A DNA stretch of 44,728 nucleotides from Candidatus Angelobacter sp. Gp1-AA117 (GTDB taxonomy: Bacteria > Acidobacteriota > Terriglobia > Terriglobales > Acidobacteriaceae). This document shows positions 1 through 44,728 of this stretch, one piece after another. Every line of letters begins with the position of its first letter. Position 1 is the stretch's first letter. The DNA is taken from contig QHVI01000037.1 of NCBI GenBank assembly GCA_003223515.1, positions 1-44,728 on the forward strand. The letters are read 5' to 3'. The position numbers were made by a program, and so were the translations under genes. Below the pieces are notes generated by a model. The model had not been told where the DNA came from. It saw nothing but the letters and a program-made list of their open reading frames with translations, and searched no databases.

Positions 1-141
1 CGCGAACTGGCCAATAGCTGCCCGGATGACGTGGTGGAGTTGATGGAAGATGTCATGCGCTCGATCAATAGCATCCGTACATCGCCCGCGAAGCTGCGCG
101 GCTGCATCGTGCAATCTGATCTTCCTTCTTTTTTGGGTTGA
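1..141 (+). CDS. Transposase C-terminal end, IS630-like (partial)
   Basis: The window opens inside a reading frame that ends at the TGA at 139-141 and gives 46 residues, including RELANSCPDDVVELMEDVM. The pattern ELAN-x-CPD followed by an acidic/hydrophobic helix and a short tail is typical of the last 50 residues of IS630-family DDE transposases (established family pattern, recognised by eye). Only the 3' end is visible, so neither the catalytic DDE residues nor the element's length can be judged. It lies antisense to the secreted-protein frame at 1-776, as if the insertion sequence had landed in or next to that gene. It could also be a decayed copy. Confidence 0.55.
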   Translation, partial: RELANSCPDDVVELMEDVMRSINSIRTSPAKLRGCIVQSDLPSFLG

Positions 142-776
142 CCTATAACATTATTTATGCAGAGATCAATAGTTGTTGCGTCAGACGGCTGTTGTGGCTT
201 TAACGCCTTCAAGTCACCCACAAGATCGATCCAGAAGAGGGCCGTTTTGCTCTTGTCGTGTGCAATCTGGGCGATGAAAACGTCACGGCCCGCCTCAATG
301 GCAAAAAACGGCTCTTCTATGTCGAAAGGAATTGTTGCCCAGTAATAGCTAATCTCATTCGCCTTGGCTTTGCGCACCTTTGCGGACGCAAGTTGGGGAT
401 ACTTGCCGGTCAACGCCACCCAAAAGGCCTGGCGGGCTTCATCTGACGCCAACGCCCGGCTTTCGGTGACCACGCCGGCTGGCGTCGCTACAATCATCGT
501 CATTGGTTTGGTATTGAGTAACACCGGCCCCGCCACTGGCTTCAACGTTTGCCATAGCATAGGGCCGCATGTGGCGCTCTGGCTGAGCAGATGTTTCAAA
601 ACGGCCTGGTCGCCCGCCAGAGCTTTTTCAAGCACAGCCTTCGCCGCAGCATTCACCTCGTCACTCGCGAACTTGTACTTCACACCAGCAGGTATGTCCA
701 GCTTCGTATCAGGAGATTGTGCGAAGGCGATACAGCTCATGGCAAGGCAGAAAAAAACGGTATGAAACAGTTTCAT
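1..776 (-). CDS. Secreted protein of unknown function, 3' end missing or replaced by IS
   Basis: From the ATG at 774-776 the minus strand is open to the window edge (258 codons without a stop). The product begins MKLFHTVFFCLAMSCIAFAQ, a clear Sec signal peptide with cleavage likely after AFA. A roughly 190-residue soluble domain follows that I do not recognise. It contains the segment ISYYWATIPFDIEEPFFAIE and two cysteines in the preserved part. The last 47 codons (below position 141) are exactly antisense to the transposase end, so the natural C-terminus has probably been replaced by IS sequence and the visible frame is a hybrid. The real junction should lie near 140-180. Function is unknown; an exported or periplasmic location is likely. 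Confidence 0.6.
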   Translation of the reverse strand, partial: MKLFHTVFFCLAMSCIAFAQSPDTKLDIPAGVKYKFASDEVNAAAKAVLEKALAGDQAVLKHLLSQSATCGPMLWQTLKPVAGPVLLNTKPMTMIVATPAGVVTESRALASDEARQAFWVALTGKYPQLASAKVRKAKANEISYYWATIPFDIEEPFFAIEAGRDVFIAQIAHDKSKTALFWIDLVGDLKALKPQQPSDATTIDLCINNVIGQPKKEGRSDCTMQPRSFAGDVRMLLIERMTSSINSTTSSGQLLASS

Positions 777-818
777 CGGTTGTGTGCCTCAGGTTTCAAT
801 CACGAGAATTCTAAGTTT

Positions 819-953
819 CTATCCCGGCTCAAGCCAGATGGTTCCAATCGACAACATAGATAAGCCAGCATAGCCTCTCAAAACAATAGTATTCTCTCCA
901 ATAGTCAAAATCTTAATGAAATGCTTTGGCAGACTGGCTTCACTATAGGCCAT
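819..953 (-). CDS. Possible small ORF (44 aa) upstream of the secreted protein
   Basis: A short minus-strand frame runs from ATG (951-953) to TAG (819-821) and ends 43 bp before the secreted-protein start. It encodes MAYSEASLPK at the N-terminus and ends TIWLEPG. There is no clear ribosome binding site and I do not recognise a family. It may be the first gene of a small operon, the remnant of a longer gene, or chance. The surrounding DNA is AT-rich and otherwise gene-poor. Confidence 0.2.
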   Translation of the reverse strand: MAYSEASLPKHFIKILTIGENTIVLRGYAGLSMLSIGTIWLEPG

Positions 954-1065
954 TTTTACAGTTTTGGGCAGTCAATCAGCGGTGATTGGTGCCGGTAAAC
1001 TCCCTTATCGTCATTGACTCCCGAATCATCGGCAACCCGAAGTTGAGACTTCTCATAATTTCTCG

Positions 1066-1393
1066 GTGTAGATGATTTTGTAGCTGCCAAGGCCCAACGA
1101 CCTCACAAGTCAATAGGTCTCAACTCTGATGGCTGATCCAGATCGGATCGCCAAGACCGCCACTGTTTCTGGTTTTGGGGTGCGTCTGGCTTGGGCCCAA
1201 TGGGTCTAACGGTGAGCCTCTTTGAGTGACACGCCGAACGACCACCCAAAGAATTCATGAAACGGTTGGATGTTTCTTATCACTATGCGAATAGAAGCCG
1301 CCAGTAAGGCCGAGCCGAAATATGTTCTCCTCGCTAGAGACGCGGGTGAAACCACGGGCGGCTGATTCTGTATCGAGTGTAGATGATTTTGTA
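1066..1393. repeat. 17-bp exact direct repeat in similar contexts
   Basis: GTGTAGATGATTTTGTA occurs at 1066-1082 and again at 1377-1393. The flanks resemble each other loosely: TCTCG before and GCTGC after the first copy, ATCGA before and ACTG after the second. In minus-strand translation both copies fall in stretches reading LQNHLH in one frame. This may mark two decayed copies of a related sequence, but the similarity outside the 17-mer is weak. Confidence 0.4.
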
Positions 1394-1550
1394 ACTGTTG
1401 CTCCCTCAAAGAACTCGGCAGTTCGACAGTTCTCAATCTTGGGCGTCAACTGACTGGCCGAATCAGAGAGATGCCAGGGAGTATCACGGATATTGTCGTT
1501 CTGGTTGCTCACTTGGCTTTAGCAGCGGGTGTAATTCGCCAAATGTAAAA

Positions 1551-1705
1551 GCGCAGATTCAAGGATTCGGGATTCCCTGAATCTGCGCTCTCCTGATAAG
1601 TGTTCAGCGGCTATGATCAACAATCAAGAATTCATTTGAGAAATCAAAGTTGTTGATCTTTGAGGCTTTCGCAGCCTCAAAATCACCTACGCCGCTGAAG
1701 GCGGC
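1551..1705. repeat. Cluster of hairpins
   Basis: Consecutive inverted repeats: GCGCAGATTCA at 1551-1561 pairs with 1578-1588; GATCAACAA at 1615-1623 pairs with TTGTTGATC at 1650-1658; TTTGAGGCT at 1659-1667 pairs with AGCCTCAAA at 1673-1681 across a 5-nt loop; and GCCGC/GCGGC at 1691-1705. The third looks terminator-like but lacks a long T-run. No gene ends nearby, so they may be ends or structures of a lost mobile element. Confidence 0.45.
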
Positions 1706-2094
1706 AAACCAGAAATTACTCGTAAGTTATTGAAAGTATTAGTCGGCTCTGGCGGACGATTTTAGAACTTTCGATTTAACGGCAGTTTAGCGTGTCAACA
1801 GAATTCCCCATTCTATCTTCCTACTCCATGGGTTGAATGTGTGTCTACACCAATCCCGCGCCACCATTTTCCCAATTTTATCCAGCCCTTCTGGCTTTAT
1901 TTTTCAGGTTTTTCCGTCGAACTGCTCAATCCCAAAAGAATTCCAGAGGAGCACTCAGGTCAACTCAGGCCGTACCCCCTGGACTTCTGCCGGCCATCTC
2001 CTTTCACACTAAGCAAGTACTCAACTATTTTCTTGCGTTTCCAACACATCTTACCTAATATCTTGCTTTCACCTTTGAGCTAGAATCGCAATTA

Positions 2095-2228
2095 TTTAGC
2101 GTGTTTCGGAGCGTAGGAATTGCTGCTTTTTCGACGAATCGGCGGAACTGTAGTAACGCAGTGGTCAAAATCAGCCCACGCAACACTGCACCATAAGTTA
2201 TTGATTCTACTGAATCAAACACGCTAAA
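2095..2228. repeat. 12-bp perfect inverted repeat bounding about 134 bp
   Basis: TTTAGCGTGTTT at 2095-2106 is the exact reverse complement of AAACACGCTAAA at 2217-2228. A third partial copy, TTTAGCGTGT, sits at 1786-1795 in the same orientation as the left arm. The enclosed DNA has no gene. It resembles a small non-autonomous element or an IS scar. It ends 76 bp before the ion-channel gene, so it could also carry that gene's promoter. Confidence 0.4.
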
Positions 2229-2304
2229 CAAATATCTAGAATTTCTATAGGCTGGTTCCAGATTGTCAGAGGAATGCTTCGTAAAATAGTCCCCAATCGA
2301 CACT

Positions 2305-4656
2305 ATGCAATTCTTAAGAGCTAAGAGCCTGATAGCACGATTGAATCAATTAAGAACACTGGCACATAATCTCTCAGGTTTATTCTTCGCATTATTTCAA
2401 CGAGCTAGGTCATTATTCGGATATCTCCTACATATTTTTTCATGGTTCATGTCTTCATTGGGAAGAGTCACATTGGCTATTATGAGGACTGTGCAGCGAC
2501 TGTCCGAGCATAAGCGCATCGCGGGAGGAATCGTAATTATTCTAATCTCAGTTGTTGTGCTTATTTCTTATTTGCACACGCCTAAAAAGACCACTTACTA
2601 TATTGCCTATGTTGGGAGATATCAGTCCCAGATCGATCAATTACAGGAAAACCTGCTCAAGGAGTATCTAGATGGCCTAAATAGACGAATACCAAATGCA
2701 CACTTCGAGTTGCACGTTTTCAGCATTAAGAAAACCGACACAATTTATGATTCACGGGAGGCATATCAAGCAATAGCAAATGATCCCAAAACCGTAATAG
2801 TGCTTGACAATACCTGGGGAGAGAATCTTGCACCTGTCATTGACTTAATTATTAGCCAGCAAATTCCTGTAATTTCCATGAATGCCGACAGACAAAATAA
2901 GGACTACCGGAATCAAGTTGCGTTTATCGGATATGATGATCATGTTCCCGAGAAGATAACGGTTTTTGCAAACAAAATTCTACGCAACCAAAAACAGCTT
3001 GTAGTTGCCGAAGATCAAACTATTTTTCCGTCAACTGCTGTGCTCATGCAAGCATTTCCCGAAACCAAATCTCTGATTATCCATAGTCGGAAATTCAATT
3101 CTGAAGATAATGCCGTGCTTGACAGTGCCATACAACAGCTAGACTGCGGCACATCTAACGAAAGACGCACTCTACTTTTGAATACGCACTGGCTATGGGG
3201 TGAAAAAATTCTCCATACTGTAAATTCAAATTGCCGAAATGTTGACATACTTGGTGGACCATATATCATTGACAAAAAGTTAAAGGAGAAATCGGAAGAA
3301 GAATCGGATGAAGAAGCAGAGAAGGCAGATGAGATCAGCTTAGAGAATAACAATAGACTGATATTGTTCACGCGCAGCAGGGATGCTGTTAATAATCGGG
3401 TTCACCACGAAGCAGCGAATCTTAAGGAGTCATGGCCTCAGGTTAACACAGAATTGTTCGTTGAACGATGCATTCATGCGATTACAATTATTGAGCAATG
3501 CCTGGGTGTCATCAAGAGCAATACAAGTCGCAAGAATATTCCGAAATCTAAACAATCATTATCTAAGCAATCATTTGTTGCGGCCTTCAAACAAATGACG
3601 AACCATACATTTTTCAGGGATGATGGAGCGTATAGCGAGGTTTATTCATTTGATAACAAGCTCCGGTTGGCGGACGACAGGATCTTTGAACAATATTTTA
3701 ATGACGAAGTATCCTCTTATCCTCAACAATTGAATTCTGAAGACAAAGTGATACCCAACATTCACATAGGGGTGGAGGACATTCAGATAAGCTCTATCGA
3801 TGTAAAAAACAGCTCGTTTCACGCACATTTTATTTTCTGGTGGAAATGCAATAATCCGGAGGTCGATCCCAATAAGTATTTATTTTTTCGAAATCAGACA
3901 AAAGGCGACCTTGCAGCAACCGGAAATGCAGAGTTGCTTTTGACTGAGGAGCACGGAGCAGAAGGCAAATATCAATTATTTAAAGTTTCTGGAGACTTCG
4001 AGATGCAGGCAGATCTTACACGATATCCGCTTGATGGACAGGAAGTCACCATCGAATTAGCAGCTGTGTACCCGCGCGAAACTGTGCAGGTTTCATTTGA
4101 TGAGAAAAGTTCCAAGCGGCTCGATAAAAAAGTCCGGGTCAGTTCAAACGAGTGGGATAAAGAAGACTCTTATTTTACGGTGGACAACGTTTTGGGTGAA
4201 TCACTCGGGGGGAACGCCGCGTCCGCAGCCACGAAGCATCAAGTATTCGAAACTCTGAACATCCGGACGAAAATCAGGAGAAATCCCATTTATTCCTACA
4301 TCACAATCATTATCCCATTGCTGATGATAGGCCTTGTAGCCACAGGCGTTCTATATGTGAGAGACAGCTCCTTTGAGAGCATCGGTCATGTTTGCGTAGT
4401 CATTTTTCTTGCGATTGCGACATATCGAATTACATTTGCTGAACTCATTCCGAATGCAGGACACCTTACTGTAGCCGATAAACTACTGTTTGGAGCATTT
4501 GTTACGATTTTTATTGTTTTTTCAAAGGTGATCATCCTGAACTCCGGTATTGTCCCTGTGCGGTTTGAAGCCTGGATCAAGGACCGAACTCTGACGATCG
4601 GATCTGTCGGATTGATCATGTATTGTGTAATGGCAGTCCTCGCGCTTGTCAGATGA
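2305..4656 (+). CDS. Pentameric ligand-gated ion channel fused to a periplasmic-binding-like domain
   Basis: The 783-aa protein has, in order: a membrane anchor at about 73-90 (possibly with another hydrophobic helix near 38-52); a mixed alpha/beta domain at about 97-440 resembling type-I periplasmic binding proteins (YYIAYVGRYQSQI, IPVISMNADRQN, VAFIGYDDH), with a Glu-rich insert at 328-347; a pLGIC extracellular domain at about 483-658; and four TM helices M1 661-684, M2 690-712, M3 722-745, M4 763-782. Diagnostic features are the beta1-beta2 pattern ending in FWWKCN, the Pro-loop DLTRYPLDGQE with P575 and D577 and no Cys pair, and an M2 that aligns without gaps to GLIC as I remember it: E691 at -2', H695 at 2', L702 at 9', and P716 in the M2-M3 loop. 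It is expected to form a ligand-gated pore in the inner membrane, probably cation-selective. Codon use is AT-rich, unlike the later genes. The ATG at 2305 has no clear Shine-Dalgarno sequence. Confidence 0.88.
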   Translation: MQFLRAKSLIARLNQLRTLAHNLSGLFFALFQRARSLFGYLLHIFSWFMSSLGRVTLAIMRTVQRLSEHKRIAGGIVIILISVVVLISYLHTPKKTTYYIAYVGRYQSQIDQLQENLLKEYLDGLNRRIPNAHFELHVFSIKKTDTIYDSREAYQAIANDPKTVIVLDNTWGENLAPVIDLIISQQIPVISMNADRQNKDYRNQVAFIGYDDHVPEKITVFANKILRNQKQLVVAEDQTIFPSTAVLMQAFPETKSLIIHSRKFNSEDNAVLDSAIQQLDCGTSNERRTLLLNTHWLWGEKILHTVNSNCRNVDILGGPYIIDKKLKEKSEEESDEEAEKADEISLENNNRLILFTRSRDAVNNRVHHEAANLKESWPQVNTELFVERCIHAITIIEQCLGVIKSNTSRKNIPKSKQSLSKQSFVAAFKQMTNHTFFRDDGAYSEVYSFDNKLRLADDRIFEQYFNDEVSSYPQQLNSEDKVIPNIHIGVEDIQISSIDVKNSSFHAHFIFWWKCNNPEVDPNKYLFFRNQTKGDLAATGNAELLLTEEHGAEGKYQLFKVSGDFEMQADLTRYPLDGQEVTIELAAVYPRETVQVSFDEKSSKRLDKKVRVSSNEWDKEDSYFTVDNVLGESLGGNAASAATKHQVFETLNIRTKIRRNPIYSYITIIIPLLMIGLVATGVLYVRDSSFESIGHVCVVIFLAIATYRITFAELIPNAGHLTVADKLLFGAFVTIFIVFSKVIILNSGIVPVRFEAWIKDRTLTIGSVGLIMYCVMAVLALVR

Positions 4657-4731
4657 GATAAGTAAGTGGGCCCCCAAGGGCGGACTGAATCATTGTGGCC
4701 CGACCAAGAACCAGATATCCGTGGAAAACAT

Positions 4732-4761
4732 TGGTCCGGGAGAGAGGATTTGAACCTCTGC
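4732..4761 (-). tRNA. tRNA 3'-end fragment (T-arm, acceptor strand and CCA)
   Basis: Read on the minus strand, the segment gives a T stem-loop AGAGG-TTCAAAT-CCTCT followed by acceptor strand CTCCCGG, discriminator A and encoded CCA. The matching 5' acceptor CCGGGAG, D-arm and a normal anticodon arm are absent upstream, so this is not a whole tRNA gene. Integrases commonly target tRNA 3' ends and leave such a duplicate at the far end of an island. It is therefore a likely att scar between the two large sensor genes. The amino-acid identity cannot be read. Confidence 0.6.
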
Positions 4762-4942
4762 CCCCCTGGTACAGAACCACATCCAGACCGTATTGAAGCC
4801 TACGGAAGTTTGAGGCTCTTAAGTGATTGATATTGAAAGTGTGCATGCGTTAGTAGAAAGCTGTTGAGCTTTATTGAAGTTGGAGGCTTTCACTGGCACA
4901 TTTGCCTACAGTCGGATAAGGTGAACCCTTCCCGCAGAGTCC

Positions 4943-7918
4943 TCACCGAACGGATGCGTTATGCATGCCAGCTGCTATAACGGCATCGCAGCCAATGCGC
5001 TGATCGGCATGCTCAATAATCTCTTGACTGAATGAGAGATGGAGGCGGCTGGCGCTCCGGCAGTTGATCCAATAATACAGCTTTGAAGGAAAGCGCATGT
5101 CCGCGCGGCCAAGAGGCTGCTCACCTTTAAAGTCTTTGATCAGAAGGTCTGCGCCTTGTTGTCCGAGTTCCGTCCTGTTGGGGCTTATGCCGAGTGCAGT
5201 CAGTCCATCAGGTTCAACATCTTCCCGCCTCGTAGCTACAAAGATCCGGGTTTGCAGCACCTTGGGATACACGTCCGCCTGCTCAAATGGATACCACCAA
5301 AAATACACCTGAGCAGGATCAGGGAAATCATCATCGCGCAGACGGTGGTCAATGCCCGTTATCAGCACAGGTGGCGTAAACTTGATTCTTCTGAGAGCAG
5401 CCGCCATATATTCGTTCTGCGGAAACCCCGCTTCATATACATAGTGCAGGGTGTGGTCTGGCACGATTTTTTGTGCCAGCCGGACCCAATCTTCCGGATG
5501 CCGAACAAATGCGACTACTCCAATTGGGAGAGGATCATTTCGATTGGTGGCCTGCGTGATCAGCCCTGCAGCCAGGGGATCGGTCAGTCCTATACCAATC
5601 AAGCGATATCGGCCCAGCATAGGTCCGAATCTGGCCTTGGCCCGCATTGAAGCAGGTGTACCAATCGCGATAATGTAGTTGATATCTTCTGTAGAAAAGT
5701 TAGCCAGTTTACGTTCGATGTCATCCAGGGTGTTGTTCCATGCTCTCTCGCTGTCTGGTCCGTTTCCGAGTGGCCCTTCCCTGAGGTAAGAAACGTCACC
5801 AATAATGTCAGGGTATTTGACCAGGGTGTTATAGCATGCAGACTGCATGTCGGCCATGGTCTGCATGTCTCCACTTAGCAGAAAAACTGCGTTGACTTTT
5901 GGATGCGGCAATTGCGGATGATACTGGCTTGCACCACTGGGTTCGGAATCTTGCCCAGCAACTGAGTTGGTTTTTGAATGTGGCGGCGGTTTATGCGCCC
6001 AGAGTATAACTGTCACAACAATAACAAGGGCCGCAACGCCTGAAGCCCATCTGAAGACATGAGCAAATTCCCGCTGCGGCACAACAGGAGTTGGCCGAAT
6101 CCCCACAGGAGCAGGCCGGGAAGGCGTAGGCAGTGCCGCCAGCGCATTCTCCAGCGCCTCGCGCATCTCCACATCCAGCTCTTGTGCTTCGTTCAGGCAT
6201 GCTTTAGCCAGTTCATAGATTCCAGAGGCAACAGTCGCATTCTTTAGCTTCTCCAGGCAGGCTGCGCATATTGAGGTTCCATCCGCCTGGGCAACGTAGA
6301 GCCTGATAACCCCATGCCACCATTCATCTCCTACCCGCTCCGCGAGGTTTTCTGCCTTTTTTGTGCAATAAACCGCCGTCAGGTATTCCTGCAAGGTCTT
6401 ATGAGCAAACCCATATTTTCCGTTCTCTTTCTTCAGCAGTAACCCGCTGTCCTCTTCAATATCTTTGAGAAAAGCTTCCGGATCTGTGCCCGGACTTACA
6501 CGCTCCAGAGTGTCCTTGATAGTTTTAAAGGTTTGTGCCGCCTCCATCTCCTGAGTGCGGCCGGTCATCATGGCGTAAGCCAGCGGTTCAAGCACGCACC
6601 GCTTCTGGCTTGTAGCCAGCCCGGAACGCACAGGACTGAAATCCCTGCGGGAGAGAAATACTTCCCAGATGTCCCGGTACAGTTCGATTTGCCGTTCAGG
6701 CAGTTTGCCGCGAAAGCGGTGGATCGTAGCCATCATTGTCAGCAGGAGGGGATTGACTGCGAGTTGGTTCAGCTCCCTGGAAGCGGAGACGCGTTCCAGC
6801 AGGTCGTGAGCATCTCTTGTAGCTTCTGCCCGAACTACCGGCGTGTCGCGACGGGCCTCGGCCACCGCGTTGGCTATACACCAGTTCTCGACAAACTGGC
6901 TGATTTGCTGCTGCCTGAAGGGGTGAATGATCAATCTGTGAACATCGGCTATTCGCTGCGCAGACACTCGCGGCCTGGAGGTAATAATGAACTGGTTTTT
7001 ATGATATGTCCGCATCTGCTGTTCGAGCCAGCCTTCAACAGAAGCGTACATTTCAGGATCTGCAACCTCATCCAGGCCATCGAACAGCACAATGCATTTG
7101 CCTTTTCTCAGTTGGGATTCAAACCAGCTAAGAGGCACCGGCTCACTCATTTCCCGGTACAGCTTGCTCTGTTTTATGACTTCGATGAAGGGCAGGTCAG
7201 GATTATCTTTGATATCGCTTACGTGATGGCGCAGTGCCAGAAGTATAGGAAGCTTGCGTGGCGCGTGATGTTTCCTTCGCTGTTTAGGCTGCGCCAGAAC
7301 CAGCGCTATATGCCGCAACAGGGTGGTCTTACCGCCGCCAGGACGGCCAATAATCACGAGGTTTTCAGGAGTGGAATGGTTTTCTTCCTGCAGATAAGAC
7401 CAGATATGACTCCCTGCCAGTGGCTCCACGATATCGAGAGGAATAATGGACCCGGGCGGCAATTTAGGTGCCGGACTGACAAGCAGTTGCACAAAAACAT
7501 GCTGAAGTCTAAGAGCGAAAGTCCCTATCGTACTCAAAGCCTTCATATCAAAGTTGCGGCACTCGCTGATGACATGCTCGAGATATCTTCTGCGGTAGCC
7601 TCCAATCACCGTACGGACCACGTTATCAATTTCTGTTGCTATAGCCTTAATCCAGTCTCCCAGCAAGAGTTTCCCTATTTCCCGCACAATAAAGTACAAA
7701 GGCAACGCCATCAGGAAAGGAACAAAGAAATGCTGCCGGAAATATTCAACCGGTAGTGTCTTCAGAAGAGATCCACCTACCAATGACGAGGCTGCAAGTT
7801 GGACAATATGGCCGAGTATGGTCCATGTACCCCGTGGGGGACGATCTGGTATTTCAGGGACATAAGTCTGGTTCTGGTGCGAAAAATGGTATCCGATGCA
7901 TACTTGGATTTCAATCAA
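4943..7918 (-). CDS. Membrane NACHT/STAND NTPase with C-terminal periplasmic substrate-binding domain
   Basis: The 991-aa product has two hydrophobic helices (about 33-52 and 64-82), then a NACHT-type P-loop NTPase: Walker A GRPGGGKT at 191-198, Walker B IVLFDGLDE at 276-284, sensor-like ITSRPR at 312-317, and the winged-helix-like GFAHKTLQEYL near 503-513. A Pro-rich linker leads to a third TM helix (622-640). Residues about 675-985 match the ABC_sub_bind/TrpX type of periplasmic binding fold: YIIAIGTPAS, IGIGLTDPLAAGL, and the ending ELGQQGADLLIKDF then KLYYWINCRSAS. The predicted topology puts NACHT in the cytoplasm and the binding domain in the periplasm, a transmembrane sensor-ATPase. 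The start is uncertain: TTG at 7918 has no good ribosome binding site, and the frame stays open upstream to a stop at 8078-8080 without a standard start codon. It is convergent with the ion-channel gene. Confidence 0.85.
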   Translation of the reverse strand: MIEIQVCIGYHFSHQNQTYVPEIPDRPPRGTWTILGHIVQLAASSLVGGSLLKTLPVEYFRQHFFVPFLMALPLYFIVREIGKLLLGDWIKAIATEIDNVVRTVIGGYRRRYLEHVISECRNFDMKALSTIGTFALRLQHVFVQLLVSPAPKLPPGSIIPLDIVEPLAGSHIWSYLQEENHSTPENLVIIGRPGGGKTTLLRHIALVLAQPKQRRKHHAPRKLPILLALRHHVSDIKDNPDLPFIEVIKQSKLYREMSEPVPLSWFESQLRKGKCIVLFDGLDEVADPEMYASVEGWLEQQMRTYHKNQFIITSRPRVSAQRIADVHRLIIHPFRQQQISQFVENWCIANAVAEARRDTPVVRAEATRDAHDLLERVSASRELNQLAVNPLLLTMMATIHRFRGKLPERQIELYRDIWEVFLSRRDFSPVRSGLATSQKRCVLEPLAYAMMTGRTQEMEAAQTFKTIKDTLERVSPGTDPEAFLKDIEEDSGLLLKKENGKYGFAHKTLQEYLTAVYCTKKAENLAERVGDEWWHGVIRLYVAQADGTSICAACLEKLKNATVASGIYELAKACLNEAQELDVEMREALENALAALPTPSRPAPVGIRPTPVVPQREFAHVFRWASGVAALVIVVTVILWAHKPPPHSKTNSVAGQDSEPSGASQYHPQLPHPKVNAVFLLSGDMQTMADMQSACYNTLVKYPDIIGDVSYLREGPLGNGPDSERAWNNTLDDIERKLANFSTEDINYIIAIGTPASMRAKARFGPMLGRYRLIGIGLTDPLAAGLITQATNRNDPLPIGVVAFVRHPEDWVRLAQKIVPDHTLHYVYEAGFPQNEYMAAALRRIKFTPPVLITGIDHRLRDDDFPDPAQVYFWWYPFEQADVYPKVLQTRIFVATRREDVEPDGLTALGISPNRTELGQQGADLLIKDFKGEQPLGRADMRFPSKLYYWINCRSASRLHLSFSQEIIEHADQRIGCDAVIAAGMHNASVR

Positions 7919-8269
7919 TGTATGCGCGATTTCATCGAAATAAGTAATAGTAGTGGGTTTATTTCCGGAAATGGAACAGGCAAGATGAGTTCCGGAATCA
8001 AAGCCAGCGACTTGCCTGCGCGCCAGAAACTTAATGCAGTCTTTCGAATACAGAGTGCTGCTAACGCAATACCGAAATTAAGCAATGCCGGTATTTCCTG
8101 AATGGATATAGCCCATCGAAATCTCTGATCTCCACGCCGCTTTTGGTCCCTGCTTTGGACGTTGGAGGAACTGCTCTAAATTTGACCCTGAATTTTGGTC
8201 TCCTGCCCCTTGACTTTCCAACTTCTATAGTAATACTGTTACAGCGTTACCCAGGTGGCGGGCTGTATC

Positions 8270-8282
8270 TGCTCTTTGAAAA
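8270..8282 (+). promoter_or_regulatory. boxA-like antitermination element
   Basis: TGCTCTTTGAAAA closely resembles the boxA consensus TGCTCTTTAACAA that recruits the NusB/NusE antitermination complex to rRNA leaders and some CRISPR leaders. No rRNA gene or CRISPR array follows. It may belong to a non-coding transcript including the hairpin 65 bp downstream, or be chance in AT-rich DNA. Confidence 0.35.
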
Positions 8283-8346
8283 CTGAATATCGATTGGACT
8301 CCCCTGCCAAACCGGCAGTCGTGTGCCTTGGTGGAGTGGGCTTGTC

Positions 8347-8392
8347 ACACCGTCATGCGGCTCACAGATATTTTGTGGCCCGCTGACGGTGT
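8347..8392. ncRNA. Strong 46-nt hairpin, possible structured RNA or terminator
   Basis: Nested pairing stems are ACACCGTCA (8347-8355) with TGACGGTGT (8384-8392), GCGG (8357-8360) with CCGC (8380-8383), and CACA (8363-8366) with TGTG (8374-8377). A weaker hairpin CCTGCA/TGCAGG follows near 8408-8428. There is no U-tract on either side, so a simple intrinsic terminator is unlikely. It may be a structured element of an RNA transcribed past the boxA-like motif, or a palindromic protein-binding or recombination site. Confidence 0.35.
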
Positions 8393-8464
8393 TGGCCTGA
8401 TTTCACCTGCAATCCTGATTTTTGTGCAGGGTTGTGGAAGTGTCTGTCTCCCCAATTCCGGTCG

Positions 8465-8641
8465 TTAGAAAAGCTGTTCCGCTTCTGTACCGGAACAGGA
8501 AACGGCAACCGGAACGCCGGATCTAATTGCAGCCAAAAGAGTTAACACCGTTTGTTCCGTGTTCCGCTTCATTTTGCCTGATCGATCTCTGACGGTCATA
8601 AACGGCAACGCCATTCCGTGGCAGATTTCGCACAAACGCAA
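8465..8641 (-). CDS. Possible small ORF (58 aa), faintly HPr-like
   Basis: A minus-strand frame runs from TTG at 8641 (or ATG at 8614, residue 10) to TAA at 8465-8467. It begins MRLCEICHGM and its second half reads NTEQTVLTLLAAIRSGVPVA followed by VSCSGTEAEQL. The latter resembles the C-terminal helix-strand-helix of HPr-fold proteins (aKSil.ll.L....G..v.v.a.G.da). The N-terminal half of HPr with the phosphorylated His is not present. It is either a fragment or chance; there is no clear ribosome binding site. Confidence 0.25.
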   Translation of the reverse strand: MRLCEICHGMALPFMTVRDRSGKMKRNTEQTVLTLLAAIRSGVPVAVSCSGTEAEQLF

Positions 8642-8860
8642 TGACTGCTAGAGACGGCCATTACAGCAATGGTGCTCATTGGGCGATGCCGGTGCTCGAC
8701 TCGGGTTTAACTAGTAGCTAGCCGCCAGAAGCTAGTAGCTGCTTTTCCATGCCCTCTTATGCCCTGCATATTTCCACTCCATTTTGGACTACAGCTTTCC
8801 TGGAATCGCCCTGGAACTCTAATTCGGCAATCAACTTCAAGAGTGGTAACTAGCTGGCAT

Positions 8861-11563
8861 TTAATTCTTCGCCACGGTCACGTTGAACTGGTCATGCAAA
8901 AATTTGCTGGCTTCATCGCGTTCGGGTGAGGGTTTGTCGGCGGTGGCATTTAGATAAAGGACATACTGTTCGGCGGCGCCGTCGGTATCGCTACGCTGGG
9001 CGCGGCTGCGGGCTTCCTGGAGGATCTTTGCGGGTAGCGCTGCCGCTTTCTCGCGGACGATCTTCACCAGCTCATCACGCGCGGCAATCTCCTGATCGAT
9101 AAGGAATTGAGTTTCGTCAGGCTCGGGGTCCTGCTTGGTGACGCCCTCGGTATCTTCGGGCTTTACATTCTCCAGCACCACCGCGGATTTGTGGTTTTCT
9201 TTCCTGACCATGTCACCGGGGTCGATCACATTGCCGGACTGGTCGGTAATGCGGAAGCCTACGTTGATCAGCGCCGATACTTCGATGTTCTTGCGGGTGT
9301 AGTTGTAGGGCTCGATGACAAGCTCGGTTTTGGTTTGATCGAGGGTTTCAAGTTTATGGCGCGCGTCGTCGGACAGTTTCTGGGCGGTCTGCACGGCGTC
9401 ATTGGCGGCGGCGATGACTTCTTTCTTCTTATGCTGCGCCTGGGCGTCATTCAAAACGCGCTGGGCGTCGGCGAGTTGCTGTTTGGCCGCGTCATAGTCG
9501 TGGCTGGCCTGCAGCCATTCAGGATTCTTCACCTCATGGGTTCCGGCGCGGTACTTGGAGGACAGTGTCTCGAGGTTAGTATTTTTGGCTACGCGGTGCT
9601 CGCGGATTTCGCCCACCAGCAGGAAGTTAGGTTGCGGAGCAGCGGCATCGGTCTGGGCGACGGCGCCGTCTTTCGGCTGGCGCACAACTTTCAGCGAGAG
9701 CGCAGAGGATTCGAGTCCGGCGGAGATGGCATCTGCCAACTGGTCGGTGAAGCCGGCGCTGTCGCGTCGTGAAGTCTGGTCGCGCAGCACAATGCCAACG
9801 GAAAGCCGTGAACGCAGTTGATACGCGGAAGAGTAGCGCGCAATTTCATCTTTGATGGCCTGCTCGTTGGTGGTGCGGTAGTGCTGCGCCTCAGTGAGGT
9901 AGAGCCAGCCTACGCCGATGCCGGAGCCCTGTGGCTTCTCCAGGTAGCGGCGGGCCTGGTCAACATAATAAGCGCTGAGCTTGTCATCGAGCAGGTCACG
10001 CTTGAGCTTGGTGGCCGGATCATCGGTGATGGCGCTGGCGCGGTCGAGCAGTTCGTGGGCTTCGCGCAGAGCGTCTTCATCGGCGCGGCTTCTGATGGGC
10101 AGATGGGTTTCCTGGAGCTTCTGCCCCCGGCGCAGGGCTGCCGTTGAAAAATCTTTGCTCAAAGCTGCCATCTGGTCGCTGACCAGCGGACGCTGCGATT
10201 CAGGCAGCTCGGCAAGCACGTTATAGGCCTCGATGAAATCTTTTTTGGCGGCATAATCCTGGCTCCATGCCAGTGCGCGTTCCACGGACTGGCGATCACG
10301 CATGGCCGCCAGTTGTGTCTCGGCATTGTTCAACGCGTCGCTCCCCTCCTGCTTATCACCGTGGATAGCGAGCGCCTTCTTGAACTCGGCTGTGGCCTGC
10401 TCCCACTGCTGTTTTCCGGCCAGGTCCTGTCCCTGGGTGAAGTGCCAGGAGTAAGCCGAGCCAATCACGGCATCGATGCGCGGCATTTCAGCGGCAAAGG
10501 CGCGATAAGGACCGAGAGCGGCCAGGGCATCGTCAAAACGTTTCTGGGCCAGCAGCGACTCAGCGTATTCCACGGCTGCGCCCAGCTTCTGTTCTTCCTT
10601 GATGATCTCGCGGTGCAGGTTGGCCACAGGCGCATATTCTGGAAGCACTTCGAGAAGACGTGTGGTGTGGCGCCGCGCAGTCACCAGTTGCGGCAATCCA
10701 TTGCTCTGGTCTTCCAGCGATTTGCGATAGGCAGCCAGGCGAAGACGGTCGATTTCGAGCAAGGTATCGAGTTCGTGCCCGATGGCTTCAAAGAGCTGCA
10801 CTGCCGGACGGTATCCGGCCACCGTGCGATTGGCCTCCTGGGCCTGCTCCCGCGCCTGCTTCAGCAGTGCGATATCCGGCTGGCGCGCAGCCAGCGACTT
10901 CTGATATTGCGCGAAAGTGGATTCTGCCGAGCGCTCGACGATCTCCGCAATGGCATTGCGCGCATTGGCCGCATGAGTAGAAGAAGGATTCTGGCGCAGG
11001 AAGTCCTGCCAGTCTGTCATGGTGTTGGCGCGCTGCGCTCGCAGGTAATCGGCGAGTTCAGTATCGGGCGCGGCGATGAAGATGAGTTGCGTCCCTGGCT
11101 TGAGTGCCGGAAGACCGATACCGGGTGCGGCTGAAAAGATCCCTGTACCTTGCAGCACGGTCTGCCCGGCAGCTTCAGCAGGCGTGAGTTCGGTAACGCC
11201 GATGAATTTCACACCGTTGGGAACGATGCAGACATGCTCGGAATTCACATTCAGGGTGAGATTGCCATGGGCGTCGCGATCTAGTGATGTGCCTGCCGCC
11301 GGTTGGATATGCGGCATGCCGTCATAGGTGCGCTTGTCGAATTTCGTGAGGCCGTCACAGACGCGCAGATCAGTCTTGCCATTGAACATGAGCCCTGTGA
11401 CCTGTACGGAGGCGGGTCCTGACGGCGTGTCATACAGGATAATCGCAGTCACGGACGGGGCGCTGTCTTTGGCCGCAACGGGGAGGCAGAGCACCAGCAG
11501 AGCAGTACATAGCAGGTACGCACTGGTGCTGAGCCGGGATCTGGGCGAAAGGCTTGCGATCAT
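8861..11563 (-). CDS. Exported helical-repeat protein of unknown function (900 aa)
   Basis: The N-terminus has a Sec signal peptide (hydrophobic core YLLCTALLVLCLPVAA, about 16-31). Residues about 35-170 form a beta-rich domain concerned with a parameter string (TLNVNSEHVCIVPNGVKF). From about 180 to 560 there are TPR-like helical repeats rich in Ala, Gln and Arg (WQDFLRQNPSSTHAANARNA, then QWEQATAEFKKALAIHGDKQ). Residues about 620-800 contain strands plus a coiled coil (YDAAKQQLADAQRVLNDAQA). The C-terminus again looks TPR-like (AAEQYVLYLNATADKPSPE). The family has no name I can give; the layout suggests a periplasmic scaffold. It is divergent from the kinase at 11855, with a repeat element between them. 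The ATG at 11563 is followed directly by a credible signal peptide. Confidence 0.8.
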   Translation of the reverse strand: MIASLSPRSRLSTSAYLLCTALLVLCLPVAAKDSAPSVTAIILYDTPSGPASVQVTGLMFNGKTDLRVCDGLTKFDKRTYDGMPHIQPAAGTSLDRDAHGNLTLNVNSEHVCIVPNGVKFIGVTELTPAEAAGQTVLQGTGIFSAAPGIGLPALKPGTQLIFIAAPDTELADYLRAQRANTMTDWQDFLRQNPSSTHAANARNAIAEIVERSAESTFAQYQKSLAARQPDIALLKQAREQAQEANRTVAGYRPAVQLFEAIGHELDTLLEIDRLRLAAYRKSLEDQSNGLPQLVTARRHTTRLLEVLPEYAPVANLHREIIKEEQKLGAAVEYAESLLAQKRFDDALAALGPYRAFAAEMPRIDAVIGSAYSWHFTQGQDLAGKQQWEQATAEFKKALAIHGDKQEGSDALNNAETQLAAMRDRQSVERALAWSQDYAAKKDFIEAYNVLAELPESQRPLVSDQMAALSKDFSTAALRRGQKLQETHLPIRSRADEDALREAHELLDRASAITDDPATKLKRDLLDDKLSAYYVDQARRYLEKPQGSGIGVGWLYLTEAQHYRTTNEQAIKDEIARYSSAYQLRSRLSVGIVLRDQTSRRDSAGFTDQLADAISAGLESSALSLKVVRQPKDGAVAQTDAAAPQPNFLLVGEIREHRVAKNTNLETLSSKYRAGTHEVKNPEWLQASHDYDAAKQQLADAQRVLNDAQAQHKKKEVIAAANDAVQTAQKLSDDARHKLETLDQTKTELVIEPYNYTRKNIEVSALINVGFRITDQSGNVIDPGDMVRKENHKSAVVLENVKPEDTEGVTKQDPEPDETQFLIDQEIAARDELVKIVREKAAALPAKILQEARSRAQRSDTDGAAEQYVLYLNATADKPSPERDEASKFLHDQFNVTVAKN

Positions 11564-11702
11564 GGCGTTAAGGCTTTCCGGGGGATCGTGGCTAGCATAG
11601 CCTCAAATCAACACGGTCGCCTCAGTACTAAGGTAATCAAGGATATTGAAGGCAAAGCTTCTATCATGAATCGCTGCCGTTTTATGGCCATTAACTAAAT
11701 AA

Positions 11703-11810
11703 TTTCACCGCAGAGGCCGCCGAGAACGCAAAGAAGATCAGGAATCGGGTCATCGGGTCATCGGTTTTAACTTTAATTCCTCTGCGCGCTCTGCGGCCTC
11801 TGCGGTGAAA
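11703..11810. repeat. MITE-like inverted pair of CTCTGCG repeats
   Basis: TTTCACCGCAGAGGCCGC at 11703-11720 is the exact reverse complement of 11793-11810. The arms extend imperfectly inward (GAGAACGCAAAGAA against CCTCTGCGCGCTCT). The 70-bp interior has no gene but includes the duplicated word CGGGTCAT. This is one of several copies of the same CTCTGCG/CGCAGAG word in the window, always intergenic. It lies between divergent genes and may fold as a long hairpin if transcribed. Confidence 0.7.
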
Positions 11811-11854
11811 AGGTTTTCGGAACTTTACACGCATAACACGGGTTGAAAGAAGCA

Positions 11855-13999
11855 ATGGATTTACCGCAAGCTGCGCCACTTCATACTGACAAGAAAGACG
11901 CCACGCAGGAGAATGCCGCTGTGAAGGCGGCTGCGTGGCTTTCTATGCGGCTGTGGAGTTACGGCGGCCCCTTCAAGCAGCTCGCCGATCTCATCTGGGA
12001 TGAAGACCGGAACGTAGAGGAACTGATTCGGAGTGTGCTGGGCGAGGGCGGTGGAACCATTGTCGAACAGCAGAACATCATGGCGGTGTCGTTTGAGAAT
12101 GCTGTCCATGCGGTCGCAGTGGCCAAGACGCTGCAGCAGCGGCTGCTTACTTATCAAAGCAAACTGCCGGAGCAGCAGGTGGTCTCAGCGGTAGTGGTGC
12201 AGGGACCTGGCGCCGCCCGTAAGTTTACGCCGTTTACCGATCTTCTGGTTGAAGCGCACTCGTCGCAAATTCTGGTGACGGAAGAGATTTTTGAGCCGGC
12301 CAAGAGCCTGCCGGGCTTTCGCTTCAAACCCAAGCCGGTGCGCGGGCCGAGCGAGACCGGGACCTCAGAAGCGATTTACGAGCTACTCTGGACAGACGAA
12401 TCAACTTACAGTCACTTGCGTAAAGCGGGCGAAAACACCGAAGCGAATCTGTCAGCCGCGGGCCGTTACAAGATTCAGGCTGAGCTGGGGCGCGGGGCCA
12501 TGGGCGTGGTCTACAAAGCCTATGACCAGGTCATTGGACGCACGGTCGCGCTGAAGACGATCTCGGTGAGTCAGAGTGCGCCGTCGCGGCGTGAGTTCAT
12601 CGAGCGGCTCAAGCAGGAAGCCAAGGCCGCCGGCTGCCTCGATCATCCCAACATCATTACCATCTATGACGTAGGCCAGGAAGGCGACCTGGTTTACCTG
12701 AGCATGCAGTTCATCGAGGGCAAGACCCTGGCAGATCTGCTGAATGACGGGCCGCTGCCCGCGCTGGCGACGCTGATCTCTTATGCCGGGCAGATCTGCA
12801 GCGCCGTGGAGTTCGCTCACAAGAAAGGTGTGATCCATCGCGATCTGAAGCCGGCCAACTTCATGATCACCGAGCAGGGCGTGGTGAAGGTGCTGGATTT
12901 CGGCATAGCCAAGCTCGAAGACGCCACACTCACGCAGCCGGGCATGGTGGTGGGCACGCCGACGTATATGGCGCCCGAGCAGGCGAAAGGGACAAAGATC
13001 GATCACCGTGCCGACATCTTTGCCCTGGGCTCGGTCTTCTACGAGCTGTTCACGCGCGAGAAGCCGTTCAAGGGCGACGTAACCACTATCCTTTATAAGA
13101 TCATTTATGAAGATCCGGTTGCGCCTGCGCTGATCAATCCGGCGTTGCCCGGAGGCATTGATGCGCTGATCCGAACGGCGCTGGCCAAAGATCCCAAGAA
13201 CCGCTTCCAGAGTTGCGAAGAGATGCGCTGCGCCTTCCATGAGCAGGGCGCATTGCTGAAGAGCACGACCACAGTGCGCAGCGCCGGTCCGGCAGTCGCG
13301 GTGGCGGCAGCGGCCAAGTCTCAGGCGCAGGCCCCGAGTTCCGGAGCGCATTACCTGCTGGAAGAGACTACATCTGTGCGTCCTTACAGGCGCAACTGGC
13401 TGGGAATGACCATGCTGATGTTCGTGCTGGTGGCAGCGGGTTTTGGGGGATGGACGTATTATGTGAAATCCCAGACCGGATCGTTTCCGCCAGTGGTGCA
13501 GAAGGTGATTGCAGCGGTGCATCCGGAGACGCAGGAAGCACCGGCAGCGAAACCGGCTGCAGAAACTGCGAAGCCTTCGCCGGAAACTGCGGCCACTGCG
13601 CCCTCACCCGAGAATGTGAAACCTTCTGCGCCAGCAGATAATTCTGTTGCAGCTTCGTCTGTGCCGGCGAGTACACCTGAAGGCAGCGCCACACAAAAGC
13701 CTTCAGACAAAGACAGCGAAGCAGAAAAAACTTCGCAGACAACCTCTGCCACTGATACCGAAGATTCCAAACCTGCCAGCAAGCCAGCCGCCAAGCCGCG
13801 TGCTACAGAAGCAACTGTCGCGAGTGTCGATGGATTTACGCGCCGCGACATTCCTGACCTCCTGCGCCAGGCCGAAGCGGCAACCGGACGCGGCGAATAC
13901 CCCATGGCCCGCTATGAATACGGCCTCATCCTCAAGCTGGATCGCAATAACGAGGCGGCGAAGGCTGGGTTGAAGCGCGTGCAGGCAGCACAGCGGTAG
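11855..13999 (+). CDS. Membrane Ser/Thr protein kinase with degenerate cyclase-like N-terminus
   Basis: The start is placed at ATG 11855 (714 aa), preceded by GAAAGAAG. Residues about 25-180 resemble a class III nucleotide-cyclase homology domain in which catalytic residues are not evident (GGTIVEQQNIMAVSFENAVH and ILVTEEIFEPAKSLPGFRF). The protein kinase domain spans about 204-465 and is complete: glycine loop LGRGAMGVVY 211-220, K234, HRDLKPAN 328-335, DFG 348-350, APE 373-375. A TM helix lies at about 515-536. A long Pro/Ala/Thr linker follows, then a C-terminal TPR-like segment (RYEYGLILKLDRNNEAAKAG). It should phosphorylate cytoplasmic targets; the extracytoplasmic tail may bind a partner. 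It appears monocistronic. Confidence 0.92.
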   Translation: MDLPQAAPLHTDKKDATQENAAVKAAAWLSMRLWSYGGPFKQLADLIWDEDRNVEELIRSVLGEGGGTIVEQQNIMAVSFENAVHAVAVAKTLQQRLLTYQSKLPEQQVVSAVVVQGPGAARKFTPFTDLLVEAHSSQILVTEEIFEPAKSLPGFRFKPKPVRGPSETGTSEAIYELLWTDESTYSHLRKAGENTEANLSAAGRYKIQAELGRGAMGVVYKAYDQVIGRTVALKTISVSQSAPSRREFIERLKQEAKAAGCLDHPNIITIYDVGQEGDLVYLSMQFIEGKTLADLLNDGPLPALATLISYAGQICSAVEFAHKKGVIHRDLKPANFMITEQGVVKVLDFGIAKLEDATLTQPGMVVGTPTYMAPEQAKGTKIDHRADIFALGSVFYELFTREKPFKGDVTTILYKIIYEDPVAPALINPALPGGIDALIRTALAKDPKNRFQSCEEMRCAFHEQGALLKSTTTVRSAGPAVAVAAAAKSQAQAPSSGAHYLLEETTSVRPYRRNWLGMTMLMFVLVAAGFGGWTYYVKSQTGSFPPVVQKVIAAVHPETQEAPAAKPAAETAKPSPETAATAPSPENVKPSAPADNSVAASSVPASTPEGSATQKPSDKDSEAEKTSQTTSATDTEDSKPASKPAAKPRATEATVASVDGFTRRDIPDLLRQAEAATGRGEYPMARYEYGLILKLDRNNEAAKAGLKRVQAAQR

Positions 14000-14144
14000 A
14001 ATCTTACCGCTGATTTTCGCTGATCTTTCCAAGTATTTACCACAGACCAACCCAGATACACACAGATCAATTCATTTCAGCTAAAGTACAATTCATAAAC
14101 ATTCATTCATCGATTATTTGAAGAGCTGTAGGGGAATTCAATTT

Positions 14145-15149
14145 GTGAAAATACTGGTAACCGGTGGGGCGGGGTACATTGGCAGTGTCGTATCGCAGGA
14201 GTTGATCCGCGCCGGACACAAAGTGATCGTCTATGACAACCTGGGCCACGGTTACCGCGCTGCCGTTTCACCACAGGCTGAGTTCGTGGAGGGCGATATT
14301 GCCGACCGCGAAAAGCTCGATTATCTTTTAGGCCGCTATTCCGTGGATGCAGTTATGCACTTCGCCGCATTCATCGAATTGGGTGAATCGATGAAGCTGC
14401 CGGAGAAGTATTTTCGCAACAACTCCGCCAATACGCTTACGCTGCTGGAATCCATGCTGGCTCATAACGTGAAGCGCCTGGTTTTCTCCTCGACAGCGGC
14501 GCTCTACGGGAATCCTGAGCGTACACCCATTGACGAAGAAGAGCCTTTGAAGCCCACCAATGCTTATGGTGAATCAAAGCTGCTGGTGGAGCGGATGCTG
14601 AGCTGGATGAACCGCATTCACGGACTGCGCTATGCCAGCCTCAGATATTTCAATGCAGCGGGCGCTACGGATGATCTGGGAGAGGCACATGAGCCGGAAT
14701 CTCACCTGATTCCGCTGGTGCTGCAGGCTGCGCTGGGCAAGAGAGAATCGATTTCCATTTTCGGCGCCGATTATCCCACGCGCGACGGCACCTGCATCCG
14801 CGATTACATTCACGTAATCGATCTGGCCACGGCTCATCTTCTGGCGCTGGAGGCGCTGGGATCGCATGACAAGCTGATCTACAACCTGGGCAACGGGCGC
14901 GGCTTCAGCGTGCGCGAGGTCATTGAAGTTGCGCGCAAGATGACCGGCAGGGAAATCAAGGCTGTTGAAACCCCGCGCCGTCCGGGCGATCCGGCGGTGC
15001 TGGTGGCCAGCTCAGAAAAAATCCGCAAAGAACTGAAATGGACGCCGCAGTACCCGGACCTCGAGAACATTGTCGGCAGCGCCTGGAAATGGATGCTCAA
15101 GTACCCTGAAGGATATGCCGCTACGCATAGGAAGCAGGCCCCAAGCTGA
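14145..15149 (+). CDS. galE: UDP-glucose 4-epimerase
   Basis: An extended SDR enzyme that interconverts UDP-glucose and UDP-galactose in the cytoplasm, feeding surface polysaccharides and galactose use. Visible signatures are the NAD-binding GGAGYIGS at the N-terminus, the YDNLGHG segment after beta2, the SSTAALYG region, the catalytic YxxxK in YGESK, and the epimerase-typical RYFNAAGA and [14 protein letters not shown]. The start is GTG at 14145, preceded by AGGGG at 14130-14134, giving 334 residues, the usual family length. The frame extends 27 bp further upstream to a TTG, but that would add non-conserved residues before the Rossmann strand. Flanked by intergenic DNA, so probably its own transcription unit. 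Confidence 0.95.
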
Positions 15150-15355
15150 AGCTGACAGGACCAGACTCGCACAGGGACTCGACGAATTGAAACAAGCCCT
15201 GCGCTCGCGGGGAGAGCGAGGTTAAGTCTGAGCTAATTGTTATTTGCAGTTGCTCAATCCAAAGTGGCGTCTCATGGCGCAGTTGCCCTGTGCAACAAAA
15301 TTTCATCTGTCTAGTGAGCCAAGACAACCTATGTTCATGGCTAAGGGGTTGAACG

Positions 15356-15964
15356 ATGAAAAAAGCATGGATAGCTTCGCCAGTCTTATTGCTGGCGCTG
15401 AGTCTTGCTGCGCAGAGTGGTAGTGGAGGCAGCAGCGGCTCAGGCGCAACAGGTACCGGCACGAGTGGTCAGACAGGAACTGCCGGGAGCGCCACAGGCA
15501 CACAGAATTCAAGCGGATCGCCCAGTGGCGTTACTAACTCAAATCCCAGCACGTCTGGAAGCGTGAGTGGGAGCGGAGCATCGGGCGTCGGCACGCAGAA
15601 CGGAACTGGAACAGGTTCCGGAACCACCGGGGCTGGAGCCGCTGGAGGAACTACAGCAACCGGCGGCCAGACCGGAACCACAGGCAGCTCTGGCACAGGC
15701 GGCGGAATCGGCAGCGGATCTTCCAATAGCAGCTCTGGAAATAGCAACTCTGGTTCTTTGGGAAGCGGCCAGGGTAGCAGCAGTTCTTCCGGTTCAACCG
15801 GCGCCTCTGGCGGGACTGCAGGCACGATGGGCAGCAGCACTCAGAGCGGACAGGGATCTGCTTCCAGCAGTGGCAGCGGAACTTCAGGATCATCGGGGAA
15901 CATTTGGTTCGCAGACCGGGTCCAGCGGAAACTCTGGCACTGCGAGCGGAACCAGCAGCACTAG
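15356..15964 (+). CDS. Gly/Ser/Thr-rich exported protein, frame-interrupted
   Basis: The product starts MKKAWIASPVLLLALSLAAQ, a clear signal peptide, and then consists almost wholly of Gly, Ser and Thr with Ala, Gln and Asn in irregular short repeats (SGSGGSSGSGATGTGTSG). There is no cysteine or recognisable domain; the composition suggests a disordered, secreted or cell-surface protein. Near 15896-15899 (a GGGG run) the low-complexity pattern breaks into unrelated residues (IWFADRVQRKLWHCERNQQH) before the stop at 15964. The same Gly/Ser pattern resumes one base over (see next entry). A one-base insertion or sequencing error in the G run is the simplest reading. ATG at 15356 has only a modest ribosome binding site. 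Confidence 0.65.
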   Translation: MKKAWIASPVLLLALSLAAQSGSGGSSGSGATGTGTSGQTGTAGSATGTQNSSGSPSGVTNSNPSTSGSVSGSGASGVGTQNGTGTGSGTTGAGAAGGTTATGGQTGTTGSSGTGGGIGSGSSNSSSGNSNSGSLGSGQGSSSSSGSTGASGGTAGTMGSSTQSGQGSASSSGSGTSGSSGNIWFADRVQRKLWHCERNQQH

Positions 15965-16103
15965 CGGCAGTGGCACTGGAACGACATCACACAAACGTCG
16001 ACGCCACCGCAAGCACTCTTCCAAGAGCAATCAGTCCGGCGACTCAGGCACTTCAGGCAGCGGATCAGGTACCGGCAATCCTCCACCGAAGTACATGCTG
16101 TAA
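15897..16103 (+). pseudogene. Out-of-frame C-terminal part of the Gly/Ser-rich protein
   Basis: In the +1-shifted frame the segment reads GTFGSQTGSSGNSGTASG and continues Gly/Ser/Thr-rich, then a basic patch HKRRRHRKHSSKSNQ, and ends PPPKYML at the TAA at 16101-16103. The composition is continuous with the upstream frame, so both pieces almost certainly belong to one gene of about 248 codons. Restoring it needs removal of one G from the GGGG run at 15896-15899. Programmed frameshifting is possible but there is no evidence for it beyond the homopolymer. Confidence 0.6.
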
Positions 16104-16183
16104 ATCTCTTCTCCTCGCGGAGGCCTTCATCTGCGGAAGTGGTGAGGGCCTTCTGCACTTTGAGCAGGTTATACTGCGTGCAT

Positions 16184-18130
16184 ATGGCTTCTGGAGCAGA
16201 TGCTTTCGCGGCCTTACGGCGCTACTGGGGTTACGAATCGTTTCGTCCGCTTCAGGAGAAGATCGTGAACAGCCTCACTGCCGGGCATGATGCATGCGTG
16301 GTCATGCCTACGGGCGGAGGAAAGTCGCTGTGTTATCAGTTGCCGGCCGCCATGCTGCCCCGCAGGACTGTAGTTGTTGTTTCTCCGCTGATCGCTCTCA
16401 TGCAGGATCAGGTTACCCAGCTTACGCAGATGGGAATTTCTGCCGCTGTGCTCAACAGCACGCTCTCGAGCCAGGAGCAGGCCAAAGTTACGAAGCAGGC
16501 AATCGAAGGACAGTTCCGTCTCATATATCTTTCACCGGAGCGGCTCGCGCGCGCCGACACAATTTCGTGGCTGAAGCGGGTACCGGTCTCGTTCTTTGCC
16601 ATCGATGAGGCGCACTGCATTTCTGAATGGGGACACGAGTTTCGCCCGGACTACCGGCAGCTCAGCTCTTTGCGCGTGCATTTTCCTGAGTGCCCCATCG
16701 CTGCTTTTACCGCGAGCGCCACGCGCCAAGTGCGCCATGACATTATTGACCAGCTTCGTCTGCGTGATCCAGACAAGTACATCGCCAGCTTCCACCGCTC
16801 CAACCTGAATTACTTCGTGCGCCAGTGTGAGGACGAGGACACCCAGTTGGGGCTTCTGGTGAAGATTCTCACCAGATATTCCGGTAACAACGTGATCGTT
16901 TATGCGCCCACTATCAACAGGGTAGAGCAGACCGTGGACTTTCTCGAAGACCACGGTATTCCGGCGGTTCCGTACCACGGACAGATGGAGCCGGAAATGC
17001 GAAAACGTAACCAGGAGCGCTGGATGTCTGACGAGGTGGCGGTGCTGGTCGGTACTATCGCGTTTGGCCTGGGAATCAACAAGGCAGCCGTGCGCGCTGT
17101 CATTCATCTGGCATTACCCAAATCGGTGGAGCAGTATTATCAGGAAGCCGGGCGGGCGGGACGGGATGGGCGGAAATCTGATTGCATCCTGTTATGGCAG
17201 GCGCGTGATTTTGCCCTGCTCACATACTTCATCAACCAGATCAGTGATCCAGCAGAAAAGCAGCGGGCCTGGCAGCGCTACCATGATATTTCCCGCTACG
17301 GTGAGTCCGTGAGTTGCCGCCATCGCCAGATTTGCCTCCATTTCGGCGAAACTCCGAAATGGACTGCGTGCGGGGCGTGCGATGTATGTATTTCTCTTCC
17401 TGAGTGGCTGGCGGATTTTGATGCCTTTCCGCGCGCGAAGCAGAAACATCATAAGAAGGCCCGGTTATCTCTTCCCAGCAATGGCGGTGTGGTGCTGAGA
17501 GCCGCTCCGGCAGTGAAGCCGGCTGTTCCAGATGCCCACAGCGAACTGCGCGAATATCTCCGCGAGTGGCGGCGCTCTATGGCTGAAAAGCAGGGCGTGC
17601 CTGCCTTTACAGTAATGCACGACACTGCTTTGGAAGACCTGTGCTTGGTGCAGCCCCAGTCGCTTGCGGACATCCGCAAGGTCTACGGTTTCGGTGAGCG
17701 GAAGACCGAAAGATACGGTCCGGAGATTCTGAATGCCCTGAGGCGATTCAAAGATGGTGCGCGCGCGCGCCAGAGCGCAGAAGAGAAGGTACCACCGCGG
17801 GCTGAAACACTTCGCCTGCTGCAGGCCGGACACAGTTTCCAGGAAATCGCAAAATTGCGGGGACGCCAACTCGGCACCATCGTCGATTTGGTCGCCTCTA
17901 TGGTGGAAAGTGGTGAACTGCCGTTTGATGAGAAATGGGTCGAAGCAGCGAAGTACGCTGACATCGAAGCAGCCTGTCGCCAGCATGGCATGCAGCGGTT
18001 GAAAATTATCAAAGAAGCTCTGCGGCCCGAGATAACATACGAAGAAATCAGGCTGGCACTAGCCCACTTGCGGTATGTACAACGGCAGCAGGCGGGCTCA
18101 TCACAAGAACAATCATTAGGCTCGAAGTAA
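16184..18130 (+). CDS. recQ: RecQ-family ATP-dependent DNA helicase
   Basis: A superfamily-2 3'-5' DNA helicase acting in recombination and replication repair. It shows the RecQ motif 0 (YWGYESFRPLQEKI), Walker A MPTGGGKS, DEAH box AIDEAHCISEWGHEFRPDY, motif VI-like QEAGRAGRDG, and the zinc-binding cysteines in CRHRQICLHF and CGACDVC. An HRDC domain follows (ELREYLREWRRSMAEKQGVP, then the DIRKVYGFGERKTERYG stretch). The C-terminus carries an HTH_40-like helicase-tail domain (LLQAGHSFQEIAKLRGR). I chose ATG 16184, which starts directly before the conserved region (648 aa). An in-frame GTG at 16139 would add 15 poor residues overlapping the upstream gene's vicinity. The region between recQ and tRNA-Arg is short. 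Confidence 0.94.
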   Translation: MASGADAFAALRRYWGYESFRPLQEKIVNSLTAGHDACVVMPTGGGKSLCYQLPAAMLPRRTVVVVSPLIALMQDQVTQLTQMGISAAVLNSTLSSQEQAKVTKQAIEGQFRLIYLSPERLARADTISWLKRVPVSFFAIDEAHCISEWGHEFRPDYRQLSSLRVHFPECPIAAFTASATRQVRHDIIDQLRLRDPDKYIASFHRSNLNYFVRQCEDEDTQLGLLVKILTRYSGNNVIVYAPTINRVEQTVDFLEDHGIPAVPYHGQMEPEMRKRNQERWMSDEVAVLVGTIAFGLGINKAAVRAVIHLALPKSVEQYYQEAGRAGRDGRKSDCILLWQARDFALLTYFINQISDPAEKQRAWQRYHDISRYGESVSCRHRQICLHFGETPKWTACGACDVCISLPEWLADFDAFPRAKQKHHKKARLSLPSNGGVVLRAAPAVKPAVPDAHSELREYLREWRRSMAEKQGVPAFTVMHDTALEDLCLVQPQSLADIRKVYGFGERKTERYGPEILNALRRFKDGARARQSAEEKVPPRAETLRLLQAGHSFQEIAKLRGRQLGTIVDLVASMVESGELPFDEKWVEAAKYADIEAACRQHGMQRLKIIKEALRPEITYEEIRLALAHLRYVQRQQAGSSQEQSLGSK

Positions 18131-18220
18131 CTCACAATGGTATTTTCCCGGAGGGCTACTGACTCGCATTTCTGCGGGGCAGAGCAGCATGGTAAAATAA
18201 CTGAGTACCCCGCCAGATGC

Positions 18221-18297
18221 GCGCCCTTAGCTCAGCTGGATAGAGCGTCTGACTACGAATCAGAAGGCCGGGAGTTCGAATCTCTCAGGGCGCGCCA
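18221..18297 (+). tRNA. tRNA-Arg (ACG anticodon)
   Basis: A complete 77-nt cloverleaf: acceptor GCGCCCT pairing with AGGGCGC, D-arm with AGCTCAGCTGGATAGAGC, anticodon stem TCTGA/TCAGA with loop CTACGAA (anticodon ACG, inosine at position 34 expected), T-arm GGGAG-TTCGAAT-CTCTC, discriminator G and encoded CCA. It decodes CGU/CGC/CGA arginine codons. It sits alone between recQ and the BrnA-like gene. Confidence 0.97.
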
Positions 18298-18483
18298 TAT
18301 ACATTTCTCCGCTCACAAAATCAAAGTATTGCCAAACCATCAACGGCTTTCGCATAGCTTAACCCCGGAAGATAGGTTCATCTTGGCTTGCCGGGATGTC
18401 GGGCGGGAGCGCGACATTCAAGGAGGACCTTACGTTATAGATTATCTTGGCCCGGAAGGCGGAAAACAAACAGAGAAAACTGT

Positions 18484-18816
18484 ATGAAGAAGGCAACTCG
18501 TAAATCTAAATCTAAGACCGTAACCATGATCATCACGCAGAAAGATTATGATCAGGCCACTTCATCAGGCATTAGCCCAGAGGAGGCGCTTCGGCCCGGC
18601 ACCTATGTGGGCCGCCGGGGTGGTTTCCTTGAACGCCATAAGAAAGACCTGGCGTCAGGGAGAATCGAAACAAAGTCGGGCACATACGTGAAACTCGACC
18701 GAGACATCCTTCGGTTCTTTGAAGCAAAGGCGTCAAGGCGGAATGCGGCTCCCGGCCAGACCCAAATCAATGAGGCTCTGCGTGCGTTGATACGGCACGC
18801 GCGAAATGTGTCCTGA
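18484..18816 (+). CDS. BrnA-like antitoxin
   Basis: The 110-aa basic protein starts MKKATRKSKSKTVTMIITQK. Its C-terminal 40 residues match the BrnA antitoxin ribbon-helix-helix pattern: a strand TYVKLDRDILRFFEAKA and then TQINEALRALIRHARN. BrnA proteins neutralise BrnT ribonuclease toxins and repress their operon. No BrnT frame lies on either side: upstream is tRNA-Arg with about 190 bp of non-coding DNA, downstream about 150 bp and then a histidine kinase. It is either an orphan antitoxin or a stand-alone regulator. An in-frame start at 18388 exists, but ATG 18484 is followed by the natural-looking basic N-terminus. The position next to a tRNA gene fits horizontal arrival. Confidence 0.65.
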   Translation: MKKATRKSKSKTVTMIITQKDYDQATSSGISPEEALRPGTYVGRRGGFLERHKKDLASGRIETKSGTYVKLDRDILRFFEAKASRRNAAPGQTQINEALRALIRHARNVS

Positions 18817-18965
18817 AGACGCTGGCTAGTGTTCTCGTGTTGGCTTGACCGAAGCCTTCTATGAAGTGGCAGCAATTCTTCTCTTGCCCACGGCAGATTC
18901 AAGCTTTTGCAGCTTTGGTGCACAATCCTTCTGTGTCTGTATCCAGCAGGCGCTAAAATACTCTC

Positions 18966-20321
18966 GTGGATCTCCAGCTACTTCTAATCACTTTGCTCAT
19001 CAAGTTGGGCGTGGCTACGGCTGTGGCCAGCGCGCTGGGACGCGCTAAGGAATTTAAGAAGCTGTTGTTCCGCCAGAACCGCTCGCGGCGGGAGACCATC
19101 CTGCTGGTTCTTTTTACCTGTTTTCCGTTTGCGCTGGGGGTCTACATTCGCGGCAGCGTCAAAAGCTTTCTGGCTGCCGATCTTGGCTTTGAAGCGGCTA
19201 TCCTGATGGGCATCATCGGCGGACGCATGGCCGGAATTCTCGGCGGCGCCATGCTCGCTTTGCCTGCGCTTTTCTTCGGGGAGTTTCTCACGTTACCCGT
19301 GGATGTAATCGTGGGCGCGGTGGCAGGATCGTTGCGCCACTTCTGTCGCAATGAGGAAGAAGTCTGGACGTTCTCTCCCTTCATGGACATGAGCGTCTAC
19401 CGCTGGTTACGACGCAATCTGAAGTATCCGCGCATTGACTGGCAGACAGCTTTCTTTCTCGTCATTATCGCCTTGCAGGCTGCCCGCCTGGAGATCAAAT
19501 ATTTCTTTCCCCACCAGCTTTTCGCGCTTTACCTGACCACGCCGGTGGCCATGCTGGCGGTTTTCGCGACTGTGGTCGCGACCATTTCGATCCCTATTAA
19601 GATCTGGAATAATGCCCGCATTGAGATGAAGCTGGAGGAGCAGGAAAAGCTGCTGCTGGAAGCCCGGCTTGACGCCCTGCAGAGCCAGATTAACCCGCAT
19701 TTTCTCTTCAATACCCTGAATTCCATTTCCTCTCTGGTGCGATTCGATCCCGACAAAGCCCGCGATCTGATCGTGAAGCTCTCGAAAATCCTGCGCCGCC
19801 TGCTGGGCAAGCACGATGAATTTGTGCAGCTTCGCGAAGAAGTGGAATTCATCGACGATTACCTCGACATCGAGGTCGCTCGCTTTGGCCGGGAGAAGCT
19901 GCGCGTCTACAAACATCTTGATCCTGAAACCCTCGATATCGTGATACCCAGCATGTTGCTGCAGCCCCTGGTGGAAAACAGCATCAAGCATGGGCTGGCG
20001 CCCAAAGTGGATGGCGGCAGCATTACCCTGCGCAGCCGCATTCAGGACAACAAACTGGTGATCCAGGTGGAAGATGATGGCGTGGGAATGAGCGCGCCGC
20101 CCGCCGTAGCTGCGCACAAGAGGGGCTCAGGCCGGGGGATCGGCATGATCAACGTGGCCGAACGCCTGCATGTGCTGTTTGGTGATGATGGGAAAATGGT
20201 CGTCCAGAGCCGTGACAATCAGGGGACGCTGGTCGTGCTCGAATTGCCTGTACTCCAGCAAGACATCACAAATGGAAGCGCTTCCTCGGTCTACGCTTTG
20301 CGTTCCAACACCCGCTCGTAA
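18966..20321 (+). CDS. LytS/YehU-type sensor histidine kinase
   Basis: A membrane histidine kinase of the His_kinase (PF06580) class, 451 aa. The N-terminal 210 residues contain about six hydrophobic helices resembling the 5TM_LYT sensor module. The phosphoacceptor H-box is INPHFLFNTLNSIS with H245. The ATPase domain has N-box PLVENSIKHG (N338), EDDGVGM at 369-375 and GRGIGM at 389-394. The start is GTG 18966. LytS-type kinases normally sit beside a LytTR response regulator; here the next gene is the convergent bshA, which overlaps its 3' end by 31 bp, so the partner regulator must be elsewhere. The ligand is unknown. Confidence 0.9.
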   Translation: MDLQLLLITLLIKLGVATAVASALGRAKEFKKLLFRQNRSRRETILLVLFTCFPFALGVYIRGSVKSFLAADLGFEAAILMGIIGGRMAGILGGAMLALPALFFGEFLTLPVDVIVGAVAGSLRHFCRNEEEVWTFSPFMDMSVYRWLRRNLKYPRIDWQTAFFLVIIALQAARLEIKYFFPHQLFALYLTTPVAMLAVFATVVATISIPIKIWNNARIEMKLEEQEKLLLEARLDALQSQINPHFLFNTLNSISSLVRFDPDKARDLIVKLSKILRRLLGKHDEFVQLREEVEFIDDYLDIEVARFGREKLRVYKHLDPETLDIVIPSMLLQPLVENSIKHGLAPKVDGGSITLRSRIQDNKLVIQVEDDGVGMSAPPAVAAHKRGSGRGIGMINVAERLHVLFGDDGKMVVQSRDNQGTLVVLELPVLQQDITNGSASSVYALRSNTRS

Positions 20322-21433
20322 AACTTTTCGTATTCAGGAATGATCTTTGAGGCACAGAAGCGCGATTGCGCCTCCCAGCGAGCCGTTTTTCCCATCTCGC
20401 GCAGGCGCTCCTCGTCAGAGAGTATCTCGATGGCACAGCGCGCCATGGTGTCCACATCGCCCACCTCTGCCAGAAAACCGGTACGGCCGTGCTCTATGAC
20501 CTCCGGCACGCCCCCCACGTTGGTAGCAATGGTTGGGACTTCGCAAGCCATGGCCTCCAATGCCGCAAGGCCGAAAGACTCAAGCTCACTGGGCATGAGT
20601 ATCAGATCAGCGATGGAGAGCCTCTCGCTGATGCGGTCCACCTTGCCCAGGAACTCAACTTTCTTGCGCAATCCTTTTTGATTCACTAGCCACTCCGCGC
20701 GTGATCTTTCGGGGCCGTCGCCCATCAGAAGCAAGCGGGAAGGGACTGCTTTCTGCACCCGGTCGAAAATCTCAATCACATCACAGAGCCGCTTTACCGG
20801 ACGGAAATTCGATACATGGACCAGAATGCGCTCATTCTGATCGGCAAATTCCGAGCGCATCTCCGTTGCCTTGGGATTACGCTTATAAACATCGCAGTTT
20901 ACGAAGTTATAGATGACTTCAATCGGATGGCGTATCTCAAACTCCTGGACGGTACGCCGCTTCAGGTAGTTGGAAATTGCAGTGACGCCGTCACTGTTCT
21001 CAATCGCATAGCGGGTCACCGGAAGATAAGAGGGATCAGCGCCCACAATGGTGATGTCAGTGCCATGCAGCGTAGTCACAAAAGGCAGCTTGCGCGGCTT
21101 GTCTGCGGCTGCCAACATCTGCCGCGCCAGCAGCGCGCTTACCGAGTGCGGAATGGCGTAATGGACGTGGAGGATGTCGAGGTTATAAATTTCAGCTACC
21201 TCAGCCATGCGCGTGGCCAGCGCCAGATCGTAAGGCGGATACTCGAACAGCGGATATTGCGAAACTGTGACTTCGTGAAACAGAATATGAGGATGGTTGG
21301 TGTTCAGCCGGATGGGCTGCTGGTAGGCAATGAAATGGACTTCATGCCCACGGGCTGCAAGTTCAATTCCCAGTTCCGTGCCTACAACTCCGCTTCCACC
21401 GTAAGTCGGATAACACGTGATTCCGATTTTCAA
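20291..21433 (-). CDS. bshA: N-acetyl-alpha-D-glucosaminyl L-malate synthase
   Basis: A GT4-family glycosyltransferase that joins UDP-GlcNAc to L-malate, the first step of bacillithiol synthesis. At 380 aa it has the family's normal length. It shows the diagnostic N-terminus MKIGITCYPTYGGSGVVGTE, the HYAIPHS segment, LPFVTTLHGTDITIVG, the GT4 motif HVSNFRPVKR, and the donor-site ESFGLAALEAMACEVP. The deacetylase BshB and ligase BshC are not in the window. Downstream on the same strand only the end of the convergent histidine kinase follows. Upstream by 142 bp lies a ChbG-type deacetylase on the same strand, possibly co-transcribed. Low-molecular-weight thiol metabolism is indicated. Confidence 0.93.
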   Translation of the reverse strand: MKIGITCYPTYGGSGVVGTELGIELAARGHEVHFIAYQQPIRLNTNHPHILFHEVTVSQYPLFEYPPYDLALATRMAEVAEIYNLDILHVHYAIPHSVSALLARQMLAAADKPRKLPFVTTLHGTDITIVGADPSYLPVTRYAIENSDGVTAISNYLKRRTVQEFEIRHPIEVIYNFVNCDVYKRNPKATEMRSEFADQNERILVHVSNFRPVKRLCDVIEIFDRVQKAVPSRLLLMGDGPERSRAEWLVNQKGLRKKVEFLGKVDRISERLSIADLILMPSELESFGLAALEAMACEVPTIATNVGGVPEVIEHGRTGFLAEVGDVDTMARCAIEILSDEERLREMGKTARWEAQSRFCASKIIPEYEKFYERVLERKA

Positions 21434-21575
21434 TCAGTATCCTTTATTCTTGCTGTCATTTTCGGAGGCCCCGGAATTCCGTACTACTGTGGTCCAATCC
21501 TTTTTGTCTTACGATGATTCTTCCGCGCAGTCGAGGGCGGCTGCGCTCCATCAAGATTTCCAGGTTTCTTTAGAT

Positions 21576-22448
21576 TCAAACTGCTGTTCCAGGATTCAAA
21601 TCAGCATAGGAAATCAGCTCGATCCCCTGTCTGGTTAGAACAGCCTTGGTTTCTTCAGAAGTCAGAGCCTCCAGTTCCACCTCGCGCGACTGCAGCAGCC
21701 GTGTGCCGGCCCCCTCGAGATCAGCATTGAGATATCCGGGATGACACACCAGTTCCCACGTTCCTTCAGGCAGAACCTGCGCAGTCTCGGTCAGCAGGCG
21801 CTGATTCAGCTTGCCGGTGGCGCTTACGCCGATCGTGCCGTGAGTGGTAAGCATGCCTTCTTCAGTGACAATCTGGCGGAAAGAAGCAGCAAACCTCTGC
21901 AGCAGAGCCACTTCAACCACCCTCATCCAGAGCGCCGGAATCGCCATAAGGTGGCGAGGCCATGTTCGAGGGGGCTCAAAAGGATTTCTCACGGCTGGCA
22001 CGCCACAGGCCTTTGCCGCCTTGAGCAACGGCCGCAGGACCTGTGGAAATAGATGCGTGTGCTTGTGAGTGTCGACATGGGTAACGCGGATGCCTGCAGC
22101 CTGTATTTTGCGAATCTGCGCTTCAGCTTCACGCTGTATTTCTTCCGCTGAGATGCGTTTTCGGACCGCTGCCAAGGCAAAGTCTTTGATGCTGCTGCGA
22201 AATCCGTCCGTGCCGTTGGTCAGCGAGGGAAGTTGCCGGGAAAGAGGTTCGCCATCGATGAGCACCACATGGCAGCCAACCTGCAATTGCGGTTGAGATT
22301 TCGCCAGTTGCGCGGCTTCATCAAAAGCGCGCGAGTTGGCCATCAGCGTAGCTGAAGTCACGATGCCGGAGCGGCTGGCCTCTACAATGGCGCGGTTCAC
22401 GCCGGAGGTCAGCCCAAAATCATCAGCATTCACGATGAGGCGGGGCAC
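21576..22448 (-). CDS. ChbG/HpnK (YdjC-like) carbohydrate deacetylase
   Basis: The 290-aa protein belongs to the YdjC-like metal-dependent deacetylases that remove N-acetyl groups from sugars. Visible metal-site motifs are NADDFG at residues 6-11, VGCH for the first histidine, and DTHKHTHLFP with the second histidine cluster; the C-terminal CHPGYL motif is also typical. The start is GTG 22448, immediately before the conserved first strand. Members act on chito-oligosaccharides (ChbG) or hopanoid head groups (HpnK); sequence alone does not decide here. It lies upstream of bshA on the same strand. BshB of bacillithiol synthesis belongs to another family (LmbE), so this gene is not an obvious bshB. 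Confidence 0.85.
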   Translation of the reverse strand: MPRLIVNADDFGLTSGVNRAIVEASRSGIVTSATLMANSRAFDEAAQLAKSQPQLQVGCHVVLIDGEPLSRQLPSLTNGTDGFRSSIKDFALAAVRKRISAEEIQREAEAQIRKIQAAGIRVTHVDTHKHTHLFPQVLRPLLKAAKACGVPAVRNPFEPPRTWPRHLMAIPALWMRVVEVALLQRFAASFRQIVTEEGMLTTHGTIGVSATGKLNQRLLTETAQVLPEGTWELVCHPGYLNADLEGAGTRLLQSREVELEALTSEETKAVLTRQGIELISYADLNPGTAV

Positions 22449-22832
22449 GGTGGCAGTGTAGCAGAGCGTACTCAGAGCGTGGCGACACGGCTATATCTAT
22501 ATAAAACCTTGCAGACGCGCGACAAGATATCGGTCCTTCCATGGATCAGCTCAGGCGTTTCCCAATTGGACCAACTTCTGGATGCTGCCTCTCACCAGCC
22601 TGGCGCTCACCTGGCTAACTGCGCCTTAGAAGGCCACGATCCGGACTGTGAATTGCACCTGGCGTGCTCCGCCGAAACGCGTCGTATCCGGCGCGAAGAG
22701 CGGCTGTCCTGCAGTAAAGACCTATTACTAGCCATCAATCGTAGAAGTCTGGGAGTTCACTCAGCTTCGTAAATTCCAGCACTGCGAACGAGCATATTTT
22801 GATAAACTTGGGTGCTGCTGGAGACAAAACGC
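22449..22832. other. Intergenic region without recognisable gene
   Basis: A plus-strand frame at 22479-22772 (97 codons) has no ribosome binding site and no recognisable domain. The region probably holds the divergent promoters of the ChbG-like gene and the blaI-like operon. I see no palindrome of the TACA-N-TGTA type used by BlaI regulators. Confidence 0.4.
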
Positions 22833-23258
22833 ATGTGGTTGAAAAGTAGTTTTGGAAGGCGAAAAACCTCACTTGAACAGCTTGGTGAACTGGAGACCGA
22901 ACTGATGGAGCGGGCATGGGCCCATAGGGAAGTTACCGTTCGTGACGTATACAACGAGATGCATCAGCGGCTGGCTTACACAACGCTGATGACCACTCTT
23001 GACCGTCTTTATAGGAAAGGTCTTCTCCGTCGCCGCCGCGAAGGCAAAGCATATTTCTATTCCGCGGCCTTGACCGAGCAGCAATATCGGGAATCGCTTA
23101 CCGGACATTTCTTCGAAATGGTTCTGCACGACAGCGAAAACTCCAGCGCTATCCTGTCACGCTTTGTTGAAGCGGTGAGCGAGACCGATGAAGAAATGCT
23201 GGAAAAACTGGACGAGATCGTTAAAGCCAAGCGGAAGAAATTGAGTCGCTCCGAATAA
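22833..23258 (+). CDS. BlaI/MecI-family transcriptional repressor
   Basis: The 141-aa winged-helix protein has the BlaI pattern: LGELETELMERAWAHREVTV, the recognition region with RLAYTTLMTTLDRLYRKGLL (compare the family's laYtTvmttl.rL..KGll), the wing RREGKAYFYSA, and a C-terminal dimerisation helix. The start at ATG 22833 is supported by GGAG at 22820-22823; an in-frame GTG at 22812 is less likely. Five bases separate its stop from the M56 peptidase gene, so the two form an operon. BlaI repressors bind as dimers and are cleaved when the partner peptidase is activated. Confidence 0.9.
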   Translation: MWLKSSFGRRKTSLEQLGELETELMERAWAHREVTVRDVYNEMHQRLAYTTLMTTLDRLYRKGLLRRRREGKAYFYSAALTEQQYRESLTGHFFEMVLHDSENSSAILSRFVEAVSETDEEMLEKLDEIVKAKRKKLSRSE

Positions 23259-23262
23259 AGAT

Positions 23263-24243
23263 ATGTTTTACCTGCTTTGTCTGTGCCTGATTTTAGCGGT
23301 GATGTTCATCGTTTTTATGCTGACGGCACTCACCTCTCTGCCTGCACTGAGAGTCCTGCTCGCATACAGGCATCTGGTCCGTGCAGGTACAGCCGCCAAT
23401 TTCCTCTTTATCATTCGCGCCTTGCCTCTGGTGCTGGGCATCGTGGCAAGCCTTGGGCTTGCTCTGCCTGCCTTTTGGGAATTTGAGCCCTCCGCCACAC
23501 ATGAGATGCCTGGTCCGGTGCTGCTGCTGCTGGCCGGCCTTGGGGTGTTAATGATCGTCGGAATGTTCTGGCGCATCTCCCGGAGCGTGTGGGTGACTCT
23601 GTCCCTTCAGCGCATGTGGTTGAAAAATGCCAGCCCTCTTGCGGAAAACTTCAAGGGTATTCCGGTTTTCTGCGTCAAAGACTCGGCATCTCTGGTAGCT
23701 GTTGCAGGCATTTTTGTTCCACGCATTTTTCTATCGCAGGACGTTGCCGATGTACTGAACACAGAAGAACTCAACGCGGCACTTGCGCATGAACTGGCGC
23801 ACGTGAGTACAAAGGATAATCTCAGACAGTTCGTACTTAAAATGATGCCGAGGCCCCAGTTCCTGCCCTTCCTCTCGGATATAGATTCCTTGTGGTCGAG
23901 CACGTCCGAACTTGCTGCAGACGAGCGAGCCATTGTAAAAGGTACATCTCCCCTGGATCTTTCCTCGGCTTTGATCAAGGTTGGACGGCTCTCTTTCCAG
24001 CGCGGCTCAACGCTGCTGGCCGCCTCGCACCTTGTGGATGGATGCAGCTCAGCAACACACGTGCGCGCAGGACATTTACGACACTTGCTTGAGCATGGCG
24101 TATCACCCGAACAAGCGAACCCCACTAGGCGGTGGACACGGGGATGGACGGCGTGCGCCGCCGTTGTCCTTCTTCTTTATTTATTGGCTTTGTGGACTCT
24201 TCTGCCGGAAGTTCATGATGCTCTGGAGTTCATTGTCCGCTAA
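23263..24243 (+). CDS. M56-family (BlaR1-like) membrane metallopeptidase
   Basis: A 326-aa integral membrane zinc peptidase: hydrophobic helices near 5-25, 45-70, 85-103 and a last one at about 292-312. The catalytic motif is HELAH at 176-180 with the third zinc ligand in SELAADERA (about 216-222). It lacks the extracellular penicillin-binding or other sensor domain of BlaR1/MecR1, being only the protease core plus a C-terminal helix. With the adjacent BlaI-type repressor it forms the minimal repressor-protease pair common in Acidobacteriota. The signal sensed is unknown. The TonB-dependent receptor gene is convergent just downstream and need not be a target. Confidence 0.88.
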   Translation: MFYLLCLCLILAVMFIVFMLTALTSLPALRVLLAYRHLVRAGTAANFLFIIRALPLVLGIVASLGLALPAFWEFEPSATHEMPGPVLLLLAGLGVLMIVGMFWRISRSVWVTLSLQRMWLKNASPLAENFKGIPVFCVKDSASLVAVAGIFVPRIFLSQDVADVLNTEELNAALAHELAHVSTKDNLRQFVLKMMPRPQFLPFLSDIDSLWSSTSELAADERAIVKGTSPLDLSSALIKVGRLSFQRGSTLLAASHLVDGCSSATHVRAGHLRHLLEHGVSPEQANPTRRWTRGWTACAAVVLLLYLLALWTLLPEVHDALEFIVR

Positions 24244-24259
24244 CTCCGGCTGATCATGA

Positions 24260-26500
24260 TCAGAATCTTAACTTCAACGTGCCTCCAACAGTGCGCGAAG
24301 GGGCAAACTGAATCGGTATTTCATCGCTCTCCTTGGCAATCTGGTAACGGTTGTCGCCCACATTCGTCACGTTCAACTCGAGATCAAGCCGGCGTGCTTC
24401 GGCATTCCACAGCGTCAAGCCCGCTCCCAGATCATCTACAAAATGCGAAGGCAGGCGAATGTCCGACTGTTCTGGCTTGCTGCCGCTGCCATAACGCATG
24501 TTCGTCCCCATCCAGAAGTTTCTCCACCGGCGGTTGCTGTAAATCAGGTAAGCAGTTGCCGTATGAGTCTCGTCAAATGCAGGGATGATCCGTTCACCTG
24601 GCTCCAGAGGTTCATTACCTGCAAAACCTCCCGTAACCGGGCCGTAAAAATAGGTGCGTTGCGCGCTGTATTGAAGACGGGCGTTGATTCCCAATCGTTC
24701 CAGACGGCGGACATTCAGCACCACATCCAGGCCATGAGCGCGGGCGGTATGGAAGTTAATGGGGAGGAACAGCCGCGAAATGCTGATCTCATGGTTCTCA
24801 AAACTGTTGTGTCCGGTATGCTGCCATGCAGTCACTTCCAGGCTGACTCGCGGATAGAGTTCCTGCAACCATCCGGCTTCAAATGCATTCTGGGTATAGG
24901 CGCGCACGTTGCCAACGCGCAGGTCCTGGTCAGGGGCAGTATTGCCAATGAAACTGGCGAGCAGCGAGTACTCGATAGGCGGCGGAGACATCAGCCGGGA
25001 GTACGCACCGCGCAACACCGATTTCGTGGCACGAATAGACCACGCAAAGCCAATTCTCGGGCTGGTCTGCGCCTGGGTATCCACCAGATCGAAGTAGTCG
25101 TAACGTACTCCAGCATCTACCGTGAGGCGTGGCAGCAGATGGAAATGATCTTCGACATACATACCGGCCTGGCCACCCTTGACGCCGCCCCGGAAGTCGA
25201 TCGGAAATACGTCCGGATCACCACGTCCGTCAATGAAGAAACTTTCAAGTTCACGGTAGCGAGCGAAATCCACTCCCGCCTTGATGATGTGGCCGTGCCA
25301 TGCGTGCGTCAGGTCAGATTTCATTCCGCCGGTCAATGTACTCCGCGAACCGATGGTAAGCGGCGTATCCGGATCAGAAGTCGGCAATATATGGTCTCCG
25401 GTCACTCGCTCGTACAGTGATGTGAGCACTGACGTCTGCGGCGAGAATGTATGTTCCCATGACAGAATTGCCGTTTGTGAACGAAGTCGGCGGCTGGCAT
25501 CGCGTCCCGCTTCCTGGTCTTCAGTGATATTCGGTTGCTGGAAGTTGGCTCCACTTCCCATGAGCAAAAACTTAAGAGTGTCCTGCTTTCCCTGCAGGTC
25601 GAAATGAGCAGCGCCGCGCACGCCATCGCCAAAATCATTCAGCTCAACCGGCCCAGGCGGGTCGAGATAACGTCCCGAAGTAAAACCCTCTCCGAAAAAG
25701 TAATATCCTATGCGGCCTGCGGTGCCGCCCACGTCTCCACTGAGGTCATGGTTGTCTTGTGTAGCGCCATAATACGTAAGGCTTCCATGGTTACTGAGGT
25801 TGCGGGCAGAACGTGTAGTGATATCCAGCACTCCCCCAAAGCGATTTCCGTATTCCGCAGTAAAACCTCCAGTAAGCAGGTCAACTGTCTCGAATATTTC
25901 GGGACTTATTCCGGGAGAAAATTGGGGCTGTTCATTGTCGAGAAAAGACACGCCATTCACGAATTCGTGCAGGGAAAACTCATTGCCCCGGACATTAATG
26001 AAGTTATCGTGACTTTGGGTAGCGCCCGGCATCAGGTTTGAGACAAGGTGGTTCGTATTCTGCACCATCGGAAATGGCAGCACATCCAGGTCCTGTCGCG
26101 TGAATACCTGTGAACTTGCCGTTTTTTCCGGATCGATCGTCTGATACGTGCTGCGCACTTCCACGGTAGTCTTCACGTCCTCTTTGGGCTGTAGTTCAAC
26201 CGCCAAAGAGAGCGGTTGTCGCGAACGAAGCACGAAGTCGTACCGGGTTGTGAAGTAACCGCTGGTCTCGGCAGCTAACTCGTAATCTCCTGCCTGGATG
26301 TTGGTAAGATAAAAACGTCCATTCTGATCTGTTGACGCCCGTGTTACCGCGCCGCCGTCTTTGTTGCGTAATGATATCTGGACATTGGCCAATGCTTTTT
26401 GCTGCCGGTCGGTCACTGTTCCTTCCAGCGCTGTCTGAGCAAAAACGTCGGTTGAAAACACAATGATGCAGAGCAAAAAGAGTCTAAGAACAGAATTCAT
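24260..26500 (-). CDS. TonB-dependent receptor with N-terminal carboxypeptidase-regulatory domain
   Basis: The 746-aa outer-membrane protein has a signal peptide (LRLFLLCIIVFSTDVFAQ), an Ig-like CarboxypepD_reg domain at about 24-110 (LEGTVTDRQQKALANVQISL, TDQNGRFYLTNIQAGDYELA), a plug domain at about 125-250 (VRGNEFSLHEFVNGVSFLDN and GFTAEYGNRFGGVLDITTRS), then a beta-barrel with alternating strands ending in the expected terminal aromatic (TVGGTLKLRF). Such receptors import large substrates such as siderophores or glycans, powered by TonB-ExbBD. The substrate cannot be told. Length is short for acidobacterial receptors of this type, which often exceed 1000 aa. It is convergent with the M56 gene, 17 bp apart. 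Confidence 0.92.
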   Translation of the reverse strand: MNSVLRLFLLCIIVFSTDVFAQTALEGTVTDRQQKALANVQISLRNKDGGAVTRASTDQNGRFYLTNIQAGDYELAAETSGYFTTRYDFVLRSRQPLSLAVELQPKEDVKTTVEVRSTYQTIDPEKTASSQVFTRQDLDVLPFPMVQNTNHLVSNLMPGATQSHDNFINVRGNEFSLHEFVNGVSFLDNEQPQFSPGISPEIFETVDLLTGGFTAEYGNRFGGVLDITTRSARNLSNHGSLTYYGATQDNHDLSGDVGGTAGRIGYYFFGEGFTSGRYLDPPGPVELNDFGDGVRGAAHFDLQGKQDTLKFLLMGSGANFQQPNITEDQEAGRDASRRLRSQTAILSWEHTFSPQTSVLTSLYERVTGDHILPTSDPDTPLTIGSRSTLTGGMKSDLTHAWHGHIIKAGVDFARYRELESFFIDGRGDPDVFPIDFRGGVKGGQAGMYVEDHFHLLPRLTVDAGVRYDYFDLVDTQAQTSPRIGFAWSIRATKSVLRGAYSRLMSPPPIEYSLLASFIGNTAPDQDLRVGNVRAYTQNAFEAGWLQELYPRVSLEVTAWQHTGHNSFENHEISISRLFLPINFHTARAHGLDVVLNVRRLERLGINARLQYSAQRTYFYGPVTGGFAGNEPLEPGERIIPAFDETHTATAYLIYSNRRWRNFWMGTNMRYGSGSKPEQSDIRLPSHFVDDLGAGLTLWNAEARRLDLELNVTNVGDNRYQIAKESDEIPIQFAPSRTVGGTLKLRF

Positions 26501-26737
26501 ACATGTCTCGCATACCCTGACGTTATCGAAATATCAAACGCTAAGAATAGCGATTTACCTGAGTTACTACTATCGATAGTTCATCAAAGAAGATACGGTC
26601 GTTTATGCCGGCAAAACGGAGAAAATAGTTCACGCGGACGAAGCTTCAATATCAAAATACTGGCAAGGAAGCAGAAAGAGAGAGCGAAGATCAGGGAATT
26701 TTCCTGACATCTGATGACATGCCTGGATATAAGTTCA

Positions 26738-27139
26738 TCACTTTCCCGGCTTGAACTGCTCATCAATCTCCACTTGGTACCCGGAGACCAGGCGGTTAGT
26801 TTCGTTGGCCATGCCGACCACAGCCATCAACTCCTGGAACATGGCATCCGACATCCCTTTGTTGCGGGCGCTTACTGTGTGCGAGGCGATGCAGTAGCCG
26901 CACTGGTTGCTCACGCTTACCGCCAGGTAGATCATCTCTTTGGTCAGCGGATCGAGCGCGCCCGGCCTCATGATTTGTTTTATGTCTTCCCAGGTGCGTT
27001 TCAGCGTGGCGGGATCATGCGCCAGCGCCTTCCAGAAATTATTGATCCAGTCAGTCTTGCGCGTAGCCATGATGTCGTCATAAACGGCGCGCACTTCAGG
27101 GCTGGCGTCACTGTATTCGATGAATCCCAAGGTTGCCAT
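26738..27139 (-). CDS. Carboxymuconolactone decarboxylase / AhpD-like protein
   Basis: A 133-aa all-helical protein with the CMD-family motif YLAVSVSNQCGYCIASHT, including the redox CxxC (CGYC) and the downstream His typical of AhpD-like alkylhydroperoxidases. It probably reduces peroxides or acts in an oxidative-stress relay; the family also includes true gamma-carboxymuconolactone decarboxylases, but those lack CxxC. It starts with ATG at 27139 preceded by AGGAG in the reverse strand (ACAGGAGACCGAATG). It appears to be a single-gene unit between the TonB-dependent receptor and the divergent PEGA pseudokinase. Confidence 0.88.
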   Translation of the reverse strand: MATLGFIEYSDASPEVRAVYDDIMATRKTDWINNFWKALAHDPATLKRTWEDIKQIMRPGALDPLTKEMIYLAVSVSNQCGYCIASHTVSARNKGMSDAMFQELMAVVGMANETNRLVSGYQVEIDEQFKPGK

Positions 27140-27376
27140 TCGGTCTCCTGTGAACCCACATTATCTGGGCGATGAAGGTGCTTTATTTTAAGGCACGAGG
27201 CATGAACGAGCATGGAACCGAGGTGTCGCAGCGCCTCGGGTAAACATTTGTTAATTTCCTCAAGCAGGTAACCTGTACTTCCGTAATAGTCCCATGACTC
27301 ACCTTACTATTACTGCTTTACGCCAATTGGTCTATGATTTCCTTTCCCTCCCACCCAGGATGCCATAGGGACGCTC

Positions 27377-29407
27377 ATGTCAGAAACCACTTCAGCTACT
27401 TCTCCAGCCTCTGCAGATGGTGCTCCCCGCACCAACCGGGTTGAGTTGCTGCAGCAGTTGACCGGCACGATCGGGACTGTTTACAAAGCGCGTAATCCAA
27501 AGATCGACCGACTGGTGGCGCTGCGCCAGATCCAGGTACCTGAATGGCTTGACGACGTAAATGAACTTATCAAGCGCATGATGGAAGAGGCGCGGGCCGC
27601 CAATGTTCTCGATCATCCTGGTATCGCGCGGCTTTATACCGGCGGCTTCAAAGAGGTAACGGTTTTTCTGACATCGGAGTTCATTGAGGGGCCCACGCTC
27701 CGGGAGTACGTATCCAGCAAGAATCCGGGGCTGCCGGAGATCATGGCGCTGGCGAAGCAACTCTGCGCCGCCCTCGACTATGCGCACGAGAAGAAGGTTG
27801 TTCATCACGCCTTGAATCCCGCGAACATCAAAGTTCTTCCGGGTGGCACGCTGAAGATTTTGGACTTCGGACTGCTCCGGGAAAAGCATCTGTATTCGCC
27901 TATCCCTGCAAAGCGACTGGAGAACGAACACTACGTCTCTCCTGAGCAGTTGCGGGGAAAACCCGTGGACAGGACGGCCAATCTCTTCAGTGTTGCCACT
28001 ATTCTGTATGAACTGTTTACTACCAGGAATCCATTCGCAGGAAAACATCTGGGCGAAGTAGACCGCAATATCACTGATGTTGAGCCACATGCCGCATCAC
28101 TGGCACACCCGCGTGTGTCTGAAGCCATTTCCAAGGTACTGATGAAGGCCTTGTCAAAAAATCCAGCAGCACGCTTCCAGACTGGGCAGGAATTGATTGC
28201 CGCCCTGGAGGAAGCCAGGAGCGCCGCTCCGGCGAAAGCTGCGGCGGCTGCCGCCAACAGCACCGGCGTGCGGGCGGCAGTTACAACCGCATCCGTACCC
28301 AAAGCTCCTTCACCCAATGGTTCGTCTACCGGCATTACAGCTGCTATCCCGGCTGCTCGTCCGCAAGTTCCGCCTGCTCCGAAAACCATGACGTCGGTAA
28401 AGCCGGTGACCACGACCAATGCAGCACCGGCAAAGCTGCCGGCCAAGGCCTTGGTGCAATGGAAGACTGTGGCAGCATTCGTAGCAGTATTGTTCATGGT
28501 TTCTGCAGCGGCCATTTCTTTAAGACATCGCAGCGATACTCCGCCAGCGGAAACACCGCCGGAGAACAGTGCGTCTCAAAAGCCGGGAACCGTAGAAGCA
28601 GTCGCAATGCCCGGTTCGTCCATACAGGTTCATGAAGTGCAGCGCAAGTCAGGGCGTGAGAAATCAAGCAAGGCAGAGCTGCCCCCAGCGCCTATTGCAG
28701 CAGCCGAGGGACAGCTTGCAGTCACGTCCTCGCCTGATGGCGCGCTTGTAGAGATTGCCGGCCGCAGCGAATCATGGAAGACGCCGCAAACCATCGTTGC
28801 TCTTGCGCCTGGGACTTACAAAGTCACCATCAGCAAAGCAGGCTATGCTCCAGAGACACGCAGCATTGAGGTGGCGAGCGGCAGCCGTGCCTCACTCGAT
28901 GTAAAGCTTGCCCCAACCAAGGGATACTTAACCGTTGCCTCAACTCCTGCAGGCGTGCATATTGCCATTGACGGCAAAGAGACAGGCAAGGTTTCACCCG
29001 CTGAATTCAATCTTGATCCCGCGGTGCATACTATTACGCTGCACCACGAGGGATACCTGGATTCCACCAGCGACATCAAGCTTGCTGCCGGGCAAAGCGT
29101 GAGCTATTCACCCAGCTTGAAACTTGCCGGACGCACCGACAACATCCAGGTGGTCGGCGGCTTTAAAAAAATGTTCAGCGGCAAGTCGGGCCAGGGTATG
29201 GCGCGCATGGAGATCAAGACCGATCCAAAAGGCGCGGCTGTTACCATCAACGGCACATCATTGAGCAAGACCACTCCCCTGGAAATCCAGATCGAGCCAG
29301 GCAATTACGAAATCACTCTGCAGAAAGATGGCTACAAACCCGTGCACACCTCAGTGCTTGCCCAGGCCAATGACAAGCTGAAGATCGACGAATCACTGAA
29401 GAAGTGA
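27377..29407 (+). CDS. Membrane pseudokinase with three extracytoplasmic PEGA domains
   Basis: The 676-aa protein has a kinase-fold domain at about 22-280. Key residues are lost: the VAIK lysine is R50 (VALRQ), HRDLKPAN has become HHALNPAN (143-150, catalytic Asp replaced by A145), and the glycine loop is reduced (LTGTIGTVY). DFG is kept at 163-165. It should not phosphorylate by the usual mechanism. An Ala/Pro-rich linker leads to a TM helix at about 363-381. Three PEGA domains follow at about 445-511, 516-583 and 608-675 (PDGALVEI, PAGVHIAIDG, PKGAAVTING). PEGA domains are found in surface and exported regulators. It is monocistronic. It may bind ATP or act as a scaffold. Confidence 0.9.
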   Translation: MSETTSATSPASADGAPRTNRVELLQQLTGTIGTVYKARNPKIDRLVALRQIQVPEWLDDVNELIKRMMEEARAANVLDHPGIARLYTGGFKEVTVFLTSEFIEGPTLREYVSSKNPGLPEIMALAKQLCAALDYAHEKKVVHHALNPANIKVLPGGTLKILDFGLLREKHLYSPIPAKRLENEHYVSPEQLRGKPVDRTANLFSVATILYELFTTRNPFAGKHLGEVDRNITDVEPHAASLAHPRVSEAISKVLMKALSKNPAARFQTGQELIAALEEARSAAPAKAAAAAANSTGVRAAVTTASVPKAPSPNGSSTGITAAIPAARPQVPPAPKTMTSVKPVTTTNAAPAKLPAKALVQWKTVAAFVAVLFMVSAAAISLRHRSDTPPAETPPENSASQKPGTVEAVAMPGSSIQVHEVQRKSGREKSSKAELPPAPIAAAEGQLAVTSSPDGALVEIAGRSESWKTPQTIVALAPGTYKVTISKAGYAPETRSIEVASGSRASLDVKLAPTKGYLTVASTPAGVHIAIDGKETGKVSPAEFNLDPAVHTITLHHEGYLDSTSDIKLAAGQSVSYSPSLKLAGRTDNIQVVGGFKKMFSGKSGQGMARMEIKTDPKGAAVTINGTSLSKTTPLEIQIEPGNYEITLQKDGYKPVHTSVLAQANDKLKIDESLKK

Positions 29408-29471
29408 GAATTGCCAAAACTGCCAAAGCGAATAAGCGTGCGCCCTCGTTTTGCAACGATGAGCGGTCATC

Positions 29472-29508
29472 AGCTAAGAGCTAAGTAAGAGCTAAGTAAG
29501 AGCTAAGG
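29472..29508. repeat. Short tandem repeat, 11-bp unit
   Basis: The unit AGCTAAGTAAG is repeated about three times, the first unit being shortened, followed by a GGCC-rich hairpin segment (GGCCAATGGCC). It lies between the pseudokinase and typA. The AGCTA word also occurs in the non-coding DNA near 8711-8745, so it may be a genome-wide intergenic repeat. Confidence 0.6.
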
Positions 29509-29582
29509 CCAATGGCCTAAGGGCCACTGCCTAAGGGCTGCTGTTACAATAGAATCTAACTCCCAATCCCAAAGAGATCGAT

Positions 29583-31412
29583 TTGAATCCTGCTATTCGT
29601 AACATTGCCATTATTGCTCACGTTGACCATGGAAAGACCACTCTGGTGGATGCCATGCTGCGGCAAAGCGGCGCCTTTCGCGCCAATGAAACCCTGGTAG
29701 ACCGCGTTATGGACTCCAATGAACTGGAGCGCGAGCGCGGCATCACCATTCTGGCCAAGAATACCGCTATCTGGTACCACGAAATCAAAATCAACATCGT
29801 AGATACCCCCGGCCACAGCGACTTTGGCGGCGAGGTAGAGCGCGCCCTCAAGATGGTGGACGGAGTCATGCTGCTGGTGGATGCCAGCGAGGGACCACTG
29901 CCTCAGACCCGCTATGTTCTCAGCAAGGCCCTCGAAGCGGGCCTGCCTCCGGTAGTGGTGATCAATAAGATTGACCGCAGTGATGCACGTCCGCAGGAAG
30001 TGCTCAATGAGTTGTACGACCTGTTTATTGACCTGGACGCGCATGAAGACCAGTTGGATTTCCCTGTCCTCTATACCAATGCCAAAGCAGGAACGGCTTC
30101 AGGCAGCATTGATAAGCCGGGCGAGGACCTGCGTCCGCTCTTTGATGCAATCCTGAAGACGATCCCTCAGCCTGCGGGTGATGCGGCCAATGCTTTGCAG
30201 ATACTGGTGGCCAACCTTGATTACAGCGACTATCTGGGACGCATGGCGATTGCACGGGTCTTCAACGGCACCTTGCACAACGGGGAAGAGGTCAGCATTG
30301 CCAAATTGGATGGCTCATTCCAGAAGGTGAAGATCACCAAGCTGTTCTCCTTCAGCGGGCTGAAGCGCGTAGATATTGAAGTCACCGAGTTGGGAGACAT
30401 TGTCGCCATTGCCGGAGTAGAAGGAATTGGCATTGGCGAAACCATTACCAACATTGAGAACCCGGCGCCGCTGCCGCACATCGTGATTGATGAGCCGACC
30501 ATTGCCATGCAGTTTACGGTGAATACTTCACCGTTTTCCGGGCGCGAAGGTACCTACGTGACCTCCCGCAACCTGCGTGACCGCCTGCAAAAGGAGTTGC
30601 TGACCAACGTCTCTCTGCGAGTGCAGGAGACTGACAGCACAGATTCATTCAAGGTGCTGGGCCGGGGTGAGCTCCAGCTTTCCATTCTTATCGAGACCAT
30701 GCGCCGCGAAGGCTATGAGTTGGCGGTTGGCAAGCCGGAGATCGTGACCAAGCGGATCAATGGCAAATTAATGGAGCCGGTGGAGAAACTCACAATAGAC
30801 ATTCCGGAAAACTTTGTCGGCGTGGTCATTGAGAAACTTGGTTCGCGCAAAGGCCAGATCACCAAGATGCACAATCACGGCTCCGGGCGGGTACGCATGG
30901 AATTCAGCATACCCAGCCGGGGCATGATCGGCCTGCGTTCTGAACTGCTCACCGACACTCGCGGCACCGTAATCATGAATTCTCTTTTTGACGGCTACAC
31001 CGAATGGCTGGGAGAGATTCCGCATCGCATGACTGGAGCACTGGTTGCTGACCGTCCGGGAACCACCACGGCTTATGCTCTTTTCAACCTGCAGGAGCGT
31101 GGCGTGCTGTTTGCCGGTCCGGGCGTGGATGTTTATGAGGGAATGATCATCGGCGAGAACGCCCGCGAAGTTGATCTTGACGTGAACGTGGTGCGCGAGA
31201 AGAAACTCACCAACATGCGCGCTTCAACTGCCGATGAAGCCATCCGCCTGGTGCCCTTCAAAGCGCTCACGCTGGAGCAGGCCATCGAATTTGTGGCCGA
31301 TGATGAGATGGTGGAGGTCACACCTCACACCCTGCGCCTGCGCAAGAAAATCCTCCAGTCCAATAGACGTCCCAGGAAGAACGCTGTCCCAGTTTTGCAA
31401 GGCAGCGAATAA
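29583..31412 (+). CDS. typA: Translational GTPase TypA/BipA
   Basis: A ribosome-associated GTPase of the EF-G group involved in 50S assembly and stress adaptation. At 609 aa it has the usual length. G1 [10 protein letters not shown]2 region RERGITI, G3 [11 protein letters not shown], and G4 NKIDR are intact; domain II (SKLF-type barrel), domain III ([13 protein letters not shown]-like region, here [15 protein letters not shown]) and the BipA-specific C-terminal domain ([13 protein letters not shown]-like [15 protein letters not shown]) follow. The start is TTG 29583 with AAAGAGA about 8 bases upstream. Beginning here places the first G-domain strand [13 protein letters not shown] as in other members. 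Confidence 0.96.
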
Positions 31413-31453
31413 GATTACAATCAGCCTGGCGCCGGAGGCGCGCACTTATTGAG

Positions 31454-31507
31454 CCCACGTCGGCAGACGTGGGTAAATAGTAGGGTAAGGCCAGAGCCCC
31501 GTAGGGG
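31454..31507. repeat. Two hairpins between typA and the DUF1801 gene
   Basis: CCCACGTC at 31454-31461 pairs with GACGTGGG at 31466-31473 across four bases. GCCCC at 31495-31499 pairs with GGGGC at 31503-31507 across GTA, within GAGCCCCGTAGGGGCGACA, a word that recurs as a dispersed repeat in many bacterial genomes (from memory). The first could end typA transcripts, though it lacks a T-run. Confidence 0.5.
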
Positions 31508-31535
31508 CGACACATCTGTTTTAAGGGAGAAGCCA

Positions 31536-31955
31536 ATGGCTGAGAATAAGACCAAGCCCACCACAGCAAGCGTCGCTACTTTTATCGGTGCTATCTCGGA
31601 TCCAAGCCAGCAAAAAGACGCGAAAACGCTGGTCAAATGGATGGAAGAGCTTTCCGGTGAGAAAGCTAAACTATGGGGCACCGCCATCATCGGAGTCGGC
31701 TCTTATCATTACAAGTATGAAAGTGGACGTGAGGGTGACATGCCGATCATTTCTTTCTCGCCACGAAAGTCAGCAACGGTACTGTACAGCCTGATTGGAG
31801 TCAGCGGCTCTGAGGCGCTGCTTGCCAAACTCGGCAAGCACAGTACCGGAAAGGGATGTCTCTATGTCAAGAAGCTCACTGATGTGGATGAAAAAGTGTT
31901 GAAAGACCTTATGGCCAGGTCTCTGGCCGCAAAGCGCGCGCATGCTTCCTCTTAG
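31536..31955 (+). CDS. DUF1801 (YdhG-like) domain protein
   Basis: The 139-aa cytoplasmic protein matches DUF1801: VATFIGAISDPSQQKDAKTL, then a helix with LVKWMEELSGEKAKLWG, the GVGSYHYKYESGREGD core, and the ending KGCLYVKKLTDVDEKVLKDL. The biochemical role of the family is not established. The start at ATG 31536 is supported by AGGGAG immediately upstream; the frame is open further upstream through repeat DNA and should not be used. It is convergent with metC, 25 bp apart. Confidence 0.85.
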   Translation: MAENKTKPTTASVATFIGAISDPSQQKDAKTLVKWMEELSGEKAKLWGTAIIGVGSYHYKYESGREGDMPIISFSPRKSATVLYSLIGVSGSEALLAKLGKHSTGKGCLYVKKLTDVDEKVLKDLMARSLAAKRAHASS

Positions 31956-31980
31956 CTCGTCTGGGTCTGCGGTTCGACAG

Positions 31981-33162
31981 CTATTTCAGAGCAGCCAATG
32001 CCTGTTCTATGTCAGCCTTTAAATCATCTGCATCCTCCAACCCTATATTCAGACGCGCGAGGCGGTGACTATAATCCGGCCGGTTGGGTGTGCCATGAAA
32101 ATCATAGGTCATGGCCAGGCTGGCCACTCCACCCCAGCTATAGCCAATCCCGAACAGCTTGAGCGCATCCACAAAGGCCATTACTTTTTCTCTCGGAAGC
32201 TGCCGCTGAAACACGATCGAGAACACTCCTGACGATCCCGTGAAGTCGCGCTTCCAGAACTCATGCCCAGGGCATGAGGGCAGGGCCGGATGCAGAACCA
32301 ATTCAACTTCAGGACGGTCGGCCAGCCAGCGCGCCAATGCCAGCGCGGACTTTTCTATAGCAGCCAGCCTGACAGCCATGGTTTTCATGCCACGCAGCGC
32401 CAGGCTGCAATCATCAGGCGATGCTGCGAAGCCTATCAATTGATGCATGGCGCCGAGCTTCTCGTGAGCGTCCTTATCGCGCACCGTGATCGAACCCAGC
32501 AAAAGATCGCTGTGCCCGCCTACGTACTTGGTAAGTGCCTGCATGGTGATGTCTATTCCGTGCGCAAAGGCGTCAAAGTACACGCCCGCCGCCCAGGTGT
32601 TGTCGAGGACTACCATGGCCCCGGCACGGTGCGCGATTTCCACGATTGCAGGAACATCCTGCACCTCCATGGTGATCGAGCCAGGGCTCTCGCACCACAC
32701 CAAGCGTGTGTTCTCACGAAAATATGATTCGAAAGGCCTTTGCGTGGCTCCATTCCGGCCGACGGTGGGCGGGTAATAGCTCACGTCAACACCGAAGCGC
32801 CGAAGCACGTGGCTGGCGAAATGACGGTTCGGACCATAGACGCTATGCGGTATCAGGACGTGATCGCCCGCCTTGAGGTAGGTAAAGTTGACCATGGAGA
32901 TAGCCGCTTGTCCGCCGGGGGTAATCAGGGTGCGATAGCCGTTTTCCAGTTCGCAGACCCGCGCAGCCAGTTCCAGCACCGTCGGCGTGCCATACAGGCC
33001 ATAGGTGTAGCCGACCTCGTACTGGTTCCATTCATCCGTAGCGCTGCCGATATCCTTAAACAGGGTTGTAGATGCGCGGTATACAGGCGTGGAGAGCGAG
33101 CGAAAACCTTCAGGTACTTTTGCGTCAGAGTGAATCAGCCTGGTCTTCCAGTTTTTTGCCAT
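31981..33162 (-). CDS. metC: Cystathionine beta-lyase (PLP-dependent trans-sulfuration enzyme)
   Basis: A Cys/Met-metabolism PLP enzyme of fold type I that cleaves cystathionine to homocysteine, pyruvate and ammonia in methionine synthesis. The sequence shows the N-terminal TRLIHSDAKVPEGFRSLSTP, the cofactor-stacking region HVLIPHSVYGPNRHF, DNTWAAG with the pyridine-binding Asp, and the Schiff-base lysine in TKYVGGHSD. At 393 aa from ATG 33162 it has the usual length. The frame continues 90 codons upstream through repeat DNA, but conserved sequence begins at MAKNWKTRLIHS. Substrate specificity between cystathionine beta-lyase and related lyases is inferred from these motifs (SVYGP and TKYVGGHSD favour MetC). 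Confidence 0.92.
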   Translation of the reverse strand: MAKNWKTRLIHSDAKVPEGFRSLSTPVYRASTTLFKDIGSATDEWNQYEVGYTYGLYGTPTVLELAARVCELENGYRTLITPGGQAAISMVNFTYLKAGDHVLIPHSVYGPNRHFASHVLRRFGVDVSYYPPTVGRNGATQRPFESYFRENTRLVWCESPGSITMEVQDVPAIVEIAHRAGAMVVLDNTWAAGVYFDAFAHGIDITMQALTKYVGGHSDLLLGSITVRDKDAHEKLGAMHQLIGFAASPDDCSLALRGMKTMAVRLAAIEKSALALARWLADRPEVELVLHPALPSCPGHEFWKRDFTGSSGVFSIVFQRQLPREKVMAFVDALKLFGIGYSWGGVASLAMTYDFHGTPNRPDYSHRLARLNIGLEDADDLKADIEQALAALK

Positions 33163-33313
33163 GGAAAAAGTGTAAAGCCGAATTGGGTAAATGGGTAATC
33201 GCAATAATTTGTAATTGCTAATTTGTGATTTGTAATTTTTGGGATGACACGATTCCGGTGCGATCCCGTCCGCTGGCTCAGTGAATTTGGCCGAATACTT
33301 TGTTCTCTTTCTT

Positions 33314-33335
33314 CCTCTGCGTCCTCTGCGGTAAA
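33314..33335. repeat. CTCTGCG-family dispersed repeat, single copy
   Basis: CCTCTGCGTCCTCTGCGG followed by TAAA repeats the word found paired at 11703-11810 and 37760-37905, and at 44554-44579. Here there is no facing partner. Confidence 0.65.
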
Positions 33336-33425
33336 TCCGGCATCGTAGCTGCCCGGATTGCGCTTGATGAGGATGAAGGGCTGACTGTGACCTCGCAGAT
33401 TCTCCTGAAATGCGATTCATTCTGC

Positions 33426-33453
33426 TTGACATTCACCATCTCCGTCCTAAAAT
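33426..33453 (+). promoter_or_regulatory. Sigma70-type promoter of the MerR-family gene
   Basis: TTGACA at 33426-33431 and TAAAAT at 33448-33453 are separated by 16 bases, a near-consensus housekeeping promoter. The -10 element overlaps the first palindromic operator by four bases, so a protein bound there would block RNA polymerase. Confidence 0.6.
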
Positions 33454-33491
33454 GTTTGAAACATTTGTACTCAGAAATGTTTCAAACATTT
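33450..33491. promoter_or_regulatory. Double 17-bp palindromic operator
   Basis: AAATGTTTGAAACATTT (33450-33466) and AAATGTTTCAAACATTT (33475-33491) are each palindromic around one central base and are exact reverse complements of each other. Their centres are 25 bp apart. They lie between the -10 box and the start codon of the MerR-family gene, 10 bp upstream of its ATG. The likely ligand is that MerR-type protein, giving autorepression; this is inference from position. Confidence 0.7.
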
Positions 33492-33501
33492 CCTGAGAGA
33501 T

Positions 33502-33969
33502 ATGGAACAGCGGTTTACATCAGCGGAGGTAGTCAAGCTTACCGGCATCACGCCACGCCAGCTCCAGTGGTGGGATGAGCGCGGCATCGTGGTGCCGCAA
33601 CGTGAGGGCCGCAGGCGGCTGTACTCGTTCGATGACGTGACTGAGGTGGCTGTCATCTGTGCTCTACGCCGCAAGGGTTTTCCGCTGCAGCGCGTCCGCC
33701 GCATCATGAAATTCCTGCAGAAGGAGTTCGGTAAGCGGCTGGCGAGCACGGTGAGCAGCGGTTCTGATTACCATCTGCTGACGGACGGCAAGCGTATTTA
33801 CGTCGAAAATTCAGAGCGCCAGGTCATAGATATTCTGAAAAACTCCCGCCAGCCCTTGCTCGGCCTGTGTTTGAGCGATGCTGTGCGGGAAGTACGCACG
33901 GAAATTTTCAGCCGTCGTCCGGCTGCCGCGCAGACGACGCAAAAACCGCGCAGGAGAAGAACCTCTTGA
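33502..33969 (+). CDS. MerR-family transcriptional regulator
   Basis: The 155-aa protein has a MerR winged-helix DNA-binding domain at its N-terminus: FTSAEVVKLTGITPRQLQWW, DERGIVVPQREGRRRLYSFD and DVTEVAVICALRRKGFPLQR. The C-terminal half (DYHLLTDGKRIYVENSERQV) has no metal-binding Cys pair, so it is not a classical metal sensor; the tail is basic (KPRRRRTS). The start at ATG 33502 follows GAGAGAT. Two identical palindromes cover its promoter, suggesting autoregulation. The zinc-ribbon gene begins 48 bp downstream with a strong ribosome binding site, so the two are likely co-transcribed. Confidence 0.9.
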   Translation: MEQRFTSAEVVKLTGITPRQLQWWDERGIVVPQREGRRRLYSFDDVTEVAVICALRRKGFPLQRVRRIMKFLQKEFGKRLASTVSSGSDYHLLTDGKRIYVENSERQVIDILKNSRQPLLGLCLSDAVREVRTEIFSRRPAAAQTTQKPRRRRTS

Positions 33970-34017
33970 GCCGCTGCCATCACATCACAGCGGCCTGGAG
34001 ATGATCGGAGGATGAAA

Positions 34018-34281
34018 ATGGTGGCGGAGCTTAACATTCTTACAGAGTGGATTCCCGAACAGATGGAGCCGGGAAGCCTCTTTGTTCTGGAGAATGCAGG
34101 CCAGGTCGGTGATCAGGATGATCCTTACTGGGCCGTGCTGGCTTGCCCGGAATGCGGCACGCTGGGACTGATTACGCAGAAACAGGTTAATGGATTGATC
34201 CCGGTGATCTGCGGGTCAGACAAATGCTCGGCACAATTCATGATCCTGAATGAGCAGGTAATGCCGCGCCGACCTAATTAG
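34018..34281 (+). CDS. Small zinc-ribbon protein
   Basis: The 87-aa acidic protein (MVAELNILTEWIPEQMEPGS) contains one CxxC pair, CPECG, and a second C-x4-C pair in ICGSDKCSAQF, 25 residues later, forming a probable zinc ribbon. There is no enzymatic motif. ATG 34018 is preferred: GGAGG at 34007-34011 lies six bases upstream, whereas the alternative ATG 34012 touches the GGAGG directly. It follows the MerR-type regulator on the same strand and may be its partner or a small DNA- or protein-binding accessory. Specific function unknown. Confidence 0.75.
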   Translation: MVAELNILTEWIPEQMEPGSLFVLENAGQVGDQDDPYWAVLACPECGTLGLITQKQVNGLIPVICGSDKCSAQFMILNEQVMPRRPN

Positions 34282-34374
34282 CCCGGTGGAAGCCCTGGAT
34301 TTTAGTCCGGGGAAGACAAGGTGAGTACCCAGGGCACTTGAGTGCTGGTGGCGCCGCAGCCATGTTCAGCCTAA

Positions 34375-35526
34375 TTAGCCCGCAACTGATTTGGCTGTTG
34401 CGATGGGCACGTGCTCGGTGATGCTGATGCCGAAGCCCTCCAGGGCAGCCACGCGCTTAGGATGGTTGGTCAGCAGACGGATCTGGCGCAGGTTAAGGTC
34501 AGAAAGAATCTGTGCGCCCACGCCAATGTCACGCTGGGTCTTGCTCTGGTGCGCGGCCGTTCCCGGCTTGCGCTCTTCGCGATGGAAGACCAGACGTTGC
34601 GCCTCATCCACGCTGAACCCTTTGGAACTCTGGTGCAAATAGATCAATGCGCCGGCGCCTTGCTGCGCAATTGCATCCAGCGAGCCATCGAGCACTTTCT
34701 GGCAGTCGCATAACGCCCCGCCGAATACGTCCCCGGCAAGACAATGTGCATGCATGCGCACCAGCACCGGCCCGGTGGCATTCTCTACATCGCCTTTCAC
34801 CAGTGCTACATGAGATTCGCGGTCGAGGTGGCTCTCATAAGCGATCATGCGAAATTCGCCATAACGAGTAGGCAGCATGGCCTCGCCCACCCGGACCACG
34901 TGCCGCTCGTGCTGCATGCGATAACGGATCAACTCTGCCACCGTCATCATCTTGAGCCCGTGCTTCTGGCAGAACTCAGCGAGGTCAGGAACGCGGGCCA
35001 TGGAGCCGTCTTCGTTCATGATTTCGCAGATCACTCCGGCAGGGACCAGCCCGGCCATGCGTGCCAGATCGACTGCGGCTTCGGTCTGTCCGGCGCGCAC
35101 CAGCACTCCACCTTTGCGGGCGCAAAGAGGGAAGACATGCCCGGGCCGTACCAGATCAGAAGCACCGCTTGCCGGGTCAATAGCCACCTGAATGGTGCGG
35201 GCGCGATCGTGCGCCGAAATTCCTGTCGTCACTCCCTCTCGCGCTTCAACGCTTTCATAAAAAGCCGTTCCGTAAGGCGAGGTGTTTTCCCGAGTCATAG
35301 GCCCGATGCGCAGATGATCGAGCCGCTCGGCAGTCATGGCCAGGCAGATCAATCCGCGTCCGAACTTAGCCATGAAATTGATGGCTTCGGGAGTGACTTT
35401 CTCGGCGGCCAGAGTAAGATCCCCTTCATTCTCGCGGTCTTCATCGTCTACCACTACGATCATGCGTCCGGCGCGAATCTCTTCAATGGCTGTAGGAACA
35501 TCGGTAAATGCTGCGGGAAATGGCAT
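34375..35526 (-). CDS. ribB: DHBP synthase fused to a degenerate GTP cyclohydrolase II domain (RibBA/RibBX type)
   Basis: The 383-aa protein's N-terminal half (1-205) is 3,4-dihydroxy-2-butanone-4-phosphate synthase of riboflavin synthesis, with [11 protein letters not shown] at 27-37, GLICLAMT, and the [12 protein letters not shown] motif intact. The C-terminal half has the GTP cyclohydrolase II fold and keeps the zinc cysteines (C262, C273, C275). However, the catalytic QEGRGIGL segment reads QSSKGFSV (299-306), the Glu before the first zinc Cys is H261, and the conserved DTVEAN stretch is missing. The second activity is probably lost or changed, as described for RibBX-type fusions. No FMN riboswitch fits in the 130-bp upstream gap. 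It is divergent from the amidohydrolase gene. Confidence 0.9.
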
Positions 35527-35656
35527 ATAAGACTACTATTATTTTAACAAACAGAGGAGTGGAGCGTAGCACAGATTTGAAATCGAAATATAGCTCTTTG
35601 ATAACGTTTAGCTTGGGTTCACGTCCATATCAGTTTGCCACGGAAGGAGACAGTTT

Positions 35657-37738
35657 TTGCGCCAATTCGCCAAATCATTTTTACTGCTTCTGATCTTCAC
35701 GTCCTTTATCCATGCCCAGCAAAGATCGCGAGTCGTCACTTTAGATCACGGGGTGAAAGACCCGGCGGTTTCTCCCGACGGCAACAGGATCGCCGTCAGC
35801 ATTTTGGGCAAAATCTGGGTGCTGCCGCGCAGCGGTGGCGAGGCCCGGCAGTTTTCCGAAGGCTTTTCATGGGATACGAATCCTGCCTGGTCCCCTGATG
35901 GTCAGTTTCTCGCTTTCGCTCATGATCTTCCGAATGGCAGCGACCTTGTTCTTCTGAATCTTAAGACCGGGCACAACCAGGTCCTGTACCACACCGACAA
36001 TCTGATTCAGCAGATCGCCTTCTCTCCCAATCGTGATGCAATTTTCTTCCTGATGCGGCGCAGTCAATACGATTGCCATCTGTGGCATATTGCGATTGAT
36101 GGTAGCCAGCCAAAACAACTCACCGAAGCCCAGAACTGGCATGAGACATCATTCACCCTTTCTCCTGATGCCAAACATGCCTTTGTTGATTCCGGGCGGT
36201 ATGGCGGCACGAATATATACAGCGTCGATCTAGATCCATTCAAAAGTCATCGTCTGACCAATACTCCAGATGACCAGACATCATTGCAGTGGAGCCGCGA
36301 CGGCAAAAAGCTGGCTTATATCGAAAATATGGATGGGCGCGAGTCAGTGATGGTGGCTGAAGTGAATGCCGCTGGAGAGAATATTTCCTCGCCGCAGCGC
36401 GTTTTTTTCAGTTCTTATGATGACAAGGAACTTGCGCTTGACCCTAATGGGCGGACAGCGGTGCTGGTTGCAGGACGAAAACTCTACAGCCTTGATCTGA
36501 CCTCAGGCAAAATCGATCCCATTGCGTTTACGGCGCGCTTCAACTTGCCGGAGCAGGCCCCTGCCGATTTGCTGATCACCCACGCCCGCCTGATCAGCGC
36601 AACCAATGCAGCACCCATCGAGAATGCCACGATCGAGATACGCGGCGGCAAGATCGCAGCCGTTCGGGCTGGTGCTGAACTCCCAGCCGCTTCGCCGCTG
36701 CCGGTGATCGATGCTGCCGGAAAAACCGTGATGCCGGGCCTCATGGATAATCACTATCACTTCTGGGACATCTTTGACGGCCCGCGGCTCTTGTCACGCG
36801 GCATTACCGTGATTCGCGATCCGGGCAGCGATCTGGCGGACTCGCTGAACTACAGGGAAGCGATTGCGCTTGGCCTCACTGCCGGTCCTCACATCTATAC
36901 CACCGGCCCGCTGATAGATGGCCATGGCGGATATCACCCGATGGTGGACGTGGAGATTGATAATCCGCGTGCGGCTGCCGACCTGGTGCGATCCTTGAAA
37001 GCCCAGGGCCTGGATGCATTGAAGGTGTACTTCCTGCTCAAGCCGGAAGTGTTGCGTGAAGTCGTAAAGGAAGCGCACGCACAAGGGCTGCGTGTGACCG
37101 GCCACATTGGGGTGCGCACAAGCTGGAGCCAGGCTATGGATGCCGGGATCGACGGCTTCAATCACATCCGCGTCTGGCCCGATTTCCTTTCACCCGCTGA
37201 GCAGCCCCAGGGAGAGAACGAAACTCTGGATGCGGAGAAGAACCCCATTCCCCGCATGCAGTCCGACTGGAGCAAGATCGATCCCAATGGCGAACGCGCC
37301 GGGGCCTTGATACAGAAGATGGTCGATCACCATATTGGATTTGATTCCACGCTGTCAATTCAGCACTTGGGAGATTTCTGGCGGCGGTCGCTGGGCCTGG
37401 AGCAATACCAGATCGCCTCAGATACTTATGCGCGCATGGGGCAGTTCGTTGCTCGCGCGCAAAAGATGGGAGTCATGCTGCTGGCCGGCACCGACGACGG
37501 GAGCCTCTTCGAAGAAATGGAATCATATGCTAATGCCGGAGTTCCAACTCTGGAGATAGTGAAAGCAGCCACCGTGAACGGCGCCAGGTGGCTGGGCAAG
37601 GATGCAGAATTCGGAACCATTGAACCCGGCAAGCGCGCTGACGTGCTGATCGTTGATGGCGACCCGCTGAAGGACATCAAGAGCACGCGCAAAATCACAA
37701 CTGTGATTCAGGATGGGCGGGTGGTATTCAGCAAATAA
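35657..37738 (+). CDS. Exported beta-propeller/amidohydrolase fusion protein
   Basis: The 693-aa protein begins with a signal peptide (FAKSFLLLLIFTSFIHAQ). Residues about 25-290 form a TolB/WD40-like PD40 propeller (DPAVSPDGNRIAVSILGKIW, NPAWSPDGQFLAFAHD, LQWSRDGKKLAYIENMDG). Residues about 300-690 are a metal-dependent amidohydrolase: MPGLMDNHYHFWD (HxH), the candidate carbamylated lysine in DALKVYF, HIG and NHIRVW histidines, and the metal Asp in LLAGTDDGSLF. It probably hydrolyses small amides or peptides in the periplasm; imidazolonepropionase-like enzymes show the same layout. The start is TTG 35657 with AAGGAG seven bases upstream. A complete metal site argues that it is active. Confidence 0.9.
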   Translation: MRQFAKSFLLLLIFTSFIHAQQRSRVVTLDHGVKDPAVSPDGNRIAVSILGKIWVLPRSGGEARQFSEGFSWDTNPAWSPDGQFLAFAHDLPNGSDLVLLNLKTGHNQVLYHTDNLIQQIAFSPNRDAIFFLMRRSQYDCHLWHIAIDGSQPKQLTEAQNWHETSFTLSPDAKHAFVDSGRYGGTNIYSVDLDPFKSHRLTNTPDDQTSLQWSRDGKKLAYIENMDGRESVMVAEVNAAGENISSPQRVFFSSYDDKELALDPNGRTAVLVAGRKLYSLDLTSGKIDPIAFTARFNLPEQAPADLLITHARLISATNAAPIENATIEIRGGKIAAVRAGAELPAASPLPVIDAAGKTVMPGLMDNHYHFWDIFDGPRLLSRGITVIRDPGSDLADSLNYREAIALGLTAGPHIYTTGPLIDGHGGYHPMVDVEIDNPRAAADLVRSLKAQGLDALKVYFLLKPEVLREVVKEAHAQGLRVTGHIGVRTSWSQAMDAGIDGFNHIRVWPDFLSPAEQPQGENETLDAEKNPIPRMQSDWSKIDPNGERAGALIQKMVDHHIGFDSTLSIQHLGDFWRRSLGLEQYQIASDTYARMGQFVARAQKMGVMLLAGTDDGSLFEEMESYANAGVPTLEIVKAATVNGARWLGKDAEFGTIEPGKRADVLIVDGDPLKDIKSTRKITTVIQDGRVVFSK

Positions 37739-37759
37739 GCTCTCTCGACAAAAGCCATT

Positions 37760-37905
37760 AACCGCAGAGGGCGCAGAGAATGAAAGAGAGAAATGAGTAG
37801 ATAGGTAAATAAGACGCAGTTCTATCAGCCTCTTTGATTTACTCATTTACCAAATTATCCATTTACCCCTTTTCTCTGCGCTCTCTGCGTTCTCTGCGGT
37901 AAAAG
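37760..37905. repeat. Inverted pair of CTCTGCG-family repeats between convergent genes
   Basis: ACCGCAGAGGGCGCAGAGAA (from 37761) faces a longer inverted copy at 37873-37905 (CTCTGCGCTCTCTGCGTTC and on to TGCGGTAAAAGGG). The interior repeats the word TAAATGAGTA/TTTACTCATTTAC in inverse. The whole could form a long imperfect hairpin between the amidohydrolase and esterase 3' ends, serving as a bidirectional terminator or being a MITE. Confidence 0.65.
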
Positions 37906-37915
37906 GGTTTTGCTT

Positions 37916-38917
37916 TCACGCCGTTTGTCCGCTGGTGCGCGCCGCAAACGTATCCCGAAGCATGCCACACACCTGCTCGATGGCTGCTTTTGTGGCCGCG
38001 CTTTCTGCCAGTGCATTGATGCTCACGAAGCCATGAATAGCGCCCAGATACCTTGTGCAGATGACTGGTACTCCGGCCTGCATGAGCTTGCGCGCATACA
38101 ATTCACCTTCATCCCGCAGGACATCGCATTCGGCGGTGATAATCAGCGCAGGCGGGAGCGCCTTGAGATCCTCGACAGAGGCGCGCAACGGGCAGGCGCC
38201 TGTTTCCGTGTGAATCGGGCGGCCACCGCTGTAGTGGCTCCAGAACCAGTTCGCAGTCTCCTGGCTGAAGAAATATCCAGAGGCAAATTGCTGCCGGGAA
38301 GGCAAATCCGGGCTGCCTCCGGTTGTCGGATAGATCAGAATCTGGGCCGCGATGCGCGGGCCGCCATGCTGTTTGCTCATCATGCAGACTGCGGTAGCCA
38401 TGGTGCCTCCGGCGCTGTCACCGCCCACAACGATGCGGCTCGCATCAATTCCAACCTCTGCGCCATGCTCAGAAATCCATTTGGTTGCGGCATAGGCTTC
38501 TTCATTGGCTACCGGATATTGTGCTTCCGGGGATAGGCTATACTCTACGAAAACGACTGCTACTCGCGTAGTGGCGGCAATATAACGCACCGCGCGATCA
38601 TGCGTCTCAAAGCTGCCTACCACCCATCCGCCGCCGTGAAAGTAAATGAATGCCGGAAGAATTTCCTTCGATGCCTGCGGACGCACAATGTAGACCTTTA
38701 TTTTTCCGTTTGGCCCAACCGGCAGCGTGCGTTCTTCTACATCCACAGGCATCTTTGTGACCGGCACCAGGGCCTGCCCTTTGGCAAACACCGCGCGCGC
38801 TTCAGGAACCGGCAATGTATGCAGTTCCGGCCTGCCTGAAGCTTTTAAAAAATTCAAGAACGCCTGGGTTTGAGCATCCAGCACCGGCTGCGGAGCGGTT
38901 TCATCGTTTTGGGTCAT
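37916..38917 (-). CDS. Alpha/beta hydrolase, HSL-type esterase
   Basis: The 333-aa cytoplasmic enzyme belongs to the hormone-sensitive-lipase group: oxyanion-hole motif YFHGGGWVVGS, nucleophile elbow GGDSAGG, acid in the ECDVLRDEGELYA segment, and histidine in GAIHGF. It hydrolyses short-chain esters; the natural substrate is unknown. The start at ATG 38917 is supported by AAGGAGAAGAG just upstream; the frame is open 93 bp further but lacks a ribosome binding site. It is divergent from the PEGA protein, 134 bp apart. Confidence 0.92.
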   Translation of the reverse strand: MTQNDETAPQPVLDAQTQAFLNFLKASGRPELHTLPVPEARAVFAKGQALVPVTKMPVDVEERTLPVGPNGKIKVYIVRPQASKEILPAFIYFHGGGWVVGSFETHDRAVRYIAATTRVAVVFVEYSLSPEAQYPVANEEAYAATKWISEHGAEVGIDASRIVVGGDSAGGTMATAVCMMSKQHGGPRIAAQILIYPTTGGSPDLPSRQQFASGYFFSQETANWFWSHYSGGRPIHTETGACPLRASVEDLKALPPALIITAECDVLRDEGELYARKLMQAGVPVICTRYLGAIHGFVSINALAESAATKAAIEQVCGMLRDTFAARTSGQTA

Positions 38918-39051
38918 AGTCTCTTCTCCTTTTTTTATTTCGCTCTTTTTACAAAGGTAACTGGCGGCTATAAGACGATCTATTCCAGAGTAGTCATTGT
39001 CGTTGTACAATCCTCCGATAACCTTTCGAACCAGACTTGGAGGTACTGCCT

Positions 39052-39762
39052 ATGAGGCATTCCATCATATCGCGATTCATACTGCTCATTGTCGCCGGAA
39101 TGTTGCTGCCGGTATGCGCTCACGCCAAACCTAAAAAGAAGACATACAACAACTCTTCTGAACAACTTTTCACTGCGGCACTGCGCACCGCTCGGGAGCG
39201 GCACGTCGTGACTTACGTCAATGAAAAGATGCTGATGTTTACTTTTGAGACCGGCCGTTCCTTCACCTCAGAGGGCTTCGTTGCCAACGCTTCTGTTGAG
39301 CCCGAAGGCGAGAACAAGGCAACGCTGATCATCAATGTGCAGAACAAAAAGGGAGTTTCATGGGGTGCGGGTGACCGCATGGCCGACAAGTTCTATGAGC
39401 AGGTTTCAGACGAGCTGGCCGGGGAGTCGAAACAGGCGTCTTCGGTAAAGCCGCAGGAGAAGACCATAGCCGTGCCTGACCCCAAAGCTGTTCCCAGTGA
39501 ACCCTCTATGACGAAGTCACCTGAGAGCGGCGCCTCGGCTCCTGCTGACGACAAAGGAAAGGTCGTTGTGACTTCTGTCCCCGAGGGAGCAGAGGTTTAC
39601 ATTGATGAGGATCTGGTAGGCAATGCACCTGCGACGCTGAAGCTCTCTGCGGGCAAGCACACGATAAAAGTCTCGCAGTCTGGCTACAAGCCATGGACAA
39701 GACAGGTTGCTGTGTTTGCCGATTCGGAGACCAATCTGAAGGCAGCGTTGGAAAAAGAGTGA
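39052..39762 (+). CDS. Exported PEGA-domain protein
   Basis: The 236-aa protein has a signal peptide (FILLIVAGMLLPVCAHA), a compact domain at about 35-130 with a strand-rich centre (VTYVNEKMLMFTFETG, ATLIINVQNKKGVSWGAGD), a disordered Pro/Ser/Lys linker at about 130-165, and one PEGA domain at about 168-236 (KVVVTSVPEGAEVYIDEDLV, LKLSAGKHTIKVSQSGYKPW). It is likely periplasmic or outer-membrane associated. The start is ATG 39052 with GGAGG at 39039-39043. The PEGA sequence resembles those of the pseudokinase at 27377. Its 3' end faces the BNR-protein gene across a strong terminator. Confidence 0.85.
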   Translation: MRHSIISRFILLIVAGMLLPVCAHAKPKKKTYNNSSEQLFTAALRTARERHVVTYVNEKMLMFTFETGRSFTSEGFVANASVEPEGENKATLIINVQNKKGVSWGAGDRMADKFYEQVSDELAGESKQASSVKPQEKTIAVPDPKAVPSEPSMTKSPESGASAPADDKGKVVVTSVPEGAEVYIDEDLVGNAPATLKLSAGKHTIKVSQSGYKPWTRQVAVFADSETNLKAALEKE

Positions 39763-39803
39763 TCGCGCCGCAAATTCTAAACCTGCTCATGAACAAGTTC
39801 TTT

Positions 39804-39831
39804 AAAGGGCACGGCCTTGGCCGTGCCCTTT
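39804..39831. terminator. Bidirectional intrinsic terminator
   Basis: AAAGGGCACGGCC (39804-39816) and GGCCGTGCCCTTT (39819-39831) are perfect reverse complements separated by two bases, giving about 11 usable pairs with a small loop and A/T flanks on both sides. It lies between the convergent PEGA and BNR-repeat genes and can serve both. Confidence 0.85.
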
Positions 39832-39869
39832 GAATGCTCACTTAAAATAGTGCTTAAGCACCTGCTGTT

Positions 39870-42800
39870 CTAATCCTCATCCTTGAATGCCGCTGTGGCC
39901 GTCGACCCCGCCGTGCTGATTTCCAGCTTGATCTCAGGCAAATTGGCATTCTTGAGCTGGGCATTTAATGCTGGGATATCTTTCGTCTTGATTGCCTGCC
40001 ATTGCTGCATCAAGGGTGGCAATTCGCGTTCCAACTCAATGACTCCGGCAACGGCCTGGGTTGTGGGTGTTTCGTCTACCTCCTGAAACACTCCAAACAA
40101 AGCGAGCAGCCGCGTGCGCGTGCCTCCCAGAGATGGAGTCTCTGTTCCGGGGCCCGGCCTGCGAGCGCGCCCCCCTGACAGGGTCTGCAGTTTTTCATTC
40201 AGGGTATTTACCGCCACCAGGACATCCCCTTGCGCCTGCTTCTGCAGGTCTTTGAGTTGCTTCAGGGCGGCGCTCGCCTGGTCTGAGGCGGGAACCACGG
40301 TAAGCAGGTCGTTATACAACTGCTGTGAAAGCTTGAACTGCTGCGCCAGGCCTGTGGCTGGTGTTTTCACTCTTGGGTCCATCTGCACGGTGAGCGGCTG
40401 CGAGTAGGACTTGCCATTCACCGTGAGCACGACCGTGTATTGTCCTGGCATCACCCACGGAGATGAGGCTTGCGGTACGGTATTGTGCGGCACAGCGGCA
40501 ATGGGGTATTCGGGTTCGATTCCGGGCACAGGCGGATAATGCATGTCCCACAGGAAGCGGTGCATGCCTGCCGCGCTGGAAAGCCGCTGCGGTGGACGCA
40601 CCCAGTACGCAGGAATCGCCAGCATGGGATCGATTGGTTCAACAGGATCTGCGCTGGAGTAGCGGCGGACGACTTTGTTCGCGCTGTCACGAATTTCCAG
40701 CGCGAGCGGCGCTGAAGCTGCGGATTGCAGATAGTAGTTAATCACCGCGCCATCCGGAGGATTTTCTGCGGCAGGGAAGTCCGGCGGCAGCGGGGTATCG
40801 GTATTCATGTCCCAGCGGACCCGATACGCAGTTTGCGGCTTGAACAGGAACGCCCCTGACGAAGTAACCTTCTGATCAAGCTGGCGCAGTGGAGTGATGT
40901 CATCCAGAATCCAGAAGCCGCGTCCGTGTGTGGCTGCAACCAGATCATCATTCTTGATGATGATGTCACGGACAGAACTGGCAGGCATATTGAGGCGCAG
41001 AGACTGCCAGTGGTCACCATCGTCAAAGGAGACGTAGACCTGGCGCTCCGTTCCAGCAAACAGCAGTCCTTTGCGCTTGGGATCTTCACGAACAGCGTCC
41101 ACAGGTTCACCGTTTGGAATGCCGGTAACGATCTCCGTCCACGTCTTGCCTGAATCGCGCGTGCGCAGAATGTGTGGCCGCATGTCATCGAGCCGCAGCG
41201 TGTTGATGGCTGCATAAGCGGTTTGCGCGTCAAAGTGGCTGGCCTCGAGAATCGAAACTTTCTGGAACGGAGTCATGTTTCCCGGAGTAATGCTGTTCCA
41301 GGTCTTGCCGCCATCGGTGGTGAGGTGGATGAGTCCATCATCAGTGCCCGCCCAGATGCGATTGGCTTCAAGCGGTGATGGCGCCACTGCATAGATCACT
41401 CCGCGCTGCGTAGGCTGGGCTGTGGCTTCGGTGCGGAACTTGCCGATGGTTGCCGGCACTTCAAAGGTCTTGCGGGTGAGGTCAGGGCTGATCTGCTGCC
41501 AGCTTCTGCCGCCGTCGGCAGTCTTCCATAAAGTATTGGTGGCGAAATACAGAATGTGCGGGTCGTGCGGCGAGAAGACAATCGGTTCGGTGCGCAGTAC
41601 GCGGAAATCCTGCGACCGGAAGGGCTTGGGCATGATATTTTGCGCCTGCCCGGTGCGCCGGTCGTAGCGCGTCAGCTTGCCGCCATAAACGAGATTCGGG
41701 TCGAGCGGATCAGGAACAACATAGCCATATTCCTCTGCCGCCACCGGATGCCACTCGCGTATCGTGACCTGGCCGTCATCTCCACGGCTGGAGATGCAGG
41801 CCGAGCCGCTCTCCTGCTGTCCGCTGCACAGCCGGTAGGGAAATGCATTGTCGGCATTCACGTGATACATCTGCGCGGTGGACTGGTTGTACCAGGAACT
41901 CCACGTTTGTCCGCCGTTTACGGTGATGATTGCGCCCTGATCGCTGGCCAGCAGAATGATGTTGGAGTTATTGGGATTAATCCAGGCATTCTGGTAGTCA
42001 TCGCCGCCGGGAGCGCCCCGGAATCCCGTCCAGGTCTTGCCGCCATCGGTGGACTTCCAGGTGACGGTGCTGGTCACGTAAACCGTATCTGGATGCTGGG
42101 GATCAACGCGCGGCACCGGCAGGTCGCCACCGCCAATGCGTCCTGAGGGGCGGGTATCAGTCGTTGCCTGAGTCCAGCTCTGCCCGGCATCGTCAGAGCG
42201 GTAAATAGCGACACTGGTCTTGGTAGCCACTGCCGAATACAGCCGGTTAGGATTGTTCTGGCAGATGGTGATGTTGGCCTGCACGATCCCTTCCGGCAAG
42301 CCTTGGGTGAGCGGCTGCCAGGTTTGCCCACCATCCGTGGACTTATAAACGCCTCCACCCGCGCCGTTCCACGACCCGTTCTCCCATGGCCCTTCGCGCG
42401 CCTCCCAGAGCGTAGCGTAAGCCACATTTGGGTTGGAGGGATCAATCTGCACATCAGCGCCGCCGGTGTTCTCGTCTTTGTAGAGGACTTTTTGGAAGCT
42501 CTGGCCGCCATCAATAGACCGAAAGATGCCGCGTTCTGAATTGGGCCCATAAGGATGCCCCGCCACCGCCACCAGCAGTTTGTTAGGATCGCGCGGGTCA
42601 ATAGCAATCTGCGGTATCTGCTGGCCGTCACGCAGGCCCAAATGCGTCCAGGTCTTGCCCGCATCGGTGGACTTGTAGATTCCGTCTCCTACCGAGAGAT
42701 CAGGCCGGTGGAGCCCTTCGCCGCTGCCGACATAAATGGTGTTCGGATCGGAGAGCGACACTGCTACGGAGCCGATCGATTCGGTAGGCTGCTGGTCGAA

Positions 42801-43064
42801 AATAGGCGTCCAGGTGCGCCCGTAATCATCGGTCTTCCACACCCCGCCGTTCACCACGCCGATGTAAAACACACTGGGCTGGCTGGGAACTCCGGCAGCG
42901 GCCTTGGTGCGTCCTCCGCGAAACGGCCCTATTCCGCGCCAGTGCAGCGACTGAAACAGGCTGGAATCAAACTGCTGTTGCTGCTGGGCAATGCCGGTTG
43001 AGGTAAGCGAGAGCAGAAGAATCAGGAATGTTGTGAATGCCTTACGATGGCGCAAAAACTCCAC
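39870..43064 (-). CDS. Exported BNR/sortilin-type beta-propeller protein
   Basis: The protein is about 1064 aa from GTG 43064, chosen because GGAGGA lies six bases upstream and a signal peptide follows (FTTFLILLLSLTSTGIAQ). Residues about 30-700 contain at least eight BNR/Asp-box repeats of the S-x-D-x-G-x-TW kind: TDDYGRTWTPIF, STDAGKTWTHLG, SIDGGQSFQKV, STDGGQTWQPL, STDGGKTWTGF, TADGGRSWQQI, TRDSGKTWTEI. They form one or two propellers as in sortilin/VPS10-like and xyloglucanase-like proteins. The C-terminal 350 residues hold an Ig-like segment (WVMPGQYTVVLTVNGKSYSQ) and a helical end. Such proteins are abundant in Acidobacteriota; the substrate is unknown and no catalytic residue pair is evident. 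Confidence 0.9.
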   Translation of the reverse strand: MEFLRHRKAFTTFLILLLSLTSTGIAQQQQQFDSSLFQSLHWRGIGPFRGGRTKAAAGVPSQPSVFYIGVVNGGVWKTDDYGRTWTPIFDQQPTESIGSVAVSLSDPNTIYVGSGEGLHRPDLSVGDGIYKSTDAGKTWTHLGLRDGQQIPQIAIDPRDPNKLLVAVAGHPYGPNSERGIFRSIDGGQSFQKVLYKDENTGGADVQIDPSNPNVAYATLWEAREGPWENGSWNGAGGGVYKSTDGGQTWQPLTQGLPEGIVQANITICQNNPNRLYSAVATKTSVAIYRSDDAGQSWTQATTDTRPSGRIGGGDLPVPRVDPQHPDTVYVTSTVTWKSTDGGKTWTGFRGAPGGDDYQNAWINPNNSNIILLASDQGAIITVNGGQTWSSWYNQSTAQMYHVNADNAFPYRLCSGQQESGSACISSRGDDGQVTIREWHPVAAEEYGYVVPDPLDPNLVYGGKLTRYDRRTGQAQNIMPKPFRSQDFRVLRTEPIVFSPHDPHILYFATNTLWKTADGGRSWQQISPDLTRKTFEVPATIGKFRTEATAQPTQRGVIYAVAPSPLEANRIWAGTDDGLIHLTTDGGKTWNSITPGNMTPFQKVSILEASHFDAQTAYAAINTLRLDDMRPHILRTRDSGKTWTEIVTGIPNGEPVDAVREDPKRKGLLFAGTERQVYVSFDDGDHWQSLRLNMPASSVRDIIIKNDDLVAATHGRGFWILDDITPLRQLDQKVTSSGAFLFKPQTAYRVRWDMNTDTPLPPDFPAAENPPDGAVINYYLQSAASAPLALEIRDSANKVVRRYSSADPVEPIDPMLAIPAYWVRPPQRLSSAAGMHRFLWDMHYPPVPGIEPEYPIAAVPHNTVPQASSPWVMPGQYTVVLTVNGKSYSQPLTVQMDPRVKTPATGLAQQFKLSQQLYNDLLTVVPASDQASAALKQLKDLQKQAQGDVLVAVNTLNEKLQTLSGGRARRPGPGTETPSLGGTRTRLLALFGVFQEVDETPTTQAVAGVIELERELPPLMQQWQAIKTKDIPALNAQLKNANLPEIKLEISTAGSTATAAFKDED

Positions 43065-43155
43065 GTTGTATCCTCCGGAACGCATGAGAATACAGCACCG
43101 AGCGAGCCATCGCAAACGGGCTTGGCTACCTTTGCGTGCTTAGGGGTAAATCGGA

Positions 43156-43758
43156 TTAATGTTGAGGCGAGGCCTGTGGCGTAGGCCGTACCCCCTGGAA
43201 ATCCACCTTGGGTACCTGCCGTGAACCTTCTGACGCGGCAAAATAGGCGTCATTGCGGTGGAATCCGGCCATGTTGGCCCAGATGCTGTTGGGGAATGTC
43301 TGGACGAAGGTATTGTAGTCCTGCAGCGTGTCGTTGTAGCGCTTGCGCTCCACGGCAATACGATTCTCGCTGCCGGCCAGCTCGTCCTGAAGACGCAGGA
43401 AGTTCTCACTGGAACGCAACTGCGGATAATTTTCGGCAATCGCCAGCAGCCGCCCGAGCGCGCCATCGAGCTGCTGGTTGGCCGCGATCTTTTCTGCAGG
43501 AGGTGCTGCGGAGAGCAGGGTAGAACGAGCCTTGGCAATGTCGCCGAATACAGTTTGCTCTTGTGCAGTGATGCCTTTCACGGTCTCCACCAGGTTAGGA
43601 ATCAGGTCAGCCCGGCGCTGCAGCACCACGTCTACCTGCGACCATGCGGACTTGACCGCTTCGTTCTTGGCTACCATTTGGTTCTTCGCGCTCACATAGC
43701 TTCCGAAGATGGCCAGCACGATGAGAACGAGTATGACCAGCACAATCAGGGCTTTCAT
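43156..43758 (-). CDS. lemA: LemA family protein
   Basis: The 200-aa protein has an N-terminal membrane helix (ALIVLVILVLIVLAIFGSYV) and the LemA helical bundle: KSAWSQVDVVLQRRADLIPN, LVETVKGITAQEQTVFGDIA, the ENYPQLRSSENFLRLQDEL motif, and the conserved IAVERKRYNDTLQDYN. LemA proteins are bacterial cell-envelope proteins of unsettled role. The start codon overlaps the stop of the upstream nucleotidyltransferase gene by four bases (ATGA), so the two are translationally coupled. LemA genes are often beside a TPM-domain gene; here none follows, since the next gene is the BNR protein. Confidence 0.95.
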   Translation of the reverse strand: MKALIVLVILVLIVLAIFGSYVSAKNQMVAKNEAVKSAWSQVDVVLQRRADLIPNLVETVKGITAQEQTVFGDIAKARSTLLSAAPPAEKIAANQQLDGALGRLLAIAENYPQLRSSENFLRLQDELAGSENRIAVERKRYNDTLQDYNTFVQTFPNSIWANMAGFHRNDAYFAASEGSRQVPKVDFQGVRPTPQASPQH

Positions 43759-44480
43759 GGTTTCTCCTTGTCGAGCGCATCGACCGTCTGGATGACCGCC
43801 TCAATGCCTTTCAGGTACCGGGAGAACGTATTCTGAACGTCTATGGTGTCGGCTTTGGCGCGCTGCTCCCGGATATCCAGCAACTCCCAGAACGGAGACG
43901 AATCAAAACCCAGCTTCTCTCCCAGATACCTTACCGCCTCCCTCTTTGAAGCCGGAGGCGCCTCTCCCATGGTAATCAGTGCGTGGCGAAACAGGGTAAG
44001 AAAGTTGGTGACCGAGCTGAGCATGAGATGCCGGATCTTGTGTTCGTCGCCGGAGGAAGCCAGGTAATGCTGGCGCAACAGCAGGAGCTTGGTGCGCAAT
44101 TCGCGCTCCACTTGGGTCCGATGATGCCGAAGCGAAACCTGGAGGTGTTGTAGCAGGTCTGTCCCGTAGAGGATGCGGTGTTGCTGCTTCATGTCAAGGA
44201 ATTCGATAGCGAAGACATCAGCCGACTGCTCCAGTTCGGTCCTGCTGAAAATGAGAGGCGCAGGATGCTTCTTTTCCATCCACCAATGAATGGCAGGCGC
44301 AAGACCGGCCAAAGTCTGGGCAGAGACTTCCCGCAGCACGCACAATAGATTGAGGTCGGAAAACTCGACATGATGGTCCGAGGAAACAGCCGAGCCATAC
44401 AGAACCACAGCCTCCAGATTGCCCGATGCGGCAGTCTTCAGGCGTTCAACCAGTTCAGTCAGTTGTTCTTCCATTGACAT
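43755..44480 (-). CDS. Nucleotidyltransferase-fold protein (MNT-like), altered second Asp
   Basis: The 241-aa protein starts MSMEEQLTELVERLK and has the nucleotidyltransferase motif LYGSAVSSDHHVEFSDLNLL. The GS and first Asp are present, but the usual D-x-D is D-x-N (SDLN), so catalysis may be impaired. The C-terminal 130 residues are helical (HRTQVERELRTKLLLLRQHY, NFLTLFRHALITMGEAPPAS), with a HEPN-like feel but no RxxxxH motif visible. The ATG at 44480 has GGGAG about ten bases upstream. It is the first gene of an operon with lemA. The role is unknown; no toxin-antitoxin partner is evident. Confidence 0.8.
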   Translation of the reverse strand: MSMEEQLTELVERLKTAASGNLEAVVLYGSAVSSDHHVEFSDLNLLCVLREVSAQTLAGLAPAIHWWMEKKHPAPLIFSRTELEQSADVFAIEFLDMKQQHRILYGTDLLQHLQVSLRHHRTQVERELRTKLLLLRQHYLASSGDEHKIRHLMLSSVTNFLTLFRHALITMGEAPPASKREAVRYLGEKLGFDSSPFWELLDIREQRAKADTIDVQNTFSRYLKGIEAVIQTVDALDKEKP

Positions 44481-44553
44481 TCAGCGAGTTCTCCCGGATT
44501 CGAGTTAAACATGAAATAAATTGCTGTATGTGTCTGAATAAATTACCTGATTT

Positions 44554-44579
44554 CCTCTGCGTTCTCTGCGTTCTCTGCC
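44554..44579. repeat. CTCTGCG-family dispersed repeat, single copy
   Basis: CCTCTGCGTTCTCTGCGT then TCTCTGCC repeats the family word three times, close to the start of the nucleotidyltransferase gene and just downstream of the transposase-like end. No inverted partner lies in the window. Confidence 0.6.
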
Positions 44580-44589
44580 CTGAAAATCC

Positions 44590-44727
44590 CTATGCCGCCA
44601 TGGGTGTCGTGAGTACCTTCAGACCGAGTTCCTCTAAGCGCTTCGTATGAAAACGTATCAGATGCTGGGAGCGGATTTGATCCAAGAATTTTGCACCCAA
44701 GTCCACGTAGTCTCTATTTTCCTTGAG
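44590..44727 (-). CDS. Probable transposase C-terminal end (partial, IS110-like?)
   Basis: A minus-strand frame enters from the right edge and ends at the TAG at 44590-44592, giving 45 residues that include DYVDLGAKFLDQIRSQHLIR followed by FHTKRLEELGLKVLTTPMAA. The pattern DLGA-x-F/Y-x-D then R-x-x-x-x-LE-x-LG-x-x-V-T is common at the ends of insertion-sequence transposases, I believe of the IS110 or a related group; the family assignment is unsure. No start is visible in the window. Confidence 0.45.
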   Translation of the reverse strand, partial: LKENRDYVDLGAKFLDQIRSQHLIRFHTKRLEELGLKVLTTPMAA

Positions 44728-44728
44728 C

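Follow-up and report, generated by a model that had tools for sequence, protein, structure and literature searches.

Here, we report that the gene at 2305–4656 on the forward strand of the window (the whole stretch of DNA analysed, 44,728 nucleotides, from a soil bacterium) encodes a subunit of a pentameric ligand-gated ion channel (pLGIC), distantly related to human nerve-receptor channels and an unusually divergent and isolated copy of a known design. If the assignment of its N-terminal half to the type-I periplasmic binding proteins (PBP-I) holds, the protein is probably a PBP-I domain placed before a complete pLGIC core. We consider it likely that the protein is an inner-membrane pLGIC subunit in which a membrane-anchored periplasmic type-I binding-protein domain modulates gating. 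The features are as follows:

2305–4656, forward strand: whole gene, an intact 783-residue frame with a cationic N-terminus, a transmembrane (TM) anchor, a binding-protein-like domain and a pLGIC core
2305–2517, forward strand: cationic N-terminal region, residues 1–71, with 11 Lys/Arg and 1 Asp/Glu, amphipathic near residue 50, predicted cytoplasmic
2518–2577, forward strand: hydrophobic signal-anchor, residues 72–91, mean hydropathy up to 2.8
2593–3714, forward strand: probable type-I periplasmic-binding-protein domain, residues 97 to about 470, with support for lobe 1
2767–2937, forward strand: Peripla_BP_4 match (lobe 1), residues 155–211, Pfam, below the curated cut-off
3283–3345, forward strand: acidic insert KEKSEEESDEEAEKADEISLE, residues 327–347, inside the binding-protein-like domain
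3757–4281, forward strand: pLGIC extracellular β-sandwich, residues 485–659, ten strands in the model
4021–4044, forward strand: Cys-less Pro-loop RYPLDGQE, residues 573–580, from sequence and alignment
4285–4650, forward strand: M1–M4 (residues 661–684, 688–711, 723–749 and 754–782), from hydropathy and model
4375–4377, forward strand: Glu691 just before M2, a candidate cation-selectivity residue
4943–7918, reverse strand: convergent neighbour outside the channel gene, a NACHT NTPase that has one TM segment and ends in an ABC_sub_bind-like domain

The channel is real. The profiles TIGR00860 (E-value 1.2e-8) and NF033918 (3.5e-4) both match it below their curated cut-offs, as they do all five of the other pLGICs of the same subfamily that were scanned, and Pfam Neur_chan gave no match in the protein. 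In a full model of low confidence, ten β-strands are followed by four helices and residues 483–783 take up the pLGIC fold; all 50 matches listed by Foldseek (probability 1.00) and all 50 listed by VIA-align are pLGICs. The β1-β2 motif (DVKNSSF) starts at residue 499, the Pro-loop at 573 carries a Pro and an Asp that are invariant in two alignments (6/6 and 8/8 sequences), the Arg pair before M1 is residues 658–659, and the gating-critical residues are kept in the alignments. Hydropathy analysis found five hydrophobic stretches (residues 66–95, 660–688, 687–716, 719–754 and 761–783); those from 660 on, together with the four model helices, bear out the four TM helices that the preliminary description had proposed along with the β1-β2 signature and the Cys-less Pro-loop, which we find as well. 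As a prediction from profiles and model, membership in the pLGICs is well past what chance would give. The position of Glu691 was set by comparison with the M2 helix of GLIC.

The open frame is as previously described, 783 codons from an ATG without internal stop. A search of its own 6.48-Mb genome returned 788 open codons at the channel locus and showed the gene to be single copy. Upstream of it (777–2304 of the window, about 1.5 kb) there is no convincing gene and the GC content falls from about 50% to 40%; promoter and terminator scans gave nothing usable. By eye, none of the candidate ATGs of the gene has a clear ribosome-binding site, and an in-frame internal ATG at residue 49 or 60 could be the true start. 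The extra membrane anchor expected ahead of the binding domain is represented by the hydrophobic segment at residues 72–91. No signal-peptidase motif was seen, so that, judged by its sequence, this segment probably stays uncleaved as an anchor and leaves the N-terminus on the inner side. A predicted topology with the N-terminus inside, the binding and channel domains outside, four further TM helices and the C-terminus outside fits.

The arrangement had been called unusual, which is not supported. Passages of Tasneem et al. 2004 (PMC549065) describe Magnetospirillum and Bradyrhizobium pLGICs that are preceded by a fused PBP-I domain. They also report Cache/MCP-N fusions and gene neighbourhoods with stand-alone PBP-II genes, PBP-II appearing there only as neighbouring genes of pLGICs. 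In those fusions, as in our protein, a type-I binding domain is N-terminal to the ligand-binding and four-TM core; however, they are described with an N-terminal signal peptide, whereas the window protein starts with a cationic region of 71 residues, followed by an anchor that is probably not cleaved, and they come from a different phylum and are likened here by description, not by sequence. At the level of sequence, the PBP-I/pLGIC design dates back to that 2004 paper. Two further examples came from our own searches (L102 and L112, below); the window protein adds a divergent member. DeCLIC, as portrayed in passages of two papers (PMC9897478, PMC12664993), is likewise a prokaryotic channel of the family and has an additional N-terminal domain that influences gating, but this domain consists of two jelly-roll lobes whereas that of the window protein is predicted to be α/β; a passage of the 2022 paper (PMC9897478) says that, of the extra N-terminal domains in the family, only that of DeCLIC has a known structure. 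Among the results listed by searches of the open-licence literature, with subscription papers mostly outside it, there was neither a structure nor a recording for any pLGIC carrying a PBP-type domain. ELIC and GLIC share the fold of extracellular domain plus four TM helices with the window protein (12–17% identity in structural alignments among the matches listed), but they consist of this core only, in chains of about 300 residues.

We built a profile of eight subfamily members, the window channel included, and used it on 282 genomes from the phylum to which a Deltaproteobacteria MAG belongs; it matched in 75 of them. From the matches listed we fetched 30, long frames for the most part, and examined 16 of these for their domains. 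Peripla_BP_6 was found in two of the 16 (L102, L112), NMT1_3/TAXI-type domains before the pLGIC in six (L094, L096, L098, L103, L104 and L105; the match in L096 is below the Pfam cut-off), a C-terminal SBP_bac_5 (OppA-type) domain after M4 in the same frame in five (L090, L119–L122), and Cache-type domains in three (L108 above the dCache_1 cut-off, L107 just under it but above that of MCP-like_PDC_1, L110 weak). L102 (G1000:C188), a 745-codon frame from the same phylum, resembles the window protein in having a binding domain with its own acidic insert before the pLGIC, and its channel part aligns to the window channel at E 2e-9; in contrast to the window protein, its binding domain scores strongly with Peripla_BP_6 (3.8e-44), and its hydrophobic leader ends in Cys and looks lipoprotein-like where ours has a TM anchor. 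L112 (G872:C296, 981–3986, forward strand; also L124:10480–13485) is a 1002-codon frame with, in order, a TM segment, Peripla_BP_6 (1.7e-41), a pLGIC-type extracellular domain (profile 2.8e-5) and an MscS-type channel (MS_channel_2nd, 1.3e-17), an apparent pore swap with an MscS-type pore in place of the pLGIC helices. A search of the 282 genomes with the extracellular part of L112 found no second MscS-fused protein like it; G889 was considered as such and rejected, as the match looked like out-of-frame noise.

Binding-protein genes also occur beside a channel of this subfamily. In Azospirillum sp. B510 (pAB510b, L035), a same-subfamily pLGIC gene belongs to a row of genes that also includes SBP_bac_5, TPR, alanine racemase and ABC_sub_bind; among five plasmid regions, two of which have no annotation, annotated binding-protein neighbours were seen in this one only, and by eye the operon partners of the Acidobacteria channels L027 and L028 include no binding protein. 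Separately, L030 (2109–4153) holds tandem same-subfamily pLGIC genes with overlapping ends, the second starting at 3164, which is possibly a heteromeric channel.

From the sequence and the weak model, it is probable that residues 97 to about 470 form a sensor domain, a divergent member of the type-I periplasmic binding proteins. The preliminary description had set the binding-protein-like domain at roughly 340 residues; its type is upheld as probable, its length is nearer 370, and its acidic insert is present. The top Pfam match is Peripla_BP_4 (E 1.5e-4, below the Pfam cut-off and varying from 1.5e-4 to 9.7e-4 with the stretch submitted), which is in lobe 1 only, so that the expected match to the type-I binding families was obtained for that lobe and below cut-off. 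An NCBIfam scan of the domain gave no match. Lobe 1 is Rossmann-like in the low-confidence model of the domain, with ribose-binding and LacI-type proteins nearest in VIA-align; 18 of the 20 best rows have the PBP-I fold, which, with the Peripla_BP_4 match and the independent fusions (those of Tasneem et al., L102 and L112), speaks against an alternative, namely that the domain is an α/β (Rossmann-like) domain outside PBP-I, for example an interaction module rather than a solute sensor. This alternative can point to the confinement of profile and model support to lobe 1, to other α/β folds that score nearly as high in VIA-align, to a second half that is recognisable in neither model, to Foldseek, in which the domain model had no match at E 0.001 or better and lumazine synthase came first, and to the Peripla_BP_6 profile (from L102, L112, LivJ and LivK), against which the domain was not separated from shuffles. 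We regard it as unlikely. Please note that the other five rows of the alignment behind the full model cover the channel only, so that the binding domain was in effect modelled without alignment in both runs; for the full model, the rows given by VIA-align were taken up by the channel and are therefore uninformative on this domain. Among the fetched loci (a set without the later L125–L128), no homologue of the binding domain was found except its own sequence.

The isolation of the gene is seen at several levels. Searches of viral contigs, plasmids and phages, and of genome contigs with the single protein as query, found no close relative. Outside its own genome, none of 99 related genomes gave a match; the phylum sample gave matches in 9 of 395 genomes and the class sample in 6 of 398 (four of these six also belong to the phylum sample). 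The phylum and class matches begin no earlier than residue 473, hence cover only the channel part. When the phylum was searched for the family, 13 of 396 genomes, its own included, had pLGICs, with no other open frame longer than 478 codons. A tree was computed for 72 channel domains, leaving out duplicates and matches shorter than 200 residues (L112 among them); in it, the window channel has a branch length of 2.71, with L102 as the nearest neighbour by path length; the node support of 0.007 gives it no firm position. The GC content of the channel gene is 41.8%, versus 54.2% for the window and 52.0–59.4% for seven other genes measured. The flanking gene at 8861–11563 has counterparts in three of the eight congeners, and the stretches around it in two of them (19.0 and 13.0 kb) hold no trace of the channel or NACHT gene. 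Import of the channel gene by horizontal transfer is likely. The low GC content and long branch, together with the lack of a match to the channel in all eight congeners, would also suit a decaying import, a foreign low-GC stretch whose frame survives while the protein no longer gates; but 783 codons run without a stop, the gating-critical residues are kept and all four helices are still hydrophobic, and we find this very improbable. Even less credence is given to a conflict or death module, in which the pLGIC would be a depolarising effector and both it and the convergent NACHT protein would read periplasmic signals via binding-protein domains. The neighbour does have a NACHT domain (Pfam 4.9e-14) and, judged by eye, a single TM segment, ends in an ABC_sub_bind-like domain (2.6e-4, under the cut-off), and is a possible periplasm-sensing STAND protein; its match to the antiphage EruA model (4.3e-10) is far below the cut-off of that model. 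The GC content of the two genes is below that of the measured genes to their right, and neither was found in the two congener stretches. They are, however, convergent with 286 bases between them, and therefore not one operon; a NACHT query of 100 related genomes gave partial matches in six others and no second pair, and PADLOC had no match for the channel. BLASTP saw no homology between the binding domain of the window protein and the ABC_sub_bind-like domain, and single-sequence hhalign of the two is uninformative, because RbsB versus LivJ, a PBP-I pair, also failed. That two adjacent genes both encode a probable periplasmic binding domain is suggestive all the same.

In the favoured reading, that of an inner-membrane channel with a tethered binding-protein sensor, the subunit would be expected to form a homopentamer, probably cation-conducting; a small periplasmic solute would close both lobes of the binding domain, gating would be shifted by the five binding domains sitting over the extracellular domain of the channel itself, and ions would then cross the inner membrane. 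The full two-lobed PBP fold, the pentamer, its ion selectivity, the ligand and the coupling are what we infer for the window protein. A bolder version is improbable in our estimation: a separate, so far single-member pLGIC lineage whose subunits would each have five membrane helices, making 25 in the pentamer, and whose primary agonist sensor would be the ring of anchored binding domains instead of the classical interfacial site, possibly with the NACHT protein as a signal-triggered depolarisation module.

The amino-terminal domains of NMDA and AMPA receptors, which appear among the structural matches of the binding domain, likewise place a PBP-I fold atop a ligand-gated channel. These receptors are tetrameric and their pore is unrelated to that of pLGICs, and the parallel would be an analogy of design only. 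A protein of the window type could be used to ask whether a clamshell sensor drives a Cys-loop-type pore, in parallel with the amino-terminal domains of glutamate receptors. Across the related loci, pLGIC domains are combined with solute sensors that fall into at least four classes (PBP-I, TAXI-type, SBP_bac_5 and dCache), and one extracellular domain sits on an MscS-type pore; this variety of sensors opens the evolution of sensor–pore coupling to comparison.
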